The position numbers were made by a program, and so were the translations under genes. From Henriciella algicola (GTDB lineage Bacteria; Pseudomonadota; Alphaproteobacteria; Caulobacterales; Hyphomonadaceae), in NCBI RefSeq assembly GCF_003576245.1, contig NZ_QWGA01000003.1, forward strand, positions 744,001-808,000: DNA of 64,000 nucleotides. The letters run 5' to 3'. This document shows, one piece after another, positions 1-64,000 of this stretch. Under the pieces are notes generated by a model that searched no databases, was not told where the DNA came from, and saw nothing but the letters and a program-made list of their open reading frames with translations. How positions within the stretch are numbered: the first letter of the stretch is position 1; the number at the start of each line of letters is the position of its first letter.

Positions 1-224
1 GGCGTGATGCCTTCATCGTCGTGGAGGCCATCGAGGCCTTCTTCCTCGACGCCCTGGTCAGCGCGATCCGTGCGGTCATTTCCGCGGTCGCCGCGGCTTT
101 GCCCGGTCTCGATCGGCGCAGGCGGACGCATCGGATCGGTCGCGCAGGCGGCCACCAGCAGAAAACTTGCCAGCACAAGGCTTGGCGCAAGACGCGCAAA
201 GCGCGATGGTAGACCAGATGTCAT
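1..224 (-). CDS. Penicillin-binding protein activator-like lipoprotein (LpoA/LppC position), 5' part only
   Basis: Reading leftwards from an ATG at 222-224 there is an open frame to the window edge (about 74 codons). It begins with a typical lipoprotein signal: basic residues, a hydrophobic stretch and the lipobox LVAAC, followed by a Pro/Asp/Glu-rich linker. A good ribosome site (GAAGGA) lies just upstream at about 230-237. Divergent placement against rsmI-yraN-BON is the conserved setting of LpoA/LppC, the outer-membrane activator of peptidoglycan synthases. The diagnostic periplasmic-binding-like domain lies outside the window, so the family call rests on context; the lipoprotein call rests on sequence. 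Confidence 0.7.
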   Translation of the reverse strand, partial: MTSGLPSRFARLAPSLVLASFLLVAACATDPMRPPAPIETGQSRGDRGNDRTDRADQGVEEEGLDGLHDDEGIT

Positions 225-1141
225 CAAGTTTTCCTTCTTCTCGATCGAGCGACCAGAGGTCTGGCGAGACTAGTGCCGGGCCGAGGCCCGCGCAACATGA
301 AGTCGCGCGTCTTGATCCCGGGCTCTACATTGTGTCGACGCCAATCGGCAACCTCAGAGATATTACACTTCGCGCTTTGGACACGCTCGCCGCTGTGGAT
401 GAAATCCTCGCAGAGGATACGCGCGTTGCCCGCAAGCTGCTTGATGCCCATGGCATTCACGCGAAACTGAGCCCCTATCATGACCATAATGGGGCCGAGC
501 GCCGCCCCGGCCTGATTGAGCGGCTCGCAGACGGCGCGCGCCTGGCGCTGATCTCGGATGCTGGCACGCCGCTTGTGTCCGATCCGGGCTGGAAGCTGGT
601 GCATGAAGCACGCGAAGCGGGTGTGCGGATCATTCCCGTCCCGGGCGCATCGGCGATGCTTGCGGGTCTTGTCGCGTCGGGTCTTGCGAGCGACCGGTTC
701 ATGTTCTGCGGCTTCCTTCCGCCAAAGACGGGCCCGCGCAAGCGCGCCGCAGAAGAACTGAAGGTGGTGCCGTCGACCCTCATCTTCTATGAAGGCGGCT
801 CACGGCTCGCCGCGTCGCTGGCCGACCTTGCAGAAACGCTTGGACCGCGGCGCGACTGTGTTGTCGCGCGCGAGCTGACCAAGCTGTTCGAGGAAGTGCG
901 CAGCGGCACGCTGGAAGAACTGGCGGCTCACTATGAAACCAATGGCGCACCGAAGGGCGAGATCGTCGTTCTGATCGGCCCGCCAGAGGTACGGGCGGCT
1001 GAGGCGGGCGATATCGATACCGCGCTTATCGACGCCATGCAGCGCCTGCCGATGAAGGCGGCCGCCAATGAGGTGGCCGATGTGTTCGGCCTTTCGAAGC
1101 GTGATCTCTATCAGCGCGCGCTGCAGCTCAAGAATGGCTAG
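218..1141 (+). CDS. rsmI: 16S rRNA (cytidine(1402)-2'-O)-methyltransferase RsmI
   Basis: RsmI uses SAM to 2'-O-methylate C1402 of 16S rRNA in the ribosomal P site. The protein (about 307 aa) shows the tetrapyrrole-methylase-type N-terminus STPIGNLRDI at residues 40-49, then EDTR and the SDAGTPLVSDPG loop typical of the family, and a C-terminal helical region. The start is uncertain: ATG 218 gives a family-like length with a short low-complexity extension, while an ATG at 167 is also in frame. Either start lies inside the divergent lipoprotein gene on the other strand, so the two 5' ends overlap. The stop overlaps the start of yraN by 8 nt. Confidence 0.93.
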   Translation: MSSSFPSSRSSDQRSGETSAGPRPAQHEVARLDPGLYIVSTPIGNLRDITLRALDTLAAVDEILAEDTRVARKLLDAHGIHAKLSPYHDHNGAERRPGLIERLADGARLALISDAGTPLVSDPGWKLVHEAREAGVRIIPVPGASAMLAGLVASGLASDRFMFCGFLPPKTGPRKRAAEELKVVPSTLIFYEGGSRLAASLADLAETLGPRRDCVVARELTKLFEEVRSGTLEELAAHYETNGAPKGEIVVLIGPPEVRAAEAGDIDTALIDAMQRLPMKAAANEVADVFGLSKRDLYQRALQLKNG

Positions 1142-1520
1142 GAAGGGACGGCGCCAGGCAGCAGAAACGCGCGGCCGCCGCGCCGAAACACTGGCCGCGC
1201 TCTGGCTTCGCCTGAAGGGCTATCGCATCCTTGCGAAGCGCGTACGCCTGCCTGTTGGCGAAATTGATCTGATTGCACGCAAGGGCGGCGTCCTCGCCTT
1301 CGTTGAGGTGAAGGCACGCGCTGACTTCACAACCGCAGCGAATGCGGTCACTGCTTCTTCCTGGAAACGCATCAACCGCGCGGCTGACAGCTGGACTGCG
1401 CGCCGGCCCGACCTTCGCGCGCTCAGCTGGCGCTTTGACCTGATGGTGATCCAGCCGCGCAGCAGGCCCGTGCACCTGGCTGACCAGTGGCGCCCAGATT
1501 TCGCCCCAAGCGGACGCTAG
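1134..1520 (+). CDS. yraN: YraN/UPF0102 family nuclease-fold protein
   Basis: A 128-residue UPF0102 protein. The core motif GEIDLIA (42-48) followed by FVEVK (56-60) is the conserved restriction-endonuclease-like active-site pattern of this family, whose cellular role is unsettled (a link to DNA processing is assumed). ATG 1134 was chosen because it matches the family N-terminus and overlaps the rsmI stop by 8 nt, the usual coupled arrangement; a longer frame upstream would only read through rsmI in another phase. Confidence 0.9.
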   Translation: MARKGRRQAAETRGRRAETLAALWLRLKGYRILAKRVRLPVGEIDLIARKGGVLAFVEVKARADFTTAANAVTASSWKRINRAADSWTARRPDLRALSWRFDLMVIQPRSRPVHLADQWRPDFAPSGR

Positions 1521-1558
1521 GGCGGTTACAGACTAGACTAAGAACCGAAGAGGCTCAC

Positions 1559-2194
1559 ATGGCTATTACACGTCTCATGGCCCCGCTCCTTCTGAGCACG
1601 TTTGCGCTGGGCGGCTGCGTTGCCGCCGCTGTTGGTACCGCAGGCGCCGTAGGTGTCGCCGCCGTTCAGGACCGCACAGTCGGAGAGGCGGTCGACGACG
1701 CATCTGCTTCGAATGAGATCAAGGCCAAGCTGCTGGCAGAAGGCGGTTATGGCGAAGTGGATGTCGAGGTTTCCAACGGCCTCGCCCTACTGTCAGGCCG
1801 CGTCGCCAGCCCGGAGATGCGGGTGAAGGCCGAAGATATCGCCTGGAGCTCGACCCGCGTGACAGATGTCGCCAATGAGATCCAGATCGAAGCGCCCGGC
1901 GGCTTTTTCGCCAATGCCTCCGATGAGCTGATCACGGCGCGGGTCCGCTCGTCCCTAATCGCCGCCCGTGACATCAAGAGCGTCAACTTCAACATCGAGA
2001 CGTATAATGGCGTCGTCTATCTGATGGGGCTTGCCCGTTCGGACGCTGAACTTGAGGCCGCTGCCGAGAAGGCGAGCCTCGTTGGCGGCGTGAACCGGGT
2101 CGTCTCCTATGTCCGCGTGCGCGAAACGCCTCGCCGCGCCGGCGCCGTCACCCGTGCACCGGACGACGAGCTGCTTGGCGGAGCTGTCTACTAG
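1559..2194 (+). CDS. BON-domain outer-membrane lipoprotein (DolP/YraP-like)
   Basis: A 211-residue exported lipoprotein. The signal peptide ends in the lipobox LGGC (Cys20), followed by a Gly/Ala/Val-rich stretch. Two BON domains occupy roughly residues 50-112 and 121-188; each has the helix plus GxxxLxG-type beta repeat (LALLSGRV, VVYLMGLA). Dual-BON lipoproteins such as E. coli DolP support outer-membrane integrity and bind anionic phospholipid. It is the fourth member of the lpoA/rsmI/yraN/dolP neighbourhood. The start was set at 1559, behind GAAGAGG, because this places the signal peptide at the N-terminus. Confidence 0.9.
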   Translation: MAITRLMAPLLLSTFALGGCVAAAVGTAGAVGVAAVQDRTVGEAVDDASASNEIKAKLLAEGGYGEVDVEVSNGLALLSGRVASPEMRVKAEDIAWSSTRVTDVANEIQIEAPGGFFANASDELITARVRSSLIAARDIKSVNFNIETYNGVVYLMGLARSDAELEAAAEKASLVGGVNRVVSYVRVRETPRRAGAVTRAPDDELLGGAVY

Positions 2195-2206
2195 AAGGCA
2201 GCGCCC

Positions 2207-3016
2207 CTAGCGGGCCGTCAGCGTCTCGCCCCAGTCCGACGTCATGGTGAGAAGGCCGGTCTCATCGATCTGCATCTGTGAGACATTCTCCATAAGGTCG
2301 AGGAAGAAGGCTTCCTGCTCCATGACTTCAGGCATGCAGGCCTTGCGCGTCAGGGCGATTGGCCCAATGGATAGGATGCTGTCCTCAATCGTACCGCTCG
2401 CCGTGTAGGCATTGCACGACGCATTGCCGCTGATCTGACCGTTCGCATCAAAGCGCAGCACGATCGGCGCAGAGGTCATCACCGGCTCTCCGTTGAGGCG
2501 GGCAATCATCCAGTCACGACCAGCAACATCAGACAGGGTCACCTCATCGCGCCCGGCTGGCGACAGCATGACCATGCCAAGATCGTTGCGCGCCGCGTCT
2601 GCCACGAAACTTAGCGCATCCTCGGTCTGCCAGAGAAGTTCACCTGCATTGTCGAGGATGGTGGCCGTGAAATTCAGGCTTTCGGTGCCAGACGCTTCGC
2701 CATCCTCAGTGACAGTAATCTCGAACGGAATTGGTACCTGGCGGCCATTCAGCGCGAAGCTCTGCTCGGCCAGCGTGGTCTCGCCGGTGGCCTCGACGCG
2801 CATCACCGAAAGGTTTGCGACCGCGTCCTGAGGCAGCGCAATACGCTGGCGATAGGTCAGCGATCCGAAGACGCTTTTCTCTTGCATGGTCGTTTCCGCT
2901 TCCGGCGCAGCAACCTCGCCTGTCGGTGCGGGCGCTGGGGCCGTTTCTGCCAGATTGGTCTGAGCGCAGGCGGTCAGTAGGACCAGTCCGCAGCAGGCGA
3001 GCGACATTTGTTTCAT
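2207..3016 (-). CDS. Lipoprotein with YbaY/YscW-type and META (HslJ-like) domains
   Basis: A 269-residue lipoprotein with lipobox LLTAC (Cys17). Residues about 48-150 resemble the YbaY/YscW type of lipoprotein (SLTYRQRIALPQDAVANLSV, then PFEITV). Residues about 165-268 are a META/HslJ domain, shown by RDWMIARLNG, FDANGQISGNASCNAYTA and ALTRKACMPEVMEQE. META proteins are secreted or membrane-anchored and are linked to stress or novobiocin resistance; the function here is not established. It converges on the BON gene with 12 nt between the stops. No operon partner is visible. Confidence 0.82.
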   Translation of the reverse strand: MKQMSLACCGLVLLTACAQTNLAETAPAPAPTGEVAAPEAETTMQEKSVFGSLTYRQRIALPQDAVANLSVMRVEATGETTLAEQSFALNGRQVPIPFEITVTEDGEASGTESLNFTATILDNAGELLWQTEDALSFVADAARNDLGMVMLSPAGRDEVTLSDVAGRDWMIARLNGEPVMTSAPIVLRFDANGQISGNASCNAYTASGTIEDSILSIGPIALTRKACMPEVMEQEAFFLDLMENVSQMQIDETGLLTMTSDWGETLTAR

Positions 3017-3277
3017 GAAAGACCTCTTGTCTGGCGTTATCGATCCTTATCGCCACGCACCGCCATTCAGCAAGTTCTGCAGGGCGTCGCCTAGACTAAT
3101 AGCGCTTCTGATTTCAGAAATTCACGGTTGAGTGATCCACTACCAGTCTCTGGTCGTAACGATAGAACAGGGGCGATTTATTCTGTTACACCACCTTGTT
3201 TATTATACATTTTTTAATGATCCAGCCGGATTTACCGGCCGTAGACATGGCTCCACAAACAAGAAGGAGCCTCCCCC

Positions 3278-3784
3278 ATGAAAAAGTTCTTTGCATCCGT
3301 CGCAGCCACCGCCCTCTTCGTTGGCGGCGCTGGCGTCGCTTTTGCTGACAGCCATTCGGAAATGTCCGACAAAAAGGACATCGTTGAGACCGCATCTTCC
3401 AAGGAAGACTTCTCGACCCTCGTCACCGCAGTGTCTGAAGCCGGTCTGGTCGAAGCGCTGCAAGGCGATGGCCCGTTCACGGTCTTCGCACCGACCAATG
3501 ACGCGTTCGCAGCGCTGCCGGACGGCACGGTCGAGACCCTGCTGATGGACGAGAATATCGACCAGCTGCAGGCGATCCTGAAGCTTCACGTCGTGGCCGG
3601 CAAGATCAAGTCCAAGGACATCGCTGAAGGTACGACCGAAGTTGAAACCCTTGGCGGCGAGACGATCGAAGTCGTGAATGATGGCCATTCCATCACTGTC
3701 GGCGGCGCGGAAGTCATCATGGCAGACGTCTACACCTCCAATGGTGTGATCCACGCCATCGACGGCGTCATCCTGCCAGAATAA
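3278..3784 (+). CDS. Secreted fasciclin (FAS1) domain protein
   Basis: A 168-residue protein with a Sec signal peptide (predicted cut after AFA, residue 23) and one FAS1 domain filling the rest. The FAS1 hallmarks FTVFAPTNDAFAALP and the closing VIHAIDGVILP are clear. FAS1 proteins are extracellular adhesion/cell-surface modules. A strong ribosome site (AAGGAG) sits 8 nt before ATG and an intrinsic terminator follows within about 30 nt, so this is a stand-alone, probably well expressed gene. Confidence 0.93.
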   Translation: MKKFFASVAATALFVGGAGVAFADSHSEMSDKKDIVETASSKEDFSTLVTAVSEAGLVEALQGDGPFTVFAPTNDAFAALPDGTVETLLMDENIDQLQAILKLHVVAGKIKSKDIAEGTTEVETLGGETIEVVNDGHSITVGGAEVIMADVYTSNGVIHAIDGVILPE

Positions 3785-3812
3785 ATCCCCTTCCTCCCAG
3801 GGATTGCGAAAG

Positions 3813-3845
3813 CGCCCTCTCCACCACGGAGGGGGCGTTTTTTTG
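3813..3845 (+). terminator. Intrinsic terminator after the fasciclin gene
   Basis: Ten-base-pair stem CGCCCTCTCC / GGAGGGGGCG with one G-T wobble and loop ACCAC, followed by a run of seven T. It lies 29 nt beyond the fasciclin stop. Confidence 0.9.
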
Positions 3846-3942
3846 TGCCTGCCGCCAAAGCAATGCCCGCTAGGCGCTTATCAAAGCAGGCAATCATCTT
3901 CATATAGCCAGTCAGAAGAGATTTGATGGAGGGCAAGGCGCC

Positions 3943-4893
3943 ATGAGCTTGCGGATCGCGATCCAGATGGACCCGCTGGAAGAGGTCAATATCAACGCCG
4001 ACACCACTTTCGCCCTGGCTGAAGAAGCGCAGGCACGTGGCCACAAGCTGTTCGTATATGGCCCGCAGCATCTAAGCTTTGACACGGGCAGGCTGCTCGC
4101 ACGCGCGCGCCCGGCAACAGTCCAGCGCGTGAAAGAGACGCCGGGCGTTTTCGGCGATGAGACGGTGCTTGATTTGGCGGACGACATTGATGTCGTCCTG
4201 ATGCGTCAGGATCCGCCCTTCGACATGTCCTACATCACTGCCTGCCACCTGCTCGAGCTACTCAAGGGGCAGACGCTGGTGCTGAATGATCCAGAGTTCG
4301 TCCGCTCCGGCCCGGAAAAGCTTTTCCCGCTCCTCTTCCCGGAAATCATCCCTGACACGCTTATCTCACGCGACCTGAAGGCGATCGAAGCCTTCCGCGA
4401 CCACCACCGCGACATCATCATCAAGCCGCTTTATGGCAATGGCGGTGCGGGCGTCTTCCGGATGAAGGAAGATGACAGCAACTTCTCTTCCCTAATGGAG
4501 ATGTTCCTTGAGCGTACCCGCGAACCGCTGATCGCACAGGCTTTCCTGCCGGCTGTCAGCAATGGCGACAAGCGCGTCATCCTCGTGAACGGTGAAGCGG
4601 TTGGCGCGATCAACCGACGCCCCAAAAAGGGCGAGACACGCTCCAACATGCATGTCGGCGGGACGGCAGAACCGACAGAGCTTTCCGACATCGATCGACG
4701 CATCTGTGATATCATTGGCCCGGAGCTGCGCCGGCGCGACCAGCTTTTTGTCGGTATTGATGTGATTGGCGACAAGCTGACCGAAGTAAATGTGACCTCG
4801 CCGACCGGCATACAGGAGCTGAAGCGCTTTTCCGGTATCGATGCGGCCGCCATTTTCTGGGATTGTGTGCAAGATAGAGTTGCCAAATCCTGA
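3943..4893 (+). CDS. gshB: Glutathione synthase
   Basis: ATP-grasp ligase joining gamma-glutamylcysteine and glycine, the last step of glutathione synthesis. The 316-residue length is normal. The N-terminus IAIQMDPLEEVNINADTTFAL, the MRQDPPFDMSY motif, the ATP-grasp glycine loop GNGGAGVF near residue 166, and the C-terminal GIDVIGDKLTEVNVTSPTG metal/ATP site are all canonical. It is followed after about 27 nt by a small lipoprotein gene on the same strand. gshA is not in the window; gloB near 57 kb also uses glutathione. Confidence 0.97.
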   Translation: MSLRIAIQMDPLEEVNINADTTFALAEEAQARGHKLFVYGPQHLSFDTGRLLARARPATVQRVKETPGVFGDETVLDLADDIDVVLMRQDPPFDMSYITACHLLELLKGQTLVLNDPEFVRSGPEKLFPLLFPEIIPDTLISRDLKAIEAFRDHHRDIIIKPLYGNGGAGVFRMKEDDSNFSSLMEMFLERTREPLIAQAFLPAVSNGDKRVILVNGEAVGAINRRPKKGETRSNMHVGGTAEPTELSDIDRRICDIIGPELRRRDQLFVGIDVIGDKLTEVNVTSPTGIQELKRFSGIDAAAIFWDCVQDRVAKS

Positions 4894-4920
4894 GGTCGCG
4901 CACACTCTGGAGGAATGAAT

Positions 4921-5334
4921 ATGAAAGCTTTCTCGCTCGCCGCTGGCCTTGCAATCGCTCTGGCAGGAACTGCCTGTTCTGAGCAGGCGCCCGCCGAACC
5001 GGAGAACGTGTCGGCGCAGACGGCCGCACCTGCTGCTGTCGAGGCACCAGCCGCGACCTCGTCCAGTTCGCGCTTCAATCTACGGATACCGGGGGGCGAA
5101 CCTGTCGCTGCTCCGCAATCTTCCGGCGGTTTCAATCTTCGCACGCCGGATGCGCCTGCCCCGGCTGAGGATATTCCGATGCCAGCCGGCTCCAGTGCCG
5201 CGCGTCTGAGTGATGTGCCTGAAGTCACTGTTCCGGGCCTCAACAATCCGGCCGCTGACATCGCGACCCGCAGCCGGAGAGAAGCCCCGGAAGTGAATAC
5301 TGAGGATGATGACGACGTCATCCGTCTCGACTAG
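4921..5334 (+). CDS. Small hypothetical lipoprotein with duplicated FNLR-P motif
   Basis: A 137-residue protein not recognised as a known family. The signal peptide ends in LAGTAC (Cys19), indicating outer-membrane lipidation. The mature part is Ala/Pro/Ser-rich and probably disordered; it contains two copies of SS-x-x-FNLR(I/T)P about 25 residues apart and ends in a very acidic tail (EDDDDVIRLD). ATG 4921 was chosen over ATG 4915 because GGAGG at 4909-4913 is correctly spaced only for the former. It sits between gshB and comM. Confidence 0.75.
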   Translation: MKAFSLAAGLAIALAGTACSEQAPAEPENVSAQTAAPAAVEAPAATSSSSRFNLRIPGGEPVAAPQSSGGFNLRTPDAPAPAEDIPMPAGSSAARLSDVPEVTVPGLNNPAADIATRSRREAPEVNTEDDDDVIRLD

Positions 5335-5420
5335 GCCGACACCCGATTAAACCTTCGGGCGATATTGTTCTTTCTTTGTTCCGCGCCTCATGCTAGGCCG
5401 GACAGTGAAAGGATATTGCC

Positions 5421-6971
5421 ATGGTCTGCCGCGTCACGACTTTTGCCTTTGAGGGTATCGAGGCCAAGCCTGTCGACGTTCAGGTGCAGATCAGTTCAGG
5501 CAATCCGTTCTTCACCATAGTCGGCCTGCCAGACAAGGCCGTTGGCGAGAGCAAGGAGCGCGTGCGCGCCGCCTTCTCCGCCATAGGTCTCGCCACGCCG
5601 CCCAAGCGGATCACCGTCAACCTTGCGCCCGCTGACCTTCCCAAGGAAGGCAGCCATTATGACCTTGCAATCGCGCTCGCCATGCTGGCGGCAATGGGCG
5701 TTATCGCGCCTGATGCACTGGACGGGCATGCCGCGATTGGAGAGCTGTCACTCGACGGCGCGCTGGGTCCGACGCTGGGGGTCCTTCCAGCAGCCATGGC
5801 TGCGCAGGCCATGGATCTGCGCCTCATCTGCCCCGAAGTTTGCGGCCCGGAAGCTGCCTGGGCTGGCGAGGGGACGCTCGCCGTGCCGAGCCTCATTGCC
5901 ATGATCAATCATTTCGCAGGCCGGGTCAGCCTGCCTGCGCCTGTCGCCGGAGAACTCGCGCCGCCGCAGGCCGTGCCGAACTTAGCTGACGTGAAAGGGC
6001 AGGACGGCGCCAAGCGCGTGCTGGAGATTGCCGCTGCCGGTGGACATAACTTGCTTTTCTGCGGGCCGCCCGGCTCAGGCAAATCGATGCTGGCCCAGCG
6101 GCTGCCAGGCCTGCTGCCACCTCTTTCCGCGACCGAGCTTCTTGAGGTTTCGCAAATTCAATCAGTTGCCGGAATGCTGGAGCGCGGCAAGCTTTCGCGC
6201 CAGCGCCCATTCCGCGCGCCGCACCATTCGGCCTCCATGGCGGCCCTTGTTGGCGGCGGTATCAAGGCAAGGCCGGGCGAGGTCTCTCTCGCCCATCACG
6301 GCGTCCTTTTCCTTGATGAGCTACCGGAGTTTCCGGCGCAGGTGCTCGATAGCCTGCGCCAGCCGCTGGAAGACGGCGCTGTCGTGATCTCGCGCGCCAA
6401 CCGCCATGTGAAATACCCGGCCCGCTTCCAGCTTGTTGCGGCCATGAACCCCTGCCGCTGCGGCGGTGGGCCGGGTGACGGCGCCTGCAGGCGCGGACCT
6501 GCCTGCGCGCGCCAGTACCAGTCCCGCATCTCCGGGCCTTTCTTTGACCGGATCGACCTGTTCTTCGACACCCCGCCCGTCACCGCGATCGACCTTACCC
6601 TGCCTGCCCCGACCGAAGGCACGGCTGAAGCCTCTGCACGGGTACAGCAGGCACGTGACATCCAGACCGACCGGTTCGAACAATTCGGCGCGGGCGATGG
6701 TCGCCGCCCCATTAATGCAGACGCCCCGACCCACAGCCTGACGGATATCGCCTCACCGGATGAGTCGGCCAACGCCCTCCTTGCGGATGCGGCCGCAAAG
6801 CTCGCCCTGTCGGCGCGGGCCTATCACCGGGTCCTGAAAGTCGCGCGCACGATTGCAGACCTTGATGGCGCGGGCGGGGTGCGGCGCGCCCATGTCGCCG
6901 AAGCGCTGTCCTATCGCCGCCGTCCGCCCGAGGGCGAGACGCTCAGCACTGCCCGCTCGCTCGCCCATTAA
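5421..6971 (+). CDS. comM: YifB/ComM family Mg-chelatase-like AAA+ ATPase
   Basis: A 516-residue protein of the ComM family, a hexameric helicase that promotes branch migration during natural transformation in Vibrio/Haemophilus. Order: N-terminal Lon-like chelatase subdomain I, Walker A GPPGSGKS (about 215-222), Walker B VLFLDELPEF, a Cys-rich segment (NPCRCGG...CRRGPACAR), then a C-terminal chelatase domain ending YRRRPP. All ATPase elements look intact. Whether this organism is naturally competent cannot be told from the window. Confidence 0.94.
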   Translation: MVCRVTTFAFEGIEAKPVDVQVQISSGNPFFTIVGLPDKAVGESKERVRAAFSAIGLATPPKRITVNLAPADLPKEGSHYDLAIALAMLAAMGVIAPDALDGHAAIGELSLDGALGPTLGVLPAAMAAQAMDLRLICPEVCGPEAAWAGEGTLAVPSLIAMINHFAGRVSLPAPVAGELAPPQAVPNLADVKGQDGAKRVLEIAAAGGHNLLFCGPPGSGKSMLAQRLPGLLPPLSATELLEVSQIQSVAGMLERGKLSRQRPFRAPHHSASMAALVGGGIKARPGEVSLAHHGVLFLDELPEFPAQVLDSLRQPLEDGAVVISRANRHVKYPARFQLVAAMNPCRCGGGPGDGACRRGPACARQYQSRISGPFFDRIDLFFDTPPVTAIDLTLPAPTEGTAEASARVQQARDIQTDRFEQFGAGDGRRPINADAPTHSLTDIASPDESANALLADAAAKLALSARAYHRVLKVARTIADLDGAGGVRRAHVAEALSYRRRPPEGETLSTARSLAH

Positions 6972-7023
6972 GCCCCGCGCCAGTTAAGTCATTGCTCAAT
7001 CTTTGGCGGTAGGACTGGGCGCC

Positions 7024-8496
7024 ATGACAGAGAAGAATGACGCTTCGTCGGCCGAGCAGGCCTTTCTGGCAACGACCAGCCACGAAATCCGCACACCCCT
7101 GAACGGCATTCTCGGCACGGTCTCGCTGCTTCTGGAAACTGAGCTCGACCCGGCCCAGAAAGAATATGCCGAAGCGATCCGCGCGTCTGGCTCGCGTCTT
7201 CTCGATCTGCTTAACAACATTCTCGACTATGCCCGCCTCGATACGGCCGCGCCGGAGCTTGAGCCAGAAGTCTTTTGCGTGCGCGACCTTGCCCGCGAAG
7301 TCACAGAGCTTCTGTCCCCGCGAGCCCATGCAGCAGGCCTCGACCTTGGCGTGCTCTGCCGTCCCGGCGTGCCCGCCAGCATGAAGGCCGATGCAGGCAA
7401 GCTCCGCCAGATCCTGTTCAACCTCGTCGGCAATGCGCTCAAATTTACTGAAAGCGGCGGTGTCCTGGTCGACATGGATTTTCAGCACGGCAAGCTCATC
7501 TTCAATGTCCGCGACACAGGCCCGGGCATTGCTGCCGCAGACCAGACCCGCCTTTTCGACGCCTTCCGGCAGACCTCTCCCGATGATGCCCGCAAGGATG
7601 GCGGCGTCGGGCTTGGCCTCGCCATCGTGAAACGCCTCAGTGAGGCGATGGGCGGCTCGATCACGCTGCAAAGTGCGCCGGGCGACGGCACGTGCTTTCG
7701 CGCAGAAGCGCCCGCTGAGATCATCGCCGACGCAGAGACGATCCGCTCCGACAAGCTGTCTGGTATCCACGTCGCCTTTGCCGGCCTTCCGACTTCGACG
7801 TCACTGTCGGCCTGGGGGGCGCTGGAAGAAAGCGGCGCGCGCGTCTCAATTGTCCATTCGGCAGAAGAGGCGCGCCGCGCGCGTCCCACACTGGTCATCG
7901 CCGCCGCAGAGCTTCCCGAACGCAGCCTGAAGGCGTTAACCGGAATTGCCCCTGTGCTTGTTGTGGTACGCCCCGCAGATCGCGGTCTGATCAGCCGCTT
8001 TCACAAGATGGGCGTCACCGGCTGGCTCGTGCGTCCGCTTCGCGGCTCCTCTCTCGTCGAGCGTGTCTTGTTGGTCTCCCAAGGCGGCAAAGGCGGTGAA
8101 GAAGAACCCGCCGCATCCGCGGGCGGCCGCGTCCTCATCGCAGACGATAATCCGGTGAATGCGCTGATTGCACGGCGTGCCTTGGAATCGGCCGGATTCA
8201 GCGTCACGGTTGCCTCAACCGGGCGCGAGGCCGTCGATGTAGCGAAGACGATTTCGCCCGCCCTGGTGTTTATGGATTTGCGTATGCCGATCATGGACGG
8301 CTATGAAGCAATGAAAGCCCTTAGAGAGGCCGGACAGACCATGCCGATCATTGCGATCTCTGCAGAAATCAACCCTGAAATCGAGCGCCGGGCGCGCAAA
8401 TCCGGCGCCGATGGCGTCGCCGCCAAACCGCTCGATGCTGAAGCGCTCCGCCGTCTCGCCACTGACTGGACCGCACGCCGGCAAGGAGCCGCATGA
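7024..8496 (+). CDS. Hybrid histidine kinase without sensor domain (HisKA-HATPase-pseudoreceiver-REC)
   Basis: A 490-residue cytoplasmic kinase. The phosphoacceptor helix begins almost at once (SHEIRTPLNG, His20), so there is no N-terminal sensor or membrane segment. The ATPase domain has N box, DTGPGI and GVGLGLAIV. Residues about 250-350 form a receiver-like fold lacking the usual acidic pocket, followed by a true receiver (IADDNP; phosphoacceptor Asp418 in MDLRMPIMDGYEAM). ATG 7024 is preferred; an in-frame TTG at 7003 is possible. The stop overlaps the next permease gene (ATGA), suggesting co-expression. The partner and input are unknown. Confidence 0.9.
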   Translation: MTEKNDASSAEQAFLATTSHEIRTPLNGILGTVSLLLETELDPAQKEYAEAIRASGSRLLDLLNNILDYARLDTAAPELEPEVFCVRDLAREVTELLSPRAHAAGLDLGVLCRPGVPASMKADAGKLRQILFNLVGNALKFTESGGVLVDMDFQHGKLIFNVRDTGPGIAAADQTRLFDAFRQTSPDDARKDGGVGLGLAIVKRLSEAMGGSITLQSAPGDGTCFRAEAPAEIIADAETIRSDKLSGIHVAFAGLPTSTSLSAWGALEESGARVSIVHSAEEARRARPTLVIAAAELPERSLKALTGIAPVLVVVRPADRGLISRFHKMGVTGWLVRPLRGSSLVERVLLVSQGGKGGEEEPAASAGGRVLIADDNPVNALIARRALESAGFSVTVASTGREAVDVAKTISPALVFMDLRMPIMDGYEAMKALREAGQTMPIIAISAEINPEIERRARKSGADGVAAKPLDAEALRRLATDWTARRQGAA

Positions 8497-10313
8497 GCAA
8501 CACCGCCCTACCGACGGCGGGCAACCGCACTGTCGGCGAAACGCTGAAGCAGTTCGCCCAGCCGAAGATGGCGATGATGCTGGTGCTCGGCTTCACCGCC
8601 GGCCTGCCATTCCTTCTCTATTTTTCGACGCTCTCGGTCTGGCTGAAAGAGAGCGGCATTGAAGAAGCCCTGATCGGTTTCTTCTCCTGGTTTGGCCTCG
8701 CCTATTCCTTCAAGTTTGTGTGGGCGCCGCTCGTCGACCGGTTCGACCCGCCCGGCCTTGCCAAATTGTTCGGTCGCCGCCGCGCCTGGATCTTTGTCGC
8801 GCAGATCGGCATCGCGCTCTCCATGGTCGGCCTCGGCTTTTCCAATCCGACGTCGAGCCTCGCTGTCACCGCGCTCTTCTCATTCCTGATCGCTTTCAGC
8901 TCCGCGACGCAGGACATCGGCATCGACGCATGGCGGATCGAAGCTGCCGCCAATGATGACGAACAGGCGACCCTCGCCGCCGCCTACCAGTATGGCTACA
9001 AGGTTGGCATGGTGATCTCGGGCGGCGTGGCGCTTGTGATCGCAGGCGTCGCCAGCTTCCCCGTCGCCTATTGGGTCATGGCCGCCACGATGGGCCTAGC
9101 CGCCTTCGTGTTCGCGATCTGGGACCGGCGCTATGGAATCCATGCCGCCGCTGCCGCGGGCCTGATCCTTCTAACAGTCGGTTTTGCCTCCGCCTTCGGC
9201 TCTTTCGCTGGCGTTCTGGAAGACGGCACGATCGGCCACACGCTGATGGTCGGCATTTCATGGCTCTGCTACCTCGTTGCTGCCGCTGCCGCTGTTGGCT
9301 TTGTCATTGCTGCGACGCTCGCCCTGAAAAGCCCGCCGGACGGTGTGGAGTTTTCCGCCAGCAGCCTGTTTCTCGGTATTGGTTTTGCCGTTGGCGCTTT
9401 CCTCGTGGTGGCCGTTATCGCTGCCCTGCTCGGTGCGGGCCTGCCAGCGGCATTCGGCGCGCTTGGCATTGAGCTGGAACGCAGCACAGTCGCGCAAGCC
9501 GCCATCTATATCGCAGCGGCGCCGATCATCGCATGCGCCATCGCCATCCCCTTCATTCGCCGCCTGAAGCCGGACGCCCCGCAGCTGCGCAACCCGACCA
9601 TGGCGCCCTTTCTTGATTTCTTCTGGCGTCATGGCTGGATCGCCCTGCTGATCCTGCTTTTCGTATCCTCCTACAGGCTCAGCGACATCGTCATGGGCAT
9701 CATGGCAAAGCCCGCCTACACCCATATGGGCTATGACGCTGAAGCCATCGGCATCGTCAGCGGTACCTATGGCCCGTGGATCATCTTTGTCGGTGTCGCA
9801 ATGGCGGGCTTTTCAGCGGTGAAGTTCGGGCTTCGCACCTCGCTCATCATCGGCGCGATCGTTTCGGTGCTCGGCAATCTCACCTTTGCGTGGCTGGTCA
9901 ACCAGCCCTCCAGCAGTCTTGTCCCGCTGTTCATCGCGGTGACAGCGGACAATATTGCGGGCGGCTATGCCGGCACCGTGTTCGTGGCCTTCATGTCGAC
10001 CATGGTCGCCAAATCCTTTGCGGGGACGCAGTACGCCATTTTCAGCTCGGTCTACTCGCTCGGGCCCAAACTGGTGGCGGGCACGTCCGGCGTGATGGTG
10101 CAGACCTTCAGCGGCGGCGTCGATGCGGCAGCGACCGTCGAGGGCTATTCGAAGTTCTTCCTGTTTGCCGCCGTGCTCGGCGTGCCAGCGATCCTGCTCT
10201 CCTGGTTTGCGCACAAGATGAAGCCAGACCGCGAAGCCGTCCTGCAGAATGCGCCGCCTCCAGGCGTGGATACGGGCACAGGCAGCTCATCGGACGCCGC
10301 CGAACGCGCCTGA
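8493..10313 (+). CDS. AmpG-like MFS permease
   Basis: A 606-residue polytopic membrane protein. The N-terminal segment (GLPFLLYFSTLSVWLKE, then SFKFVWAPLVDR) and the later block (FLDFFWRHGWIALLILLFVSSYRLSD) are typical of AmpG muropeptide permeases, which import anhydro-muropeptides for cell-wall recycling. It is longer than many AmpG proteins: an extra hydrophobic stretch of several predicted membrane segments lies around residues 210-350 between the halves. The start overlaps the upstream kinase stop by 4 nt. The exact substrate is inferred from family resemblance. Confidence 0.82.
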   Translation: MSNTALPTAGNRTVGETLKQFAQPKMAMMLVLGFTAGLPFLLYFSTLSVWLKESGIEEALIGFFSWFGLAYSFKFVWAPLVDRFDPPGLAKLFGRRRAWIFVAQIGIALSMVGLGFSNPTSSLAVTALFSFLIAFSSATQDIGIDAWRIEAAANDDEQATLAAAYQYGYKVGMVISGGVALVIAGVASFPVAYWVMAATMGLAAFVFAIWDRRYGIHAAAAAGLILLTVGFASAFGSFAGVLEDGTIGHTLMVGISWLCYLVAAAAAVGFVIAATLALKSPPDGVEFSASSLFLGIGFAVGAFLVVAVIAALLGAGLPAAFGALGIELERSTVAQAAIYIAAAPIIACAIAIPFIRRLKPDAPQLRNPTMAPFLDFFWRHGWIALLILLFVSSYRLSDIVMGIMAKPAYTHMGYDAEAIGIVSGTYGPWIIFVGVAMAGFSAVKFGLRTSLIIGAIVSVLGNLTFAWLVNQPSSSLVPLFIAVTADNIAGGYAGTVFVAFMSTMVAKSFAGTQYAIFSSVYSLGPKLVAGTSGVMVQTFSGGVDAAATVEGYSKFFLFAAVLGVPAILLSWFAHKMKPDREAVLQNAPPPGVDTGTGSSSDAAERA

Positions 10314-10330
10314 TCCCCGCACCCCAAACA

Positions 10331-10370
10331 AAAAGGCCCGGCCGCATCGCACTGATGGGCCGGGCTTTCT
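10331..10370. terminator. Bidirectional terminator between the AmpG-like gene and maeB
   Basis: Stem GCCCGGCC / GGCCGGGC extended by A-T pairs on the outside, with AAAA on the left and TTT on the right. It separates two convergent genes and can serve both. Confidence 0.8.
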
Positions 10371-10390
10371 ATTTCAGTTGAGCGTGGGCC

Positions 10391-12679
10391 CTATTCGGCA
10401 GCCTTTATGTGGCCGAGCTTGTCGATGTCGAAGGCGGCGAAGGTCGCAAGGTTCACGATATCGTTCACCGTGGCGCCGAGTGAGGCGATCTGGACCGGCT
10501 TCTCAAAGCCGAGCAGGATCGGACCGATCACGGTTGCGCGACTCATCGAGGTCAGGATCTTCGTCGCGATCGCCGCGGAGTGGATGGCTGGCATGACAAG
10601 CACGTTGGCCGCATCGGTGAGGCGCGAGAACGGATAGACCAGCTTGTGGCCCGGGTTCATCGCGACGTCGACCGAGATATCGCCTTCATATTCGAAGTCG
10701 ATGTCATCGCGCGCATCGAGCATGGCGACGGCTTCGCGGACTTTCTCGGCGCGCTCACCCATCGGGTTGCCGAAGGTCGAATAGGACACGAAGGCGACGC
10801 GCGGGGTAAAGCCGAGGCTTTTCACGGAGCTTGCCGCCTCGCAGGCGATGCCAACCAGGTCTTCTGCCACAGGCAGTTCGGTGATCGAGGTGTCGGCGAT
10901 GAAGATCGTCTTGCCACGGTTGATAACCATGGACATGCCGATGACCTGCTTGCCCGGGATCGGGTCGAGCACAGTCTGCACGTCTTTCAGGGCGACGTCA
11001 TAGTTACGCGTCACACCCGTGATCATGCCGTCTGCATCGCCGAATTTCAGCATGCAGGAGCCGAACACGTTGCGGTCTTGGTTGACGAGACGCTGGGCGT
11101 CGCGGCGCAGGAAGCCCTGACGCTTCAGGCGGTCATAGAGATAGTCGGTATATTCCGGATTCCGGTCCGACAGGCGCGCATTGATGATCTCGAGCGAGCC
11201 TTCCGGCACGCCCATCTGCTGCATGGTGCGCGTAACCTGCTCTTCGCGGCCGATCAGGACCGGCTCGCCAAGACCCTGGTTCTTGAACGAGAAGGCGGCG
11301 CGAACGACGGATGGCTCTTCGCCCTCCGCAAACACGATGCGGGCCTTTTTCTCGCGGACGGCGGCTTGGACGCTCTGCACAAAGGACGCGGTCGGATCGA
11401 GACGGCGCGCCAGTGAGCGGCGATACTCGTCCATGTCCGGAATTTCCTTGCGCGCAACGCCCGTATCCATCGCGGCCTGCGCCACGAAGGGCGGCACAAA
11501 GCTGATGAGACGCGGGTCGAACGGCGTCGGGATGATATAGTCGCGGCCGAATTGCGGGCGCGAGCCGTGATATGCGGCGGCCACTTCGTCCGGCACGTCT
11601 TCGCGTGCGAGTTCCGCAAGTGCCTGCGCCGCGGCCACCTTCATTTCCTCATTGATCGAGCGGGCGCGCACGTCGAGCGCGCCGCGGAAGATGTAAGGAA
11701 AGCCGAGGACGTTGTTGACCTGGTTTGGATAGTCGGAGCGGCCCGTCGCGATGATCGCATCGTCGCGCACCTGCTTGATCTCTTCTGGCGTGATCTCCGG
11801 ATCAGGGTTCGCCATGGCAAAGATGATCGGGTTTGGCGCCATGCTGGCGACCATTTCCTTGCTGACGGCACCTGCGATCGAGAGGCCGAGGAAGACGTCT
11901 GCGCCTTCCATGGCTTCGGTCAGGGTGCGCTTCTCAGTTTTAACCGCGAAGGCCGACTTGAACTGGTCCATCCGTTCGGTGCGGCCCTCATAGACGACGC
12001 CAGTGGAGTCGCACATAAGGATGTTTTCTGCCTTCACGCCAAGGTGACGGATCAGGCCTGCACAGGAGAGACCCGCCGCGCCTGCGCCAGAGATGGCGAC
12101 TTTCACGTCTTTCAGTTCGCGGCCCGTAATGTTGCACGCGTTGATCAGGCCAGCAGCTGCGATGATCGCGGTGCCGTGCTGGTCATCGTGGAAGACCGGA
12201 ATGTCGAGTTCTTCGCGAAGGCGGCTCTCGATGATGAAGCACTCAGGGCTCGCAATGTCCTCGAGATTGATGCCGCCCCAGGTCTCACCAATGTTACGGA
12301 TCGTGGTGATCAGCTCTTCAGTGTCTTTGGAGAACACTTCGACATCGACGGAGTCGACGTCAGCAAAGCGTTTGAAGAGGACGGACTTGCCTTCCATGAC
12401 CGGCTTCGATGCCATCGCGCCAAGGTCACCAAGGCCAAGAATCGCGGTCCCGTTCGAGATAACGGCGACCATATTGCCCTTCGAGGTGTACTCGTAGGCA
12501 AGGTCCTTGTCTTCTGCGATCGCCTTCACCGGCACAGCAACGCCAGGGCTGTAGGCGAGCGACAGGTCGCGCTGCGTAGCCATAGGCTTTGTCGGAGTGA
12601 CCGACAGCTTGCCTGGCGTTGGGTGACTATGGAAGTCTAGCGCTTCCTTGTCGGTAAAGGTCGGACGCTTGGACGTCAT
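10391..12679 (-). CDS. maeB: NADP-dependent malic enzyme with C-terminal phosphotransacetylase domain
   Basis: A 762-residue MaeB-type fusion. The N-terminal half is malic enzyme (oxidative decarboxylation of malate to pyruvate), with SLAYSPGVAVP, FHDDQHGTA and the cofactor loop SGAGAAGLSC. From about residue 430 the C-terminal half is a phosphate acetyltransferase-like domain (IVFAEGEEPSVVRAA), usually regulatory and acetyl-CoA-binding in MaeB enzymes. The open frame extends upstream, but ATG at 12677-12679 (MTSKRPTF) fits the family length. It is divergent from mutS across about 130 nt. Confidence 0.95.
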   Translation of the reverse strand: MTSKRPTFTDKEALDFHSHPTPGKLSVTPTKPMATQRDLSLAYSPGVAVPVKAIAEDKDLAYEYTSKGNMVAVISNGTAILGLGDLGAMASKPVMEGKSVLFKRFADVDSVDVEVFSKDTEELITTIRNIGETWGGINLEDIASPECFIIESRLREELDIPVFHDDQHGTAIIAAAGLINACNITGRELKDVKVAISGAGAAGLSCAGLIRHLGVKAENILMCDSTGVVYEGRTERMDQFKSAFAVKTEKRTLTEAMEGADVFLGLSIAGAVSKEMVASMAPNPIIFAMANPDPEITPEEIKQVRDDAIIATGRSDYPNQVNNVLGFPYIFRGALDVRARSINEEMKVAAAQALAELAREDVPDEVAAAYHGSRPQFGRDYIIPTPFDPRLISFVPPFVAQAAMDTGVARKEIPDMDEYRRSLARRLDPTASFVQSVQAAVREKKARIVFAEGEEPSVVRAAFSFKNQGLGEPVLIGREEQVTRTMQQMGVPEGSLEIINARLSDRNPEYTDYLYDRLKRQGFLRRDAQRLVNQDRNVFGSCMLKFGDADGMITGVTRNYDVALKDVQTVLDPIPGKQVIGMSMVINRGKTIFIADTSITELPVAEDLVGIACEAASSVKSLGFTPRVAFVSYSTFGNPMGERAEKVREAVAMLDARDDIDFEYEGDISVDVAMNPGHKLVYPFSRLTDAANVLVMPAIHSAAIATKILTSMSRATVIGPILLGFEKPVQIASLGATVNDIVNLATFAAFDIDKLGHIKAAE

Positions 12680-12808
12680 GGCATTGGCTTTCAGGTTTAG
12701 ACTACAACGTGTCTTCGTCTCTAAGGCGCTGCGGAATTGCCGACAACCCGCGTAACACTGGTTATTTGGGTTGCACACCTCCCATGCGAATCCGTTAGAT
12801 TTCTTTCG

Positions 12809-15490
12809 ATGCCAGACACCGCCACCCGACCCGCGCCTGAGAAAAAGGCACCGACGCCCTTCATGGCGCAATATCTCGACATCAAGTCGAGCCATCAGGA
12901 CGCCCTGCTCTTCTTTCGTATGGGCGACTTCTATGAGCTCTTCTTCGAGGATGCCGTACGCGCGGCAGAGATCCTCGACATCACGCTGACCGCGCGCGGC
13001 GAGCATGACGGCAAGCCGATCCCAATGGCGGGCGTGCCCTATCACGCGTCAGAGGCCTATCTCGCGCGCCTCATCAAGTCCGGTGAGCGCGTTGCCGTCT
13101 GCGAACAGACCGAAAGCCCGGCTGAGGCCAAGAAGCGCGGCTCCAAATCCATCGTGAACCGCGAAGTCGTACGGGTCGTCACGCCCGGCACGATTACCGA
13201 AGACACGATCCTGTCTTCACGTCAGGGGCAGGTGCTGGCCGCCATCGCGCTCGCGGCGGGTGGTACAGAAGCCGCTATTGCCGCCTGTGATGTGTCCACT
13301 GGCGCGTTCGAGATCATTGAGGTGTCGCCCGAAACGCTTGGCGAGAAAGCCGCCAGCCTGCCGATCAGCGAACTGTTGGTGACTGAGGATGATGAGGCCC
13401 GACCGCTTATGCGGCAGGCGCTCGCATCCCTGCGGATGCCGGTGACGCGTCGCCCGTCGCGTGCGGCTAGCGTTTCCTCCGGAGAAAGCGCGCTGAAATC
13501 TGCCTACAAGCTCGCTGCGCTGGACGGGTTTGGCAGTTTCAACAAGGCAGAGCTTTGCGCCTGCGGCCTCCTGCTCGACTATCTCAGCCTTACGCAGGCG
13601 GGCGCTGACATCCGCCTCGATCCGCCAAACCGGCGTGGCCAATCTGCCAGCCTGTCCATCGATCCGGCAACCCGCGCGAGCCTTGAGATCGACACCGCCA
13701 TGAATGGCGGCAGAAAAGGCACGCTGCTCGCCACAGTCGACCGAACACTGACCGCCCCCGGCGCGCGGCTTTTTGCTGACCGGCTGTCACGCCCCGAATG
13801 CGCGCGTGAGACGATTGAGGCGCGCTATGACGCGGTCTCTTTCTTCCTTCAGGAAGGCGACCTGCGCAGCGATGTCCGCGCTTGCCTGAAAGCTACGCCG
13901 GACCTTGAGCGCGCCCGCACACGTATCCGGCTGGAGCGCGGCGGCCCACGTGATCTCAGATCCATCGCGGTCGCCATCAAGGAAGGCGCATCGCTGGCGT
14001 CCGTGCTGGCGGCGCTGCAGACGGGCCTGCCTGCGCTACTTGGCGATGCGGTCTCTGCCCTCGACCCGGCGCGCCATGAAGACCTCGCCCAGCTTGCCAG
14101 CGACCTTGAAAACGCGCTGGCTGAAGACCTGCCGACACTCGCGCGTGATGGCGGCTTTATCGCCGATGGCTGGGACGCCGCGCTGGACGAATCACGCTCG
14201 CTGCGCCGCGACAGCCGCAAGATCATCGCCGAGCTTCAGGCCCGCTATTGCGATGAGACCGGCATCAGCGCGCTCAAGATCAAGTTCAACAATGTGCTTG
14301 GCTATTTCATCGATGTGCCGGCCCGCCACGGCGACGCTTTGCTGAAGCCGCCGCATGCCGAGACGTTCATCCACCGCCAGACGCTCGCCTCCAATATGCG
14401 TTTCTCGACACCAGAGCTGTCGGATCTCGCAGGGCGCATTTCCCGAGCCGAGGAAGCCGCCCAGACGCGTGAGATTGAACTCTTCCGCGAGCTTTGCCTG
14501 CGTGTCGAAGGCGTGAATGACGCTATCTCTGCTGCCGCCCATGCGCTAGCAGAGATCGATGTCGCTGCCGCCGCTGCTGACTGGGCAAATGCCAATGATG
14601 CTGTGCGCCCGGTCCTCGCGGAGGAACCGGTGTTTGAAGCCGAAGCCCTCCGCCACCCGGTGGTCGAAGCGGCGCTGAAAGCGACAGGCGAAGGCTTCAC
14701 CGCGAACAATCTGAGCCTTGATGCGTCCGGCGCGTTCGCGCCGCGTCTTGCGCTCGTGACCGGGCCGAACATGGCAGGTAAGTCGACCTATCTGCGTCAG
14801 GGCTGCCTTGCCGTGATCCTCGCGCAAGCAGGGCTCTTTGTACCGGCCAAGTCAGTCCGGCTCGGCATTGCAGACCGTATCTTCTCGCGGGTCGGTGCGT
14901 CCGATGACCTGTCTCGCGGGCGCTCGACCTTCATGGTCGAGATGGTCGAAACCGCCGCCATCCTGAACCAGGCGACCGAACGCAGCTTCGTTATTCTGGA
15001 CGAGGTGGGCCGGGGCACGTCGACTTATGACGGCCTCGCCATTGCCTGGTCAGCGGTCGAACACCTTCACAACACCAATAAGTGCCGCGCCCTTTTCGCC
15101 ACCCACTATCATGAGCTGACGGGCCTTGCTGAAGAACTCGCCTGCGCCGCCAACCTCTCCCTCCGCGCCAAGGAGTGGAAGGATGAGCTTGTCTTCTTGC
15201 ACGATATCGCAAGCGGCCCGGCTGACCGCTCCTATGGGGTGCAGGTTGCACGTCTGGCAGGCCTCCCTGCCCGCGCCGTACGCCGCGCCGAGCAGGTGCT
15301 GAAAAAGCTGGAAGCCAAGCCGGATGCGGTCGATGCCCTGCCGCTTTTCGCCTCTGTCGCGGAAGAGCCCGAAGCTTTCGCCCCGGCAGACGATCACCCC
15401 GCCCTCAAGCTGCTTGATGCGGTCAGCCCAGACGATCTGACGCCGCGCGAGGCCCTCGACCTTCTCTATCGTCTCAAATCAGAGCGATAG
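12809..15490 (+). CDS. mutS: DNA mismatch repair protein MutS
   Basis: An 893-residue MutS. The N-terminal mismatch-reading motif [11 protein letters not shown] (Phe-x-Glu) is present, followed by connector, lever and clamp regions, then the ATPase: Walker [10 protein letters not shown] near residue 651, the [14 protein letters not shown] signature, Walker [13 protein letters not shown] and ATHYHELT. The C-terminus carries the short helical dimer/tetramer region. ATG 12809 gives the family N-terminus; the upstream frame is non-homologous. It recognises mismatches and signals through MutL, which is not in this window. Confidence 0.97.
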
Positions 15491-15621
15491 CCCAACGAGC
15501 AGATCCGCCAGCCATGCATTCAGGAATACTCCGCATCAGGAGTTCTTCTAAATTGACGGTTGCGTTGACCCCGCCTCTCGACATCTATCGATAGAGAGAA
15601 ACGACCGGGGCCCCGCCTTTT

Positions 15622-17433
15622 ATGCCTGACATTGTCCTGCCGCAGGAATTACAGATCGCGCTCGTCTTTGTGCTGCTGGTCGCTGTCTTCGTCAGCTTCG
15701 TGCGCGAGAAGATACCAGCCGATGTCGTCGCCCTGCTCGCCATGTCAGCCCTGCTGCTGACTGGCATTCTTTCAGTTCCGGAAACTCTCGGCGTTTTCTC
15801 CAATGCGGCGCCGATCACTATCGCAGCCATGTTTGTCCTGTCCGCCGCACTCGAACGCACAGGGGTCATCGCGGCGGCTGGTAACTGGGTGATCCGGATT
15901 GCCAAGAACTGGACGCCGCTCGTCGCCGTGATTGCCTTGATGGCGATTGTCGTGGCGCTGTCAGCTTTCATGAACAACACGCCTATCGTGGTGATCCTGA
16001 TCCCGGTGGCGATCCGGCTTGCCCAGACGATTGGCACTTCGGCCTCACGCCTTCTTATTCCGCTGTCCTTCGCCTCTATCTTCGGCGGGATGACGACGCT
16101 GATCGGCACCTCGACCAATTTGCTCGTCGATGGCGTGGCCCAGAATGCAGGCCTTGCTGCCTTCGGCATTTTCGAGATCACAGGCGCGGGCCTCATCATG
16201 GCGGTCGCGGGTGTTCTCTATATGGCGCTCGCCAGCCGCTGGCTGCTGCCTTACCGCGACACGCTGGCAGACCTCCTGCCAACCACGAAGAACCGCCGTT
16301 TCATCGCGCAGGTGCTCGTCCCCGTCGACTCAGTGCTCATCGGAAAGACGATCAAGGAAACCGGCTTCACGCCCGAAAAGGGCTTCACGGTCATCGACGT
16401 GATGCGCGCCAACCGCTCTCGCCGCGAGGAGCTGGCATCGCTTGTCCTCGAAGCAGGCGACCGTCTCGTGGTGCGCTCTCCGGTCTCCGAAATGCTCAGC
16501 CTGCGAGAGGCAGGCGATGTTGCCATCGGGTCTGGCAGCGAAACCCAACGCCACGCCATCGAACCGGTTCAGGCGAGTGAAACCGTCCTCATGGAAGGTG
16601 TCGTCGGCCCTGAATCGCGTCTCGTTGGCCGCCCGATTGTTGGCGCGGGCCTCGTTCGTCTCTACGGCGTCTACGCGCTCGCCATTCACCGGCGCGGTGA
16701 GAATATCAGTCTCGAAGGTCGCGGCATTCGCTTCAATCTCGGGGACACGGTTCTGGTCGAAGGCCCACCCGCCGGCATGCGCCAGATGTTCGACGATCTG
16801 ATGCTGAGCAATCTGACGGAAACGTCTGAACGCCCGCTGCGCCGTGACAAGGCCCCGATCGCCATTGGCGCCGTCATCGCCGTCATGGTGCTGGCCGCGC
16901 TTGGCATCATGCCGATTGCCGGGCTTGCCCTCATCGCCGCCGCCCTCGTGATCGCGCTCGGCTGTATCGACCACCAGGAAGCCTACAAGGCGATCCAGTG
17001 GGACATTCTCATGCTTATCTTCGGCATGCTGGCGCTCGGCATGGCGATGGAAAATTCGGGCGCAGCCTCCCTGCTCGTCAATTCGATCGCGGCCCCGGTC
17101 GGTGTCTTCGGCCCGCTCGCCGCGCTCGCAGCTGTTTACCTGCTGACCTCCACCATGACGGAAATCGTGTCGAACAACGCAACGGCCATCCTGATGACAC
17201 CGATTGCGATAGGACTGGCCCAGAACCTCGGCGTTGACCCACGCGCCTTCGTCGTCGCCGTCATGTTTGCCGCGAGCGCCAGTTTTGCAACGCCCATCGG
17301 CTATCAGACCAATACGCTGGTCTACACCGCAGGCGGCTACAAATTCAGCGACTTTGCCCGCATCGGAGTACCGCTGAACCTCGTCTTTTTCGCCGTGGCG
17401 ATGTTCGTCATCCCGCTCTTCTGGCCGCTTTGA
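15622..17433 (+). CDS. SLC13/DASS-type permease with two cytoplasmic RCK_C domains
   Basis: A 603-residue membrane protein. Two blocks of hydrophobic helices (about 1-215 and 405-603) carry the duplicated SLC13/ArsB-type hairpins, seen as SAFMNNTPIVVILIPVA and STMTEIVSNNATAILMTP. Between them lie two TrkA-C/RCK_C regulatory domains (about 225-300 and 320-395). This SLC13-RCK architecture is common in alphaproteobacteria and is usually annotated as an anion (dicarboxylate/sulfate) symporter; the substrate cannot be read from the sequence. A hairpin separates it from the convergent ggt gene. Confidence 0.9.
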   Translation: MPDIVLPQELQIALVFVLLVAVFVSFVREKIPADVVALLAMSALLLTGILSVPETLGVFSNAAPITIAAMFVLSAALERTGVIAAAGNWVIRIAKNWTPLVAVIALMAIVVALSAFMNNTPIVVILIPVAIRLAQTIGTSASRLLIPLSFASIFGGMTTLIGTSTNLLVDGVAQNAGLAAFGIFEITGAGLIMAVAGVLYMALASRWLLPYRDTLADLLPTTKNRRFIAQVLVPVDSVLIGKTIKETGFTPEKGFTVIDVMRANRSRREELASLVLEAGDRLVVRSPVSEMLSLREAGDVAIGSGSETQRHAIEPVQASETVLMEGVVGPESRLVGRPIVGAGLVRLYGVYALAIHRRGENISLEGRGIRFNLGDTVLVEGPPAGMRQMFDDLMLSNLTETSERPLRRDKAPIAIGAVIAVMVLAALGIMPIAGLALIAAALVIALGCIDHQEAYKAIQWDILMLIFGMLALGMAMENSGAASLLVNSIAAPVGVFGPLAALAAVYLLTSTMTEIVSNNATAILMTPIAIGLAQNLGVDPRAFVVAVMFAASASFATPIGYQTNTLVYTAGGYKFSDFARIGVPLNLVFFAVAMFVIPLFWPL

Positions 17434-17448
17434 CGAACGTCAGAGAAA

Positions 17449-17482
17449 ACCCGCATAGTGAGCGAAGTCGAACCATGCGGGT
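17449..17482. terminator. Hairpin between convergent permease and ggt genes
   Basis: Arms ACCCGCAT / ATGCGGGT around an 18-nt loop that itself contains GAGCGAAGTCGAA, a fragment resembling the dispersed repeat seen near 32.8 kb. A-rich on the left and T-containing on the right, so a bidirectional terminator is plausible but the U-tract is weak. Confidence 0.5.
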
Positions 17483-17511
17483 CTGTAATCTGAAGTCGGT
17501 AGGGCCGGGGC

Positions 17512-19398
17512 CTAGAACCCGCCTGCGGTCCCGTCCTTGCGCATCTCGGTCGCAGCAATCCAGGCGCCGGACTCAAAGTCCTTCATGATCGCCTGATAGC
17601 CGCCGCCATTGGCACTGCAGCACTCCACAGTATAGCCGCGTGCTTCCAGTTCGGCGCGGGTTTCAGGCGGGATGCCACTTTCCAGATGCACGGTGCCGAT
17701 ATCGTTGATGCAGGTATCGCCCGCATAGTCGTCGGTCGGCTCGCAGCCGCCCGTATGCTCCCAGCGGGCCGCATCGCCTGCTTCCTGAAGGCCCATATCA
17801 TAATCGATCAGATTCAGGATGATCTGGACATGGCCCTGTGGCTGCATGCCCCCGCCCATCAGGCCAAAGCTCATCCATGGCTTGTACTCACCCTCGACCT
17901 GCTTGTAGGCAAAGGCTGGGATGATCGTGTGGAAGGGCCGCTTGCCCGGCTCGAACGCGTTCGGGTGCTCCGGGTCGAGACTGAAGAGCTGGCCGCGATC
18001 CTGAAACATGAAGCCGAGACCATCCGCGACGAGGCCCGTGCCCATGCCGCGATAGTTCGACTGGATCAGCGAGACCATCATGCCATTCTGGTCAGCGACC
18101 GTCAGATAGGTCGTGTCGCCATCTTCCAGTGTTTCGTCGGCCGCCATTGCCGCAAAGTCCATACCCGCATCAACCTGAGACAACGGCGCCGTCAGGCTGA
18201 TGGCCTGCGCACGTTCGACATTATAGCCGTCACGGATGAAGACCTCCGGATCGATTCCGCTGAAGGCCGGGTCGGCATAGCCCTTGGCGCGGTCCGCAAA
18301 GGCAAGACGCTTGGCCTCGACCTGCGCCATGATGGAGTCGGGCGAACCAAAGCCCATGCCGCGAAGGTCAAAGCCTTCCAGCATCTCAAGCATCTGGAGC
18401 GCGGCGACGCCCTGCGTGTTCGGCCCAAGCTCACAGAGGCGAGTCTCGCGGTAATCGACGCAAAGCGGCTCGGTCCACTCGCCCTCATGGGCAGCAAAAT
18501 CTTCATAGCGAAGATAGCCGCCAATCCGCTCGAAATAGGCACCCATGGTGCGCGCAATGTCGCCCTCATAGAAGGCAGAGCGGCCTTCGTCGCCAATCGT
18601 CTCGAGCGTGTTGGCAAGATCCGGATTGGTAAAGAGAGTGCCTTCGCGCGGCGTGGGCGAGAAGAACGTCTCACGCGCATTGTCGAATTCCTCGATCATG
18701 CCGCTTTCTGCATGGCGCGGGAAATTGGCGGCGCTGCGGCCCCAATAATAAGCGATGACTTCCGGGATCGGCGCGCCTTCGCGGGCATAGCTGACGGTTG
18801 GGGCGAGCAGCTCGTCCATGCCGACGCTGCCGAACTTGCCATGCAGGGCGAACCAGCCATCCACCGTGCCGGGCACCGTCACTGGGGCGGCGCCATAAGG
18901 CGGGATTTCCTCGCCGTCCATGAACTCGTCAGCCGCCGCCTGCATATCCTCAAGCGTGGCGCCCATCGCAGAGCGGCCAGAGCCATTATAGCCATAGAGC
19001 GTGCTTGTTTCCGGGTCCCAGACGATGGCGAAGAGATCGCCGCCGATGCCATTGCCCGTCGGCTCGACAAGGCCCAGCATCGCATTCGCTGCGATCGCCG
19101 CATCAACGGCATTGCCGCCATCTTCCATGACATTGAGCGCGATGCGCGTTGCCAGCGGATGTGCCGTCGCCGCCGCCGCATGCGGGGCAATAACAGAGGA
19201 GCGCGTGCCGATATCGCGGCCTGATGGCATCCGGTCGCCTTCTGCCGGGTCGCTATACTCGAACGGGGCTGGCGCAGACGCGGCATCAGCTGTGTCAGCG
19301 TCTTCGGACTGGGCTGTTGCTACCGGGCTGAATGCCGTCATTGCCGCCAGGAGGAAAGCGCCTCCACCCACAGAACTCTTCAGGCTTGTCATCATCAT
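17512..19398 (-). CDS. ggt: Gamma-glutamyltransferase (periplasmic, Ntn-hydrolase)
   Basis: A 628-residue precursor with a Sec signal peptide ([17 protein letters not shown] end near residue 30). GGT cleaves itself before a catalytic threonine; DTTYLTV at about residue 428 supplies it, followed by [13 protein letters not shown]. The N-terminal substrate motif [20 protein letters not shown] and the C-terminal [11 protein letters not shown] are canonical. ATG 19398 was chosen because GGGAG lies 8 nt upstream; a GTG at 19407 overlaps that site. It breaks down glutathione or other gamma-glutamyl compounds outside the cytoplasm, linking to gshB. Confidence 0.93.
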
Positions 19399-19500
19399 GC
19401 TGGTCACTCCCTATCGACGCGCGGTCGTTCTTACCCTATCCCTCCCCAACTTGCGGCACAGACCGCGAAAGGCAAGCAAGCACAGGAACCAGATCTTATC

Positions 19501-20277
19501 ATGGCCTATGAAACGCTTTTGACTGAGGTGGATGAGGCAGTCGCCATCATCACGCTGAACCGTCCCGACGCGCTCAACGCATTCAATAATGCGCTCATGG
19601 ATGAGCTCACCGAAGCGCTCGACCGGTTCGACAATGACGCCTCAATCGGTTGCATCGTTATTACCGGCTCCAAGAAGGCATTCGCTGCTGGCGCCGACAT
19701 CAAGGAAATGCGCGAGCAATCCTATCTCGACGCCTATTATGCGGACTTCATTACCCGCAACTGGGAGCGGGCCTCTCGCATGCGCAAGCCGGTTATCGCG
19801 GCCGTCTCCGGCTATGCACTTGGCGGGGGCTGTGAGCTTGCGATGATGTGCGACTTCATCCTGGCCGCAGAGAACGCAAAATTCGGCCAGCCTGAAATAA
19901 CCATCGGTGTGTCACCGGGCGCAGGCGGCACGCAGCGCCTGACGCGTTTCGCTGGCAAGTCCAAGGCGATGGAAATGTGCCTCACCGGCCGCATGATGGA
20001 CGCAGAAGAAGCTGAGCGCTGCGGCCTCGTTTCCCGCATCGTGCCAACCGATGATCTCGTTGACGAAGCCCGCTCTGTGGCGCGCAAGATTGCGTCCCTG
20101 CCGCGCGCGACCGCGATGATGACCAAGGAAATGGTCAACGCCGCCTATGAAACCACGCTCAGCCAGGGCGTCATGTTCGAGCGCCGCCTCTTCCACTCCC
20201 TCTTCGCTACCGAAGACCAGAAGGAAGGCATGGAAGCCTTCGTCGAGAAGCGCGAGCCGCACTTCAAGAACCGGTAG
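19501..20277 (+). CDS. Enoyl-CoA hydratase (crotonase family)
   Basis: A 258-residue crotonase with full family motifs: [10 protein letters not shown], the oxyanion hole segments [10 protein letters not shown] and [15 protein letters not shown], and the catalytic-Glu region [20 protein letters not shown], which has both glutamates of classical short-chain enoyl-CoA hydratases. It hydrates trans-2-enoyl-CoA in fatty-acid beta-oxidation. It is monocistronic, with its own terminator downstream, and is divergent from ggt. Confidence 0.94.
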
Positions 20278-20305
20278 GTCGATACGAACCTGTTCTATTG
20301 GAAAG

Positions 20306-20340
20306 AAGGCGCACCCGGATTTGCCAGGTGCGCCTTTTTT
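20306..20340 (+). terminator. Terminator after enoyl-CoA hydratase
   Basis: Perfect 10-bp stem AAGGCGCACC / GGTGCGCCTT with an 11-nt loop and a T run. The adh gene ends at 20344 on the other strand, and the A-rich left flank could serve it too. Confidence 0.9.
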
Positions 20341-20343
20341 ATA

Positions 20344-21453
20344 TCAGGTATCCTCGGACATGGTCAGGATTGGTTTGATCGCCTTACCCTCTTCCATGTC
20401 GTGGACAGCCTTGTTGATGTCTTCAAAGCTATATTCGCTAATCAGCCGATCGAATGGGAAGTTGCCGTCCAGATAGTGCTGGATCAGCCGCGGTATGAAG
20501 ACTTTCACCACGCTGTCACCTTCGACGCAGCCGATGATCTTGCGACCGCTCAAAATGTGCTCATTGGCATCGAAGTCATAATCAGTGCCGCCGGGCGGCG
20601 CGCCGACAATGAGAAGTGCGCCGCGATTGGCAAGCGATGCCCATCCAGCGCGGGCGGCAGGTTTGGCACCCGAACACTCTATAACGGCATCTACACCCTC
20701 GGCTGCGATCTCGCGAACCATCTCAGGTACATCGCCCTCATCAGCCTTGATCGTATGGGTCGCGCCAAGCTCTTTGGCGAGCTTCAACCGCTCCTCCTGC
20801 ATATCGATGGCGATGATCGGATGGCACCCGGCGAGCTGTGCCGCCATGACCGCTGACAGACCGACACTGCCCACCCCACTGACGGCGATCGACGTCCCGG
20901 CGCGCGGAGCGAGCGTATTGAGCACGGCCCCCGCACCGGTCTGGATCCCGCAGCCAAGCGGCCCGAGGAGCTTGAGCGGCGCTTCGTCGGGCACTTTCAC
21001 GACATTGCGCTCATGGGCGATCGCATAGGTTGCGAAGGAAGATTGCTGGAAGAAGGCCGCGTTGACATCATCCCTGAACACGCCGTCCTCGCTGCCGAGG
21101 CGCTTGTTCAGAAAGTTGAGATCCGTGAAGTCGTCGCAATAGGCCGGGTCGCCCTCCATACAGGGGCGGCAATCCCCGCAGGAGCCGTAGCTCAGCACGA
21201 CGCGGTCGCCAGGCTTCAGGTCATGGACATGCGCGCCAGCAGCCTCGATCACACCGGCGCCCTCATGCCCCAGCACAACCGGGAAGTTCGTTGGCAGCAT
21301 GCCATCGCGAACGGCAAGGTCGGTATGACAGAGGCCCGTTGCGACGATGCGGATGCGGACCTCATGTGGACCCGGGTCATCGATTTCTACGTCAGACAGG
21401 CGAAAATCGGCTTCTGCCTTGTCCACGATGGCGGCGCGAGCGGATTGGGTCAT
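20344..21453 (-). CDS. Zinc-dependent NAD alcohol dehydrogenase (aryl/benzyl-alcohol type)
   Basis: A 369-residue medium-chain dehydrogenase. Catalytic zinc ligands Cys42 (GLCHTD), His63 (GHEGAG) and Cys168 are present, as are all four structural-zinc cysteines (92, 95, 98, 106). The Rossmann loop GVGSVG (193-198) and the acidic residue in IAIDMQ (Asp217) point to NAD(H). The pattern is closest to class III-like and aryl-alcohol dehydrogenases; the actual alcohol is unknown. It converges on the enoyl-CoA hydratase gene. Confidence 0.9.
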   Translation of the reverse strand: MTQSARAAIVDKAEADFRLSDVEIDDPGPHEVRIRIVATGLCHTDLAVRDGMLPTNFPVVLGHEGAGVIEAAGAHVHDLKPGDRVVLSYGSCGDCRPCMEGDPAYCDDFTDLNFLNKRLGSEDGVFRDDVNAAFFQQSSFATYAIAHERNVVKVPDEAPLKLLGPLGCGIQTGAGAVLNTLAPRAGTSIAVSGVGSVGLSAVMAAQLAGCHPIIAIDMQEERLKLAKELGATHTIKADEGDVPEMVREIAAEGVDAVIECSGAKPAARAGWASLANRGALLIVGAPPGGTDYDFDANEHILSGRKIIGCVEGDSVVKVFIPRLIQHYLDGNFPFDRLISEYSFEDINKAVHDMEEGKAIKPILTMSEDT

Positions 21454-21638
21454 TGCGTTATTCCTTGTATCTACGAAGATAGAAAGCGCGCGGTGGTCGC
21501 TGCGTTCCTGCGCCCGACAGACGCACCCGGGCTGGGCGCTGCGCTTTCTTCAGCCGATGCAGCCCATCGCAGTTGACGCCACGGGGGCGTTTGGGTATGT
21601 CCGCCGCTTGCGTCCGACGGGACACTCAGGAGTTTTTG

Positions 21639-21902
21639 ATGGCGAACACACGCTCAGCCAAGAAGATGGTGCGCAAGATCGCGCGCCGCACGGAAATTAA
21701 CACCGCACGCCGTTCGCGCATGCGCCGCTTTATCCGCAAGGTCGAGGAAGCGATTGCATCGGGCGACAAGTCCGCTGCGCAGACCGCTCTCCAGGCAGCC
21801 CAGCCGGAAATCATGCGCGCTGCTGGCAAGGGCATTCTTCACAAGAATACGTCCTCGCGCAAAATTTCGCGCCTCAGCGCACGCATCAAGGCGATGGGCT
21901 AA
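21639..21902 (+). CDS. rpsT: 30S ribosomal protein S20
   Basis: An 87-residue, Lys/Arg/Ala-rich, all-helical protein beginning MANTRSAKK and ending SARIKAMG, diagnostic for S20, a primary 16S rRNA binder. The start at 21639 lies behind CAGGAG. The longer open frame upstream is not part of the gene. rpsT directly before dnaA is a well known alphaproteobacterial arrangement. A strong terminator follows. Confidence 0.98.
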
Positions 21903-21936
21903 GACAACCCGCCAAGGGCTGTCCTTGAAAATATGC

Positions 21937-21970
21937 AAGGCCTGCATGAGCAATCATGCGGGCCTTTTTT
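21937..21970 (+). terminator. rpsT terminator
   Basis: Twelve-base-pair stem (AAGGCCTGCATG / CATGCGGGCCTT with one wobble), loop AGCAAT, then T6. It isolates rpsT from the dnaA promoter region. Confidence 0.92.
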
Positions 21971-22022
21971 CGTTGGTTAAACATTGGCCGAAAATTGCAG
22001 ATTTTTGGTGCCAAAAAACGGG

Positions 22023-22118
22023 TTTTACACAGCAATTCCAAGCCGTTTCCGTTGACAGAACATAATCAGAACATCACAGTGTAAAAGCGGCACAAATCGT
22101 ACCTATATTTTTTTACAC
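22023..22118. repeat. Three TTTTACAC octamers upstream of dnaA
   Basis: Copies at 22023-22030 (+), 22079-22086 (as GTGTAAAA) and 22111-22118 (+). Two of them extend to TTTTACACA, which differs from the DnaA consensus TTATCCACA at two positions, so they could be weak DnaA sites or an unrelated operator. Confidence 0.6.
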
Positions 22119-22132
22119 AAGCTTACGAGTTT

Positions 22133-22321
22133 GATTCATCGCCGCTTTTTCGGTGACAGAAATGAGTCAACTCCAGAAGTGCCGAAGATTCCCAAAAAGG
22201 CTTGTAGACAGGTTTGGAAGCCCTGTGGTTAACTTCAGCCATCGACGGAATTTGATCTCTGTACGGCAGGTTTTTGGACGGGCCCCCATTAGGCCCGAAC
22301 ACTCGAGCTATGATCTGAGTC
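22133..22321. promoter_or_regulatory. Cluster of four GANTC methylation sites before dnaA
   Basis: GATTC at 22133 and 22187 and GAGTC at 22164 and 22317. GANTC is the target of CcrM-type adenine methyltransferases; in Caulobacter such sites in the dnaA promoter couple dnaA transcription to the replication fork through hemimethylation. The sites are read directly; the regulatory role here is inferred. Confidence 0.65.
22224..22232 (-). promoter_or_regulatory. DnaA-box-like site
   Basis: TGTGGTTAA, i.e. TTAACCACA on the minus strand, one mismatch from the consensus DnaA box TTATCCACA. It sits about 135 nt before the dnaA start and may mediate autoregulation. Confidence 0.55.
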
Positions 22322-22367
22322 GACGCGTAGAGAATAGGACAAAACACAGAAAAAAGGGGAAGTTCCT

Positions 22368-23837
22368 ATGGGGCTGCAGGAAGAATCTGGCAGACACGAG
22401 AGTGAGAAAAACACTGACACCCAGCGCGGCGATGATCACCGGGGCATGGATCTTTGGCGCACCGTCCTTGAAGACGCGCGCCAAGAGTCGTCTGCCCACG
22501 ATTTCGACAAATGGATTTCAGACTTGCGCTTCGTCGCCGACGACAATGGCACGGTCCTGATCGCGGCACGCGACCAGCTCGCCTATGAGCGCATCAACAG
22601 TCAGCACCGCCCGATGCTGCGCCGCGCATGGCGCAAGGCGGACCCACGCGGCCGCGCACTGAAAATCACCTGCTGGAAGGATATCCCAGAAGATACTCGT
22701 GACCTCGTCGGCTATCCTTGGACCGGCAACACCGAAACCGTCAGCAAGGTAGATGCCGCGACGCCTGAAACGTCCTCCGCCACCCCGGGACGTCATGGCA
22801 GCGCGATGAGCTTTGAGACGCTGATCGTCGGTGACACCAACCGCGCCGCTGTCCGCCTCGCCGAAGTCACGGTCGAGAACAAGCAGGTCCACGCTGACGT
22901 CGCCCTCATCTATGGGCGTCAGGGCACTGGCAAGACGCACGTCCTGCGCTCGATCGAGAAAGCCGTCATCCGTCAGGACGATGGCCGCCGCGTGACCTAT
23001 ATGTCTGCCGAAGAATTCATGACCGCCTTTGTTGACGGCGCGCGTGATGGCGACACCCGCCGCCTCAAATCGCAAGTCCGCGACAATGACCTCCTGCTGA
23101 TCGACGACCTGCAGTGGATCGCGAACAAGAAGAAGACCGATGAGGCCTTCTTTGCGTCCCTGCGCGCCGTGACCGCCGAAGGTGGCCGGGTCATCCTGAC
23201 CGCTGATGAAGCACCGGGCGACCTCAAGGGTTTCTCCGCACGTATGCGCGGGGAGCTGATGGGCGCCGCTGCTGTCGAGGTCGGCCTTCCAGATCAGGAA
23301 ATGCGCCGCCAGATCGTCAGCCTTCACGCGAACCTCATCCAGCAGGGTCAGCCAAACTTCGAGATTGACGAAGAGATGCGCGAGAAGATCGTCGCCACCG
23401 TTCGCGGCCCAGGCCGTGACCTTTGCGGCGTGCTCTACTCGCTGCAGTCGGAAACCCGCTATGGTGAGATCGCGCCGACCTTCGAAATGCTGTGCACGGT
23501 CCTTCGCCGCCAGCAGGGCGAGTATCAGGCGCCATCGCTCGACAATATCAAGCGGGCCGCCATGCGCAGCTATAACCTGTCGAAGTCAGAGATCGAAAGC
23601 TCCAGCAAGTCGCGCAATGTCTGCGCGCCGCGCCAGGTCGCTATGTATCTCTGCCGCGAGATGACCGACAAATCGCTGCCGCAGATCGCCCGCTCTTTCT
23701 GCAAGAAGGACCACACCACCGTCATCCATGCATGGCGCAAGGTGAAAGGCCAGCTGCAGACCGATCCGGAGATGGTCCGGCAGGTTGAACAGGTCCGCGA
23801 AGCGGTCTTCGACATCCAGTCTGAAGGTAACGGCTGA
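22368..23837 (+). CDS. dnaA: Chromosomal replication initiator protein DnaA
   Basis: A 489-residue AAA+ initiator. Domain I starts near MDLWRTVLEDAR (about 27-90); a Thr/Ser/Pro-rich domain II follows; domain III has Walker A GRQGTGKTH (183-191) and Walker B LLIDDLQW (near 243-250). Domain IV carries the DNA-binding signature APRQVAMYLCREMT and KDHTTVIHAWRKV (about 416-455). ATG 22368 has AGGGGAAG at the right spacing; a second ATG at 22446 is closer to the usual domain I start but lacks a comparable site. It binds DnaA boxes and melts the origin. Confidence 0.97.
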   Translation: MGLQEESGRHESEKNTDTQRGDDHRGMDLWRTVLEDARQESSAHDFDKWISDLRFVADDNGTVLIAARDQLAYERINSQHRPMLRRAWRKADPRGRALKITCWKDIPEDTRDLVGYPWTGNTETVSKVDAATPETSSATPGRHGSAMSFETLIVGDTNRAAVRLAEVTVENKQVHADVALIYGRQGTGKTHVLRSIEKAVIRQDDGRRVTYMSAEEFMTAFVDGARDGDTRRLKSQVRDNDLLLIDDLQWIANKKKTDEAFFASLRAVTAEGGRVILTADEAPGDLKGFSARMRGELMGAAAVEVGLPDQEMRRQIVSLHANLIQQGQPNFEIDEEMREKIVATVRGPGRDLCGVLYSLQSETRYGEIAPTFEMLCTVLRRQQGEYQAPSLDNIKRAAMRSYNLSKSEIESSSKSRNVCAPRQVAMYLCREMTDKSLPQIARSFCKKDHTTVIHAWRKVKGQLQTDPEMVRQVEQVREAVFDIQSEGNG

Positions 23838-23918
23838 ACGCATTCCACCTGAGGCCGGATTTCTACGCAGCGTTTGGCCGCACAGGGCTTGCAATTTCAG
23901 CGATTTTGACAAGTGTAC

Positions 23919-23949
23919 TCGGCCCGTCTCCCCGCAGGAGGCGGGCCGA
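23919..23949 (+). other. Strong hairpin in the dnaA-dnaN leader
   Basis: Arms TCGGCCCGTCTCC / GGAGGCGGGCCGA (one mismatch) with a 5-nt loop, but no T run after it. It sits in the 185-nt dnaA-dnaN gap, about 75 nt before the dnaN start. It could be an mRNA processing or attenuation structure, or a weak terminator. Confidence 0.55.
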
Positions 23950-24022
23950 TTCGAGTTTAACGCCCGTGCAGACGGGCAGGAAAGGATGCGGCCTGAACGG
24001 GGCCGTTGTAATGGGCTGACGC

Positions 24023-25141
24023 ATGAAGCTGACGATTGAACGAAGTGACCTGCTCAACGCGCTGTCGCACGTGCAGAACGTGGTCGAGCGCCGCAACACC
24101 ATTCCGATCCTCTCCAACGTCCTGATGGAAGCAAAGGGCGGCGAAGTCACCTTCGTCGCGACCGATCTCGACATCGAGGCCGTCGATAGCGCCGACGCGA
24201 CCATTGCCAGCGAAGGCGCGGTCACCGCGCCAGCCGGCACACTGTTCGACGTTGTCCGCAAGCTGCCATCCGGCGCTGATGTCGAGCTGGAGCTCAACCC
24301 GGAAAACCGCCGCCTGACGATCCGCTCTGGCCGCGCAAACTTCGCGCTGCCAACGCTCCCGGCCAGCGACTTCCAGACCATGACGGGCGATGATGGTGCC
24401 GTGACCTTCGATGTCGAGGCCGCCGATCTTCGCCGCCTTATCGACAAGACCCGGTTTGCGATCTCCACCGAAGAGACGCGCTACTATCTGAACGGCGTCT
24501 ATCTTCACACAGCTGATGGCGACAAGGGCAAGGTGCTCCGCGCCGTTGCAACCGATGGTCACCGTCTCGCGCTGGCCGATTGTGACGCGCCATCCGGCGC
24601 CGAAGGCCTCGACGGTGTCATCGTTCCGCGCAAGGCCGTTGCCGAAGTGCGCCGCCTGATCGACAGTGCTGACGGCGATGTATCGGTCTCCGTTTCAGAG
24701 ACGAAGATCGTCTTCCGCGCAGGCCGCGCCGTGCTGACATCCAAGCTGATCGACGGAGCCTTCCCGGACTATCAGCGCGTCATCCCGAAGGGCAATGACA
24801 AGCGCCTCGTCATTGATAACAAGGCGTTCGAGTCCGCTGTCGACCGCGTCTCGACCGTTTCGGCGGAACGCTCGCGCTCGGTCAAACTCTCGCTCGACGA
24901 TGGCCGCCTTGTGCTCGCCGTGAACTCGGCCGAGACCGGTCAGGGTCATGAAGAGATTGAGTGCGACTACAGCGCGGACGCGATGGAAATCGGCTTTAAC
25001 GCCAAATACCTGCTCGACGTGACCGCGCAGATTGAGGCGGAAGACGCAGAGTTCATGCTGAACGACCCGGCTTCCCCTGCCCTCATCCTTGATCCTGCAG
25101 ATCCGGCTGCACGTTACGTGCTGATGCCGCTTCGGGTGTAA
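24023..25141 (+). CDS. dnaN: DNA polymerase III beta sliding clamp
   Basis: A 372-residue beta clamp, the normal length, with three topologically similar domains. N-terminal MKLTIERSDLLNALSHVQNVVERRNTIPILSNV, the middle FAISTEETRYYLNGVYLH and the C-terminal LDPADPAARYVLMPLRV are canonical; the last is part of the client-binding pocket and ends with the usual MPLR. It is a processivity factor encircling DNA and is closely followed by recF. Confidence 0.98.
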   Translation: MKLTIERSDLLNALSHVQNVVERRNTIPILSNVLMEAKGGEVTFVATDLDIEAVDSADATIASEGAVTAPAGTLFDVVRKLPSGADVELELNPENRRLTIRSGRANFALPTLPASDFQTMTGDDGAVTFDVEAADLRRLIDKTRFAISTEETRYYLNGVYLHTADGDKGKVLRAVATDGHRLALADCDAPSGAEGLDGVIVPRKAVAEVRRLIDSADGDVSVSVSETKIVFRAGRAVLTSKLIDGAFPDYQRVIPKGNDKRLVIDNKAFESAVDRVSTVSAERSRSVKLSLDDGRLVLAVNSAETGQGHEEIECDYSADAMEIGFNAKYLLDVTAQIEAEDAEFMLNDPASPALILDPADPAARYVLMPLRV

Positions 25142-25150
25142 GCGAGGGCG

Positions 25151-26263
25151 ATGACCGCCCTTACCCGCCTGCGCCTCAAGGATTTCCGTAATTATGAGAG
25201 CCTGTCGCTTGATCTCGACGGGCGGCATGTCTGCCTGTTCGGGTCAAATGGCGCGGGCAAGACTAATCTTCTGGAAGCCATCTCGCAGCTTGGGCCGGGC
25301 CGCGGGCTGCGCAGCGCATCACTTTCTGAGCTGACGCGTCATGGCGCAGAAGGCGGCTGGACCGTCTCTGCCAACCTTGACGACCGCCGCATTGGCGTCG
25401 GCCTCGAAACAGATGGCGGCTCTGCCAAGCGCGTCATCCGCATCGACGGCGCCCCGTCACAGGCCGGTGACCTCGCAGAGCTTGTCCGCATCGTCTGGCT
25501 GACCCCTGCCATGGACTCCATCTTTCGCGGCGGCGCGTCTGACCGTCGGCGCTTCTTTGACCGCCAGGTCATGGCGCACATTCCCTCTCACGGCACGGCG
25601 GCGGCCCGGTATGAACGCGCCATGCGAGAGCGCAACGCCCTGCTCGAACGCGGCCATGTTGACCCCGCATGGGCCGACGCGATCGAGACCCGTATGGCCG
25701 AGGCGGGCGCCGAGCTTGCGATCAACCGCGCGAGCGTCCTTGAAAGCCTGCAAGCGGCGGTCGATGCGCGGCCCGAAGGCTATTTCCCAAAGGGTGACCT
25801 CTCTCTGGAGGGCGAAGCTGAAACCTCCGCTGCCGCTGGCGAAGACTTCAAGACCATCTTCGAAAGCCTCACTGAGACGTATCGCTCCATGAGACGGCGC
25901 GACGCCGCTGCGGGTCGCACGCTGACCGGCCCGCACCGCAGCGACCTCAAAGTCATCCACCGGCCGACTGGCATGGTTGCGGGCGATGCCTCGACCGGGC
26001 AGCAGAAGGCTCTGCTCATCGGCCTCATCCTTGCCTCCGCGACGGCACTCGCCGGAGACGGCGGCGGCCCCGCCCCGCTCCTTCTGCTGGATGAGGCAGC
26101 TGCCCACCTCGACGCAAACCGGCGCGCCGCCCTCTTCGATGAGCTAAGCGCTCTGCCCGGCCAGAGCTGGCTGACCGGCACCGAACGCTTCCTCTTCGAT
26201 GCCTTTGGGGACCGCGCCCAGCATATCGAAGTTGACGCAGGCGGCGCAGCGATTTTGGCCTAG
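25151..26263 (+). CDS. recF: DNA replication and repair protein RecF
   Basis: A 370-residue SMC-like ATPase that helps load RecA at gaps. The N-terminal LTRLRLKDFRNYESLSLDL precedes Walker A GSNGAGKTN (about 31-39). The ABC-type signature STGQQKALLIGL and Walker B LLLLDEAAAHLD close the C-terminal half. It starts 9 nt after dnaN stops, so dnaN-recF is an operon. In many bacteria gyrB follows directly; here two extra genes intervene. Confidence 0.96.
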   Translation: MTALTRLRLKDFRNYESLSLDLDGRHVCLFGSNGAGKTNLLEAISQLGPGRGLRSASLSELTRHGAEGGWTVSANLDDRRIGVGLETDGGSAKRVIRIDGAPSQAGDLAELVRIVWLTPAMDSIFRGGASDRRRFFDRQVMAHIPSHGTAAARYERAMRERNALLERGHVDPAWADAIETRMAEAGAELAINRASVLESLQAAVDARPEGYFPKGDLSLEGEAETSAAAGEDFKTIFESLTETYRSMRRRDAAAGRTLTGPHRSDLKVIHRPTGMVAGDASTGQQKALLIGLILASATALAGDGGGPAPLLLLDEAAAHLDANRRAALFDELSALPGQSWLTGTERFLFDAFGDRAQHIEVDAGGAAILA

Positions 26264-26404
26264 ACCTTTTTCCCGTCCTTTTTTAACTTCGGGCAAGTGT
26301 TCGCCTGCCCACGCGGCCTTGTAATCAGGACATTTACTGAACACTTTTGTGGTGAGTTTTATGGAGGCACACCCGCATCGATTGCGTAGGTGCGCATTGG
26401 GAAT

Positions 26405-27505
26405 ATGAGCGAAGCAGAGCGACTGAGGGCGCTGGAAGATACGAACCTGCTCGACAGTGAGCAGGATGAGCGCTTTGACCGGCTGACCCGTCTGGCTGCC
26501 AATTCGCTGGAAGTCGAGACCGCGCTGGTTTCACTCATCGATAGTGATCGCCAATGGTTCAAATCATGTCACGGCTTCAACAGCAAGGAGACCAGCCGCG
26601 ACATCTCCTTCTGCACGCATGCGATTGAGCGGACTGACATCACAGTCGTCCTGGATGCGACGAAAGATCCGCGCTTTGTCTCCAATCCGCTGGTCACGGG
26701 TGAGCCTCATATCCGCTTCTATGCCGGCGCGCCGCTCATCACGTCGGACGGGCATGCGCTCGGCACGCTTTGCGTGATCGACTATGAGCCGCGGGAGACC
26801 TTTGACCATACGGACCGCGAGATCCTGCGCGACATTGCCGACAGCGTGATTGGCCTCATCGAGAAGGATGAAAAGCTGCGCGAAATGAGCGAGCTTTCCG
26901 TCATCAACCGGGAGCTTCAGCACCGCATGGGCAATATGTATGCCCACGTCTCGTCGCTCATCTCCCTGCTCGACAAGGCAGATCTCGAGCATGAGGAATA
27001 CGTCTCGCGCCTTCGCGAGAAGGTGAATGCGCTTGCCCTCACCCAGTCGCTGATCGCTTCGAGCGGCACCCAATCAGTCTCCATGAGGGAGCTTGCACAA
27101 AAGACCCTCGCAGCGTTCGAGGCCGGCGCGGGCGAACCCGTGGTGCAGGTCGTGGCTGAAAGTGATTTCGACATCACGCCGCGCGCGGCCTTTGCGATGT
27201 CGCTGATGCTGCACGAGCTTGGCATTAATTCAGTCAAGCATGGCGCCCTCGGCGGTGAAGGTGGCCAGGCCCGTTTCGGCTGGTCGTCCGGCGCTGGTCT
27301 CAGCTTTTCCTGGGAAGAGAACCTCGCAACGCCGCGCGTTGATGCGAGCGTCAAGAAAGCCGAAGGCGGCTTCGGCAGCGTCATCCTGAAGCGTATCGCG
27401 CCGAAGACGTTTGGCGGCGAAGCCGAAGTCGATATTCAGCCCGGCAGCTACCGCTACACCGTCTCTGCCCTGCCAGAGCGCGTGCTGGCTGTCGAGCAGG
27501 CCTGA
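26405..27505 (+). CDS. GAF-domain sensor kinase of the HWE/HisKA_2 type
   Basis: A 366-residue soluble kinase. Residues about 20-145 form a GAF sensor domain (ALVSLIDSDRQWFKSCHG, FYAGAPLITSDGHALGTLCVID). The phosphoacceptor helix has LQHRMGNMYAHVSS (His173), the HWE/HisKA_2 pattern, followed by an ATPase domain with LHELGINSVKHGA. Such kinases often feed alphaproteobacterial general-stress (PhyR) circuits, but no response regulator is nearby. The signal is unknown. ATG 26405 is preferred over GTG 26390 on family fit; neither has a strong ribosome site. It sits between recF and gyrB. Confidence 0.88.
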   Translation: MSEAERLRALEDTNLLDSEQDERFDRLTRLAANSLEVETALVSLIDSDRQWFKSCHGFNSKETSRDISFCTHAIERTDITVVLDATKDPRFVSNPLVTGEPHIRFYAGAPLITSDGHALGTLCVIDYEPRETFDHTDREILRDIADSVIGLIEKDEKLREMSELSVINRELQHRMGNMYAHVSSLISLLDKADLEHEEYVSRLREKVNALALTQSLIASSGTQSVSMRELAQKTLAAFEAGAGEPVVQVVAESDFDITPRAAFAMSLMLHELGINSVKHGALGGEGGQARFGWSSGAGLSFSWEENLATPRVDASVKKAEGGFGSVILKRIAPKTFGGEAEVDIQPGSYRYTVSALPERVLAVEQA

Positions 27506-27516
27506 GCCCCACCCGT

Positions 27517-27556
27517 TGCCCGCCCCCAAGGCACCTCTTGCCTCAGGCGGGGGGCT
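27517..27556 (+). terminator. GC-rich hairpin after the GAF kinase gene
   Basis: Imperfect arms (GCCCGCCCCCAAGGCA versus TGCCTCAGGCGGGGGGC) start about 12 nt beyond the kinase stop. There is no T tract, so termination is only a possibility. Confidence 0.35.
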
Positions 27557-27604
27557 TGCGCCAAAAGCATCCCTGAAACACAGCCAGAAGCGGAGCCGCC
27601 TGCC

Positions 27605-28369
27605 ATGAGCGAGCACATCAAGACCCACCTTGAGAACTATGTCCTGACCATCACCATCGCCCGCCCGGAGCGCAAGAATGCGCTGACGCAGGCCATGTAC
27701 GGCGCAATGGCCGACGCGGTGAATGGTGCCAATAGTGACAAGTCCATCCGCGCGATCGTCTTCACTGGCGAAGGCGACATGTTCACCGCAGGCAATGACC
27801 TCTCAGACTTCGCCTCCATTGATGAGCGCGAGAGCGGCACGCCGCCCGTCACCCGCTTCCTCAATGCCATCCGCGACGCTGAAAAGCCGCTGATCGCTGC
27901 GGTAAACGGCCCGGCCATCGGCGTCGGCCTCACCATGCTGCTCCATTGCGACATCTCCTTTGCCGCCGAGAGCGCCAACTTCCGCGCACCCTTCACCCAG
28001 CTTGGCCTCGTGCCAGAGGCGGGCTCCTCGCTCACCCTGCCATCCGTTGTGGGCCGCTCCATGGCCAATGAAGTCCTGCTGGCCGGCCGTATCCTCAGCG
28101 CTGATGAAGCCCTCGCCTGCGGCCTTGTCTCCCGCGTGGTGGCAGATAGCGACCTTATGAAAACCGCCATGGACACGGCCAGCAAGATTGCCGCGTCGCC
28201 GCCAAATGCGGTCCTGAAATCCAAGGCGCTGATCAACCATTCGCGCGAACAGATCGCCGATCAGATGCAGGCTGAGGGCCGCATTTTTGCCGAGCAGCTC
28301 CAGTCCGCCGAGTTTGCCGAAGCCGCTGCCGCCTTCCGCGAAAAGCGCGCACCGGTCTTCAAGGACTAG
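27605..28369 (+). CDS. Enoyl-CoA hydratase/isomerase family protein
   Basis: A 254-residue crotonase-fold protein with ARPERKNALTQAMY, FTAGNDLSDF and AVNGPAIGVGLTMLLHCD. In the active-site region the segment reads FRAPFTQLGLVPEAGSSLTLP; only the second glutamate-equivalent is obvious, resembling crotonases of the delta3-delta2-enoyl-CoA isomerase or PaaG/related groups rather than classical hydratase. It ends with KEKR-like ...REKRAPVFKD. It is single and unconnected to replication despite lying just before gyrB. Confidence 0.9.
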   Translation: MSEHIKTHLENYVLTITIARPERKNALTQAMYGAMADAVNGANSDKSIRAIVFTGEGDMFTAGNDLSDFASIDERESGTPPVTRFLNAIRDAEKPLIAAVNGPAIGVGLTMLLHCDISFAAESANFRAPFTQLGLVPEAGSSLTLPSVVGRSMANEVLLAGRILSADEALACGLVSRVVADSDLMKTAMDTASKIAASPPNAVLKSKALINHSREQIADQMQAEGRIFAEQLQSAEFAEAAAAFREKRAPVFKD

Positions 28370-28404
28370 GCGATTTTCGCCCTCTCAGAGGCTCTGCTCG
28401 ACAG

Positions 28405-28429
28405 GGCCTGCAGCAAATTTTTGCAGGCC
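28405..28429. other. Hairpin after the crotonase gene
   Basis: Perfect 8-bp stem GGCCTGCA / TGCAGGCC around GCAAATTTT. It begins 36 nt after the stop; no T run follows. Confidence 0.45.
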
Positions 28430-28473
28430 TCGTCGCGCCCCCTCGCAAGCCCCTGAAAACACACCGGAATACC

Positions 28474-28501
28474 GGGCGCCGAAACGGCGCCCTCATTTCC
28501 C
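28474..28501 (+). terminator. Probable terminator before gyrB
   Basis: Perfect 7-bp stem GGGCGCC / GGCGCCC with loop GAAAC, followed by a pyrimidine-rich stretch (TCATTTCCC). It separates the crotonase gene from gyrB. Confidence 0.55.
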
Positions 28502-28540
28502 TTTCTGACACAAATCCTCTATAATTTCAGGCAATTGTGA

Positions 28541-30988
<2,448 letters not shown>

Positions 30989-30991
30989 GCA

Positions 30992-31906
30992 ATGTCCACT
31001 TCGCTGGTCAAAGACATTCAAAAGGATGCAATTAAGGCGGACTCTGACCTCGTCGCACTTCTGCGTAAATGCAAGGTGGTAGCCGCCAATCTAGGCTCAA
31101 ATGAAGCCTTGAAGTGGATTAACAATGAACTGAATGGCTATACGTCCGTTCCAGAGGAAGAAATCCCGGAATACCGCGAGACGCAGGGAAAGTGGCAATT
31201 TTGGAACCCATATAACGGTTGGTGCCCGATAATCTTTCCAGAAGAATTGGCGAAAGTTGCGTGCGAAGCGCGTTTACCCGAGTCAATTTCAACTATCTGG
31301 GCCTTAAGCAAAAAGGACCTTACTTCTGCGCTTACGCTCAGTTGCGGGCCGTCGAAGGAAGAAGCGATTCGACGCTTGCTTCGCGCATCAGGTGACTTTT
31401 TTGAAACAGAGCTCCGGTTCGTAATTCCCACCAACTTGCCGACCAAGATTGTTGAAGCCGTCAAGAACTTGGTTCTTGATTGGTCCTTGGAGCTTTCCAC
31501 CGAGGGAGTCATAGATGAAGACAGCGACTTCACCGAGGACAAGGTCGAAAAGGGCACAAGCATCAGCAATCAATACTTCATTCAAAATGTGGGGATGCTC
31601 GGGAACGTCGATGGTAGCTCCAATGTGGCAAACACCGTTACTGTTACGCAGAAAATAAACCTGAAGAACGTTTCGAACACCCTTGATCAGATTGAATCCG
31701 CCAAAGCCAGTTTGCCGCCGGAACTGATAGCTTCAACCGAAAAGCTTTCAGAGCAAATTCGAGCCGAAATAAAAAAAACTGAACCCGATCAAAGTTTCAT
31801 TTTCGGAGCGCTTCAGTCGCTTAAAAACATCCTTGAAGGCGCGACAGGAAATTTGGCGGCTCAGGGCGCTTCAGCTTTAATTGCGTCATTGTTGCAGGCG
31901 ATATAA
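30992..31906 (+). CDS. AbiTii-domain protein (abortive infection-type phage defence candidate)
   Basis: A 304-residue soluble protein. Its first about 100 residues match the AbiTii pattern: SLVKDIQKDAIKADSDLVALLRK..., then LGSNEALKWINNELNGY, IPEYR and WNPYNGWCPI. AbiTii is one component of the lactococcal AbiT abortive-infection system; its mechanism is poorly known. Residues about 190-225 are Asn/Gly/Val/Ser-rich (NVGMLGNVDGSSN), and the last 75 form amphipathic helices with a small hydrophobic end. The gene is visibly AT-richer with different codon use than gyrB, suggesting transfer. It begins 3 nt after gyrB, behind GAGGTGG inside the gyrB end, so it is probably co-transcribed. No AbiTi-like partner was seen. 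Confidence 0.72.
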   Translation: MSTSLVKDIQKDAIKADSDLVALLRKCKVVAANLGSNEALKWINNELNGYTSVPEEEIPEYRETQGKWQFWNPYNGWCPIIFPEELAKVACEARLPESISTIWALSKKDLTSALTLSCGPSKEEAIRRLLRASGDFFETELRFVIPTNLPTKIVEAVKNLVLDWSLELSTEGVIDEDSDFTEDKVEKGTSISNQYFIQNVGMLGNVDGSSNVANTVTVTQKINLKNVSNTLDQIESAKASLPPELIASTEKLSEQIRAEIKKTEPDQSFIFGALQSLKNILEGATGNLAAQGASALIASLLQAI

Positions 31907-32150
31907 ATCCCATGTGTTAGGCGAGAGGCGGTTGGAAGATACTGTCGAACGCTAATGCTTGGGTGCACTAGGCTGAATGCAGTTCCTGCCATTCAGCCAT
32001 AGCCAGCCTCTGTCAGTCCGTTGCAGGCGGTCAAGGCTACCGGAGCCACGGCGGACCCGCTTGGCCTTGAGGGACTGAACAGATGGGACAGACGCCCCAC
32101 CTTTTATTCGAAACGCCGCCCCTCTCCCGATTGCGGGCTTGGAGGGGTCA

Positions 32151-32175
32151 GTAAAAGGTCCAGTGGACCTTTTAC
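32151..32175. repeat. 25-nt palindrome
   Basis: Arms GTAAAAGGTCCA / TGGACCTTTTAC are perfect 12-bp inverted copies around a single G. It could fold as a cruciform or RNA hairpin. No second copy was found in the window. Confidence 0.85.
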
Positions 32176-32263
32176 CCCGACAAGGTTCAGGGGTGAGGGC
32201 TCCGGCGCCGGAGACGTCCATCGACGTTGCGCCAAGAACTAGCCTTTCGGCCCTCATCCCCGG

Positions 32264-32289
32264 CCCTTCTCCCGAGGCCGGGAGAAGGG
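32264..32289. repeat. GC-rich hairpin upstream of DUF559 gene
   Basis: Perfect arms CCCTTCTCCCG / CGGGAGAAGGG with loop AGGC, ending about 50 nt before the DUF559 start. The composition is that of REP-like intergenic repeats. Confidence 0.75.
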
Positions 32290-32341
32290 GGCGATAGAGG
32301 AACCGCTTTCGAGTCCTCTCAACCGAGGCGATAGTCGCTTG

Positions 32342-32698
32342 ATGAGCGAATACCCATCGACCCGGTGCGCACGGTCGCTTCGTCGACGCGCGAACGCGCC
32401 TGAGCAGAAGGCGTGGGAGACGCTTCGCCAGCTGCGTGCGGAAGGCTATGCGGTCAGGCGTCAGGTCAGCATCGAAGGGCTGACCGTCGATTTCGCGATC
32501 CGGTCCCTGCGGCTGGTGATCGAAATAGACGGTGCGATCCATGACCTCGAAACTATCCGCCAGAACGATACCGAACGCGATGCCAGGCTTCGCTCGGCCG
32601 GTTGGCATGTGATGCGCGTCCCAGCAGAGACTGCGATGAGCGGCGACCATCTTATTGCGGTCGTAAGAGATGAAATCGCCAAACTTCAAAACAGGTGA
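32342..32698 (+). CDS. DUF559 family protein (VSR/restriction-endonuclease-like fold)
   Basis: A 118-residue DUF559 protein. The N-terminus RRRANAPEQKAWETLRQLR is characteristic, then VDFAIRSLRLVIEIDGAIHD supplies the PD-(D/E)xK-like core (Asp, Glu-Ile-Asp-Gly), and RDARLRSAGWHVMRVP is the usual ending. The family resembles very-short-patch repair endonucleases, but no function is established. ATG 32342 is used; a TTG immediately before is possible. It is surrounded by hairpin repeats and lies in the same accessory patch as the AbiTii gene. Confidence 0.88.
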   Translation: MSEYPSTRCARSLRRRANAPEQKAWETLRQLRAEGYAVRRQVSIEGLTVDFAIRSLRLVIEIDGAIHDLETIRQNDTERDARLRSAGWHVMRVPAETAMSGDHLIAVVRDEIAKLQNR

Positions 32699-32797
32699 CT
32701 TCCCCTCTGCCGGGAAGGATGAGCACTGCAGGCTCCGGCGCTGTAAGGGCTCGGTGCAACGAACGCCGAGCAGCCCTAGGCCATAACGCTCAGGCTC

Positions 32798-32873
32798 GTC
32801 CTTCGACTTCGCTCAGGATGAGCCTCCTGGGACGATAGCGAAGAGGCGCTCATCCTGAGCGAAGTCGAAGGAC
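32798..32873. repeat. 26-bp perfect inverted repeat (GTCCTTCGACTTCGC-type dispersed element)
   Basis: Arms 32798-32823 and 32848-32873 are perfect reverse complements (start GTCCTTCGACTTCGCTCAGG), with a 24-nt spacer. This motif, GTCCTTCGACTTCGCTCAGGATGA-like, is familiar as an intergenic repeat in many GC-rich genomes. A fragment (GAGCGAAGTCGAA) also occurs at 17459-17471 inside the ggt-side hairpin. Confidence 0.9.
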
Positions 32874-32903
32874 GCGCGCCGTCACGCGCCATTGCTCCAA
32901 TCA

Positions 32904-32945
32904 GGCGTCACCCTCGACGGGCGCCAGCCCGTCTGAGGGTCCATC
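32904..32945 (+). repeat. Dispersed hairpin repeat family B, copy 1
   Basis: GGCGTCACCCTCGAC, a short GC-rich hairpin core (GGGCGCCAGCCC), then GTCTGAGGGTCCATC. The flanks match copy 2 at 55515-55555 in inverted orientation while the loop core differs, so the flanks are the conserved part. It lies between the inverted repeat above and the DinB-like gene end. Confidence 0.75.
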
Positions 32946-32955
32946 GCCCCCCGGC

Positions 32956-33483
32956 CTATTTCGCGCCGCGCTTCAGAAAGAGCACGTATCCCATCTCCGA
33001 TGCGCTTTTCATGAGCTCTACATTCGCCCAAGCCACCACCTCTGCAAAAGGCCGCTCCTTGAAAGGCCAACGTGTCAGGCCCGAGCTCGTAAGCGCTTCG
33101 TCATCGAGCCCTTCGACCAAAGCCCGCCAGCGGCACGCAAGAGCGCGCACCTCCTCTCGGACGCCGTCGGCAGATCCAGGCCAGAGCACATTCTCTCGCG
33201 CCAGTTGGCCATCTCCAAAACTCTGGTCGAGTACCGTCTGCCACCAGAAAATGAGATGCCAGGTGATCCAGCCGAGACTGGCTGGCCCGATCTCATAGTC
33301 TTCGCGATCCGGCCAGTCGGCGTGCCAGCGACCCGACGCGTCATCACGCCAGACATGCAGGCCCGCTTCGCCTCCCGGACGCCAGAGGCAGTCCTCGGTG
33401 GTGAGGGCGTCAAGGTGAAGTTCGGCAAGCCGCCACGCCATGTCATATTGGCGCAGAAGCACCGCTTTGAGGTCACTGGACAT
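32956..33483 (-). CDS. DinB-like (DinB_2) family protein
   Basis: A 175-residue four-helix DinB-type protein. It has LLRQYDMAWRLAELHLDALT at the N-terminus, SLGWITWHLIFWWQTVLDQSFG in the middle and a C-terminal AWANVELMKSASEMGYVLFL helix; histidines in the first two segments fit the metal-binding pattern of the family. DinB-like enzymes are often thiol transferases or damage-induced proteins of unknown role. The start is either 33483 or 33495, four codons apart; neither has a clear ribosome site. It is an isolated gene next to the repeat-rich patch. Confidence 0.75.
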   Translation of the reverse strand: MSSDLKAVLLRQYDMAWRLAELHLDALTTEDCLWRPGGEAGLHVWRDDASGRWHADWPDREDYEIGPASLGWITWHLIFWWQTVLDQSFGDGQLARENVLWPGSADGVREEVRALACRWRALVEGLDDEALTSSGLTRWPFKERPFAEVVAWANVELMKSASEMGYVLFLKRGAK

Positions 33484-33674
33484 GGCCACCACCATAGCGG
33501 CTCAACGACCGGGTGGGACGAAAAACCTGCGAAAATCTTGAACCGCCAAAAAACACCGCCCATACACCGCCAGTGCACCGTCACTGCACCGTCCAGACGC
33601 TCACGTTTCCCCCACACCATCCGACCGGAAAATCGAGATTGACCCGCCGGGGCTTCCACGCGAGTTTCCGCCTC

Positions 33675-34085
33675 ATGCATCCCTTTCATCTTGCCTTTCC
33701 GGTCCACGACCTTTCCGCCGCGCGCAGCTTTTACGGGGAGCTTCTGGGCTGCCCGGAAGGCCGGTCGAGCCCGGAATGGGTCGATTTTGACTTCTATGGC
33801 CACCAGATCGTCGCCCATCTCGCCCCAGAGCTGTGCGGAACGGCGCAAACCAATGAGGTGGATGGAAAAGGGGTGCCAGTGCGCCATTTCGGGCTGGTTC
33901 TCGACATGGAGAGCTGGGAGGCACTTCGCCAACGCCTTGAAGGCAAAGTGGATTTCCTGATCGAGCCTTATATACGCTTCAAGGGCGAACCGGGCGAGCA
34001 GGCGACTATGTTTTTCACCGACCCGTCAGGTAATGCCATAGAAATCAAGGCATTCGCCGATATGTCCCGCCTCTTTGCCAAATAG
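33675..34085 (+). CDS. VOC superfamily (glyoxalase/extradiol-dioxygenase-like) protein
   Basis: A 136-residue VOC protein starting [29 protein letters not shown] and closing [17 protein letters not shown], the standard beta-alpha-beta-beta-beta modules. Metal-ligand candidates are His in HLAFPV, His in VRHFGLVL and Glu in NAIEIKAF. It resembles the COG3565-type predicted dioxygenases; the substrate is unknown. ATG 33675 gives the family N-terminus. The upstream 190 nt to the divergent DinB gene show no further gene. Confidence 0.87.
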
Positions 34086-34184
34086 AGCCAAGCTGAACGC
34101 GAGATAACAAGGTCGGCCCGGGAACTGCTCTATTCGCATGTCCGTTTAGATGTTGTGCAGAACGCATCGAAAGGACAAGAAGCC

Positions 34185-34571
34185 ATGAAAAAGCTCATTA
34201 AATTCGGCGCTTATGGCGCTGCCGCCGCTGCTTTTGCAGCCACTGCAACCCCAGCCTTTGCTGATCCGCAGCACTGCCCGCCAGGCCACGCTAAAAAGGG
34301 TTGGTGCACCCCAGGTGTTGATCGCGGCGACTACCGCGACCGCTGGGATGACCGCCGCGACGAGCAACGCGCCTACCGCGAAGGTTATGAAGAGGGCCGC
34401 CGCGACGCCATCCGGTATAATGGCCGCACCTATAGCGATTACCGCGTGATCCGTGACTATGACCGCTATGGCCTGCGCGCCCCGCGCGACGGCTATTACT
34501 ATGCCGAAGTCGATGGCGACATCGTCATGGTCCAGCTGGCGACTCAGCTTGTGACGCAGCTGCTCAACTAG
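34185..34571 (+). CDS. Small periplasmic RcnB-like protein
   Basis: A 128-residue exported protein with a Sec signal peptide (cut after AFA, about residue 26), a short Cys-containing segment (HCPPGHAKKGWC), a charged Arg/Asp-rich linker, and a C-terminal block YRVIRDYDRYGLRAPRDGYYY followed by VDGDIVMVQLATQLV that matches the RcnB family. RcnB proteins are periplasmic; in E. coli RcnB modulates Ni/Co efflux. The role here is unproven. It is monocistronic with a good terminator. Confidence 0.8.
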   Translation: MKKLIKFGAYGAAAAAFAATATPAFADPQHCPPGHAKKGWCTPGVDRGDYRDRWDDRRDEQRAYREGYEEGRRDAIRYNGRTYSDYRVIRDYDRYGLRAPRDGYYYAEVDGDIVMVQLATQLVTQLLN

Positions 34572-34595
34572 TCAGCCGCTAGCCAGACAGAAGAG

Positions 34596-34626
34596 AGCCC
34601 CGGCCTTGAAAAGCCGGGGCTTTTTC
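34596..34626 (+). terminator. Terminator after RcnB-like gene
   Basis: Stem AGCCCCGGC / GCCGGGGCT with a short A-rich loop and T5. The next gene on the other strand ends at 34646. Confidence 0.9.
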
Positions 34627-34645
34627 ATGCCGTTCTGACGAGGGG

Positions 34646-35173
34646 CTAAGGCGCGCCTGCCTCCTGAACCCGCTCTTCGAGGCCTTCGCACTCGGCAGGC
34701 TCCAGCATGATGTCGAGCCCGTCCGGGACGGCGCCTTCGGCGGCGAGATACCAGATGGCGCTGCCCCGCTGGCTGTCGCCGTCAACATCTGTCTGTGTGT
34801 CGAACATCACGGCCGCTGTGTCATCGATCATGCCGCTGGTCAGGACTGTTGCGAAGGCCGCGTAATAGCCAGCCGCCTCCTGGTGGATGATGCCCCAATT
34901 GTCGCCGCTTACCGTGCCGTCATCATTGACCATGACTTCGAGGCCTTCGGTGACGTTCTCGTCGTCACGGAAATAGCAATAGGTGCCGGGTGTCAGTGGC
35001 TCAGCATCTGCCAACGGCGAAACGATCTCTGGCAGGGGTTGCTGCTCAATCGGGACTTCATCGCCCGTCATCGGGCCTGCCTCAACAGGCGTGGTCTCGG
35101 TCTCTTCGTCAGGCGCATCGCCTCCGCAGGCGGAAAGCGCAAGCGCGCCAGCTAGCAGAAAGTATCTCATCAT
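34646..35173 (-). CDS. Hypothetical lipoprotein
   Basis: About 175 residues, family not recognised. The signal peptide ends LSAC(GG), followed by an acidic/Thr-rich linker (DEETETTPVE). The mature domain has two cysteines (TYCYFRDDE and ECEGLEERV) that could form a disulfide, and beta-rich segments (VMVNDDGTVSGDNWG, AIWYLAAEG). GGGAGGT lies just before tandem ATG codons at 35173 and 35170; either may be used. It is probably a periplasm-facing outer-membrane lipoprotein. Confidence 0.75.
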   Translation of the reverse strand: MMRYFLLAGALALSACGGDAPDEETETTPVEAGPMTGDEVPIEQQPLPEIVSPLADAEPLTPGTYCYFRDDENVTEGLEVMVNDDGTVSGDNWGIIHQEAAGYYAAFATVLTSGMIDDTAAVMFDTQTDVDGDSQRGSAIWYLAAEGAVPDGLDIMLEPAECEGLEERVQEAGAP

Positions 35174-35344
35174 CCGGACCTCCCGCAGGCCTGATGCCTG
35201 CACCTAAGGGAAACGTCTCACCACAGGGTGACCAAGACAAGCCCTAAACCGGACGAGCAGGGGGCGGACATTCTTTCTGCCAAAGAACAGGGCCCCACCG
35301 TACCGGCAGGGCCCCGTCTTGAATAATCACGCATTAACAGCGTT

Positions 35345-35737
35345 CTAGCTGTTCATTTCCGTGCGGATCTTGGTGGCAAGCTCAGCATCGACCTGTGCCA
35401 GCTGTACGATCTGCGTGAAGCGCTGCGCGGTCAGGCCTTCAGCCTTGATGGCTGCGATCATGTCGGCTTGTGCTTCGGCCTCGATCTCCTGAGCGGCGGC
35501 CTGATCTTCTGCGGCCTGCAGCTTCGGCGTTGCTTCTTCGGCAATCTCTGTCAGCGCACCATTTGCGGCGACAAACTGCTCGATCTCTGCATCGCTGACC
35601 GGGTCGATCTCAGGCTGCTGCATCTGCGGCTGGGCCGCTTGCGGCATGCTTTGCTGTGCGACGGCTGCGCCGCCCGCAAGGGTCATGGCTGCTGCGAGCG
35701 CGGCGCCAGCACCGAAACGAAATCTGTTGAGAGACAT
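35345..35737 (-). CDS. DUF4168-like exported protein
   Basis: A 130-residue Sec-exported protein (signal cut near AVAQQ). The mature part begins with a Gln/Met/Pro-rich stretch (QSMPQAAQPQMQQPE), then SDAEIEQFVAANGALTEI and GLTAQRFTQIVQLAQVDAELATKI, which match the helical DUF4168 family of periplasmic proteins of unknown function. ATG 35737 has a strong AGGAG ribosome site. It is monocistronic. Confidence 0.8.
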   Translation of the reverse strand: MSLNRFRFGAGAALAAAMTLAGGAAVAQQSMPQAAQPQMQQPEIDPVSDAEIEQFVAANGALTEIAEEATPKLQAAEDQAAAQEIEAEAQADMIAAIKAEGLTAQRFTQIVQLAQVDAELATKIRTEMNS

Positions 35738-36162
35738 GGAGGTCTCCTTTCCTTGTTTGCGCGGAGGAGCCAATCAGATCGAAAGCGACGGTTCAACCCG
35801 TAGGACGCGGATGTGAGCGCTTTGTAATTTAATGGTTTTTCATGAAGGCACTGTCATTTATGACACGCCGACCGCGCGACAGCTGGCGAACGCGCATTGC
35901 CCCTGTTCAAACCCCAGCCGGCGCATTATCTCATGGGATAGCACAAGGGCTGCGGCGTTCGAGGAAGCCAGCTGTCCGCCGACCTTACGTTCCGTCAAGG
36001 GAGCTGGCGCTGGGACTGGCCGTGGCCTATCCTAACCGGCACCCACCTAGTTACTAGGTCGACGGGACACGAGCGCTAAGACGGCGCATGTGGTCCTTGT
36101 GCATTCCTTTTCGCGCGCATCCAGCTTGACAATCAGGCCGCTCCAGCCTGACAGGGCAGGCC
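35738..36162. other. Gene-free region before the DMT transporter
   Basis: About 425 nt. A 71-codon frame (35842-36057) has no ribosome site and no recognisable similarity. A small palindrome ACCTAG-TTA-CTAGGT lies at 36045-36059. Otherwise nothing supported; promoters for the flanking divergent genes are expected here. Confidence 0.5.
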
Positions 36163-37023
36163 ATGTCAGCGACCACGCTTCCCCTACTGCTCTGCCTCTT
36201 GTCCGCTGTGACAGTCGCGCTTGCCAATTTTGCGGTAAAACGCGGCGGAGACGTGCTCAGCGCGCGTATGGTGCTGTCGATCACCTCGGCACTCTGCGTT
36301 CTGCCTTTTGCCTTCTTCGTGCCGTTTCCAGAAGCCGCGCTCTGGCCGGCGATCGCGATGGCGATCGGCGCGCACTGGGTCTACCAGTTCTTCATGATCC
36401 GCGCCCTTCACCGGGGCGACCTGTCGCTCGTCTTTCCGGTCATGCGCGGGCTTGCGCCGCTGGCCACCGCGATCATTGCGGTCTTTGCGCTCCAGGAAAT
36501 GCCGACACTGCTGGGCTGGGCGGGTCTGGCGCTTGCGACACTGGCGCTGATCGTGTTCGCCCTGCCTGCCGGAAAATCTCTGGATCAGGCCTCACTCGAC
36601 CGGGTCGCGCTGATGTGGGCAGGCCTGACCGCGCTCGGCATCGGGCTCTATTCTGTGACGGACGCTTACGGTGTGCGGCTCGCAGAGAACCGGTTCACCT
36701 TCATCGTCTGGCTCTTCATGCTCGACTGGCTCGGCACCACAGCCGTGACCGTCTGGACGCGGCGCGGCGAGCTTTTCAAGCGCCTGCGCCCACAGCTGAT
36801 TGGCGGCGCTGTCGGCGGGGTCTCATCGGTCATCTCCTATGGCGCAGCGCTGCTCGCCTTTTCGATGACGGACGCGGCCACCGTGACCGCGATGCGCGAA
36901 ACCTCTGTCGTGTTCGGGGCGATCCTGGGGGCGGTCTTCCTGAAGGAAGGGTTTGGGCCGCGCCGAATCGTGGCGGCCTGCGTCCTCGCAGCGGGCCTCC
37001 TCCTGCTTGAGACCAGCCTTTAA
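36163..37023 (+). CDS. EamA/DMT-family transporter
   Basis: A 286-residue inner-membrane protein with about ten predicted helices in two EamA repeats. The helical start (LPLLLCLLSAVTVALANFAVKR), the RALHRGDLSLVFPVMRGLAPL segment of the first repeat and the ATVTAMRETSVVFGAILGAVFLKE block of the second are typical drug/metabolite exporters. The substrate is unknown. It is followed 35 nt later by a flippase gene on the same strand, perhaps co-transcribed. Confidence 0.9.
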   Translation: MSATTLPLLLCLLSAVTVALANFAVKRGGDVLSARMVLSITSALCVLPFAFFVPFPEAALWPAIAMAIGAHWVYQFFMIRALHRGDLSLVFPVMRGLAPLATAIIAVFALQEMPTLLGWAGLALATLALIVFALPAGKSLDQASLDRVALMWAGLTALGIGLYSVTDAYGVRLAENRFTFIVWLFMLDWLGTTAVTVWTRRGELFKRLRPQLIGGAVGGVSSVISYGAALLAFSMTDAATVTAMRETSVVFGAILGAVFLKEGFGPRRIVAACVLAAGLLLLETSL

Positions 37024-37058
37024 TCCTCCTTTCGGATATAGCTGCTAGGGGCAGCCTC

Positions 37059-38519
37059 ATGAAACTCGCCCGCCATCTTGCAGGCTACCTGCCGGCCAAC
37101 CTCGCCAGCGCACTCGCCTCTTTCGGGGCGGTCTATGTCTTCACGCGCCTGCTGGGGCCGGAGGAATATGGCCGCTATGCGCTGATGCTGTCTGTGATGG
37201 CGCTGATCCACACGCTGACGCTGGCACCGGGTGAAGCGGCTGCCTATCGCTACACCGCCAAGGCGCGCGCTGAAAGTGAACGGGCACTGGCCGAGCATTT
37301 TGCCACGGTCAGGGCGTTGCTGCTGCGTTCACTCCTGCTTGCGGCGCTCGCCATGGTGGCACTTGCGGCGGCCGTTTCGCACATGCCGCGCTACCTGCAG
37401 ATATTGCCGTGGATCGCGCTCTCCATGCCGATCGGAACACTGGTTCAGGCCACGCTGGAGGCCCATCGCGCGAGCCAGCAGGTTCAGCGATACGTCGCCG
37501 TATATTCGTTCAAGCTGCTTGGCGGATTTGCGATCGGGGCCGTGATCGCCTGGCTGACGGATGCTGGAGCCGCAGCCCCATTCATGGGTCTGGTGGTGGC
37601 CGGTCTCATCGTCGGTATTCCTCAACTCTTCTGGCTACAGAAGCAGGCGAAGGGCGCTTCTCCGCGCGCCGACAAGATTCGCGCCTATTACGCTTATGGA
37701 TTGCCGATTGCGGCAGCCCTGTCGCTCGACCTGTTACTGTCCGTTGCAGACCGCTTTCTCATCTCACTCTTCATCGGGGAGGCCGCTGTCGGGGCGTATG
37801 CGGCGGGCTATGGCGTCGCGGACAAGACCATCCTGCTGCTCTGTGCCTGGGCGGCCATGGCAGGTCAGCCATTGGTCCTCGCTGCCTTTGAAGAAGAAGG
37901 CCCTGAGGCCGCGCGTCGTGAGGCAAGCGGTCTGGTCTCCACCATGATGCTCATCGGACTGCCTGCCGCCATGGGTCTGGCGCTTGTCGCAGAGCCACTC
38001 TCCGAAGCGCTGATCGGCGAGGACCTTCGGGAACAGGCGGCGCGGATCATTCCGTGGATCGCCTTTGCCGGCCTGATGAACGGCCTCCTGATGCATTATT
38101 ACGTCGAAGCGTTTCAGCTCGCGCAGAAGACGGGCGAGCAGGCGCTGCTCATGTTGATCCCGGCTGGCGTGAACATCGTCGCCAATCTGATCCTGATCCC
38201 GCAATTCGGCATTATCGGCGCCGTTGCGGCCACGATTGCGAGCTATGTGATTGGCATTCTGGTGATTGCCGGGCGCGGCAGGCGTTACATCGCTTTCCCG
38301 TTCCCGGTTCTGCCAGTCCTCAAAATCCTTGTCGCCTCTCTCGCCATGTGGCCCGCCATCGCGATTATTCCCGAGTTTGGCGGGTGGCCGGAGCTCATTG
38401 CGAAAGCCATTGCGGGCGCCATCGTCTATGCGGCAGCAGCGCTTGCGATTGATGCTGGAGGTGCCCGGTCATTCGTGCAAGACAGGCTCAACGCATCCAC
38501 CGAGCCCCCAGCTACGTAA
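37059..38519 (+). CDS. Lipopolysaccharide/O-antigen-type flippase (Wzx/MOP superfamily)
   Basis: A 486-residue protein with about twelve to fourteen predicted membrane helices. The N-terminal YLPANLASALASFGAVYVFTRLLGPEEYGRYAL is the hallmark of polysaccharide-biosynthesis (Wzx-like) flippases, and VSVADRFLISLFIGEAAVGAYAAGY-like and NLILIPQFGIIGAVAATIASY segments support it. It probably moves a lipid-linked glycan across the inner membrane. No glycosyltransferases are nearby. Confidence 0.88.
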   Translation: MKLARHLAGYLPANLASALASFGAVYVFTRLLGPEEYGRYALMLSVMALIHTLTLAPGEAAAYRYTAKARAESERALAEHFATVRALLLRSLLLAALAMVALAAAVSHMPRYLQILPWIALSMPIGTLVQATLEAHRASQQVQRYVAVYSFKLLGGFAIGAVIAWLTDAGAAAPFMGLVVAGLIVGIPQLFWLQKQAKGASPRADKIRAYYAYGLPIAAALSLDLLLSVADRFLISLFIGEAAVGAYAAGYGVADKTILLLCAWAAMAGQPLVLAAFEEEGPEAARREASGLVSTMMLIGLPAAMGLALVAEPLSEALIGEDLREQAARIIPWIAFAGLMNGLLMHYYVEAFQLAQKTGEQALLMLIPAGVNIVANLILIPQFGIIGAVAATIASYVIGILVIAGRGRRYIAFPFPVLPVLKILVASLAMWPAIAIIPEFGGWPELIAKAIAGAIVYAAAALAIDAGGARSFVQDRLNASTEPPAT

Positions 38520-38527
38520 CAGGCTTC

Positions 38528-39301
38528 ATGACAGACAAAAGCTCCGACCTGGACACTGCCGCCAACAAAGCCAACCAGATCTGGGGTGAACTGCTGCCCG
38601 TGATCGCTTTTGTGGCGGTCTACAATCTGATCCGGTTGCTCGGCATCGACATCGAGACCTCGATCGGCGGCGTCAATATGGCCATCAACTCCGATACGGC
38701 GCTTTACTGGGCGACCGGCGTGCTGATCGTCCTGACGGTCGGGTTTATCGCCCGCAGGCTGATGACCGGCGGGCGCGTGCCGCTGTTCACACTGCTCAGC
38801 GCTGGGATCGTCGGGTCATTCGGGATCATCGGCATCGTTCTGCAGGACAAGGGCTTCATCTATGCGAAGCCGACCATCCAGCAGCTGATCCTGGCCGCCT
38901 TCATCTTCGGCTCGCTCGCCTTCGGCACGAATATCTGGAAAGTGATGTTCAAGACTGTGTTCGACCTGCCAGACCATGCCTGGACACAGCTTGCCATCCG
39001 TTGGGGCGGTTATTTTGTCTTCATGGCGGCCGCGAATGAATTCGTGTGGCGCTATTTCGTGCCGCCGCTGGAAGAGCCGCTCTATATTGCAGGCCTGCTC
39101 TGGGCCCCGGCTGGGGAGTATGACTTCCTCGGGATCACATTCGGCGCGCGCAATTTCGAGGATGCCTGGGCGACCTGGTGGAAGCTTGGCACCTGGGTCA
39201 TCACGCTGGCCTTCGGCGCGGCGAATGTCCCCTATACGATGAAGCATCTTCGCGACGGTGATGATAACGACGCCAAGGGCGAAAGCGAAGCTAGCGCGTA
39301 A
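38528..39301 (+). CDS. yciB: YciB/IspA-type septation protein
   Basis: A 257-residue polytopic protein with the YciB core: GELLPVIAFVAVYNLIRL, KPTIQQLILAAFIFGSLAFGTNIWKVMF and WTQLAIRWGGYFVFMAAANEFVWR. Inner-membrane YciB affects cell envelope synthesis and septation. It is longer than the usual about 180-200 residues because of an inserted segment after NEFVWR (about 175-215) and a charged tail. Its 3' end overlaps the convergent NUDIX gene by 11 nt. Confidence 0.85.
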   Translation: MTDKSSDLDTAANKANQIWGELLPVIAFVAVYNLIRLLGIDIETSIGGVNMAINSDTALYWATGVLIVLTVGFIARRLMTGGRVPLFTLLSAGIVGSFGIIGIVLQDKGFIYAKPTIQQLILAAFIFGSLAFGTNIWKVMFKTVFDLPDHAWTQLAIRWGGYFVFMAAANEFVWRYFVPPLEEPLYIAGLLWAPAGEYDFLGITFGARNFEDAWATWWKLGTWVITLAFGAANVPYTMKHLRDGDDNDAKGESEASA

Positions 39302-39827
39302 CCTTGTCGGTATTGGGCGGGTTGCCATAGGGCACGAAATCCGCCTTGCCGCGCGTTTCAGCATAGTGTGTCAGAGCCCAGACGACTGTCGGGAAAGCAA
39401 GCTCTGACCAGGGAATATCCTTCCAGTCGAAAAGCTGCACATCGATGCTCTCCGGGCCAGCCTTGAAGTCTGACACGAGACGGGCGCGGAACATAACCTG
39501 CACCTGCCCGATGCGCGGAATGGAATAGGTCGCCAGCATACGGTCGATGTCGATGGTCGCGCAGGCTTCCTCACGGGCCTCTCGCTGGGCGGCCTCCTCG
39601 ATCGTTTCGCCAAGCTCCATATATCCGGCTGGCAACGTCCAGAAGCCCTTGCGCGGTTCGATGGCCCGCTTGCAGAGCAGGATCTGGTCGCCCTTGGTCA
39701 CAACCGATCCGGCCACGATGCGTGGATTGCGGTAATCGACGAAGCCGCAGGTCTGGCAGATCCGGCGTTCGCGGTCATCGCCGTCTGGAACGCCAAGCTC
39801 AAAATTCTCGTCCACTGTTTGTGTCAT
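39291..39827 (-). CDS. NUDIX hydrolase with zinc-ribbon half
   Basis: A 178-residue NUDIX protein. The Nudix box spans about residues 68-90 (GYMELGETIEEAAQREAREE), with Arg-Glu and Glu-Glu in place; the usual final Gly is Ala. Just before it is a CQTCGF knuckle (Cys24, Cys27) and FVDYRNPRIVAGSVV, as in ADP-ribose or NADH pyrophosphatase relatives. The substrate is unknown. The upstream frame is long but unrelated; ATG 39827 is chosen for the domain fit. It is divergent from the MarR gene. Confidence 0.87.
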   Translation of the reverse strand: MTQTVDENFELGVPDGDDRERRICQTCGFVDYRNPRIVAGSVVTKGDQILLCKRAIEPRKGFWTLPAGYMELGETIEEAAQREAREEACATIDIDRMLATYSIPRIGQVQVMFRARLVSDFKAGPESIDVQLFDWKDIPWSELAFPTVVWALTHYAETRGKADFVPYGNPPNTDKVTR

Positions 39828-39939
39828 CAGCCTGTTATTGTGTTGGTTTATTGCGGATTCACATTGATCCGCACACGGTTTGTTTCCAGATACTGTCTGG
39901 TAACGCCCTACGCAAAGTGAACTGCAAGGATAGATCGAG

Positions 39940-40539
39940 ATGGCTGACCAACAAGACACGCAGAGCTTTGATCTGTCCAAATCCACCAGCCATTTGCTGC
40001 ACCGGGCGCAACAGGCTGCGGTCAATCTTTCAACTGAGGCGCTGTCCTCTCAGGGCCTGACCCTTCGCCAGTTTGCGGTTCTGGCCGCGCTTGCCGCTGA
40101 AGAAGGCCAGAGCCAGTCGAGCCTTGTCGACCGCACGGGCATCGACCGCTCCACGCTGGCCGAGATGGTCCGCCGCATGGAAGCCTCGGGCTATATCGAG
40201 CGCACCACATCTCCAGAAGATGCCCGTGCCAAGGCGGTCTCTCTCCTCACGAAAGGACGCGAAGTCTATGAGGCGGCGCTGCCCGGCGTCGAAGCGGCAG
40301 ACAAGGCGCTGCTCGCCATGATCCGCTCCAACCGCCGCGCAGGCTTCATCCTGTCGCTTGCGGCTATCGGCGCACCGGAAGAAGAGCCAGAGATCGAAGA
40401 AGTGGTGGCCGAAGACGCTGCCGATGCTGACGCCGACACGTCCAAGAAGGAAAAGCCGAAGAAGTCCAAGAAGGACAAAGCGGCGAAGGCGGACAAATCG
40501 AAGTCCGACAAGAAGAAGAAAAAGAAAAAGAAGAAGTAG
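39940..40539 (+). CDS. MarR-family regulator with acidic then polylysine C-terminal tail
   Basis: A 199-residue protein. Residues about 10-145 are a MarR winged helix: LTLRQFAVLAALAAEEGQSQ, DRTGIDRSTLAEMVRRMEASGYIER and DARAKAVSLLTKGREV. After that comes an acidic segment (EEEPEIEEVVAEDAADADAD) and then a run of Lys/Ala/Ser/Asp ending in nine lysines. Such a histone-H1-like tail is unusual for MarR. The reading frame is continuous through the tail. It could add non-specific DNA or RNA binding. The target genes are unknown; the nearest divergent gene is the NUDIX hydrolase. Confidence 0.88.
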   Translation: MADQQDTQSFDLSKSTSHLLHRAQQAAVNLSTEALSSQGLTLRQFAVLAALAAEEGQSQSSLVDRTGIDRSTLAEMVRRMEASGYIERTTSPEDARAKAVSLLTKGREVYEAALPGVEAADKALLAMIRSNRRAGFILSLAAIGAPEEEPEIEEVVAEDAADADADTSKKEKPKKSKKDKAAKADKSKSDKKKKKKKKK

Positions 40540-40546
40540 GCGCGGC

Positions 40547-41068
40547 CTAGCCGCCGAGCGCTTCTGCGACCTGCTGGCTACGCTCGACGTCCAGCGGGCC
40601 GCGCACATGCAGGATGATCTGCCCATCTTCGCTGATCACGAAGGTCTCGGGCACGCCTGTGAGGCCAAAGTCGAGACCGCCCTGCCCTGACGGGTCGACG
40701 CCGATCTGCTCAAACGGGTTTCCAAGCTCTTCCAGGAAAGCGCGCGTTGCTTCAGGCGCATCCTTATAGGCAAGGCCGTAGACCTGCCCGGGAAACTCTT
40801 CAGCGAGCGACGTGATGTCGCCATGCTCAGCCCGGCAGGGCGCGCACCAGCTGGCAAACAAATTCACCATGACCGGGCCATCACCTGGCGGCGTGGCGAA
40901 GCTGATCTCCTGCTCTGGCGCATCCAGCAATGGGAAAGCGCGCTCAGGGGCGCTGCGGTCGGCCTTGGCGACAAAGCTCTCATCATCTGGCTGCATCAAT
41001 TGGTAGGCGCCAAGCACGCCCAGCCCCAGCAGGAGCGCAACCGGAATGACGAGCAGCCAGCGTTTCAT
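40547..41068 (-). CDS. ccmG: Thiol:disulfide interchange protein CcmG/DsbE
   Basis: A 173-residue membrane-anchored thioredoxin-like protein: one N-terminal helix (about 4-22), then the periplasmic fold with active-site WCAPC (Cys75, Cys78) and the GVPETFVI cis-Pro segment. It reduces apocytochrome c cysteines for haem attachment. It is the last gene of the ccm operon; its start overlaps the ccmD stop (TGATG). It converges on the MarR gene with 7 nt between the stops. Confidence 0.94.
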   Translation of the reverse strand: MKRWLLVIPVALLLGLGVLGAYQLMQPDDESFVAKADRSAPERAFPLLDAPEQEISFATPPGDGPVMVNLFASWCAPCRAEHGDITSLAEEFPGQVYGLAYKDAPEATRAFLEELGNPFEQIGVDPSGQGGLDFGLTGVPETFVISEDGQIILHVRGPLDVERSQQVAEALGG

Positions 41069-41223
41069 CAGCCCTGCTCCCGTTCGGCCTGCAGACGGTC
41101 CAGACGGCGCTTGGCCATCCGCGCGCGGATGAGCGCATAGACAAACAGCCCCACCGGCACGACCGCGCCGATTGCGTAGATGGTCCAGATGAAGGCCGCG
41201 TTCTGCTCAAAGACTGGAAGCAT
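41068..41223 (-). CDS. ccmD: Haem exporter subunit CcmD (51 aa)
   Basis: A 51-codon gene, MLPVFEQNAAFIWTIYAIGA... to EREQG, with one membrane helix (about 12-33) followed by a basic, amphipathic cytoplasmic tail (RARMAKRRLDRLQAERE), the canonical CcmD layout. CcmD helps release holo-CcmE from the CcmABC complex. It starts 3 nt after ccmC stops and overlaps ccmG by one base, a tight translational coupling. Confidence 0.93.
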   Translation of the reverse strand: MLPVFEQNAAFIWTIYAIGAVVPVGLFVYALIRARMAKRRLDRLQAEREQG

Positions 41224-41226
41224 GGA

Positions 41227-41958
41227 TCAGGACCCCGACAGCTTGCGTGCGATGAGAACGTCGCCGCGGCGGCCCCAGACCTCAGCGCGCATCAACATCA
41301 TAGTGAGGCCTGCAAAGAAGATCATGTGCGCCAGCCCGCCAATCAGGAGCGGTGTCAGATAGACTGGCGGCATGGCCGGTCCATCGAGGCGCAGCACGCT
41401 CGCGTCCTGATGGATGGACGACCAGATATCGACCGAGAACTTGATAAGCGGCACGTTGACGGCGCCGACCATGGCGAGGATTGCGCCGGCGCGCGCGGCC
41501 TTCTGGCGCGTCTCCATGGCTGCACGCAGTGCCATATAGCCAAGGAACAGGAAGAACATCACCAGCACCGACATCATGCGGGCATCATCCCAGAGCCACC
41601 ATGTGCCCCAGGTCGGCTTGCCCCAGATGCTTCCTGTTGCGAGGCACATCGCCGTATAGGCAGCGCCCAGCGGGGCGATGGATTTGGCCGCCATGTCGGC
41701 GAGTTCATGTCGCCAGACGAACCAGATCAGGCTGGTCGCGGCGAGGCCCATATAGCTTGCCATGGCGAGCCAGGCGGATGGGACATGGACGAACATGGCG
41801 CGCATGATGTCGCCGCCCTGATAATCATCCTGTGGCACGACCCAGAGGCCCTGCCAGACGCTCCACACCATCAGCAGCGCGCCAACGCCCAGACAGGCAG
41901 GCGCGAGCCAGCGCGAAAGCGCCATGAAACGATGCGGATTGGCAAAAGCCCTGATCAT
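41227..41958 (-). CDS. ccmC: Haem lyase/exporter subunit CcmC
   Basis: A 243-residue membrane protein with about six helices. The tryptophan-rich haem-handling motif WGTWWLWDDARM is present, flanked by periplasmic histidines (MFVHVPSAW and SIHQDASVLR). CcmC presents haem to CcmE. ATG 41958 gives the family length; the upstream frame runs into ccmB in a different phase. Operon ccmA-B-C-D-G. Confidence 0.95.
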   Translation of the reverse strand: MIRAFANPHRFMALSRWLAPACLGVGALLMVWSVWQGLWVVPQDDYQGGDIMRAMFVHVPSAWLAMASYMGLAATSLIWFVWRHELADMAAKSIAPLGAAYTAMCLATGSIWGKPTWGTWWLWDDARMMSVLVMFFLFLGYMALRAAMETRQKAARAGAILAMVGAVNVPLIKFSVDIWSSIHQDASVLRLDGPAMPPVYLTPLLIGGLAHMIFFAGLTMMLMRAEVWGRRGDVLIARKLSGS

Positions 41959-41980
41959 GGCTCCCCCTGATAAAGGTCTC

Positions 41981-42643
41981 TCAATCGACCGCCAAGCGCA
42001 GTGCCGCAGATGCGGCGAAAGGTGCAATCGAGAGCGCAAATAGCGTTGTCGCGCCGAGGAAAAGCAGGCTCGGCCCGCCCGGCCCTTCAATTGTCGCGAG
42101 CGCCCCGAAGATCGCCGTCGGCACGAAGAGCGGCAGCGCAAGCAGCGAAATGAGAAGCCCGCCGCGTGCGACGCTCGCAGCCAGGGCCCCCGCAACGCCG
42201 CCCCATAGGAAAAAGGCCAGACCGCCAAGCCCATAGGCCAGCATGGCAGGCACAAGCGCGCCCGGGTCGACCTGAAGTGCGATACCGATGGGCGGGGTCA
42301 GCAGGACGAGCGGCAGACCGGATACCAGCCAGTGCGCAATGATCTTTGCTGCGGCGACGAGAAAGAGCGGCGTCTCCTCCTGCGCCCAAAGTTCCAGCAC
42401 GCCGTCTTCAAGATCGGCCTGAAAGACCCGCTCCATCGAAACGAGAGAAGCAAGCGCAAGCGCGACCCAGAGAATGCCGGTGCCGATGGAGGACAGCTGG
42501 CTGGACTCGCTGCCCACTGTGAAGGGCACCAGCATGGCGGCGCCAGCGAAGAAGCCGATGGGGAGCAGCACGCCTGCCCCGCCCGCCCACGCCTCACCAA
42601 GCGCCTGACGAAAAGCGGCTCGAAGGGGAGATTGGGCGGTCAT
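41981..42643 (-). CDS. ccmB: Haem exporter subunit CcmB
   Basis: A 220-residue, six-helix ABC permease subunit with the family start FRQALGEAWAGGAGVLLPIGFF, the conserved VFQADLEDGVLELWAQEETPLFL loop and WLVSGLPLVLLTPPIG. Together with CcmA and CcmC/D it drives release of holo-CcmE. The region between it and ccmA (42644-42818) is unusually long for an operon and holds a dispersed repeat. Confidence 0.94.
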   Translation of the reverse strand: MTAQSPLRAAFRQALGEAWAGGAGVLLPIGFFAGAAMLVPFTVGSESSQLSSIGTGILWVALALASLVSMERVFQADLEDGVLELWAQEETPLFLVAAAKIIAHWLVSGLPLVLLTPPIGIALQVDPGALVPAMLAYGLGGLAFFLWGGVAGALAASVARGGLLISLLALPLFVPTAIFGALATIEGPGGPSLLFLGATTLFALSIAPFAASAALRLAVD

Positions 42644-42660
42644 TGGTGCAGCTCTCTTTC

Positions 42661-42781
42661 ACCTCCCCCGCGCGCGGGGGAGGTGGGCCGCGAAGCGGCT
42701 CGGAGGGGGGAATTTCGAGGCGCAGAGTATGCTGCTCGCCCCCTCCGCCCTTCGGGCATCTCCCCCGTGAACGGGGGAGGG
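42661..42781 (+). repeat. Composite intergenic repeat family A, copy 1 (ccmA-ccmB gap)
   Basis: A 121-nt element: hairpin CCTCCCCCGC/GCGGGGGAGG, then TGGGCCGCGAAGCGGCTCGG and a G run, a variable middle of about 30 nt, then CCCCCTCCGCCC, a small GGGC hairpin and CTCCCCCGTGAACGGGGGAG. The layout and most of the sequence match copy 2 at 56483-56596 in the opposite orientation; the middle differs. This is a REP-doublet-like element, here inside an operon. Confidence 0.88.
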
Positions 42782-42818
42782 TCAATTCTCAAACGCCGCA
42801 CTGAAACGGTCCAAGGTG

Positions 42819-43394
42819 TCATAGCTGCACCTCGCCGCTCGCCTCGAAGGGCGCTTCGCCATGCAGGGCTGCGATCACCGCCCCTCCAGAGGCGCGGTGC
42901 TTGTCGATGAGACCGGTGACGAGCGTCTTGCCTTGCGTATCCAGTGCAGAGAAAGGCTCATCCAGCAGCCAGAGCGGGCGATCTGCGAGCAGCAGGCGTG
43001 CAATGGCGGTGCGGCGCTTCTGCCCCGCCGACAGAAGACGGCCCGCGACATCGAAGGGTCGCTCAATCCCCATCTGGCCTGCGATCTCTTTTGTATCTGC
43101 GCTACTGCCCCAGACCCGGCCCCAGTGCGACAGGTGCGCGCGCGGCGTTTCATGCGGCTTCAGCCCATTGCGATGGCCGATCCAGTGGTGACGAACCGGG
43201 CGCTCCACCGCCCCGGCATCCGGGCGCGACAAGCCGCCCAGCATACGAAGAAGGGTCGATTTCCCGGCGCCGTTTGCCCCGCGCAGCACAAGCGCCTCAC
43301 CGGCTTTCACCTCAAGGGAAAGGTCCGAAAACAGGACGCGTTCACCCCGGATTGCGCCGAGGCCAGCTGCCTTGATCAGAAACTCAGGCGTCAT
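42819..43394 (-). CDS. ccmA: Cytochrome c biogenesis ATP-binding protein CcmA
   Basis: A 191-residue ABC ATPase: Walker A GANGAGKSTLL, the WIGHRNGLKPHETPRAHL segment typical of CcmA, signature LSAGQKRRTAIARLLL and Walker B LWLLDEPFSALD. It powers haem transfer to CcmE. The start was set at 43394 (MTPEFLIKA); an ATG six codons upstream is also in frame. It is divergent from acnA, a conserved alphaproteobacterial pairing. Confidence 0.94.
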   Translation of the reverse strand: MTPEFLIKAAGLGAIRGERVLFSDLSLEVKAGEALVLRGANGAGKSTLLRMLGGLSRPDAGAVERPVRHHWIGHRNGLKPHETPRAHLSHWGRVWGSSADTKEIAGQMGIERPFDVAGRLLSAGQKRRTAIARLLLADRPLWLLDEPFSALDTQGKTLVTGLIDKHRASGGAVIAALHGEAPFEASGEVQL

Positions 43395-43529
43395 GGCTGC
43401 GTTTTCTGCCAAGAAGTCTCATCCCCATGCAATTGCGTATGCCGCACATCGACTATATGAGACAGGCAAACCAGCGCAGCGCACCGGCGCGCGCCCACCG
43501 GACACATGCAAGAAGAGGTCACTCCCACG

Positions 43530-46298
<2,769 letters not shown>

Positions 46299-46323
46299 CC
46301 GCGCGTAGAAATCGCGTAAAAAC

Positions 46324-46362
46324 AAGGTGCCGCTCTTTTCAAAAAGGGCGGCACCTTCATTT
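46324..46362 (+). terminator. acnA terminator
   Basis: Perfect 10-bp stem AAGGTGCCGC / GCGGCACCTT with an A/T-containing loop, followed by CATTT. It lies about 25 nt after the acnA stop. Confidence 0.85.
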
Positions 46363-46413
46363 CACGCCTTAGTGAATTCAATTTCATCCCGTCTGGCGGT
46401 AAGTGCGCTTTCC

Positions 46414-47088
46414 ATGAGACCAATCAACAAGATTCTCGCCGTTCCGGCCCTGATCTTCAGCTGCCACGCTGGCGCGGCATCCGCCGAGACGCCGGTGCTG
46501 GTGGAGCTATTTGCCTCGCATAATTGCAAGGTCTGCCCGAAGGCCTATGATACGCTTCGCGAAATTGAGAACGAGCGCGGAGACGATGTTCTCATCCTGA
46601 CCTGGGCGGTCGATTATTGGGACTATCTCGGAGAGCCTGACCCGCTCGCGCTGCCAGTGGCGGCAGCGAGACAGACGGCCTATGCCGAGCGCTTCGGCCT
46701 GCGTGCGCCCTACACCCCGCAATCGGTCTACAATGGCGAAAAGGAATGCCCAGCGACGCGCAAGGCGACAGTCGAGGCAAACATCGACAGCCAGCAATCG
46801 GTCAACACACCGTACGAGATCGAAATCAGAGCGGTTTCCGAAGACCGCTTCACGCTAAGCGGAAGCGTCCCGTCGCCTGCGCAGGTCCAGCTTGTCGAGT
46901 ATGCGCGCGATGAGGCGCGGAGCGGCGACATGGTCAACCCGGTGATCGAAGCGCGCTCGCTCGGTCTCTGGTCAGGTGGAAGCGTCACCTACGCTTATAC
47001 ATGCGAAAGCGACTGCGCCCTGATTGTTCAGGCGCGTGATTTCGGGCATGTCTATGCAGCGCAGGCGCTGGATGAGAGCGCGGGTTAG
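46414..47088 (+). CDS. DUF1223 family exported thioredoxin-fold protein
   Basis: A 224-residue Sec-exported protein (signal cut after ASA, residue 24). The mature protein begins TPVLVELFASHNCKVCPKA with a C-x-x-C pair (Cys38, Cys41), then VDYWDYLGEPDPLALP and RAPYTPQSVYNG, which define DUF1223. The fold is thioredoxin-like; the role is not established. ATG 46414 is used because the longer frame starts inside the acnA terminator. Confidence 0.88.
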   Translation: MRPINKILAVPALIFSCHAGAASAETPVLVELFASHNCKVCPKAYDTLREIENERGDDVLILTWAVDYWDYLGEPDPLALPVAAARQTAYAERFGLRAPYTPQSVYNGEKECPATRKATVEANIDSQQSVNTPYEIEIRAVSEDRFTLSGSVPSPAQVQLVEYARDEARSGDMVNPVIEARSLGLWSGGSVTYAYTCESDCALIVQARDFGHVYAAQALDESAG

Positions 47089-47114
47089 GCCTGCGCCCCT
47101 CAAACAAGCCTATT

Positions 47115-47729
47115 TCAAGATTTAGACGACAGTGAATCGAGCTGCTTCTGCATCAGCTCCATCTGCGCCTTGAGCGCGGACATGGCATCGTCGCGGGCCT
47201 CGGATGATTCCTGCTTACCTGCGCTGGACCGAGGAGCCTTCTCAGCTTCGCTCTGACGCGGCGCAGCTGATGCGCCCGCAGCGCCCGGCACGGCAAACAT
47301 CTTCATCGCCTGCTCGAACATTTCCATGTTGCGGCGGGTCTGGGTCTCGAAGAAGGCCATCGGATGGGCACCGCCCATCGCCTTTTTCCAGCGCTCCTGG
47401 CTCTCTGCAAAGCTGTTCATGCTCATGTCCAGCCAGGCTGGCAGCATGTTTTGTGCACCGCCCCCATAGAAGCCGATCAGCTGGCGCAGGAAGGACAGTG
47501 GCAAGGCGCCGTCGCCCTTGTTCTCTTTCTCGAAAATGATCTGGGTCAGGACCGAACGGGTGAGGTCTTCGCCCGATTTTGCGTCGCGGACTTCGAAGTC
47601 GACTTCGCGCCGCACAAGATCTGCGAGGTGGTCGAGCGTCACATAGGATGAGGTTGATGTGTCATAGAGACGCCGGTTGGCGTACTTCTTGATGATGACT
47701 GTTTCACCAGTCCCGTTTGCCTTGGTCAT
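47115..47729 (-). CDS. phaR: Polyhydroxyalkanoate synthesis repressor PhaR
   Basis: A 204-residue PhaR. The N-terminal DNA-binding domain has KKYANRRLYDTSTSSYVTLDHLADLVR, diagnostic for PHB/PHA accumulation regulators, followed by SVLTQIIFEKE and LPLSFLRQLIGFYGGG. The C-terminus is a Gln/Met/Lys coiled-coil-prone tail. PhaR represses phasin and often PHA genes and is released by PHA granules. It is divergent from phaB. Confidence 0.96.
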   Translation of the reverse strand: MTKANGTGETVIIKKYANRRLYDTSTSSYVTLDHLADLVRREVDFEVRDAKSGEDLTRSVLTQIIFEKENKGDGALPLSFLRQLIGFYGGGAQNMLPAWLDMSMNSFAESQERWKKAMGGAHPMAFFETQTRRNMEMFEQAMKMFAVPGAAGASAAPRQSEAEKAPRSSAGKQESSEARDDAMSALKAQMELMQKQLDSLSSKS

Positions 47730-47873
47730 TTCATGCCCTTCAATTCGCCCTTGGGAGCGATTCTTATCGTGATTTCAGCCAAGAATGGCATGAAATAGCG
47801 AGACTTTCAAAATCATACGTCCGGCTTATACAGGGCCAGCTTACAACAAGTTGAGCAGACGCAACAAAATTTT

Positions 47874-47884
47874 TTGCTGCGCAA
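47874..47884. promoter_or_regulatory. Candidate PhaR operator in the phaR-phaB gap
   Basis: TTGCTGCGCAA is a short dyad (TTGC-N3-GCAA) 18 nt before the phaB start and next to a T tract. PhaR proteins bind TGC-N3/4-GCA-like dyads in other bacteria; here the role is inferred. Confidence 0.45.
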
Positions 47885-47902
47885 CACGCCTGGAGGAGAG
47901 AT

Positions 47903-48628
47903 ATGGCAAAAGTCGCACTGGTTACCGGTGGCACGAGGGGGATTGGACGCGCGATCAGCGAGCGGTTGAAAGCCGACGGCTTCGCAGTCGCAGCAAACTT
48001 TGCTGGCAATGAGGAAGCTGCCCGCCAATGCGAGGCAGACCTCGGCATCAAATGCTACAAGTTCGACGTCGCAAGCTTTGAGAGCACGCAAGAAGGCCTC
48101 AAGCAGATCGAGAGCGAACTTGGACCTGTCGATGTCGTCGTCAACAATGCAGGCATCACGCGCGATGCGCCGTTCCATAAGATGACGCTCGAGCAATGGA
48201 ATGAGGTCATCAGCGTCGACCTGACCTCCGCTTTCAACGTGACCCGTCAGGTCTGGGACGGCATGCGTGAGCGCAACTGGGGCCGCATCATCAACATCTC
48301 GTCGATCAACGGCCAGAAGGGTCAGTTCGGTCAGGCGAACTATTCAGCTGCCAAGGCGGGCCTGATCGGCTTTACCAAGGCGCTGGCGCAGGAAGGCGCC
48401 AAGAAGGGCATCACCGTCAACGTGGTCGCCCCTGGCTATATCGACACGGACATGGTCCGCGCTGTGCCGGAAAAGGTGCTGGAAAGCATTATCGGCACCA
48501 TTCCGGTTGGCCGTCTCGGCAAGGCAGAGGAGATCGCATCCATGTGCTCTTACCTCTCCAAGGATGAAGCCGCCTTCATTACCGGCGCTACCATGACGGT
48601 AAACGGCGCGCAGTACATCGCTGGCTAG
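47903..48628 (+). CDS. phaB: Acetoacetyl-CoA reductase
   Basis: A 241-residue SDR that reduces acetoacetyl-CoA to (R)-3-hydroxybutyryl-CoA for polyhydroxybutyrate. Cofactor loop TGGTRGIG (8-15), NNAG, and the catalytic SSINGQKGQFGQANYSAAK (Ser, Tyr, Lys) are intact. The N-terminus MAKVALVTGGTRGIG and RLGKAEEIA ending are PhaB-like. A strong GGAGGAG ribosome site precedes it. phaA and phaC are not in the window. Confidence 0.94.
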   Translation: MAKVALVTGGTRGIGRAISERLKADGFAVAANFAGNEEAARQCEADLGIKCYKFDVASFESTQEGLKQIESELGPVDVVVNNAGITRDAPFHKMTLEQWNEVISVDLTSAFNVTRQVWDGMRERNWGRIINISSINGQKGQFGQANYSAAKAGLIGFTKALAQEGAKKGITVNVVAPGYIDTDMVRAVPEKVLESIIGTIPVGRLGKAEEIASMCSYLSKDEAAFITGATMTVNGAQYIAG

Positions 48629-49404
48629 TCAGCCGAAGACTGGCTCTCGAAATGGAGCGGGTGGACGAGATCAAGGCGTCCACCCGACACCCAGCCCCGA
48701 AATTCCCCCATTGTTCCAGCTGGCAGGTCACAAAGGCGTTCAGCGCCCCTTGCGATGTCGATGACCAGCGCGCGGCCCACGGTTGAGCGGGCGCAGGCCG
48801 GGCTGTCACCATAGGTCTCTGCGGGGATCGGGGCCTCGCCGCCAAGCTCTGCCAGAACGATGAGAAAGCCGCGGGTGTCGCGGTCTATCGCTGAGGCCCT
48901 TAGAGGCAGGTACGCCGCCTCTTCCCACAAGCCTGCACGCGCGCTACGCGCTTCGCGTTCAGCCTCCACTAAAGCTTCGCTACCAGCAGACGTGTCCGGA
49001 TAGATGCGAAGGCGCGCGCCGCCCCGGCGCAGCATTTCCTCGTTCACCCAGAAGTCCGGCCCTTTAGCATCGGCGGTTTCGACATGGGCCAGCGCGCGGT
49101 CATAGCGGTCTCGCGTCAGGCCCGGAAAGTAGAGGCGAACCTCACGCCCCATGACCATGTCTTCGAGCATGCGCGAGGCCTTTTCTGCGAAGGGGTCCGG
49201 GTCATTATCACGCCAGTTCATCGCCGGGGCTTCGAGACCGACCAGCCGGACGCTCTGGCCGGTGTCGAGGACGAGTGCATCGCCGTCAATGATACGCACC
49301 ACGCGGCCGCGCTCTCCGGGCTCCATCTCAGATAGCGGGCCCGCCTTGCCGCAGCCCGTGACAATGATGAAGGCAAACGCCCACGCCGCCACTCCCTTCC
49401 GCAT
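48625..49404 (-). CDS. Thermonuclease-family (SNase-like) lipoprotein
   Basis: A 259-residue protein with lipobox IVTGC (Cys18) and a staphylococcal-nuclease fold from about residue 32: GRVVRIIDGDALVLDTGQSVRL, then GLEAPAMN, FAEKASRMLEDMVMGREVRL and RDRYDRALAHV. The catalytic Arg/Glu/Arg pattern is only partly evident (no Glu in the usual LIGIDAPE slot: here GLEAPAM), so nuclease activity is uncertain. The 3' end overlaps phaB by 4 nt in the convergent direction. Confidence 0.82.
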   Translation of the reverse strand: MRKGVAAWAFAFIIVTGCGKAGPLSEMEPGERGRVVRIIDGDALVLDTGQSVRLVGLEAPAMNWRDNDPDPFAEKASRMLEDMVMGREVRLYFPGLTRDRYDRALAHVETADAKGPDFWVNEEMLRRGGARLRIYPDTSAGSEALVEAEREARSARAGLWEEAAYLPLRASAIDRDTRGFLIVLAELGGEAPIPAETYGDSPACARSTVGRALVIDIARGAERLCDLPAGTMGEFRGWVSGGRLDLVHPLHFESQSSAD

Positions 49405-49454
49405 CGCCACCCCTTCTAACCCATCCAAAAACGCGTTATCGCCAGAACTCGCGC

Positions 49455-49531
49455 GACCCCGTAGCTCAGCAGGATAGAGCAACAGATTCCTAATCTGTAG
49501 GTCACAGGTTCAAATCCTGTCGGGGTCGCCA
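49455..49531 (+). tRNA. tRNA-Arg (anticodon CCT)
   Basis: A 77-nt cloverleaf: acceptor GACCCCG / CGGGGTC with encoded GCCA end, TA at 8-9, D arm with GCTCAGC...GAGC, anticodon stem ACAGA / TCTGT with loop TTCCTAA (anticodon CCT), and T arm with GGTTCAAATCC. It reads AGG codons. Confidence 0.97.
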
Positions 49532-49574
49532 ATTTAGCGCGCGAAATTTGAGGTATTTGCCACGTCGAGCCGCC

Positions 49575-50810
49575 TCAGGTGACGGCGGCGCGTTCGCGGT
49601 ATTCTTCCTTGTCCCAGCTTTCGGTCTCCAGGATGTCTGCCAGCGCGTCCATTGCGTCCCAGACGTCGATGAAGCGCAGGAAGAGCGGCGAGAGGCCGAA
49701 GCGGATCGTGTCCGGCGCGCGGAAGTCAGCGAGAATATTGCGGGCCGCGAGCGCGCGGACGATTTCGTGCGCATGGGGATGGCTGAAGCTGACATGGCCG
49801 CCGCGATCCTTGCCCTGCAGCGGCGAGCCGACCGTCAGGCCGATATCGCGCGCCCGCGACGTGACAAGATCGCCCAGCACCCGTGCCTTGGCCGCTACCA
49901 GCGAAATGTCGAGCGCTTCAAACGCTTCCAGAGCACCTGACAGAGCGGCAAGCGACAGGATGGGCGGCGTGCCATTGGCAAAGCGGGTAATGTCGCCAGC
50001 CGGGGTGTATTCAGGGTCGAAAGTGAAGGGGCTCGCATGGCCCATCCAGCCTGGCATTGGGCTTTCGAGTTTCTCGATCAGGTCTTTTTCGACATAGAGG
50101 AATGACGGCGCACCCGGCCCGCCATTGAGATATTTGTAGGTGCACCCCGTAGCGAGCTTGGCACCGGCCTTGTTCAGCGCGACTTCGATGACGCCAGTCG
50201 CGTGGCTGAGATCCCAGATGATGAGACCGCCTGCTTTCCTCGCGAGCTTCTCTTCAGCGGCCATGTCGCGGCGCTCGGCATTGCGGTAGTTCACGAGGCT
50301 GCGGATCAGGATGCCGCCCGTTTCCTGCATCGCGGCGACGCCCGTGCCCGCCTCGACCCGCTGGAAAGCAGCGCCCTGAAGCGTCGACAGGGCTTCGGTG
50401 ATGTACTGGTCGGTCGGAAACTCGTCTTCCTCGATGATGAGGGTGGTGGACGCAGAAAGGCCCGCTGAAAGCGCCGCCGAGGCAAGCTTGAAGATGTTGG
50501 CCGAAACGCTGTCGGCGATCATGACTTCCTGCTGGCGCGCACCAACGAGACGCGCAAGTCGTGCGCCGGTGGTCTTGGCGAGTGTGAACCATCCAGCGCT
50601 GTTCCATGAGCGCACCAGCCCCCGGCGCCAGTCATATTTTGCTGACTGGTTAAGCGCATCGAGCGCGTTGTGCGTGGCCGGGCCGAGCGAATGGCCGACG
50701 AGATAGATGAGGCCGCCCTCCAAGTCGAAAGCCTCACGCGCATGGGCGAGGATGTCGTGCCGGTCGATGGCAATGGCGCTATCGCGGCTGGAGGGGCAAT
50801 TGTAGATCAT
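49575..50810 (-). CDS. kynU: Kynureninase
   Basis: A 411-residue PLP enzyme that cleaves kynurenine or 3-hydroxykynurenine to (hydroxy)anthranilate and alanine. Family motifs: YLVGHSLGPATHNA, IWDLSHATGVIEV, the PLP-lysine segment CTYKYLNGGPGAPSFLYV, MPGWMGHASPFTF and ADFRAPDTIRFGLSPLF. The start at 50810 (MIYNCPSS) is by family fit; no strong ribosome site is seen and the frame continues upstream. It is divergent from the alpha/beta-hydrolase lipoprotein, which may be relevant to the same pathway. Confidence 0.93.
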   Translation of the reverse strand: MIYNCPSSRDSAIAIDRHDILAHAREAFDLEGGLIYLVGHSLGPATHNALDALNQSAKYDWRRGLVRSWNSAGWFTLAKTTGARLARLVGARQQEVMIADSVSANIFKLASAALSAGLSASTTLIIEEDEFPTDQYITEALSTLQGAAFQRVEAGTGVAAMQETGGILIRSLVNYRNAERRDMAAEEKLARKAGGLIIWDLSHATGVIEVALNKAGAKLATGCTYKYLNGGPGAPSFLYVEKDLIEKLESPMPGWMGHASPFTFDPEYTPAGDITRFANGTPPILSLAALSGALEAFEALDISLVAAKARVLGDLVTSRARDIGLTVGSPLQGKDRGGHVSFSHPHAHEIVRALAARNILADFRAPDTIRFGLSPLFLRFIDVWDAMDALADILETESWDKEEYRERAAVT

Positions 50811-50903
50811 CAAGGCATTAACCCTTATGGGCGCATTCGGTTCTCTTGCCATTGCGCGGCTTGGCGGGCAGATCAATGGAGATTCAGCTGTTGGAGCAAG
50901 CCT

Positions 50904-51890
50904 TTGCGTATTCAATCCCAGCTTTGCGCAGCTGCGCTCTTTCTTGCCGCTTGCGCTGGCGAAACACACTCGACTGACACAGGGTCAGTAGTCGCAGGCG
51001 ACGGCGCTGCAACAGACACTGCAGAGGCCGAGATGGCAGAAGATGCACTGATGAACTGGGGCGACCTGCTTGGCCGCCCGCTCCCGCAGCCTGACATGAC
51101 TGTGACAACAGGCCCCGGCGCAACTGACCTCGTCGATGTCTGGCTGCCAGAGGGCGAAGGGCCCTTCCCGACGGTCCTGATGATCCATGGCGGCTGCTGG
51201 CAGAAGGAAATCGCGGACAGGACGCTGATGAACTATGCCGCCAGCGCGCTGCGCGATGAAGGCATGGCCGTCTGGAATATTGAGTATCGCGGCGTCGATG
51301 AGGCTGGCGGTGGCTATCCGGGGACATTCCTAGATGTGGCGCGGGCCGTGGATGCCTTGGCAGAGCGAGGCCCAGAGCTTGGACTGGATACGTCCAATGT
51401 CGTCGCGACGGGCCATTCTGCCGGTGGGCACCTCGCTCTCTGGGCAGCTGCGCGTCAGAATATCTCTGAGGATAGCCCGCTCGTTAGTGAGGCCCCCTTC
51501 GTTCCGAAAGCGGTGGTGAATGTCGGCGGGCTTGCAGACCTCCAAACCTCTGCCCCGGTCACGCAGGCGGGCTGCCTCGCCGACATCATGGACGTGCTGA
51601 CCGGAGCGCCTTCAGATGACCGTCCGGACGTCTTTTCTGACACCTCACCAGCTGTACTGCTACCGCTCGGCGTCCCGCAGATCAGCGTGAACGGCACGCG
51701 CGACCGGATCGCGCCGCCAGAGCTTGGGCAGGGCTATACCGCGAAAGCGGCTGAAGCCGGTGACAGCGCTGAGTATGTTGAGGTCCCCGGCGGCCATGTG
51801 GAACTGGTCGCCCCCGGCACGCCCGCTTTTGACCGGCAAATCGAAATCCTCAAAAGCCTGCTGGGCCTTGATGCCGAAGACACCGACTAG
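50904..51890 (+). CDS. Alpha/beta-hydrolase lipoprotein, TTG start
   Basis: A 328-residue hydrolase. The open frame is much longer upstream, but only a TTG start at 50904 gives a clean lipoprotein signal (RIQSQLCAAALFLAAC, Cys17), and GGAG lies just before it. The hydrolase part has HGGCW (His95 on), the nucleophile elbow GHSAGGHLA (Ser172), and a C-terminal GGHVELV histidine. HGG-(x)-W plus GHSAGG is the BD-FAE/arylformamidase-like pattern; with kynureninase divergent next door, N-formylkynurenine hydrolysis is a possibility, though the lipid anchor argues for another substrate. Confidence 0.82.
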   Translation: MRIQSQLCAAALFLAACAGETHSTDTGSVVAGDGAATDTAEAEMAEDALMNWGDLLGRPLPQPDMTVTTGPGATDLVDVWLPEGEGPFPTVLMIHGGCWQKEIADRTLMNYAASALRDEGMAVWNIEYRGVDEAGGGYPGTFLDVARAVDALAERGPELGLDTSNVVATGHSAGGHLALWAAARQNISEDSPLVSEAPFVPKAVVNVGGLADLQTSAPVTQAGCLADIMDVLTGAPSDDRPDVFSDTSPAVLLPLGVPQISVNGTRDRIAPPELGQGYTAKAAEAGDSAEYVEVPGGHVELVAPGTPAFDRQIEILKSLLGLDAEDTD

Positions 51891-51916
51891 GGCGCACCCC
51901 GGCACAAAACAGGCCG

Positions 51917-52858
51917 TCAGCGCATCACGTCTGGAAGGTCATTCGTGTCGGCTGGCTCATGCTGGATGATCACGCGGGCGCCAAGCTCTTCGGCTCTGGC
52001 TTCAAACTCAGCGATGGATGCGCGTGTCTGTTCAACATCAAAGTTGAAGGCTGGCACGCGCTCTCCCTCGCGGCTTTCTTCGCGGTGATAGAGGTCGCCG
52101 GTCAACAGGACGGGGCCGGTTTCCGGCAGGTTCACCAGAAGTGAGGAATGGCCCGGCGTATGGCCCGGCGTTTCGATAATGATGACAGAGCCATCCCCGA
52201 ACACGTCGTGATTGTCGCCGATTGTTTCACGAGTCAGCCCTTCAAAGGCAGGGAACTGGCTTTCTGCTTGGTCGTCGCCCTCGGCGCCCGCTTCGGGAAA
52301 CATGAAACCGTATTCCGCTTCATTGACGAGCCAGGTCGTCGCGGGATCAAGGTCGCCAGCCTGACCGACATGGTCGAAGTGGCTGTGAGAGATGGCGACC
52401 ATCTCCACGTCCGACATGCCAAGGCCCATTTCGATGAGCTGGTCGGAAATTGTTTTATCAAGCGATACGGAGAAGACGTCCTGTGTCTGCTCTCCAGCCT
52501 CGACCAGTTCGCCTGGAAGGCCGAGATCCCAAAGGAGATCGCCGTCCGGGTGGCGCAGCAGCCAGCACGTATCGGTGAAGGTGTCCGTCTGGCCCGCATA
52601 ATCGCCTTCGACCGAGAAGATGTTGAGATCGGACACATAGATCGTGCCGCAATCGAGCTTGATCAGCTGCAGCTCTTCAGCCGGCTCGGATGCCATTGTG
52701 TAAGCAGGTGTCTCGCCAGCAGCCGTGTCCATATCGCCAGAAACGTCGCCTTCGGCCGGTGCGGTCGCCGCCGTGTCGTCGGCCGATGTGTCTGTCGGAG
52801 AACAGGCGCTGATCGCCAGTGCGAGCGCGCCGAGTGAAACGAGTGGCAGTATTTTCAT
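51917..52858 (-). CDS. MBL-fold (AHL-lactonase-like) lipoprotein
   Basis: A 313-residue protein with lipobox AISAC (Cys19) and a long Asp/Thr/Ala linker. The metallo-beta-lactamase fold contains LLWDLGLPG, SHSHFDHVGQAG (His158, His160, Asp162, His163), PGHTPGHSSLLV and LTGDLYH, and ends with IQHEPAD. The order and the WDLGL-type segment resemble N-acyl-homoserine lactonases such as AiiA/AttM. Anchoring outside the cytoplasm would let it act on extracellular lactones, but this is inference. It follows hisI on the same strand. Confidence 0.85.
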   Translation of the reverse strand: MKILPLVSLGALALAISACSPTDTSADDTAATAPAEGDVSGDMDTAAGETPAYTMASEPAEELQLIKLDCGTIYVSDLNIFSVEGDYAGQTDTFTDTCWLLRHPDGDLLWDLGLPGELVEAGEQTQDVFSVSLDKTISDQLIEMGLGMSDVEMVAISHSHFDHVGQAGDLDPATTWLVNEAEYGFMFPEAGAEGDDQAESQFPAFEGLTRETIGDNHDVFGDGSVIIIETPGHTPGHSSLLVNLPETGPVLLTGDLYHREESREGERVPAFNFDVEQTRASIAEFEARAEELGARVIIQHEPADTNDLPDVMR

Positions 52859-52903
52859 TGATCGAAGTCCCCTGAGATCAGCCCTGTCGCCAATCTAGCC
52901 GGC

Positions 52904-53293
52904 CTATTCAGCGAAAGATAGCGCGCCGCCCGAAGTGACCGTACGGTAGAAGCAAGATTTCCGGTCAGTGTGACATGCAGGCCCCTTCTGGGTCACTTTC
53001 AGGAGGAGCGTATCCTGATCACAGTCGATGAGAATGTCGTTCACGGTCTGCGTATTGCCGGAGGTCTCCCCCTTGCGCCACAGCTTGCCGCGCGAGCGGG
53101 AGAAATAGGTCGCTTCGCCTGTCTCGATGGTCTGGCGCAGCGCTTCCTCATTCATCCAGGCCATCATCAGCACGTCGCCCGTCGCGCTATCCTGCGCCAC
53201 GGCGGGGATGAGGCCATCAGAATTGAATTTGGGCCGCAGCTCCTTTGCTTCGTCCTGCGCAGAGCCGGAAAGCGGGGGTTGGAAGTCCGTCAT
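52904..53293 (-). CDS. hisI: Phosphoribosyl-AMP cyclohydrolase
   Basis: A 129-residue HisI that opens the purine ring of phosphoribosyl-AMP in histidine synthesis. Motifs: [41 protein letters not shown], and the zinc/magnesium residues [11 protein letters not shown] and [14 protein letters not shown]. Its start overlaps the CoA-transferase stop (TGATG), so it is co-transcribed with a gene unrelated to histidine synthesis. hisC lies 9 kb away. Confidence 0.96.
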
Positions 53294-54486
53294 CAGATAA
53301 TTCCTTTTTCGCGAAGGCGCGCCTGTTCGGATGCGTCGACGCCGATGGACGTCAGAATGCGGGCCGTGTCGGCACCGAGCGCCGGACCGGCATGATCTAC
53401 CCTGCCGGGCGTATCGGAGAGTTTGGGAAAGACGCCCTGCATCGGGACTTCACCCAGCATTGGATGTGCGACACGGATGATCGCTTCACGCGCCTTGATG
53501 TGGGCATCTTCCAGCATCTCGCGCGCAGTATTCACAGGCCCGCACGGGACGCCGTTTGCCTCGCACTGTGAGAGCACATCGTCCACCGTGCGCTCACCGG
53601 TCCAGGCCGCGATTTTCTCATCAAGCTCATGCTGATTGTCGCCGCGACCATCATGGGTCGCGAACCGGGGATCATCGGCCCAGTCGGCGCCGATCATGCT
53701 CGCAAGCCGCCTGAACAGTGTGTCCTGATTGGCCCCAATGATGACCATGCCGTCGGCGCAGGGATAGACACCTGACGGGGCAACGCGCGGCAGGATCGGA
53801 CCCGTCCGCTCACGTATCTGGCCCGCCAATGCGTATTCTGGAATGATGCTTTCAATGAAGGCCATCACGCTTTCATAGATCGCCGCATCGACGACTTGCC
53901 CCCTGCCCGTCCGCTCTCGCGCGAACAGCGCCATCATCGTGCCAAGCGCCGCAAAGGTGCCTGTCATCGTATCGCCGAGAGAGACACCTGCGCGCGCTGG
54001 TAGCCGATCCGGCTCCCCGATCATATAGCGGAGGCCACCCTTGGCCTCACCGACACTCGCATAGCCAGCCTTGGCGCTTTCAGGGCCCGTCTGGCCATAG
54101 CCAGAGATGCGCGCAATCACGAGGCGCGGATTGAGTGCGTGCAGGACATCCGGACCAAGCCCCCAGCGCTCCAGCGTACCGGGGCGGAAGTTCTCGACCA
54201 GCACGTCTGCGGTCGCGGCGAGCTGCTTCAGGAGTGCCTGCCCTTCCGGTTCGCGCAGGTTCAGCGTCAGGGATTTCTTGTTGCGGGCAATGATTGGCCA
54301 GAACAGGCTGTGGCCGTCCTTCTTGGCCGCGCCCCAGCCGCGGGCCGGGTCGGGCGCGTCCGGCGCCTCGATCTTGATGACCTCCGTACCAAAGTCGCCG
54401 AGCAGCTGCGCACAGAACGGTCCGGCGATCAGCTGGCCAAGCTCGATCACGCGAAGGCCGGCAAGGGGTGATTTTTGATCTGTCAT
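53293..54486 (-). CDS. Class III CoA-transferase (CaiB/BaiF family)
   Basis: A 397-residue formyl-CoA transferase-type enzyme: [71 protein letters not shown] (with the catalytic aspartate region further on), and [17 protein letters not shown]. It moves CoA between carboxylic acids. Divergent to mvaB across about 30 nt, so a shared acyl-CoA or leucine-type catabolic role is plausible; the exact substrate is unknown. Confidence 0.9.
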
Positions 54487-54515
54487 GTCCCCTCCATGCG
54501 CTCTAGAACCACCTC

Positions 54516-55412
54516 ATGACAAGACGTATCGATATAGTTGAGGTCGGCCCACGCGACGGGCTGCAGAACGATCCCGGCAATCTGACCACGCAGCAGAAGC
54601 TTGAATTCATCGAGCGGCTGGAAGAGGCCGGCATCAGGCGGATGGAGTCCGGCAGCTTCGTTTCGCCCAAGGCCGTCCCCAAAATGGCAGATTCGACAGA
54701 GGTCTTCGCTGGTGTCGACCGATCAAAGCCAACCCGTCACATCGCGCTCGCCCTCAATGAGAAGGGTGTCCGCCGCGCCATCGACGCGAAAGCCGACGAG
54801 ATCAATTTCGTGCTGGTAGCTGGCGAAGGTTTCGGCAAACGCAATCAGGGCATGAGCCCGTCGGAAAGCGCCGACATGCTGATGCAGTGCGCGCCGCTCA
54901 TCCACGAGGCCGGCATTCCGCTTTCTGCCACCATCTCCGTGGCATTCGGTGACCCCTATGACGGCGAAGTCGACCCGCTGGTCGTCGGCAACCTTGCGGC
55001 CCGTGCGCAACGCGCTGGCGTCGGCGAGCTTGCCCTTGGCGATACGATCGGGGTCGCAACGCCCTGGCAGGTGAGGTCGCTGATCGAGCGCGTCAGTATG
55101 GAAGCCCCGGACGTCTTCCTGCGCATGCACTTCCATGACACGCGCGGCGCGGCGCTTGCCAATGTGGCGGCTGCCGTCGATGCCGGTGTCGATGTTATTG
55201 ATGCTAGCTGCGGCGGGATTGGCGGCTGTCCATTCGCACCGGCGGCGACCGGAAATGTCGCCACCGAAGATGTCGTCTACATGCTGGAGCGCGCGGGGTT
55301 CGAGACAGGCCTCGACCTCGGCAAGCTGATCGAGACCGCGAAATGGCTGGAAACGGTGCTCGGACATGAGGTGAGTTCCAGCTTGTCGAAGGCGGGTGGT
55401 TTCCCGGCTTGA
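54516..55412 (+). CDS. mvaB: Hydroxymethylglutaryl-CoA lyase
   Basis: A 298-residue HMGL-like TIM barrel cleaving HMG-CoA to acetyl-CoA and acetoacetate, the last step of leucine degradation. Motifs: EVGPRDGLQND (metal/catalytic Asp and Arg), SGSFVSPKAVPKMAD-like ESGSFVSPKAVPKMAD, FHDTRGAALANV (metal His), and the active-site loop CGGIGGCPFAPAATGNVATED near residue 235-255 containing the catalytic Cys. The remaining leucine genes are not in the window. Confidence 0.95.
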   Translation: MTRRIDIVEVGPRDGLQNDPGNLTTQQKLEFIERLEEAGIRRMESGSFVSPKAVPKMADSTEVFAGVDRSKPTRHIALALNEKGVRRAIDAKADEINFVLVAGEGFGKRNQGMSPSESADMLMQCAPLIHEAGIPLSATISVAFGDPYDGEVDPLVVGNLAARAQRAGVGELALGDTIGVATPWQVRSLIERVSMEAPDVFLRMHFHDTRGAALANVAAAVDAGVDVIDASCGGIGGCPFAPAATGNVATEDVVYMLERAGFETGLDLGKLIETAKWLETVLGHEVSSSLSKAGGFPA

Positions 55413-55667
55413 TCCATTCGACAGCCTGAATGTGGCGTCACTCCCGATGAGCGTCAGCTCATCTGGGAGCCTATCTCGGATCGCCCGCACCTGGCACTTG
55501 CAGGAATGGCAGGTGATGGACCCTCAGACCGCGTTCCGCGGTCGAGGGTGACGCCTGAAAGTTGCCGCATCGACTACCGCTGCGTCAGACTTGCGGTGCG
55601 CCGCATTCGCTGAGCAGTCTCGCCTCAAGGCCGCCTCATGAAACGCGGCAGATGAGGGATAAACAGT
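55413..55667. other. Intergenic region with two inverted-repeat elements
   Basis: No gene. It contains an imperfect hairpin (CTCCCGATGAGC / GCTCATCTGGGAG, 55441-55469) that could end mvaB transcription, and copy 2 of the family B repeat (55515-55555). Confidence 0.7.
55515..55555 (-). repeat. Dispersed hairpin repeat family B, copy 2
   Basis: GATGGACCCTCAGAC, hairpin core CGCG-TTC-CGCG, GTCGAGGGTGACGCC. Read on the minus strand this is the same flank pair as copy 1 at 32904-32945, with a different core. Confidence 0.75.
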
Positions 55668-56462
55668 ATGGCAAACAGGTTTGAAGGCCGTGTGGTCTGT
55701 ATCACTGGCGCGGCGAAGGGCATTGGCCGTCAGGCGGCGCTCAGCTTTGCTGAAGAAGGGGCGATCATCGTCGCCACCGATATCGAGGCAGAGGCTGGCA
55801 AGGCGCTCGTCGCCGAGATCGAGGGCTCTGGCGGCAAGGCGAGCTTCATCGAACATGACGTGACGAGCGAAGACGCCTGGGTCGATGTCATCGCTGCTGT
55901 CCGAACCAATCACGGCAAGCTAGATGTCCTCATCAACAATGCAGGTATCGGCATGACGGGGCTCGTCCATGAGATGGATTTCGACCTCTGGCGCAAGATG
56001 ATGGCGGTGAATGTCGATGGCGTCTTTCTTGGCGTGAAACACGCCCTGCCGCTAATGCGCGAAGTTGGCAGCGGCAACATCATCAATGTCTCATCTGTGG
56101 CAGGCATCCGCTCAACGGCGAACTTCTCCTGCTACTGCGCGACAAAGGCTGCGGTGAAGAGCTTTACCAAATCTGTCGCGCTGGAGTGCGCCGAAGCCAA
56201 GGACGGCATCCGCGTCAACTCAATCCATCCGGGCATCATCTCGACAGCGATCTGGGACACGCTGATCGGCACCGAGGAGAGCACGTCGAGCAATATGCCG
56301 CGCGATGCAACGCTGGCTGGCATGACCGGTGAGGCCGTACCTTTCGGGCGTACCGGCACCATTCAGGAAATCGTCAACGGCATGCTGTTCCTCGCCTCTG
56401 ACGAAAGCAGCTATATGCACGGCGCTGAACTGGTTCTGGATGGCGGCCTGACGGCCGGATAA
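55668..56462 (+). CDS. SDR-family oxidoreductase
   Basis: A 264-residue classical short-chain dehydrogenase: cofactor loop TGAAKGIGRQ (about 12-21), the Asp after beta2 (VATDIEAEAG) favouring NAD, NNAGIG, and the catalytic set SSVAGIRSTANFSCYCATKAAVK with Ser, Tyr, Lys. It resembles 3-oxoacyl-ACP reductase or hydroxysteroid-type SDRs; the substrate cannot be named. A repeat element lies immediately after it. Confidence 0.88.
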   Translation: MANRFEGRVVCITGAAKGIGRQAALSFAEEGAIIVATDIEAEAGKALVAEIEGSGGKASFIEHDVTSEDAWVDVIAAVRTNHGKLDVLINNAGIGMTGLVHEMDFDLWRKMMAVNVDGVFLGVKHALPLMREVGSGNIINVSSVAGIRSTANFSCYCATKAAVKSFTKSVALECAEAKDGIRVNSIHPGIISTAIWDTLIGTEESTSSNMPRDATLAGMTGEAVPFGRTGTIQEIVNGMLFLASDESSYMHGAELVLDGGLTAG

Positions 56463-56482
56463 TAGACTAACGGCGCTGGGGA

Positions 56483-56596
56483 GCCCCCTCCCCCGTTCAC
56501 GGGGGAGGTGCCGGCAGGCGGAGGGGGCACCCCCCATCTATAAAGAGCCCCCCTCCGAGCCGCTTCGCGGCCCACCTCCCCCGCAGGCGGGGGAGG
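56483..56596 (-). repeat. Composite intergenic repeat family A, copy 2
   Basis: A 114-nt element whose minus strand matches the ccmA-ccmB copy: hairpin CCTCCCCCGC..GCGGGGGAGG, TGGGCCGCGAAGCGGCTCGG, G run, variable middle, CCCCCTCCGCC, CTCCCCCGTGAACGGGGGAG. It sits between two convergent genes. Confidence 0.88.
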
Positions 56597-56616
56597 AAAG
56601 AAACAGAAGGCTCCCA

Positions 56617-57057
56617 CTAAACCTTCGGGCGCCAGTTCTCCGGTGCCATTTCGAAGCCTGCAAAGTCGAAGCCGGGCGCGACGAAACAACTGACCAGCGT
56701 CCACGCCCCGAGCGTTTCGGCCGTCTGCCAGTGATCCTTCGGCACGACGAGTTGCGGGCGCTGGCCTGCGCGAAGGTCAGGGCCGAGCTTGTGAGGTGTC
56801 GCACCCACACCGTCCGGCGGTGACAGCGTCAGCGCAAGCGGGCCGCCCGCATGCCAGGCCCAGACCTCGTCTGCATCGACGCGGTGCCAAGCCGAAACTT
56901 CATCCGCCTGCAGCAGGTAATAGATCGTGGTGCAGGCCGCGCGCCCCTCGCCTTCAGAGCGGTACATCTCTGCATAGTGGCCGCCCTCAGGATGCGGCTT
57001 CAGGCCAAGAAGCCGGATGATCTCATTGGCGCCAAGGTCGCCGGACAGCGCTGACAT
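56617..57057 (-). CDS. DUF985 cupin-family protein
   Basis: A 146-residue cupin with the DUF985 pattern: IIRLLGLKPHPEGGHYAEMYRS, TTIYYLLQADEVSAWHRVDADEVWAWHAG, VPKDHWQTAE and LVSCFVAPGFDFAGFEMA. The cupin metal/ligand residues (His/Glu/His) appear in HRVDADEVWAWH. Homologues have a double-stranded beta-helix without known activity. It follows gloB with 2 nt between them, so it is co-transcribed. Confidence 0.9.
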   Translation of the reverse strand: MSALSGDLGANEIIRLLGLKPHPEGGHYAEMYRSEGEGRAACTTIYYLLQADEVSAWHRVDADEVWAWHAGGPLALTLSPPDGVGATPHKLGPDLRAGQRPQLVVPKDHWQTAETLGAWTLVSCFVAPGFDFAGFEMAPENWRPKV

Positions 57058-57059
57058 GG

Positions 57060-57821
57060 TCAGAAACTGTCCTTGCGTGCGCGGATTTCCGCAAAGGTCG
57101 CGACAGGGTCACCCGCATGGCCCATGGCGGCCTGCAGCGCCGCGTCGTCTGCCCGCAGGAACGGATTGGCCTCAAGCTCTCGCGAAAGCACGGTCGGCAC
57201 CGTCCATTCACCGCGCTGGCGCTTCATCTCGACTTCCTGCGCATAGGAAGTCAGCGCCGGGTTGGACGGATCAACGCTGAGTGCAAAGCGGGCATTCGCC
57301 TGCGTATACTCATGTGCGCAATAGATGACGGTTTCTGCCGGAAGCGATTTGAGGCGCGACAGGCTCGCCCACATCATCTTCGCATCGCCCTCAAAGACGC
57401 GCCCACAACCGAGCGCGAAAAGCGCATCGCCGACAAAGGCGGTCCGCGCTTCAGGGATATGATAGGCAATGTGACCAAGCGTGTGGCCGGGCACGTCGAC
57501 GATCACGACTTCCATGTTGCCGAGACGGGCCTTGTCGCCGCCGGCCAGGGGCTGGTCGATGCCGGGGATCTTTTCCGCCTCACCTGCCGGGGCAAGGATG
57601 CGGCAGCCGGTCGCTTTCTTGATCAGCTCATTGCCGCCGGCATGATCTGGATGCCAGTGCGTGTTCCAGATCTCGTCAATGGTCCAGCCAAGGCTCTCGG
57701 CCTCAGCGAGGTATTTCTCTCCATCCGGCGTGTCGATAGCCACGGTCATGCCGGATTTGGTGTCGTGCGCAAGAAAGCCGTAATTGTCTTTCAGGCATGG
57801 AAACTGGTGAATTTCGATCAT
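57060..57821 (-). CDS. gloB: Hydroxyacylglutathione hydrolase (glyoxalase II)
   Basis: A 253-residue MBL-fold enzyme hydrolysing S-lactoylglutathione. Metal site THWHPDHAGG (His55, His57, Asp59, His60), then VPGHTLGHIAYH, FVGDALFALGCGRVFEG and CAHEYTQANARFA are canonical; the usual THHH is THWH here. ATG 57821 (MIEIHQFPCL) is chosen by family fit. The C-terminal glutathione-binding domain is present (NPFLRADD). It is divergent from the methyltransferase gene over 43 nt. Confidence 0.95.
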   Translation of the reverse strand: MIEIHQFPCLKDNYGFLAHDTKSGMTVAIDTPDGEKYLAEAESLGWTIDEIWNTHWHPDHAGGNELIKKATGCRILAPAGEAEKIPGIDQPLAGGDKARLGNMEVVIVDVPGHTLGHIAYHIPEARTAFVGDALFALGCGRVFEGDAKMMWASLSRLKSLPAETVIYCAHEYTQANARFALSVDPSNPALTSYAQEVEMKRQRGEWTVPTVLSRELEANPFLRADDAALQAAMGHAGDPVATFAEIRARKDSF

Positions 57822-57864
57822 GCCCCCATTTAAGACCAAAGGCAGATTGTGAAACAAGGCCTGT

Positions 57865-58683
57865 ATGAGACAGCGCGCGAGCGATCTTGAGAATTTCTAC
57901 GCCTCCAGCCTGGGGGAGACGGCCTGCTATCTGTTGCTGCGGCGGCTGAATGATCTCTGGGGCGACTGCGCAAACCAGACTGTTCTCGGCATGGGTTATG
58001 CCCATCCGCTGCTCGCAGGACTGTCGCTGACGGCGAAATCTGCCGTCGCTGTGACCCCGCATCTTGGCGCAGCGAGCTATTGGGCTGGCACTGACCGGGG
58101 CGTTTCCGCGTGTATTTCAGAAGAAGACCGGCTGCCCTTCGCGGATGGCTCGTTCGACCGGGTCATCCTGCTGCACGCCGTCGAAGAAGCTGAAAGCCCC
58201 CGCGCCGTCATGCGTGAAGCCTGGCGGGTACTGGCACCTGAAGGCCGCGCGCTCATCATCGTCGCGAACCGCAAGGGCCTCTGGTCGCTGAGCGAAGGCA
58301 CACCTTTCGGGCATGGGCGCCCCTGGACACGCCGGCAGCTGATCCAGTGGCTGAACGATCATCTCTTTCAGGTCACGGCCAGCACGACCGCGCTGCACCT
58401 GCCGCCCATCAACTGGCGTTTCCTGACCCATGCCGCTGATGGATTTGAGAATTTTGGCAGTCTTGCCGTGCCCGGTCTTGGCGGCGCAGTCATGGTCGAG
58501 GCGATCAAGCACCTCTACGCAAAACCCGGCAGCGGGGCCGCTGCGCCTGTGACAGGGCTGGCAACCGGGCGCAAAGGTGTGGCACAATTGCCTAGAAATG
58601 AGGCAGCACGTTCCGACGGCCGGAAAGTCGAAATTTCTCACGTTGACCGGCCAGTCACGCCGCGCTTTCATCAAACACGTTGA
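57865..58683 (+). CDS. Class I SAM-dependent methyltransferase-like protein (gloB neighbour)
   Basis: A 272-residue protein with a Rossmann methyltransferase core; the loop after beta1 is LGMGYAHP rather than a classical GxGxG, followed by EEDRLPFADGSFDRVILLHAVEE and MREAWRVLAPEGRALIIVANRKGLW. The C-terminal about 60 residues (after ATGRKGVAQLPRN) look basic and disordered. Homologues commonly sit next to gloB in alphaproteobacteria; the substrate is unknown. A P-II gene begins 21 nt downstream. Confidence 0.85.
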   Translation: MRQRASDLENFYASSLGETACYLLLRRLNDLWGDCANQTVLGMGYAHPLLAGLSLTAKSAVAVTPHLGAASYWAGTDRGVSACISEEDRLPFADGSFDRVILLHAVEEAESPRAVMREAWRVLAPEGRALIIVANRKGLWSLSEGTPFGHGRPWTRRQLIQWLNDHLFQVTASTTALHLPPINWRFLTHAADGFENFGSLAVPGLGGAVMVEAIKHLYAKPGSGAAAPVTGLATGRKGVAQLPRNEAARSDGRKVEISHVDRPVTPRFHQTR

Positions 58684-58704
58684 ACAATGGGAGGCTCTGG
58701 GGCC

Positions 58705-59049
58705 ATGAAACTTATTACCGCGATCTTCAAACCAAGCAGGCTCGACGCAGTGATCGATGCGCTGAGCGAAGCTGGCGTTGCCGGTCTGACAGTCTCCGAA
58801 GTGCGGGGCTATGGTCGCCAGCAAGGCAAGACCGAAGTCTATCGCGGCGCTGAGTACGAAGTCCGCCTCCTGCCAAAGGTCAAAGTCGAAGTGGCCTGCG
58901 CGAGCGGCGACGTCGACCGTCTGGTCGAAGCTGTCATCAGCGCGGCAAACACCGGCACGATCGGTGACGGCAAGATCTTCGTCTCCGGCCTCGATAGCGT
59001 GACGCGCATCCGCACCGGCGAGAAAAACGAACAGGCGCTCAGCGGCTAG
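58705..59049 (+). CDS. P-II nitrogen regulatory protein (GlnB/GlnK type)
   Basis: A 114-residue P-II trimer subunit: MKLITAIFKPSRLDAVIDALSEAG start, T-loop GYGRQQGKTEVYRGAEYEVRLLPKVK with the uridylylation tyrosine exactly at position 51, B-loop GTIGDGKIFV and C-loop region RIRTGEKNEQAL. It senses 2-oxoglutarate and ATP/ADP. GlnB and GlnK cannot be told apart safely; there is no glnA or amtB next to it, which is unusual. ATG 58705 is used; six codons upstream another ATG is in frame. A terminator follows. Confidence 0.93.
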   Translation: MKLITAIFKPSRLDAVIDALSEAGVAGLTVSEVRGYGRQQGKTEVYRGAEYEVRLLPKVKVEVACASGDVDRLVEAVISAANTGTIGDGKIFVSGLDSVTRIRTGEKNEQALSG

Positions 59050-59076
59050 CGCTTACCTCCCAATCCTTGTTGAACG

Positions 59077-59108
59077 ACCGGCAGCACAGAACGTGTCTGC
59101 CGGTTTTT
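59077..59108 (+). terminator. Terminator after the P-II gene
   Basis: Stem ACCGGCAG / CTGCCGGT with a 12-nt loop and T5. metW ends at 59108 on the other strand, so it lies in a convergent gap. Confidence 0.85.
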
Positions 59109-59713
59109 CATATCCGCTTCAGGTGCAGGATAACCTCGTCCGCGCCCCAGTTGAGGCGCCCCAGACCCTTGTTGCGGAACTCGCCCACTGCGCTGCCGCG
59201 CACAGGCGCCATCGCGACACAGGCAAGGCCAAGGCGGCTGGCAAGCTCGATCATGTCGAGTGCCGTCACCGGCAACAGCACACCCTCTTCATGCGCGAGA
59301 CCCGGCGCAGGCATCCGCCCCTGACGGATCAGGGTCAGTCGGCGGCTCCATAGGCCGTAATTGCGAAATGACACGATGACTTCAGGTGCAATGCGGGCAA
59401 GCTCGCCCAGCACCCGCGCCGGGCGGCGCATCTGCTGGACAGCCTGGGACAGGATCGCAACATCGAAGCTGTCATCCGGGAAAAGTTCAAGATCACTGTC
59501 GGCGTCGCCCTGAATGACAGACAGACCGCGCGCAAGCGCAATGCCTGCGGTTTCGCTCGAAAGCTCCAGCCCGCGCGCATCGACACCGCGTGTCGACTTC
59601 AGAAGATCGAGGAGCGCCCCGTCGCCGCAGCCAACGTCCAACACGCGTGCACCCTGGCCAACGCGCCCGGCAATGGCCTCATGGTCCGGGCGGACTGTCC
59701 GTTGCTCCACCAC
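59108..59713 (-). CDS. metW: Methionine biosynthesis protein MetW
   Basis: A 201-residue methyltransferase-fold protein with motif I VLDVGCGDG (about 24-32), SVIQGDADSDLELFPDDSFD and the MetW-typical VILSQAVQQMRRP and SFRNYGLWSRRLTLIRQGRMP. MetW works with MetX in proteobacterial methionine synthesis. The start is GTG at 59713, overlapping the metX stop by one base (TAGTG), so the two are translationally coupled. Confidence 0.94.
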   Translation of the reverse strand: MVEQRTVRPDHEAIAGRVGQGARVLDVGCGDGALLDLLKSTRGVDARGLELSSETAGIALARGLSVIQGDADSDLELFPDDSFDVAILSQAVQQMRRPARVLGELARIAPEVIVSFRNYGLWSRRLTLIRQGRMPAPGLAHEEGVLLPVTALDMIELASRLGLACVAMAPVRGSAVGEFRNKGLGRLNWGADEVILHLKRI

Positions 59714-60849
59714 TAGATGCCCCTCAACTCAGCGCTCGCCGACAGGAAACCGGCAAGCGCCTTCTCATAGATCGGCTCTTCCAGCAGGAAGGCGTCATGG
59801 CCCTTGTCCGACTGGATATCGAGATAGCTGACCTCAGCGCCCGCCGCGATGAGGGCGCGGGTAATCTCGCGGTTTGCCTCTGGCGGATAGTGCCAGTCGG
59901 ACGAGAACGAAAAGACGCAGAAGCGGACCGGCGTATCCCTGAACACATCCGCCAGCCGCCCCTCACTGCGCGACGACAGGTCAAAATAGTCCATGGCGCG
60001 CGTCACATAGAGATATGAGTTGGCATCGAACCGGTCGACGAAGGAATGGCCTTGATAGCGCAGATAGGATTCGACCTGGAAATCCGCGTCGAAGCTGAAG
60101 CTGGTCTTCTCTCTGTCCTGCAGGCCGCGGTCGAATTTCCGCTTCAGCGCACTCTCGGAAACATAGGTGATGTGCGCCGCCATCCGCGCAATGGCGAGCC
60201 CGCGCGAAGGGCGTTTGCCTTCCGCAAGATAATTGCCCTCGCACCAGTCCGGATCCGCCATGATGGCCTGACGCCCGACCTCATAGAAGGCAATATTCTG
60301 GGCCGAATGGCGTGCCGATGTAGCGATCGGCACAGAGGTGAAGACCTGCTCCGGCGCCTGCGCGGCCCATTCCAGCGCCTGCATGCCGCCCATGGACCCG
60401 CCAATCACCGAGAACAGGCTGTCGATACCGAGCGCCGCAATGAAAGCCCGCTGGGCGCGCACCATGTCGCCAATTGTGATGACAGGAAAACGCGTACCAT
60501 AGGGCTTGCCGTCGGGCGCTTTCGAGGCTGGCCCGGTCGTGCCCATACAGCCGCCCAGCACATTGGTCGCGATGACGTAGTAGCGGTCCGTATCAATGGC
60601 GAGGCCAGGTCCGATGACGCGCGGCCACCAGGCTGGCCTGCCTGTCACAGGGTTCTTCGACGCCGCAAACTGGTCCCCCGTCAGCGCGTGGCAGATCAGG
60701 ATGGCATTGGAGCGGTCTGCATTCGGTTCGCCCCAGCTTTCATAGGCGATTTCGACTTGATCCAGCGTCTCACCGCAATCGAGCTTCAGCGGCTCTGGCA
60801 GGGAGAGCACGCGAAGGGCGCTGGTCTGGGGCGGGGCATTGTCCGGCAT
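59713..60849 (-). CDS. metX: Homoserine O-acetyltransferase/O-succinyltransferase MetX
   Basis: A 378-residue alpha/beta-hydrolase-fold acyltransferase: PLKLDCGETLDQVEIAYESWG, ILICHALTGDQFA, the nucleophile elbow VIGGSMGGMQALEWA, and the closing SDKGHDAFLLE with the catalytic His. It activates homoserine for methionine synthesis; proteobacterial MetX enzymes may use succinyl-CoA, and the donor cannot be fixed here. ATG 60849 (MPDNAPP) is chosen by family fit. It is in an operon with metW. No recognisable SAM riboswitch was found in its leader. Confidence 0.95.
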   Translation of the reverse strand: MPDNAPPQTSALRVLSLPEPLKLDCGETLDQVEIAYESWGEPNADRSNAILICHALTGDQFAASKNPVTGRPAWWPRVIGPGLAIDTDRYYVIATNVLGGCMGTTGPASKAPDGKPYGTRFPVITIGDMVRAQRAFIAALGIDSLFSVIGGSMGGMQALEWAAQAPEQVFTSVPIATSARHSAQNIAFYEVGRQAIMADPDWCEGNYLAEGKRPSRGLAIARMAAHITYVSESALKRKFDRGLQDREKTSFSFDADFQVESYLRYQGHSFVDRFDANSYLYVTRAMDYFDLSSRSEGRLADVFRDTPVRFCVFSFSSDWHYPPEANREITRALIAAGAEVSYLDIQSDKGHDAFLLEEPIYEKALAGFLSASAELRGI

Positions 60850-60979
60850 GGCGCCTGAGGTGTCGGCAGGATGCGCCCCTGTCAAGCATGATTGGCGGGG
60901 CGAGCGCGGCGCAAGCAGGAACAGCGTCTCCCTGCGCACGTTGCCAATGTGAGGATCTAATCAGAAAGAAGAGGTATTC

Positions 60980-61801
60980 ATGCCGTATATTCAGGGCGCC
61001 GACAAAACCGACATTTACGTAAAGGACTGGGGCGAAGGCCGCCCTGTTATCCTGATCCATGGATGGCCGCTCAACGCAGACAGCTGGGAATACCAGGCCG
61101 TGAAACTGGCAGAGGCAGGCTACCGGGTCATCTCCTATGACCGCCGCGGCTTCGGCCGTTCCGAACAGCCATGGAGCGGCTATGACTATGACACGATGTC
61201 AGACGACCTTGCCGCCATCGTCAAAGAGCTGGGGCTGAAGGATGCAACGCTCGCCGGTTTCTCCATGGCAGGCGGCGAAGTCTGCCGGTACATGTCACGC
61301 CACGAGGGCAAAGGCATCAAACAGGCAGCGCTCATCTCCTCGATCGCGCCGTTCATGCTACAGACGGACGACAATCCAGACGGTGCACCTGCAGATGTTT
61401 TCGAAGGCATCAAGTCAGAGCTTCGCAAGGATCGTCAGCAATTCCTCGCAGGCTTCTTCAAGGACTTCTATGGAAACGGCACCGAAGCTGGCGGCGTTTC
61501 TGATGAAGTGCTGCACTGGTCGTGGCAGATGGCCATGCTCGCCTCTCCGAAGGCGACGCTCGATTGCGTAGATGCGTTTGGCAAGACCGACCTCCGCCCG
61601 GACTTTGATGCAATGAACGTCCCACTGCTGGTGGTGCACGGCACGGGCGATCAGACTGTTCCTATCGATGCCACGGGCCGGCAGGCGGCGAAGCTCGCCA
61701 AGAATTCCGAGCTCAAGGAGTATGAAGGCGCGCCGCACGGCCTGACCGCAACGCACGCCGATCAGCTGGCGGACGACCTGCTTGCCTTTCTGAAAAGCTG
61801 A
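60980..61801 (+). CDS. Alpha/beta-fold hydrolase (haloperoxidase/arylesterase-like)
   Basis: A 273-residue hydrolase close to cofactor-free haloperoxidases/esterases: IHGWPLNADSWEYQ (oxyanion region), SYDRRGFGRSEQPW, nucleophile elbow GFSMAGGE (Ser95), VVHGTGDQTVPID (Asp) and PHGLTATHADQ (His). The catalytic triad is complete. The true substrate is unknown. It sits between metX and hisC but is divergent from the former. Confidence 0.9.
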   Translation: MPYIQGADKTDIYVKDWGEGRPVILIHGWPLNADSWEYQAVKLAEAGYRVISYDRRGFGRSEQPWSGYDYDTMSDDLAAIVKELGLKDATLAGFSMAGGEVCRYMSRHEGKGIKQAALISSIAPFMLQTDDNPDGAPADVFEGIKSELRKDRQQFLAGFFKDFYGNGTEAGGVSDEVLHWSWQMAMLASPKATLDCVDAFGKTDLRPDFDAMNVPLLVVHGTGDQTVPIDATGRQAAKLAKNSELKEYEGAPHGLTATHADQLADDLLAFLKS

Positions 61802-61897
61802 TACTGCAACTCTTTCGGCCCGGTCATTCACAGGCTCTCACTTGATTTTCAGCCCATCCTTGGCCACGAGGATCAGCTTGAAACAGGGAGCAGTCTC

Positions 61898-62974
61898 ATG
61901 ACCGGGCCAAAGCCACTTTCGAACATTCTCGCGATCACCCCGTACAAGGGTGGCCAGAAGCTCGACCATGGCTGGAAGCTCTCCTCGAATGAGAACCCGC
62001 TTGGCTGCAGCGACAAGGCTGTCGAAGCCCTGACCAAGGCGGCCCAGCATCTTGAGCTTTACCCGGATGGTTCTGCCTTCGCACTGCGTCAGGCCATCGG
62101 CGCGAAATATGACATCGATCCGGACCGCATCGTCTGCGGCGCAGGCTCTGACGAGATCTTCCAGCTGCTTGGCCGTGCCTATCTGCAGCCGGGCGATGAA
62201 GTCCTGCAATCGGCGCACGGCTTTCTTGTCTACAGCCTCGTAGCGCAGCAGGCGGGCGCCAAACTGATCAGCGCGCCGGAAAAGGATCTGCGCACCGACG
62301 TCGATGCCATGCTGGAGCGCGTGACCGACAAGACGAAGATCGTCTTCTTGGCCAACCCGAACAATCCGACCGGCAGCTACATTTCTTATAGCGAGGTCAA
62401 ACGCCTGCACGCTGGCCTGCGCGAAGACATCCTTCTGGTCCTCGACGGCGCCTATGCCGAGTACGTCCAGCAGGATGATTATAATGACGGCATGGAAATG
62501 GCGCACGATTATCCAAATGTGCTGATGACGCGCACCTTCTCCAAGATTCATGGCCTTGCAGGCCTTCGCCTCGGTTGGGCCTATGGGCCGGAAAGCATCA
62601 TCGACGCGGTGCACCGTGTACGCGGGCCGTTCAACGTGACGTCGGTGGCGCAGGCCGCCTGCCTCGCCGCGCTGAACGACGACGCCTTCGTCGCCAAATC
62701 CGTGGCCCACAATAATGGCGAACTGGACCGCCTGAAGCCTGCCCTAGAAGAAATGGGCTTCAAGGTCTTCCCGAGCGTTGCGAACTTCCTGCTCATCGAT
62801 TTCGGCAGCGAGAAGCGCGCCGAGGAAGCCGACGTCTTCCTGCGCTCCAAGGGCATCGTGATCCGCGACATGAAGGCTTACGGCCTCGCCCATTGCATGC
62901 GCCTCTCGATCGGCACGACAGAAGCCAATGACGATGTGCTGGCCGCCTTCAACGACTTCGCGAAGGCCAGCTAG
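61898..62974 (+). CDS. hisC: Histidinol-phosphate aminotransferase
   Basis: A 358-residue fold-type I PLP aminotransferase. It starts ILAITPYKGGQ...LSSNENPLGCS, and has FLANPNNPTGSYIS, LDGAYAEYV, RTFSKIHGLAGLRLGW (PLP lysine) and the C-terminal MKAYGLAHCMRLSIGT with the conserved arginine. It acts in histidine synthesis and, next to tyrA, can also serve phenylalanine/tyrosine synthesis. tyrA starts 3 nt after its stop. Confidence 0.95.
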   Translation: MTGPKPLSNILAITPYKGGQKLDHGWKLSSNENPLGCSDKAVEALTKAAQHLELYPDGSAFALRQAIGAKYDIDPDRIVCGAGSDEIFQLLGRAYLQPGDEVLQSAHGFLVYSLVAQQAGAKLISAPEKDLRTDVDAMLERVTDKTKIVFLANPNNPTGSYISYSEVKRLHAGLREDILLVLDGAYAEYVQQDDYNDGMEMAHDYPNVLMTRTFSKIHGLAGLRLGWAYGPESIIDAVHRVRGPFNVTSVAQAACLAALNDDAFVAKSVAHNNGELDRLKPALEEMGFKVFPSVANFLLIDFGSEKRAEEADVFLRSKGIVIRDMKAYGLAHCMRLSIGTTEANDDVLAAFNDFAKAS

Positions 62975-62977
62975 GCG

Positions 62978-63916
62978 ATGATCAGACCCGTTTTTGACCG
63001 GATTGCCATTATCGGGGCCGGGCTGATCGGGTCCTCGATCGCCCTGGCTGCGCGCGAGAATGGCGCGGCCGACAAGATCGCGATCTACGACGCCAATGAA
63101 GATGTGCGCCGCCGCGCGGGCCAGCTCGGCCTTGGCGAGGTGTGCGACACGCCCGCAGCCACCTGCAGCGATGCGGACTGCGTTATCCTCTGCGTCCCCG
63201 TTGGCGCGATTGAAACAGCCTGCGAGGCGCTCGCGCCCTCGCTGAAACCCGGCGCCATCCTGAGCGATGTCGGCTCTGTGAAGGAAAAGGCGCTCGCCGC
63301 CATGCAGGCGCATTGTCCTGAGAGCGTGCATCTCATTCCCGGCCACCCGATCGCAGGTACCGAGAAGTCCGGCCCGGAATCCGGGTTCTCGACCCTGTTC
63401 AAGAATGCCTGGTACATCCTGACCCCTCTGCCGCAGCAGGAAGAAGCCTACAATTCCGCGCTCGATCGTCTTGCCGCCTTCTGGGAAATGCTGGGATCGA
63501 AGGTCGAGATCATGGAGGCAGGTCGCCATGACCGCGTTCTCGCCATTACCTCTCACCTGCCCCACCTCATCGCCTACAATATCGTCTCGACGGCCTATGA
63601 CATGGAAAGCGTCGGCGAAGGCGAGGTGGTGAAATATTCCGCAGGCGGCTTCCGTGATTTCACGCGGATTGCAGCCTCCGACCCGACCATGTGGCGCGAC
63701 GTCTTCCTGAACAATCGGGAAGCCGTGCTTGAGACGCTCGGCCGCTTCAGCGAAGACCTTGCTGCCCTGCAGCGGGCCATCCGCTGGGGTGATGGTGACA
63801 CGCTGATGAAGGAATTCGAACGCGCCCGCGGCATCCGCAAGGCCATCATCGATGCCGGGCAGGACACGTCAGACGTCAACTTCGGGCGCAATACGTCCGA
63901 CAAGCCGAAACATTAG
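62978..63916 (+). CDS. tyrA: Prephenate/arogenate dehydrogenase family protein
   Basis: A 312-residue TyrA-type enzyme: N-terminal NAD loop IIGAGLIGSS (about 11-20, GxGxxG), VPVGAIE, DVGSVKEK, the catalytic-His region HPIAGTEKSGPESGF and the helical C-terminal dimer domain with SHLPHLIAYNIV. It makes 4-hydroxyphenylpyruvate or tyrosine. Acceptance of prephenate versus arogenate cannot be read off. Likely operon hisC-tyrA. Confidence 0.94.
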   Translation: MIRPVFDRIAIIGAGLIGSSIALAARENGAADKIAIYDANEDVRRRAGQLGLGEVCDTPAATCSDADCVILCVPVGAIETACEALAPSLKPGAILSDVGSVKEKALAAMQAHCPESVHLIPGHPIAGTEKSGPESGFSTLFKNAWYILTPLPQQEEAYNSALDRLAAFWEMLGSKVEIMEAGRHDRVLAITSHLPHLIAYNIVSTAYDMESVGEGEVVKYSAGGFRDFTRIAASDPTMWRDVFLNNREAVLETLGRFSEDLAALQRAIRWGDGDTLMKEFERARGIRKAIIDAGQDTSDVNFGRNTSDKPKH

Positions 63917-64000
63917 CGCTGCAGCACGCGCCGGGGAACTTTCGCTTCTCAGAGCGTTCATTCTGTCAGGGCCGACGCTAGACTGGCCCACCGAAAGGCA

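Follow-up and report, generated by a model that had tools for sequence, protein, structure and literature searches.

A putative single-gene AbiTii-family abortive-infection factor flush behind gyrB in Henriciella algicola

Why should a low-GC gene begin directly behind the stop codon of an essential core gene? The question is raised by a stretch of 64,000 nucleotides of the Henriciella algicola genome (contig NZ_QWGA01000003.1, positions 744,001 to 808,000), hereafter called the window. Its gyrB gene (28565..30988, plus strand, 807 aa; Pfam DNA_gyraseB, DNA_gyraseB_C, Toprim and HATPase_c) serves as host for docked cargo and ends with a TAG codon at 30986–30988. The ATG of a 304-aa ORF (30992..31906, plus strand), distinguished by its Pfam and PADLOC matches and its outlying codon usage, lies 3 nt downstream, where the original prediction had placed it. 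The gene had been described as fused behind gyrB. The adjacent position is correct, but gyrB and the newcomer are two separate ORFs. We consider it probable, although well short of certain, that this gene was acquired horizontally, that it constitutes by itself an AbiTii-family abortive-infection factor, and that it resides in a replacement-type hotspot behind gyrB, is expressed from the gyrB transcript and has spread by recombination.

The family assignment is clear. An N-terminal signature of AbiTii had been read from the sequence, and the HMM search proposed to examine it gave a significant result. Pfam AbiTii (PF18864) matches residues 4–187 (31001..31552, plus strand) with an E-value of 5.5e-36 and 125 bits, far above the curated cut-off of 27.6 that defines family membership, and the match spans profile positions 1–183 of 189. 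The PADLOC AbiTii model agrees (1.2e-38). NCBIfam gave no match to this protein, and PHROGs gave only weak ones (best 0.011).

The original prediction also noted that no second AbiT protein was visible, a statement that proved to be incomplete. Lactococcal AbiT consists of two genes, abiTi and abiTii, in the available text of PMC3985639, and no separate AbiTi gene is present among the ORFs in the gyrB slot. The helical C-terminal region of the window protein (residues 207–300; 31610..31891, plus strand) is itself AbiTi-like (PADLOC AbiTi, 2.2e-07). Thus, rather than two separate genes in one operon, a single chromosomal ORF docked on gyrB contains an AbiTii domain and an AbiTi-like region, the counterparts of the two Lactococcus lactis components, which thus appear to be joined in one polypeptide. 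The C-terminal AbiTi match is found in 6 of the 11 AbiTii proteins that were selected for comparison. PADLOC models for PDC-M14B also match this region of the window protein, so the AbiTi-like domain is not exclusive to AbiTi.

The aligned set of 11 comprises the window protein, five genome-encoded and four plasmid-encoded proteins, and a protein of an Omnitrophota contig. Of 13 homologue loci, ten entered the alignment; the three omitted are G506 (198 aa), G395 (237 aa) and G010, which gave no match (here and below, G numbers designate genomes or homologue sources and L numbers designate loci). The AbiTii model matches 11/11 of these proteins, AbiTi 6/11 and a PDC-M14B model 7/11, C-terminal counts that hold for chosen, mostly full-length proteins, since shorter homologues were omitted. 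Residues W42, E46, G49, Y50, P59, Y61 and R62 are among those invariant in all 11. A highly conserved glutamate is ascribed to the AbiTii domain in the accessible portion of PMC3710099, where its position is unstated. Structure prediction was informative only for the C-terminal helices: AlphaFold2, run on the window protein and one relative, gave a mean pLDDT of 52.9, with values of 75–89 in blocks of residues 221–300. Foldseek searches of the PDB with the predicted structure returned nothing at an E-value of 0.001 or better, and sequence searches found no solved relative (best E 0.46).

Several AbiTii proteins bear the AbiTi-like tail, and therefore the lactococcal pair looks like a split form of the joined architecture, although the direction of this change is inferred. 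According to the text available for PMC3985639, lactococcal AbiTi and AbiTii have no toxic effect on E. coli, while the C. catus GD7 AbiTi does have one, which its AbiTii fails to neutralize. In some homologues, of the c2405 and Ymh families, AbiTii forms the N terminus ahead of a HEPN domain, as described in the portion of PMC3710099 at hand. As in the window protein, AbiTii there precedes a putative effector; unlike those fusions, the window protein has no Pfam match to HEPN and ends in an AbiTi-like region. Taken together, the toxicity results and the HEPN fusions, as far as these two sources describe them, favor the idea that AbiTii is a control or sensing part placed ahead of exchangeable harmful parts. 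For the window protein, the N-terminal domain would then probably sense or control, and the helical C-terminal domain would probably be the harmful part that is released upon infection.

Relatives of this protein are found on plasmids (108 records, 4 of which were used in the alignment), and a single-protein pattern scan recovered one relative in genome_contigs. No relatives appeared in viral_contigs in five scans with five single proteins, and none in a search of phage records. Phages may nevertheless carry relatives, because single-protein pattern scans catch only close ones.

The composition of the gene is foreign. As had been observed at the outset, it is AT-richer than its surroundings, with a GC content of 0.48 versus 0.61 for the window. 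Its codon-usage score of −0.203 is the lowest of 27 selected long ORFs in the window, the next being +0.103. Within the genus, 1 of 29 genomes has a match to the protein, its own genome holds a single match, and PF18864 is present in 4/105 genomes of the family and in 9/385 sampled genomes of the class (8 over the cut-off). A core gene with native codon use, the case in which the original prediction was to be abandoned, is therefore not what was found.

The boundaries of the foreign DNA were defined by blastn comparison with the syntenic regions of the four nearest relatives (G016, G005, G002 and G011). A segment with a GC content of 0.50 (30989..32183) is absent from all four, and on the left it starts with the base that immediately follows the gyrB stop. 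Three stretches of at least 150 nt in the 64-kb window are missing from all four relatives, although the far end was compared with two relatives only because G002 and G011 have no coverage beyond about 50 kb. The segment behind gyrB is the only one of low GC; the second (32946..33542) has a native GC of 0.62, and the third is a 164-nt piece. Synteny with all four relatives is restored at about 33543. Other ORFs lie flush behind gyrB in G016 (264 aa) and G011 (251 aa), and no sizable flush ORF exists there in G005 or G002.

Several other features of the window were noted in passing. The second absent segment, 32946–33542, holds a 179-aa minus-strand ORF that is DinB-like by eye. A 119-aa DUF559/MTES_1575 endonuclease-like ORF (32339–32698) is located in DNA that has counterparts behind gyrB in G016 and G002. 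A 606-aa ORF of native GC (8493–10313), which overlaps the stop of the preceding ORF by 4 nt, is absent from three of the four relatives and is possibly a docked gene that has since been ameliorated. A match to 6S RNA (35944–36100) is barely above the Rfam gathering score (50.7 versus 46.4).

Is the site behind gyrB used by this gene alone? A survey of gyrB 3′ neighbors, suggested as a check of the original prediction, revealed alternating cargo. We inspected 85 gyrB 3′ ends, 29 from the genus and 56 from elsewhere in the family, where 58 genomes had matched; G068 and G071 were set aside because of contig edges, and 20/105 family genomes fall outside the gyrB examination. An insert was defined as an ORF of at least 150 aa whose start or stop lies −20 to +60 of the gyrB stop and whose GC is at least 0.07 below that of the gyrB tail. 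This rule excludes similar-looking ORFs in G044, G078 and G089 (co-directed) and G076 (opposite). Inserts are carried by 22 of the 85 ends, 18 in the direction of gyrB and 4 opposite (two-sided binomial p 0.0043); because the genomes, one per species, are related and the loci are not independent, all p values given here are guides only. The 22 cargoes fall into 16 families (blastp at 1e-3). Unrelated cargo thus alternates at one conserved core-gene site, as in a replacement island.

Co-directed cargoes start between −7 and +49 relative to the gyrB stop, and in G016, G038, G064 and G078 (the last outside the rule) the ATG overlaps the stop itself. For cargoes that start no more than 7 nt from the stop, a ribosome site is possible only within gyrB codons. 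Longer low-GC islands extend beyond the first ORF in the gyrB slots of G004, G010 and G023 (L037, L038 and L042), where ORFs of 634 and 1205 aa, 408 and 1134 aa, and 1309 aa were seen. A gyrB-tail motif, GAGGTGGATG, was considered as a possible mark of the dock. It is associated with co-directed cargo across the 85 loci (p 9e-05). Within single genera, the association is seen in g1 (p 0.003) and is absent in g4 (p 0.64), and it may therefore reflect phylogeny. Beyond the family the slot is rarely used: by eye, 2 of 40 gyrB ends in other families of the order carry a clear low-GC insert (40 of 292 matched genomes, families f2, f3 and f4 only), one of them encoding a DUF2971-type protein on the opposite strand.

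The ends of other core genes served as controls. Under the same rule, groEL 3′ ends carry 0/29 inserts (29 of 35 matches, one copy per genome). For parE, read from a table rather than by the coded rule, 0/16 ends have low-GC inserts; no first downstream ORF falls under a GC of 0.56 in these 16 genomes, and 14 of them share a homologous gene in the initial 1.1 kb downstream. The corresponding figure for gyrB in the same genus is 10/29 (p 0.0008 versus groEL and 0.008 versus parE).

A second occupied site was found behind a gene that we take from its sequence to be thiC; the name of the cobT-like gene mentioned below was likewise taken from its sequence. In the genus (L254–L281), 7/28 thiC 3′ ends carry inserts, 6 co-directed and 1 opposite, with tail GC computed over 300 nt versus 420 for gyrB. 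Excluded were G017 and G005, in which the GC difference is too small, and G025, G004 and G001, in which the start lies beyond +60; only 97 nt are present downstream of thiC in G014. When starts up to +100 are allowed, 10/28 ends are occupied, 9 by co-directed ORFs. Pooled over gyrB and thiC, 24/29 inserts are co-directed (p 0.0005). The cargo behind thiC includes Shedu SduA in G010 (1.4e-110), AIPR/AbiU in G026 (4e-65) and an opposite-strand DUF2971-like protein in G006 (PDC-S31, 5.4e-10), and an FRG protein in G025 (PDC-S15, 5e-53) starts at +81, outside the rule. PADLOC matches at 1e-5 or better were obtained for 5 of 10 tested proteins at this site. Some cargo is common to both sites: the protein behind gyrB in G010 is similar to that behind thiC in G020 (3e-11), and proteins of the DUF2971 type occur behind gyrB (G035 and, on the opposite strand, G074), behind thiC and once 140 nt behind the cobT-like gene. 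The same cargo pool would thus seem to occupy further docks.

Several recognized defense families occur behind gyrB. In addition to AbiTii, the cargo includes AbiJ_NTD4/PDC-S32 in G001 (PADLOC 1.1e-58), a TIR-type effector in G003 (PADLOC 1.2e-09), Trypsin_2/PDC-S45 on the opposite strand in G024 (1.8e-73) and, also on the opposite strand in G040, a Ymh HEPN protein with a PDC-M34A-like partner (Pfam 2.9e-24; PADLOC 4.3e-13 and 1.5e-08). These make up the 5/19 tested gyrB loci with PADLOC matches at 1e-5 or better. Among native ORFs of the window, 1/10 also matched at 1e-5 (an ATPase-domain protein), so the defense label rests on individual matches and not on a proven excess. A ClpX-zinc-finger cargo in G075 was considered as a further carrier of the AbiTi-like C terminus and was rejected, because the match is not significant (E 1.9).

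Four other cargo families, of the G055, G056, G038/G064 and G044/G089 types, recur behind gyrB and lack significant matches in Pfam and PADLOC. Among 105 genomes, 5 copies of the G055-type membrane protein were counted; 4 lie behind gyrB, where the three copies other than the query are 31–39% identical to it. The G056-type membrane protein has 4 copies in the same genomes, 3 behind gyrB. Together, 7/9 copies of these two families reside in the gyrB slot, and the presence of such divergent copies at the same place in different genera suggests either repeated arrival or a long-lived, slot-bound lineage. G038 and G064 belong to one genus and their cargoes share 79% identity, so simple inheritance may account for this pair. 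Two individual loci deserve mention. In G078 (L117/L126) a G055-type cargo lies behind gyrB, and an AbiTii gene is located elsewhere, 97 nt behind a gene that is glyoxalase-like by eye and in the same direction. In G001 (L045) an ORF that resembles an IS110-type transposase by eye lies about 1.2–2.1 kb behind gyrB on the opposite strand, beyond the AbiJ-type cargo; it is the sole sign of a mobile element noticed near flush cargo.

These patterns could arise if the end of the transcription unit behind gyrB were merely a permissive landing site that tolerates insertions, with no selection for co-transcription or defense. Such a site would explain the 4 of 22 opposite cargoes, the long islands in some slots, a PADLOC share that shows no demonstrated excess over the small native control, and the fact that thiC is occupied too and that related genes lie behind other genes. 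A tolerant site would not be expected, however, to produce an orientation bias of 18 to 4 (p 0.004), co-directed starts confined to −7 to +49 of the stop, or the groEL result of 0/29. We therefore regard simple permissiveness as unlikely, yet as an explanation that deserves to be taken seriously.

A second possibility is that the window gene belongs to the AbiTii family and has no defense role here, being for example stress related or in decay. In keeping with this, its plasmid homologues, where annotated among the records listed, are called "hypothetical protein." Against decay or a change of role are the intact frame of 304 aa, in which all invariant family positions are kept, and the location of the gene in a swap site beside gyrB. 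This alternative is accordingly judged quite improbable.

We therefore return to the reading in which a defense gene is docked directly after the gyrB stop, at a place where short foreign cassettes, mostly single co-oriented genes, would be exchanged within this bacterial family. How might such a gene be expressed? There is no space for a promoter between gyrB and the AbiTii gene, in line with the original prediction of expression without a promoter of its own, and none was found in 30500–32400, where 0.6 would be expected by chance. These observations weakly support the conclusion that the gene lacks a promoter of its own. A ribosome site inside the gyrB end had also been proposed. GAGGTG (30974..30979, plus strand), found by eye within the last gyrB codons, is a candidate, but it lies 12 nt upstream of the ATG, a long spacing for such a site. 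Expression would occur by read-through of the gyrB transcript, with translation coupled to gyrB termination, in which case a newcomer gene would need no promoter. The 4 of 22 cargoes in the opposite orientation are unable to use the gyrB transcript.

How cassettes move is suggested by several features. For hotspots devoid of mobile elements, homologous recombination in the flanking core genes is the published model in the text accessible for PMC5635113. When gyrB of the 5 closest genomes is compared, the final 240 nt of the stretch show the highest third-position identity (0.92 versus 0.70–0.88); among 14 genomes, these 240 nt rank only third of eight bins. Recombination at gyrB is thus only hinted at. 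Behind thiC in G003 (L284), two partial thiC tails (about 4920–5141 and 6154–6357, reverse strand), with protein-level identities of 59 and 78% to the tail used as query, lie among low-GC genes downstream of the intact gene. They are possible footprints of cassettes that arrived with the tail of the donor gene, although an old local duplication would look alike. Overall, the probable route of the cassettes is homologous recombination, within the conserved end of gyrB and the DNA downstream of it, and not the action of an integrase.

A site-specific integrative element that recognizes the 3′ end of gyrB and leaves lone cargo genes behind would account for left junctions that fall at the stop codon in unrelated cargoes. 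Such elements, when driven by an integrase at a gene end, place a copy of the host-gene tail at the far end. No exact copy of at least 15 nt of the last 40 nt of gyrB exists within up to 4 kb downstream at the 85 loci; three matches of 13–14 nt were found, none at a cargo-bearing locus. At the protein level, no remnants of gyrB tails were detected in 125 loci save one marginal match in G201. Gene-end duplication by an integrase is not supported by these searches. No integrase was noticed by eye among the ORFs listed for the gyrB loci, and the right edges vary among relatives, which together make this explanation very improbable.

A defense gene behind gyrB is not without precedent. In the portion of PMC4615327 at hand, the PabI restriction-modification pair of Helicobacter lies behind gyrB with a gap of less than 10 bp in all but one strain. 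The gyrB site therefore recurs in a distant lineage, and, as in the window, defense genes directly follow gyrB. PabI differs in that it is one long-inherited system of three species for which alternating cargo is not described in the text available, whereas in the family studied here the cargo alternates. This pair is also what could suggest that the cargo guards or modulates GyrB and is kept at gyrB to serve gyrase itself, an idea to which we give almost no credence because related cargo lies behind thiC and the cobT-like gene and the cargo families are mostly unrelated to one another.

Among the matches listed in open-licence PMC, and to the extent that their text was available, Helicobacter PabI is the only instance of a defense gene behind gyrB. 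Other candidates from the literature were discarded: in the accessible text of two phage-satellite papers (PMC13376191 and PMC10803314) gyrB is a qPCR reference, and in that of PMC12829572 AbiT is present in the references only. Defense hotspots as such are on record, as far as the available text of each source extends, in E. coli (PMC10121019) and in Pseudomonas aeruginosa, where cDHS1/2 are described along with "replacement islands" of short unrelated defense cassettes (PMC10250203). These hotspots, and those of PMC5635113, likewise hold alternating unrelated cargo between conserved core genes. The new elements here, compared with these published accounts as far as they are available, are cassettes that consist mostly of one gene, that lie flush with the stop of an essential gene and usually share its orientation, and that have at least one further dock.

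There could be a general mode of stop-codon docking, in which single promoterless defense genes travel as cassettes joined to core-gene tails (those of gyrB, thiC and probably further genes), replace one another by homologous recombination in those tails, and borrow the transcript and terminal codons of the host gene. The cargo would come from a shared and largely uncharacterized pool that moves from dock to dock. We put this generalization forward tentatively, as somewhat less likely than not. An AbiTii protein with an AbiTi-like tail makes the mechanism of AbiT testable in a single gene. Any low-GC orphan gene that directly follows the stop of gyrB or thiC becomes a candidate for anti-phage function, and the dock offers a cheap search route for new genes of this kind. 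If read-through from gyrB is confirmed, promoterless single-gene defenses would be expressible at once upon arrival, which would explain why defense genes may stand singly outside islands.
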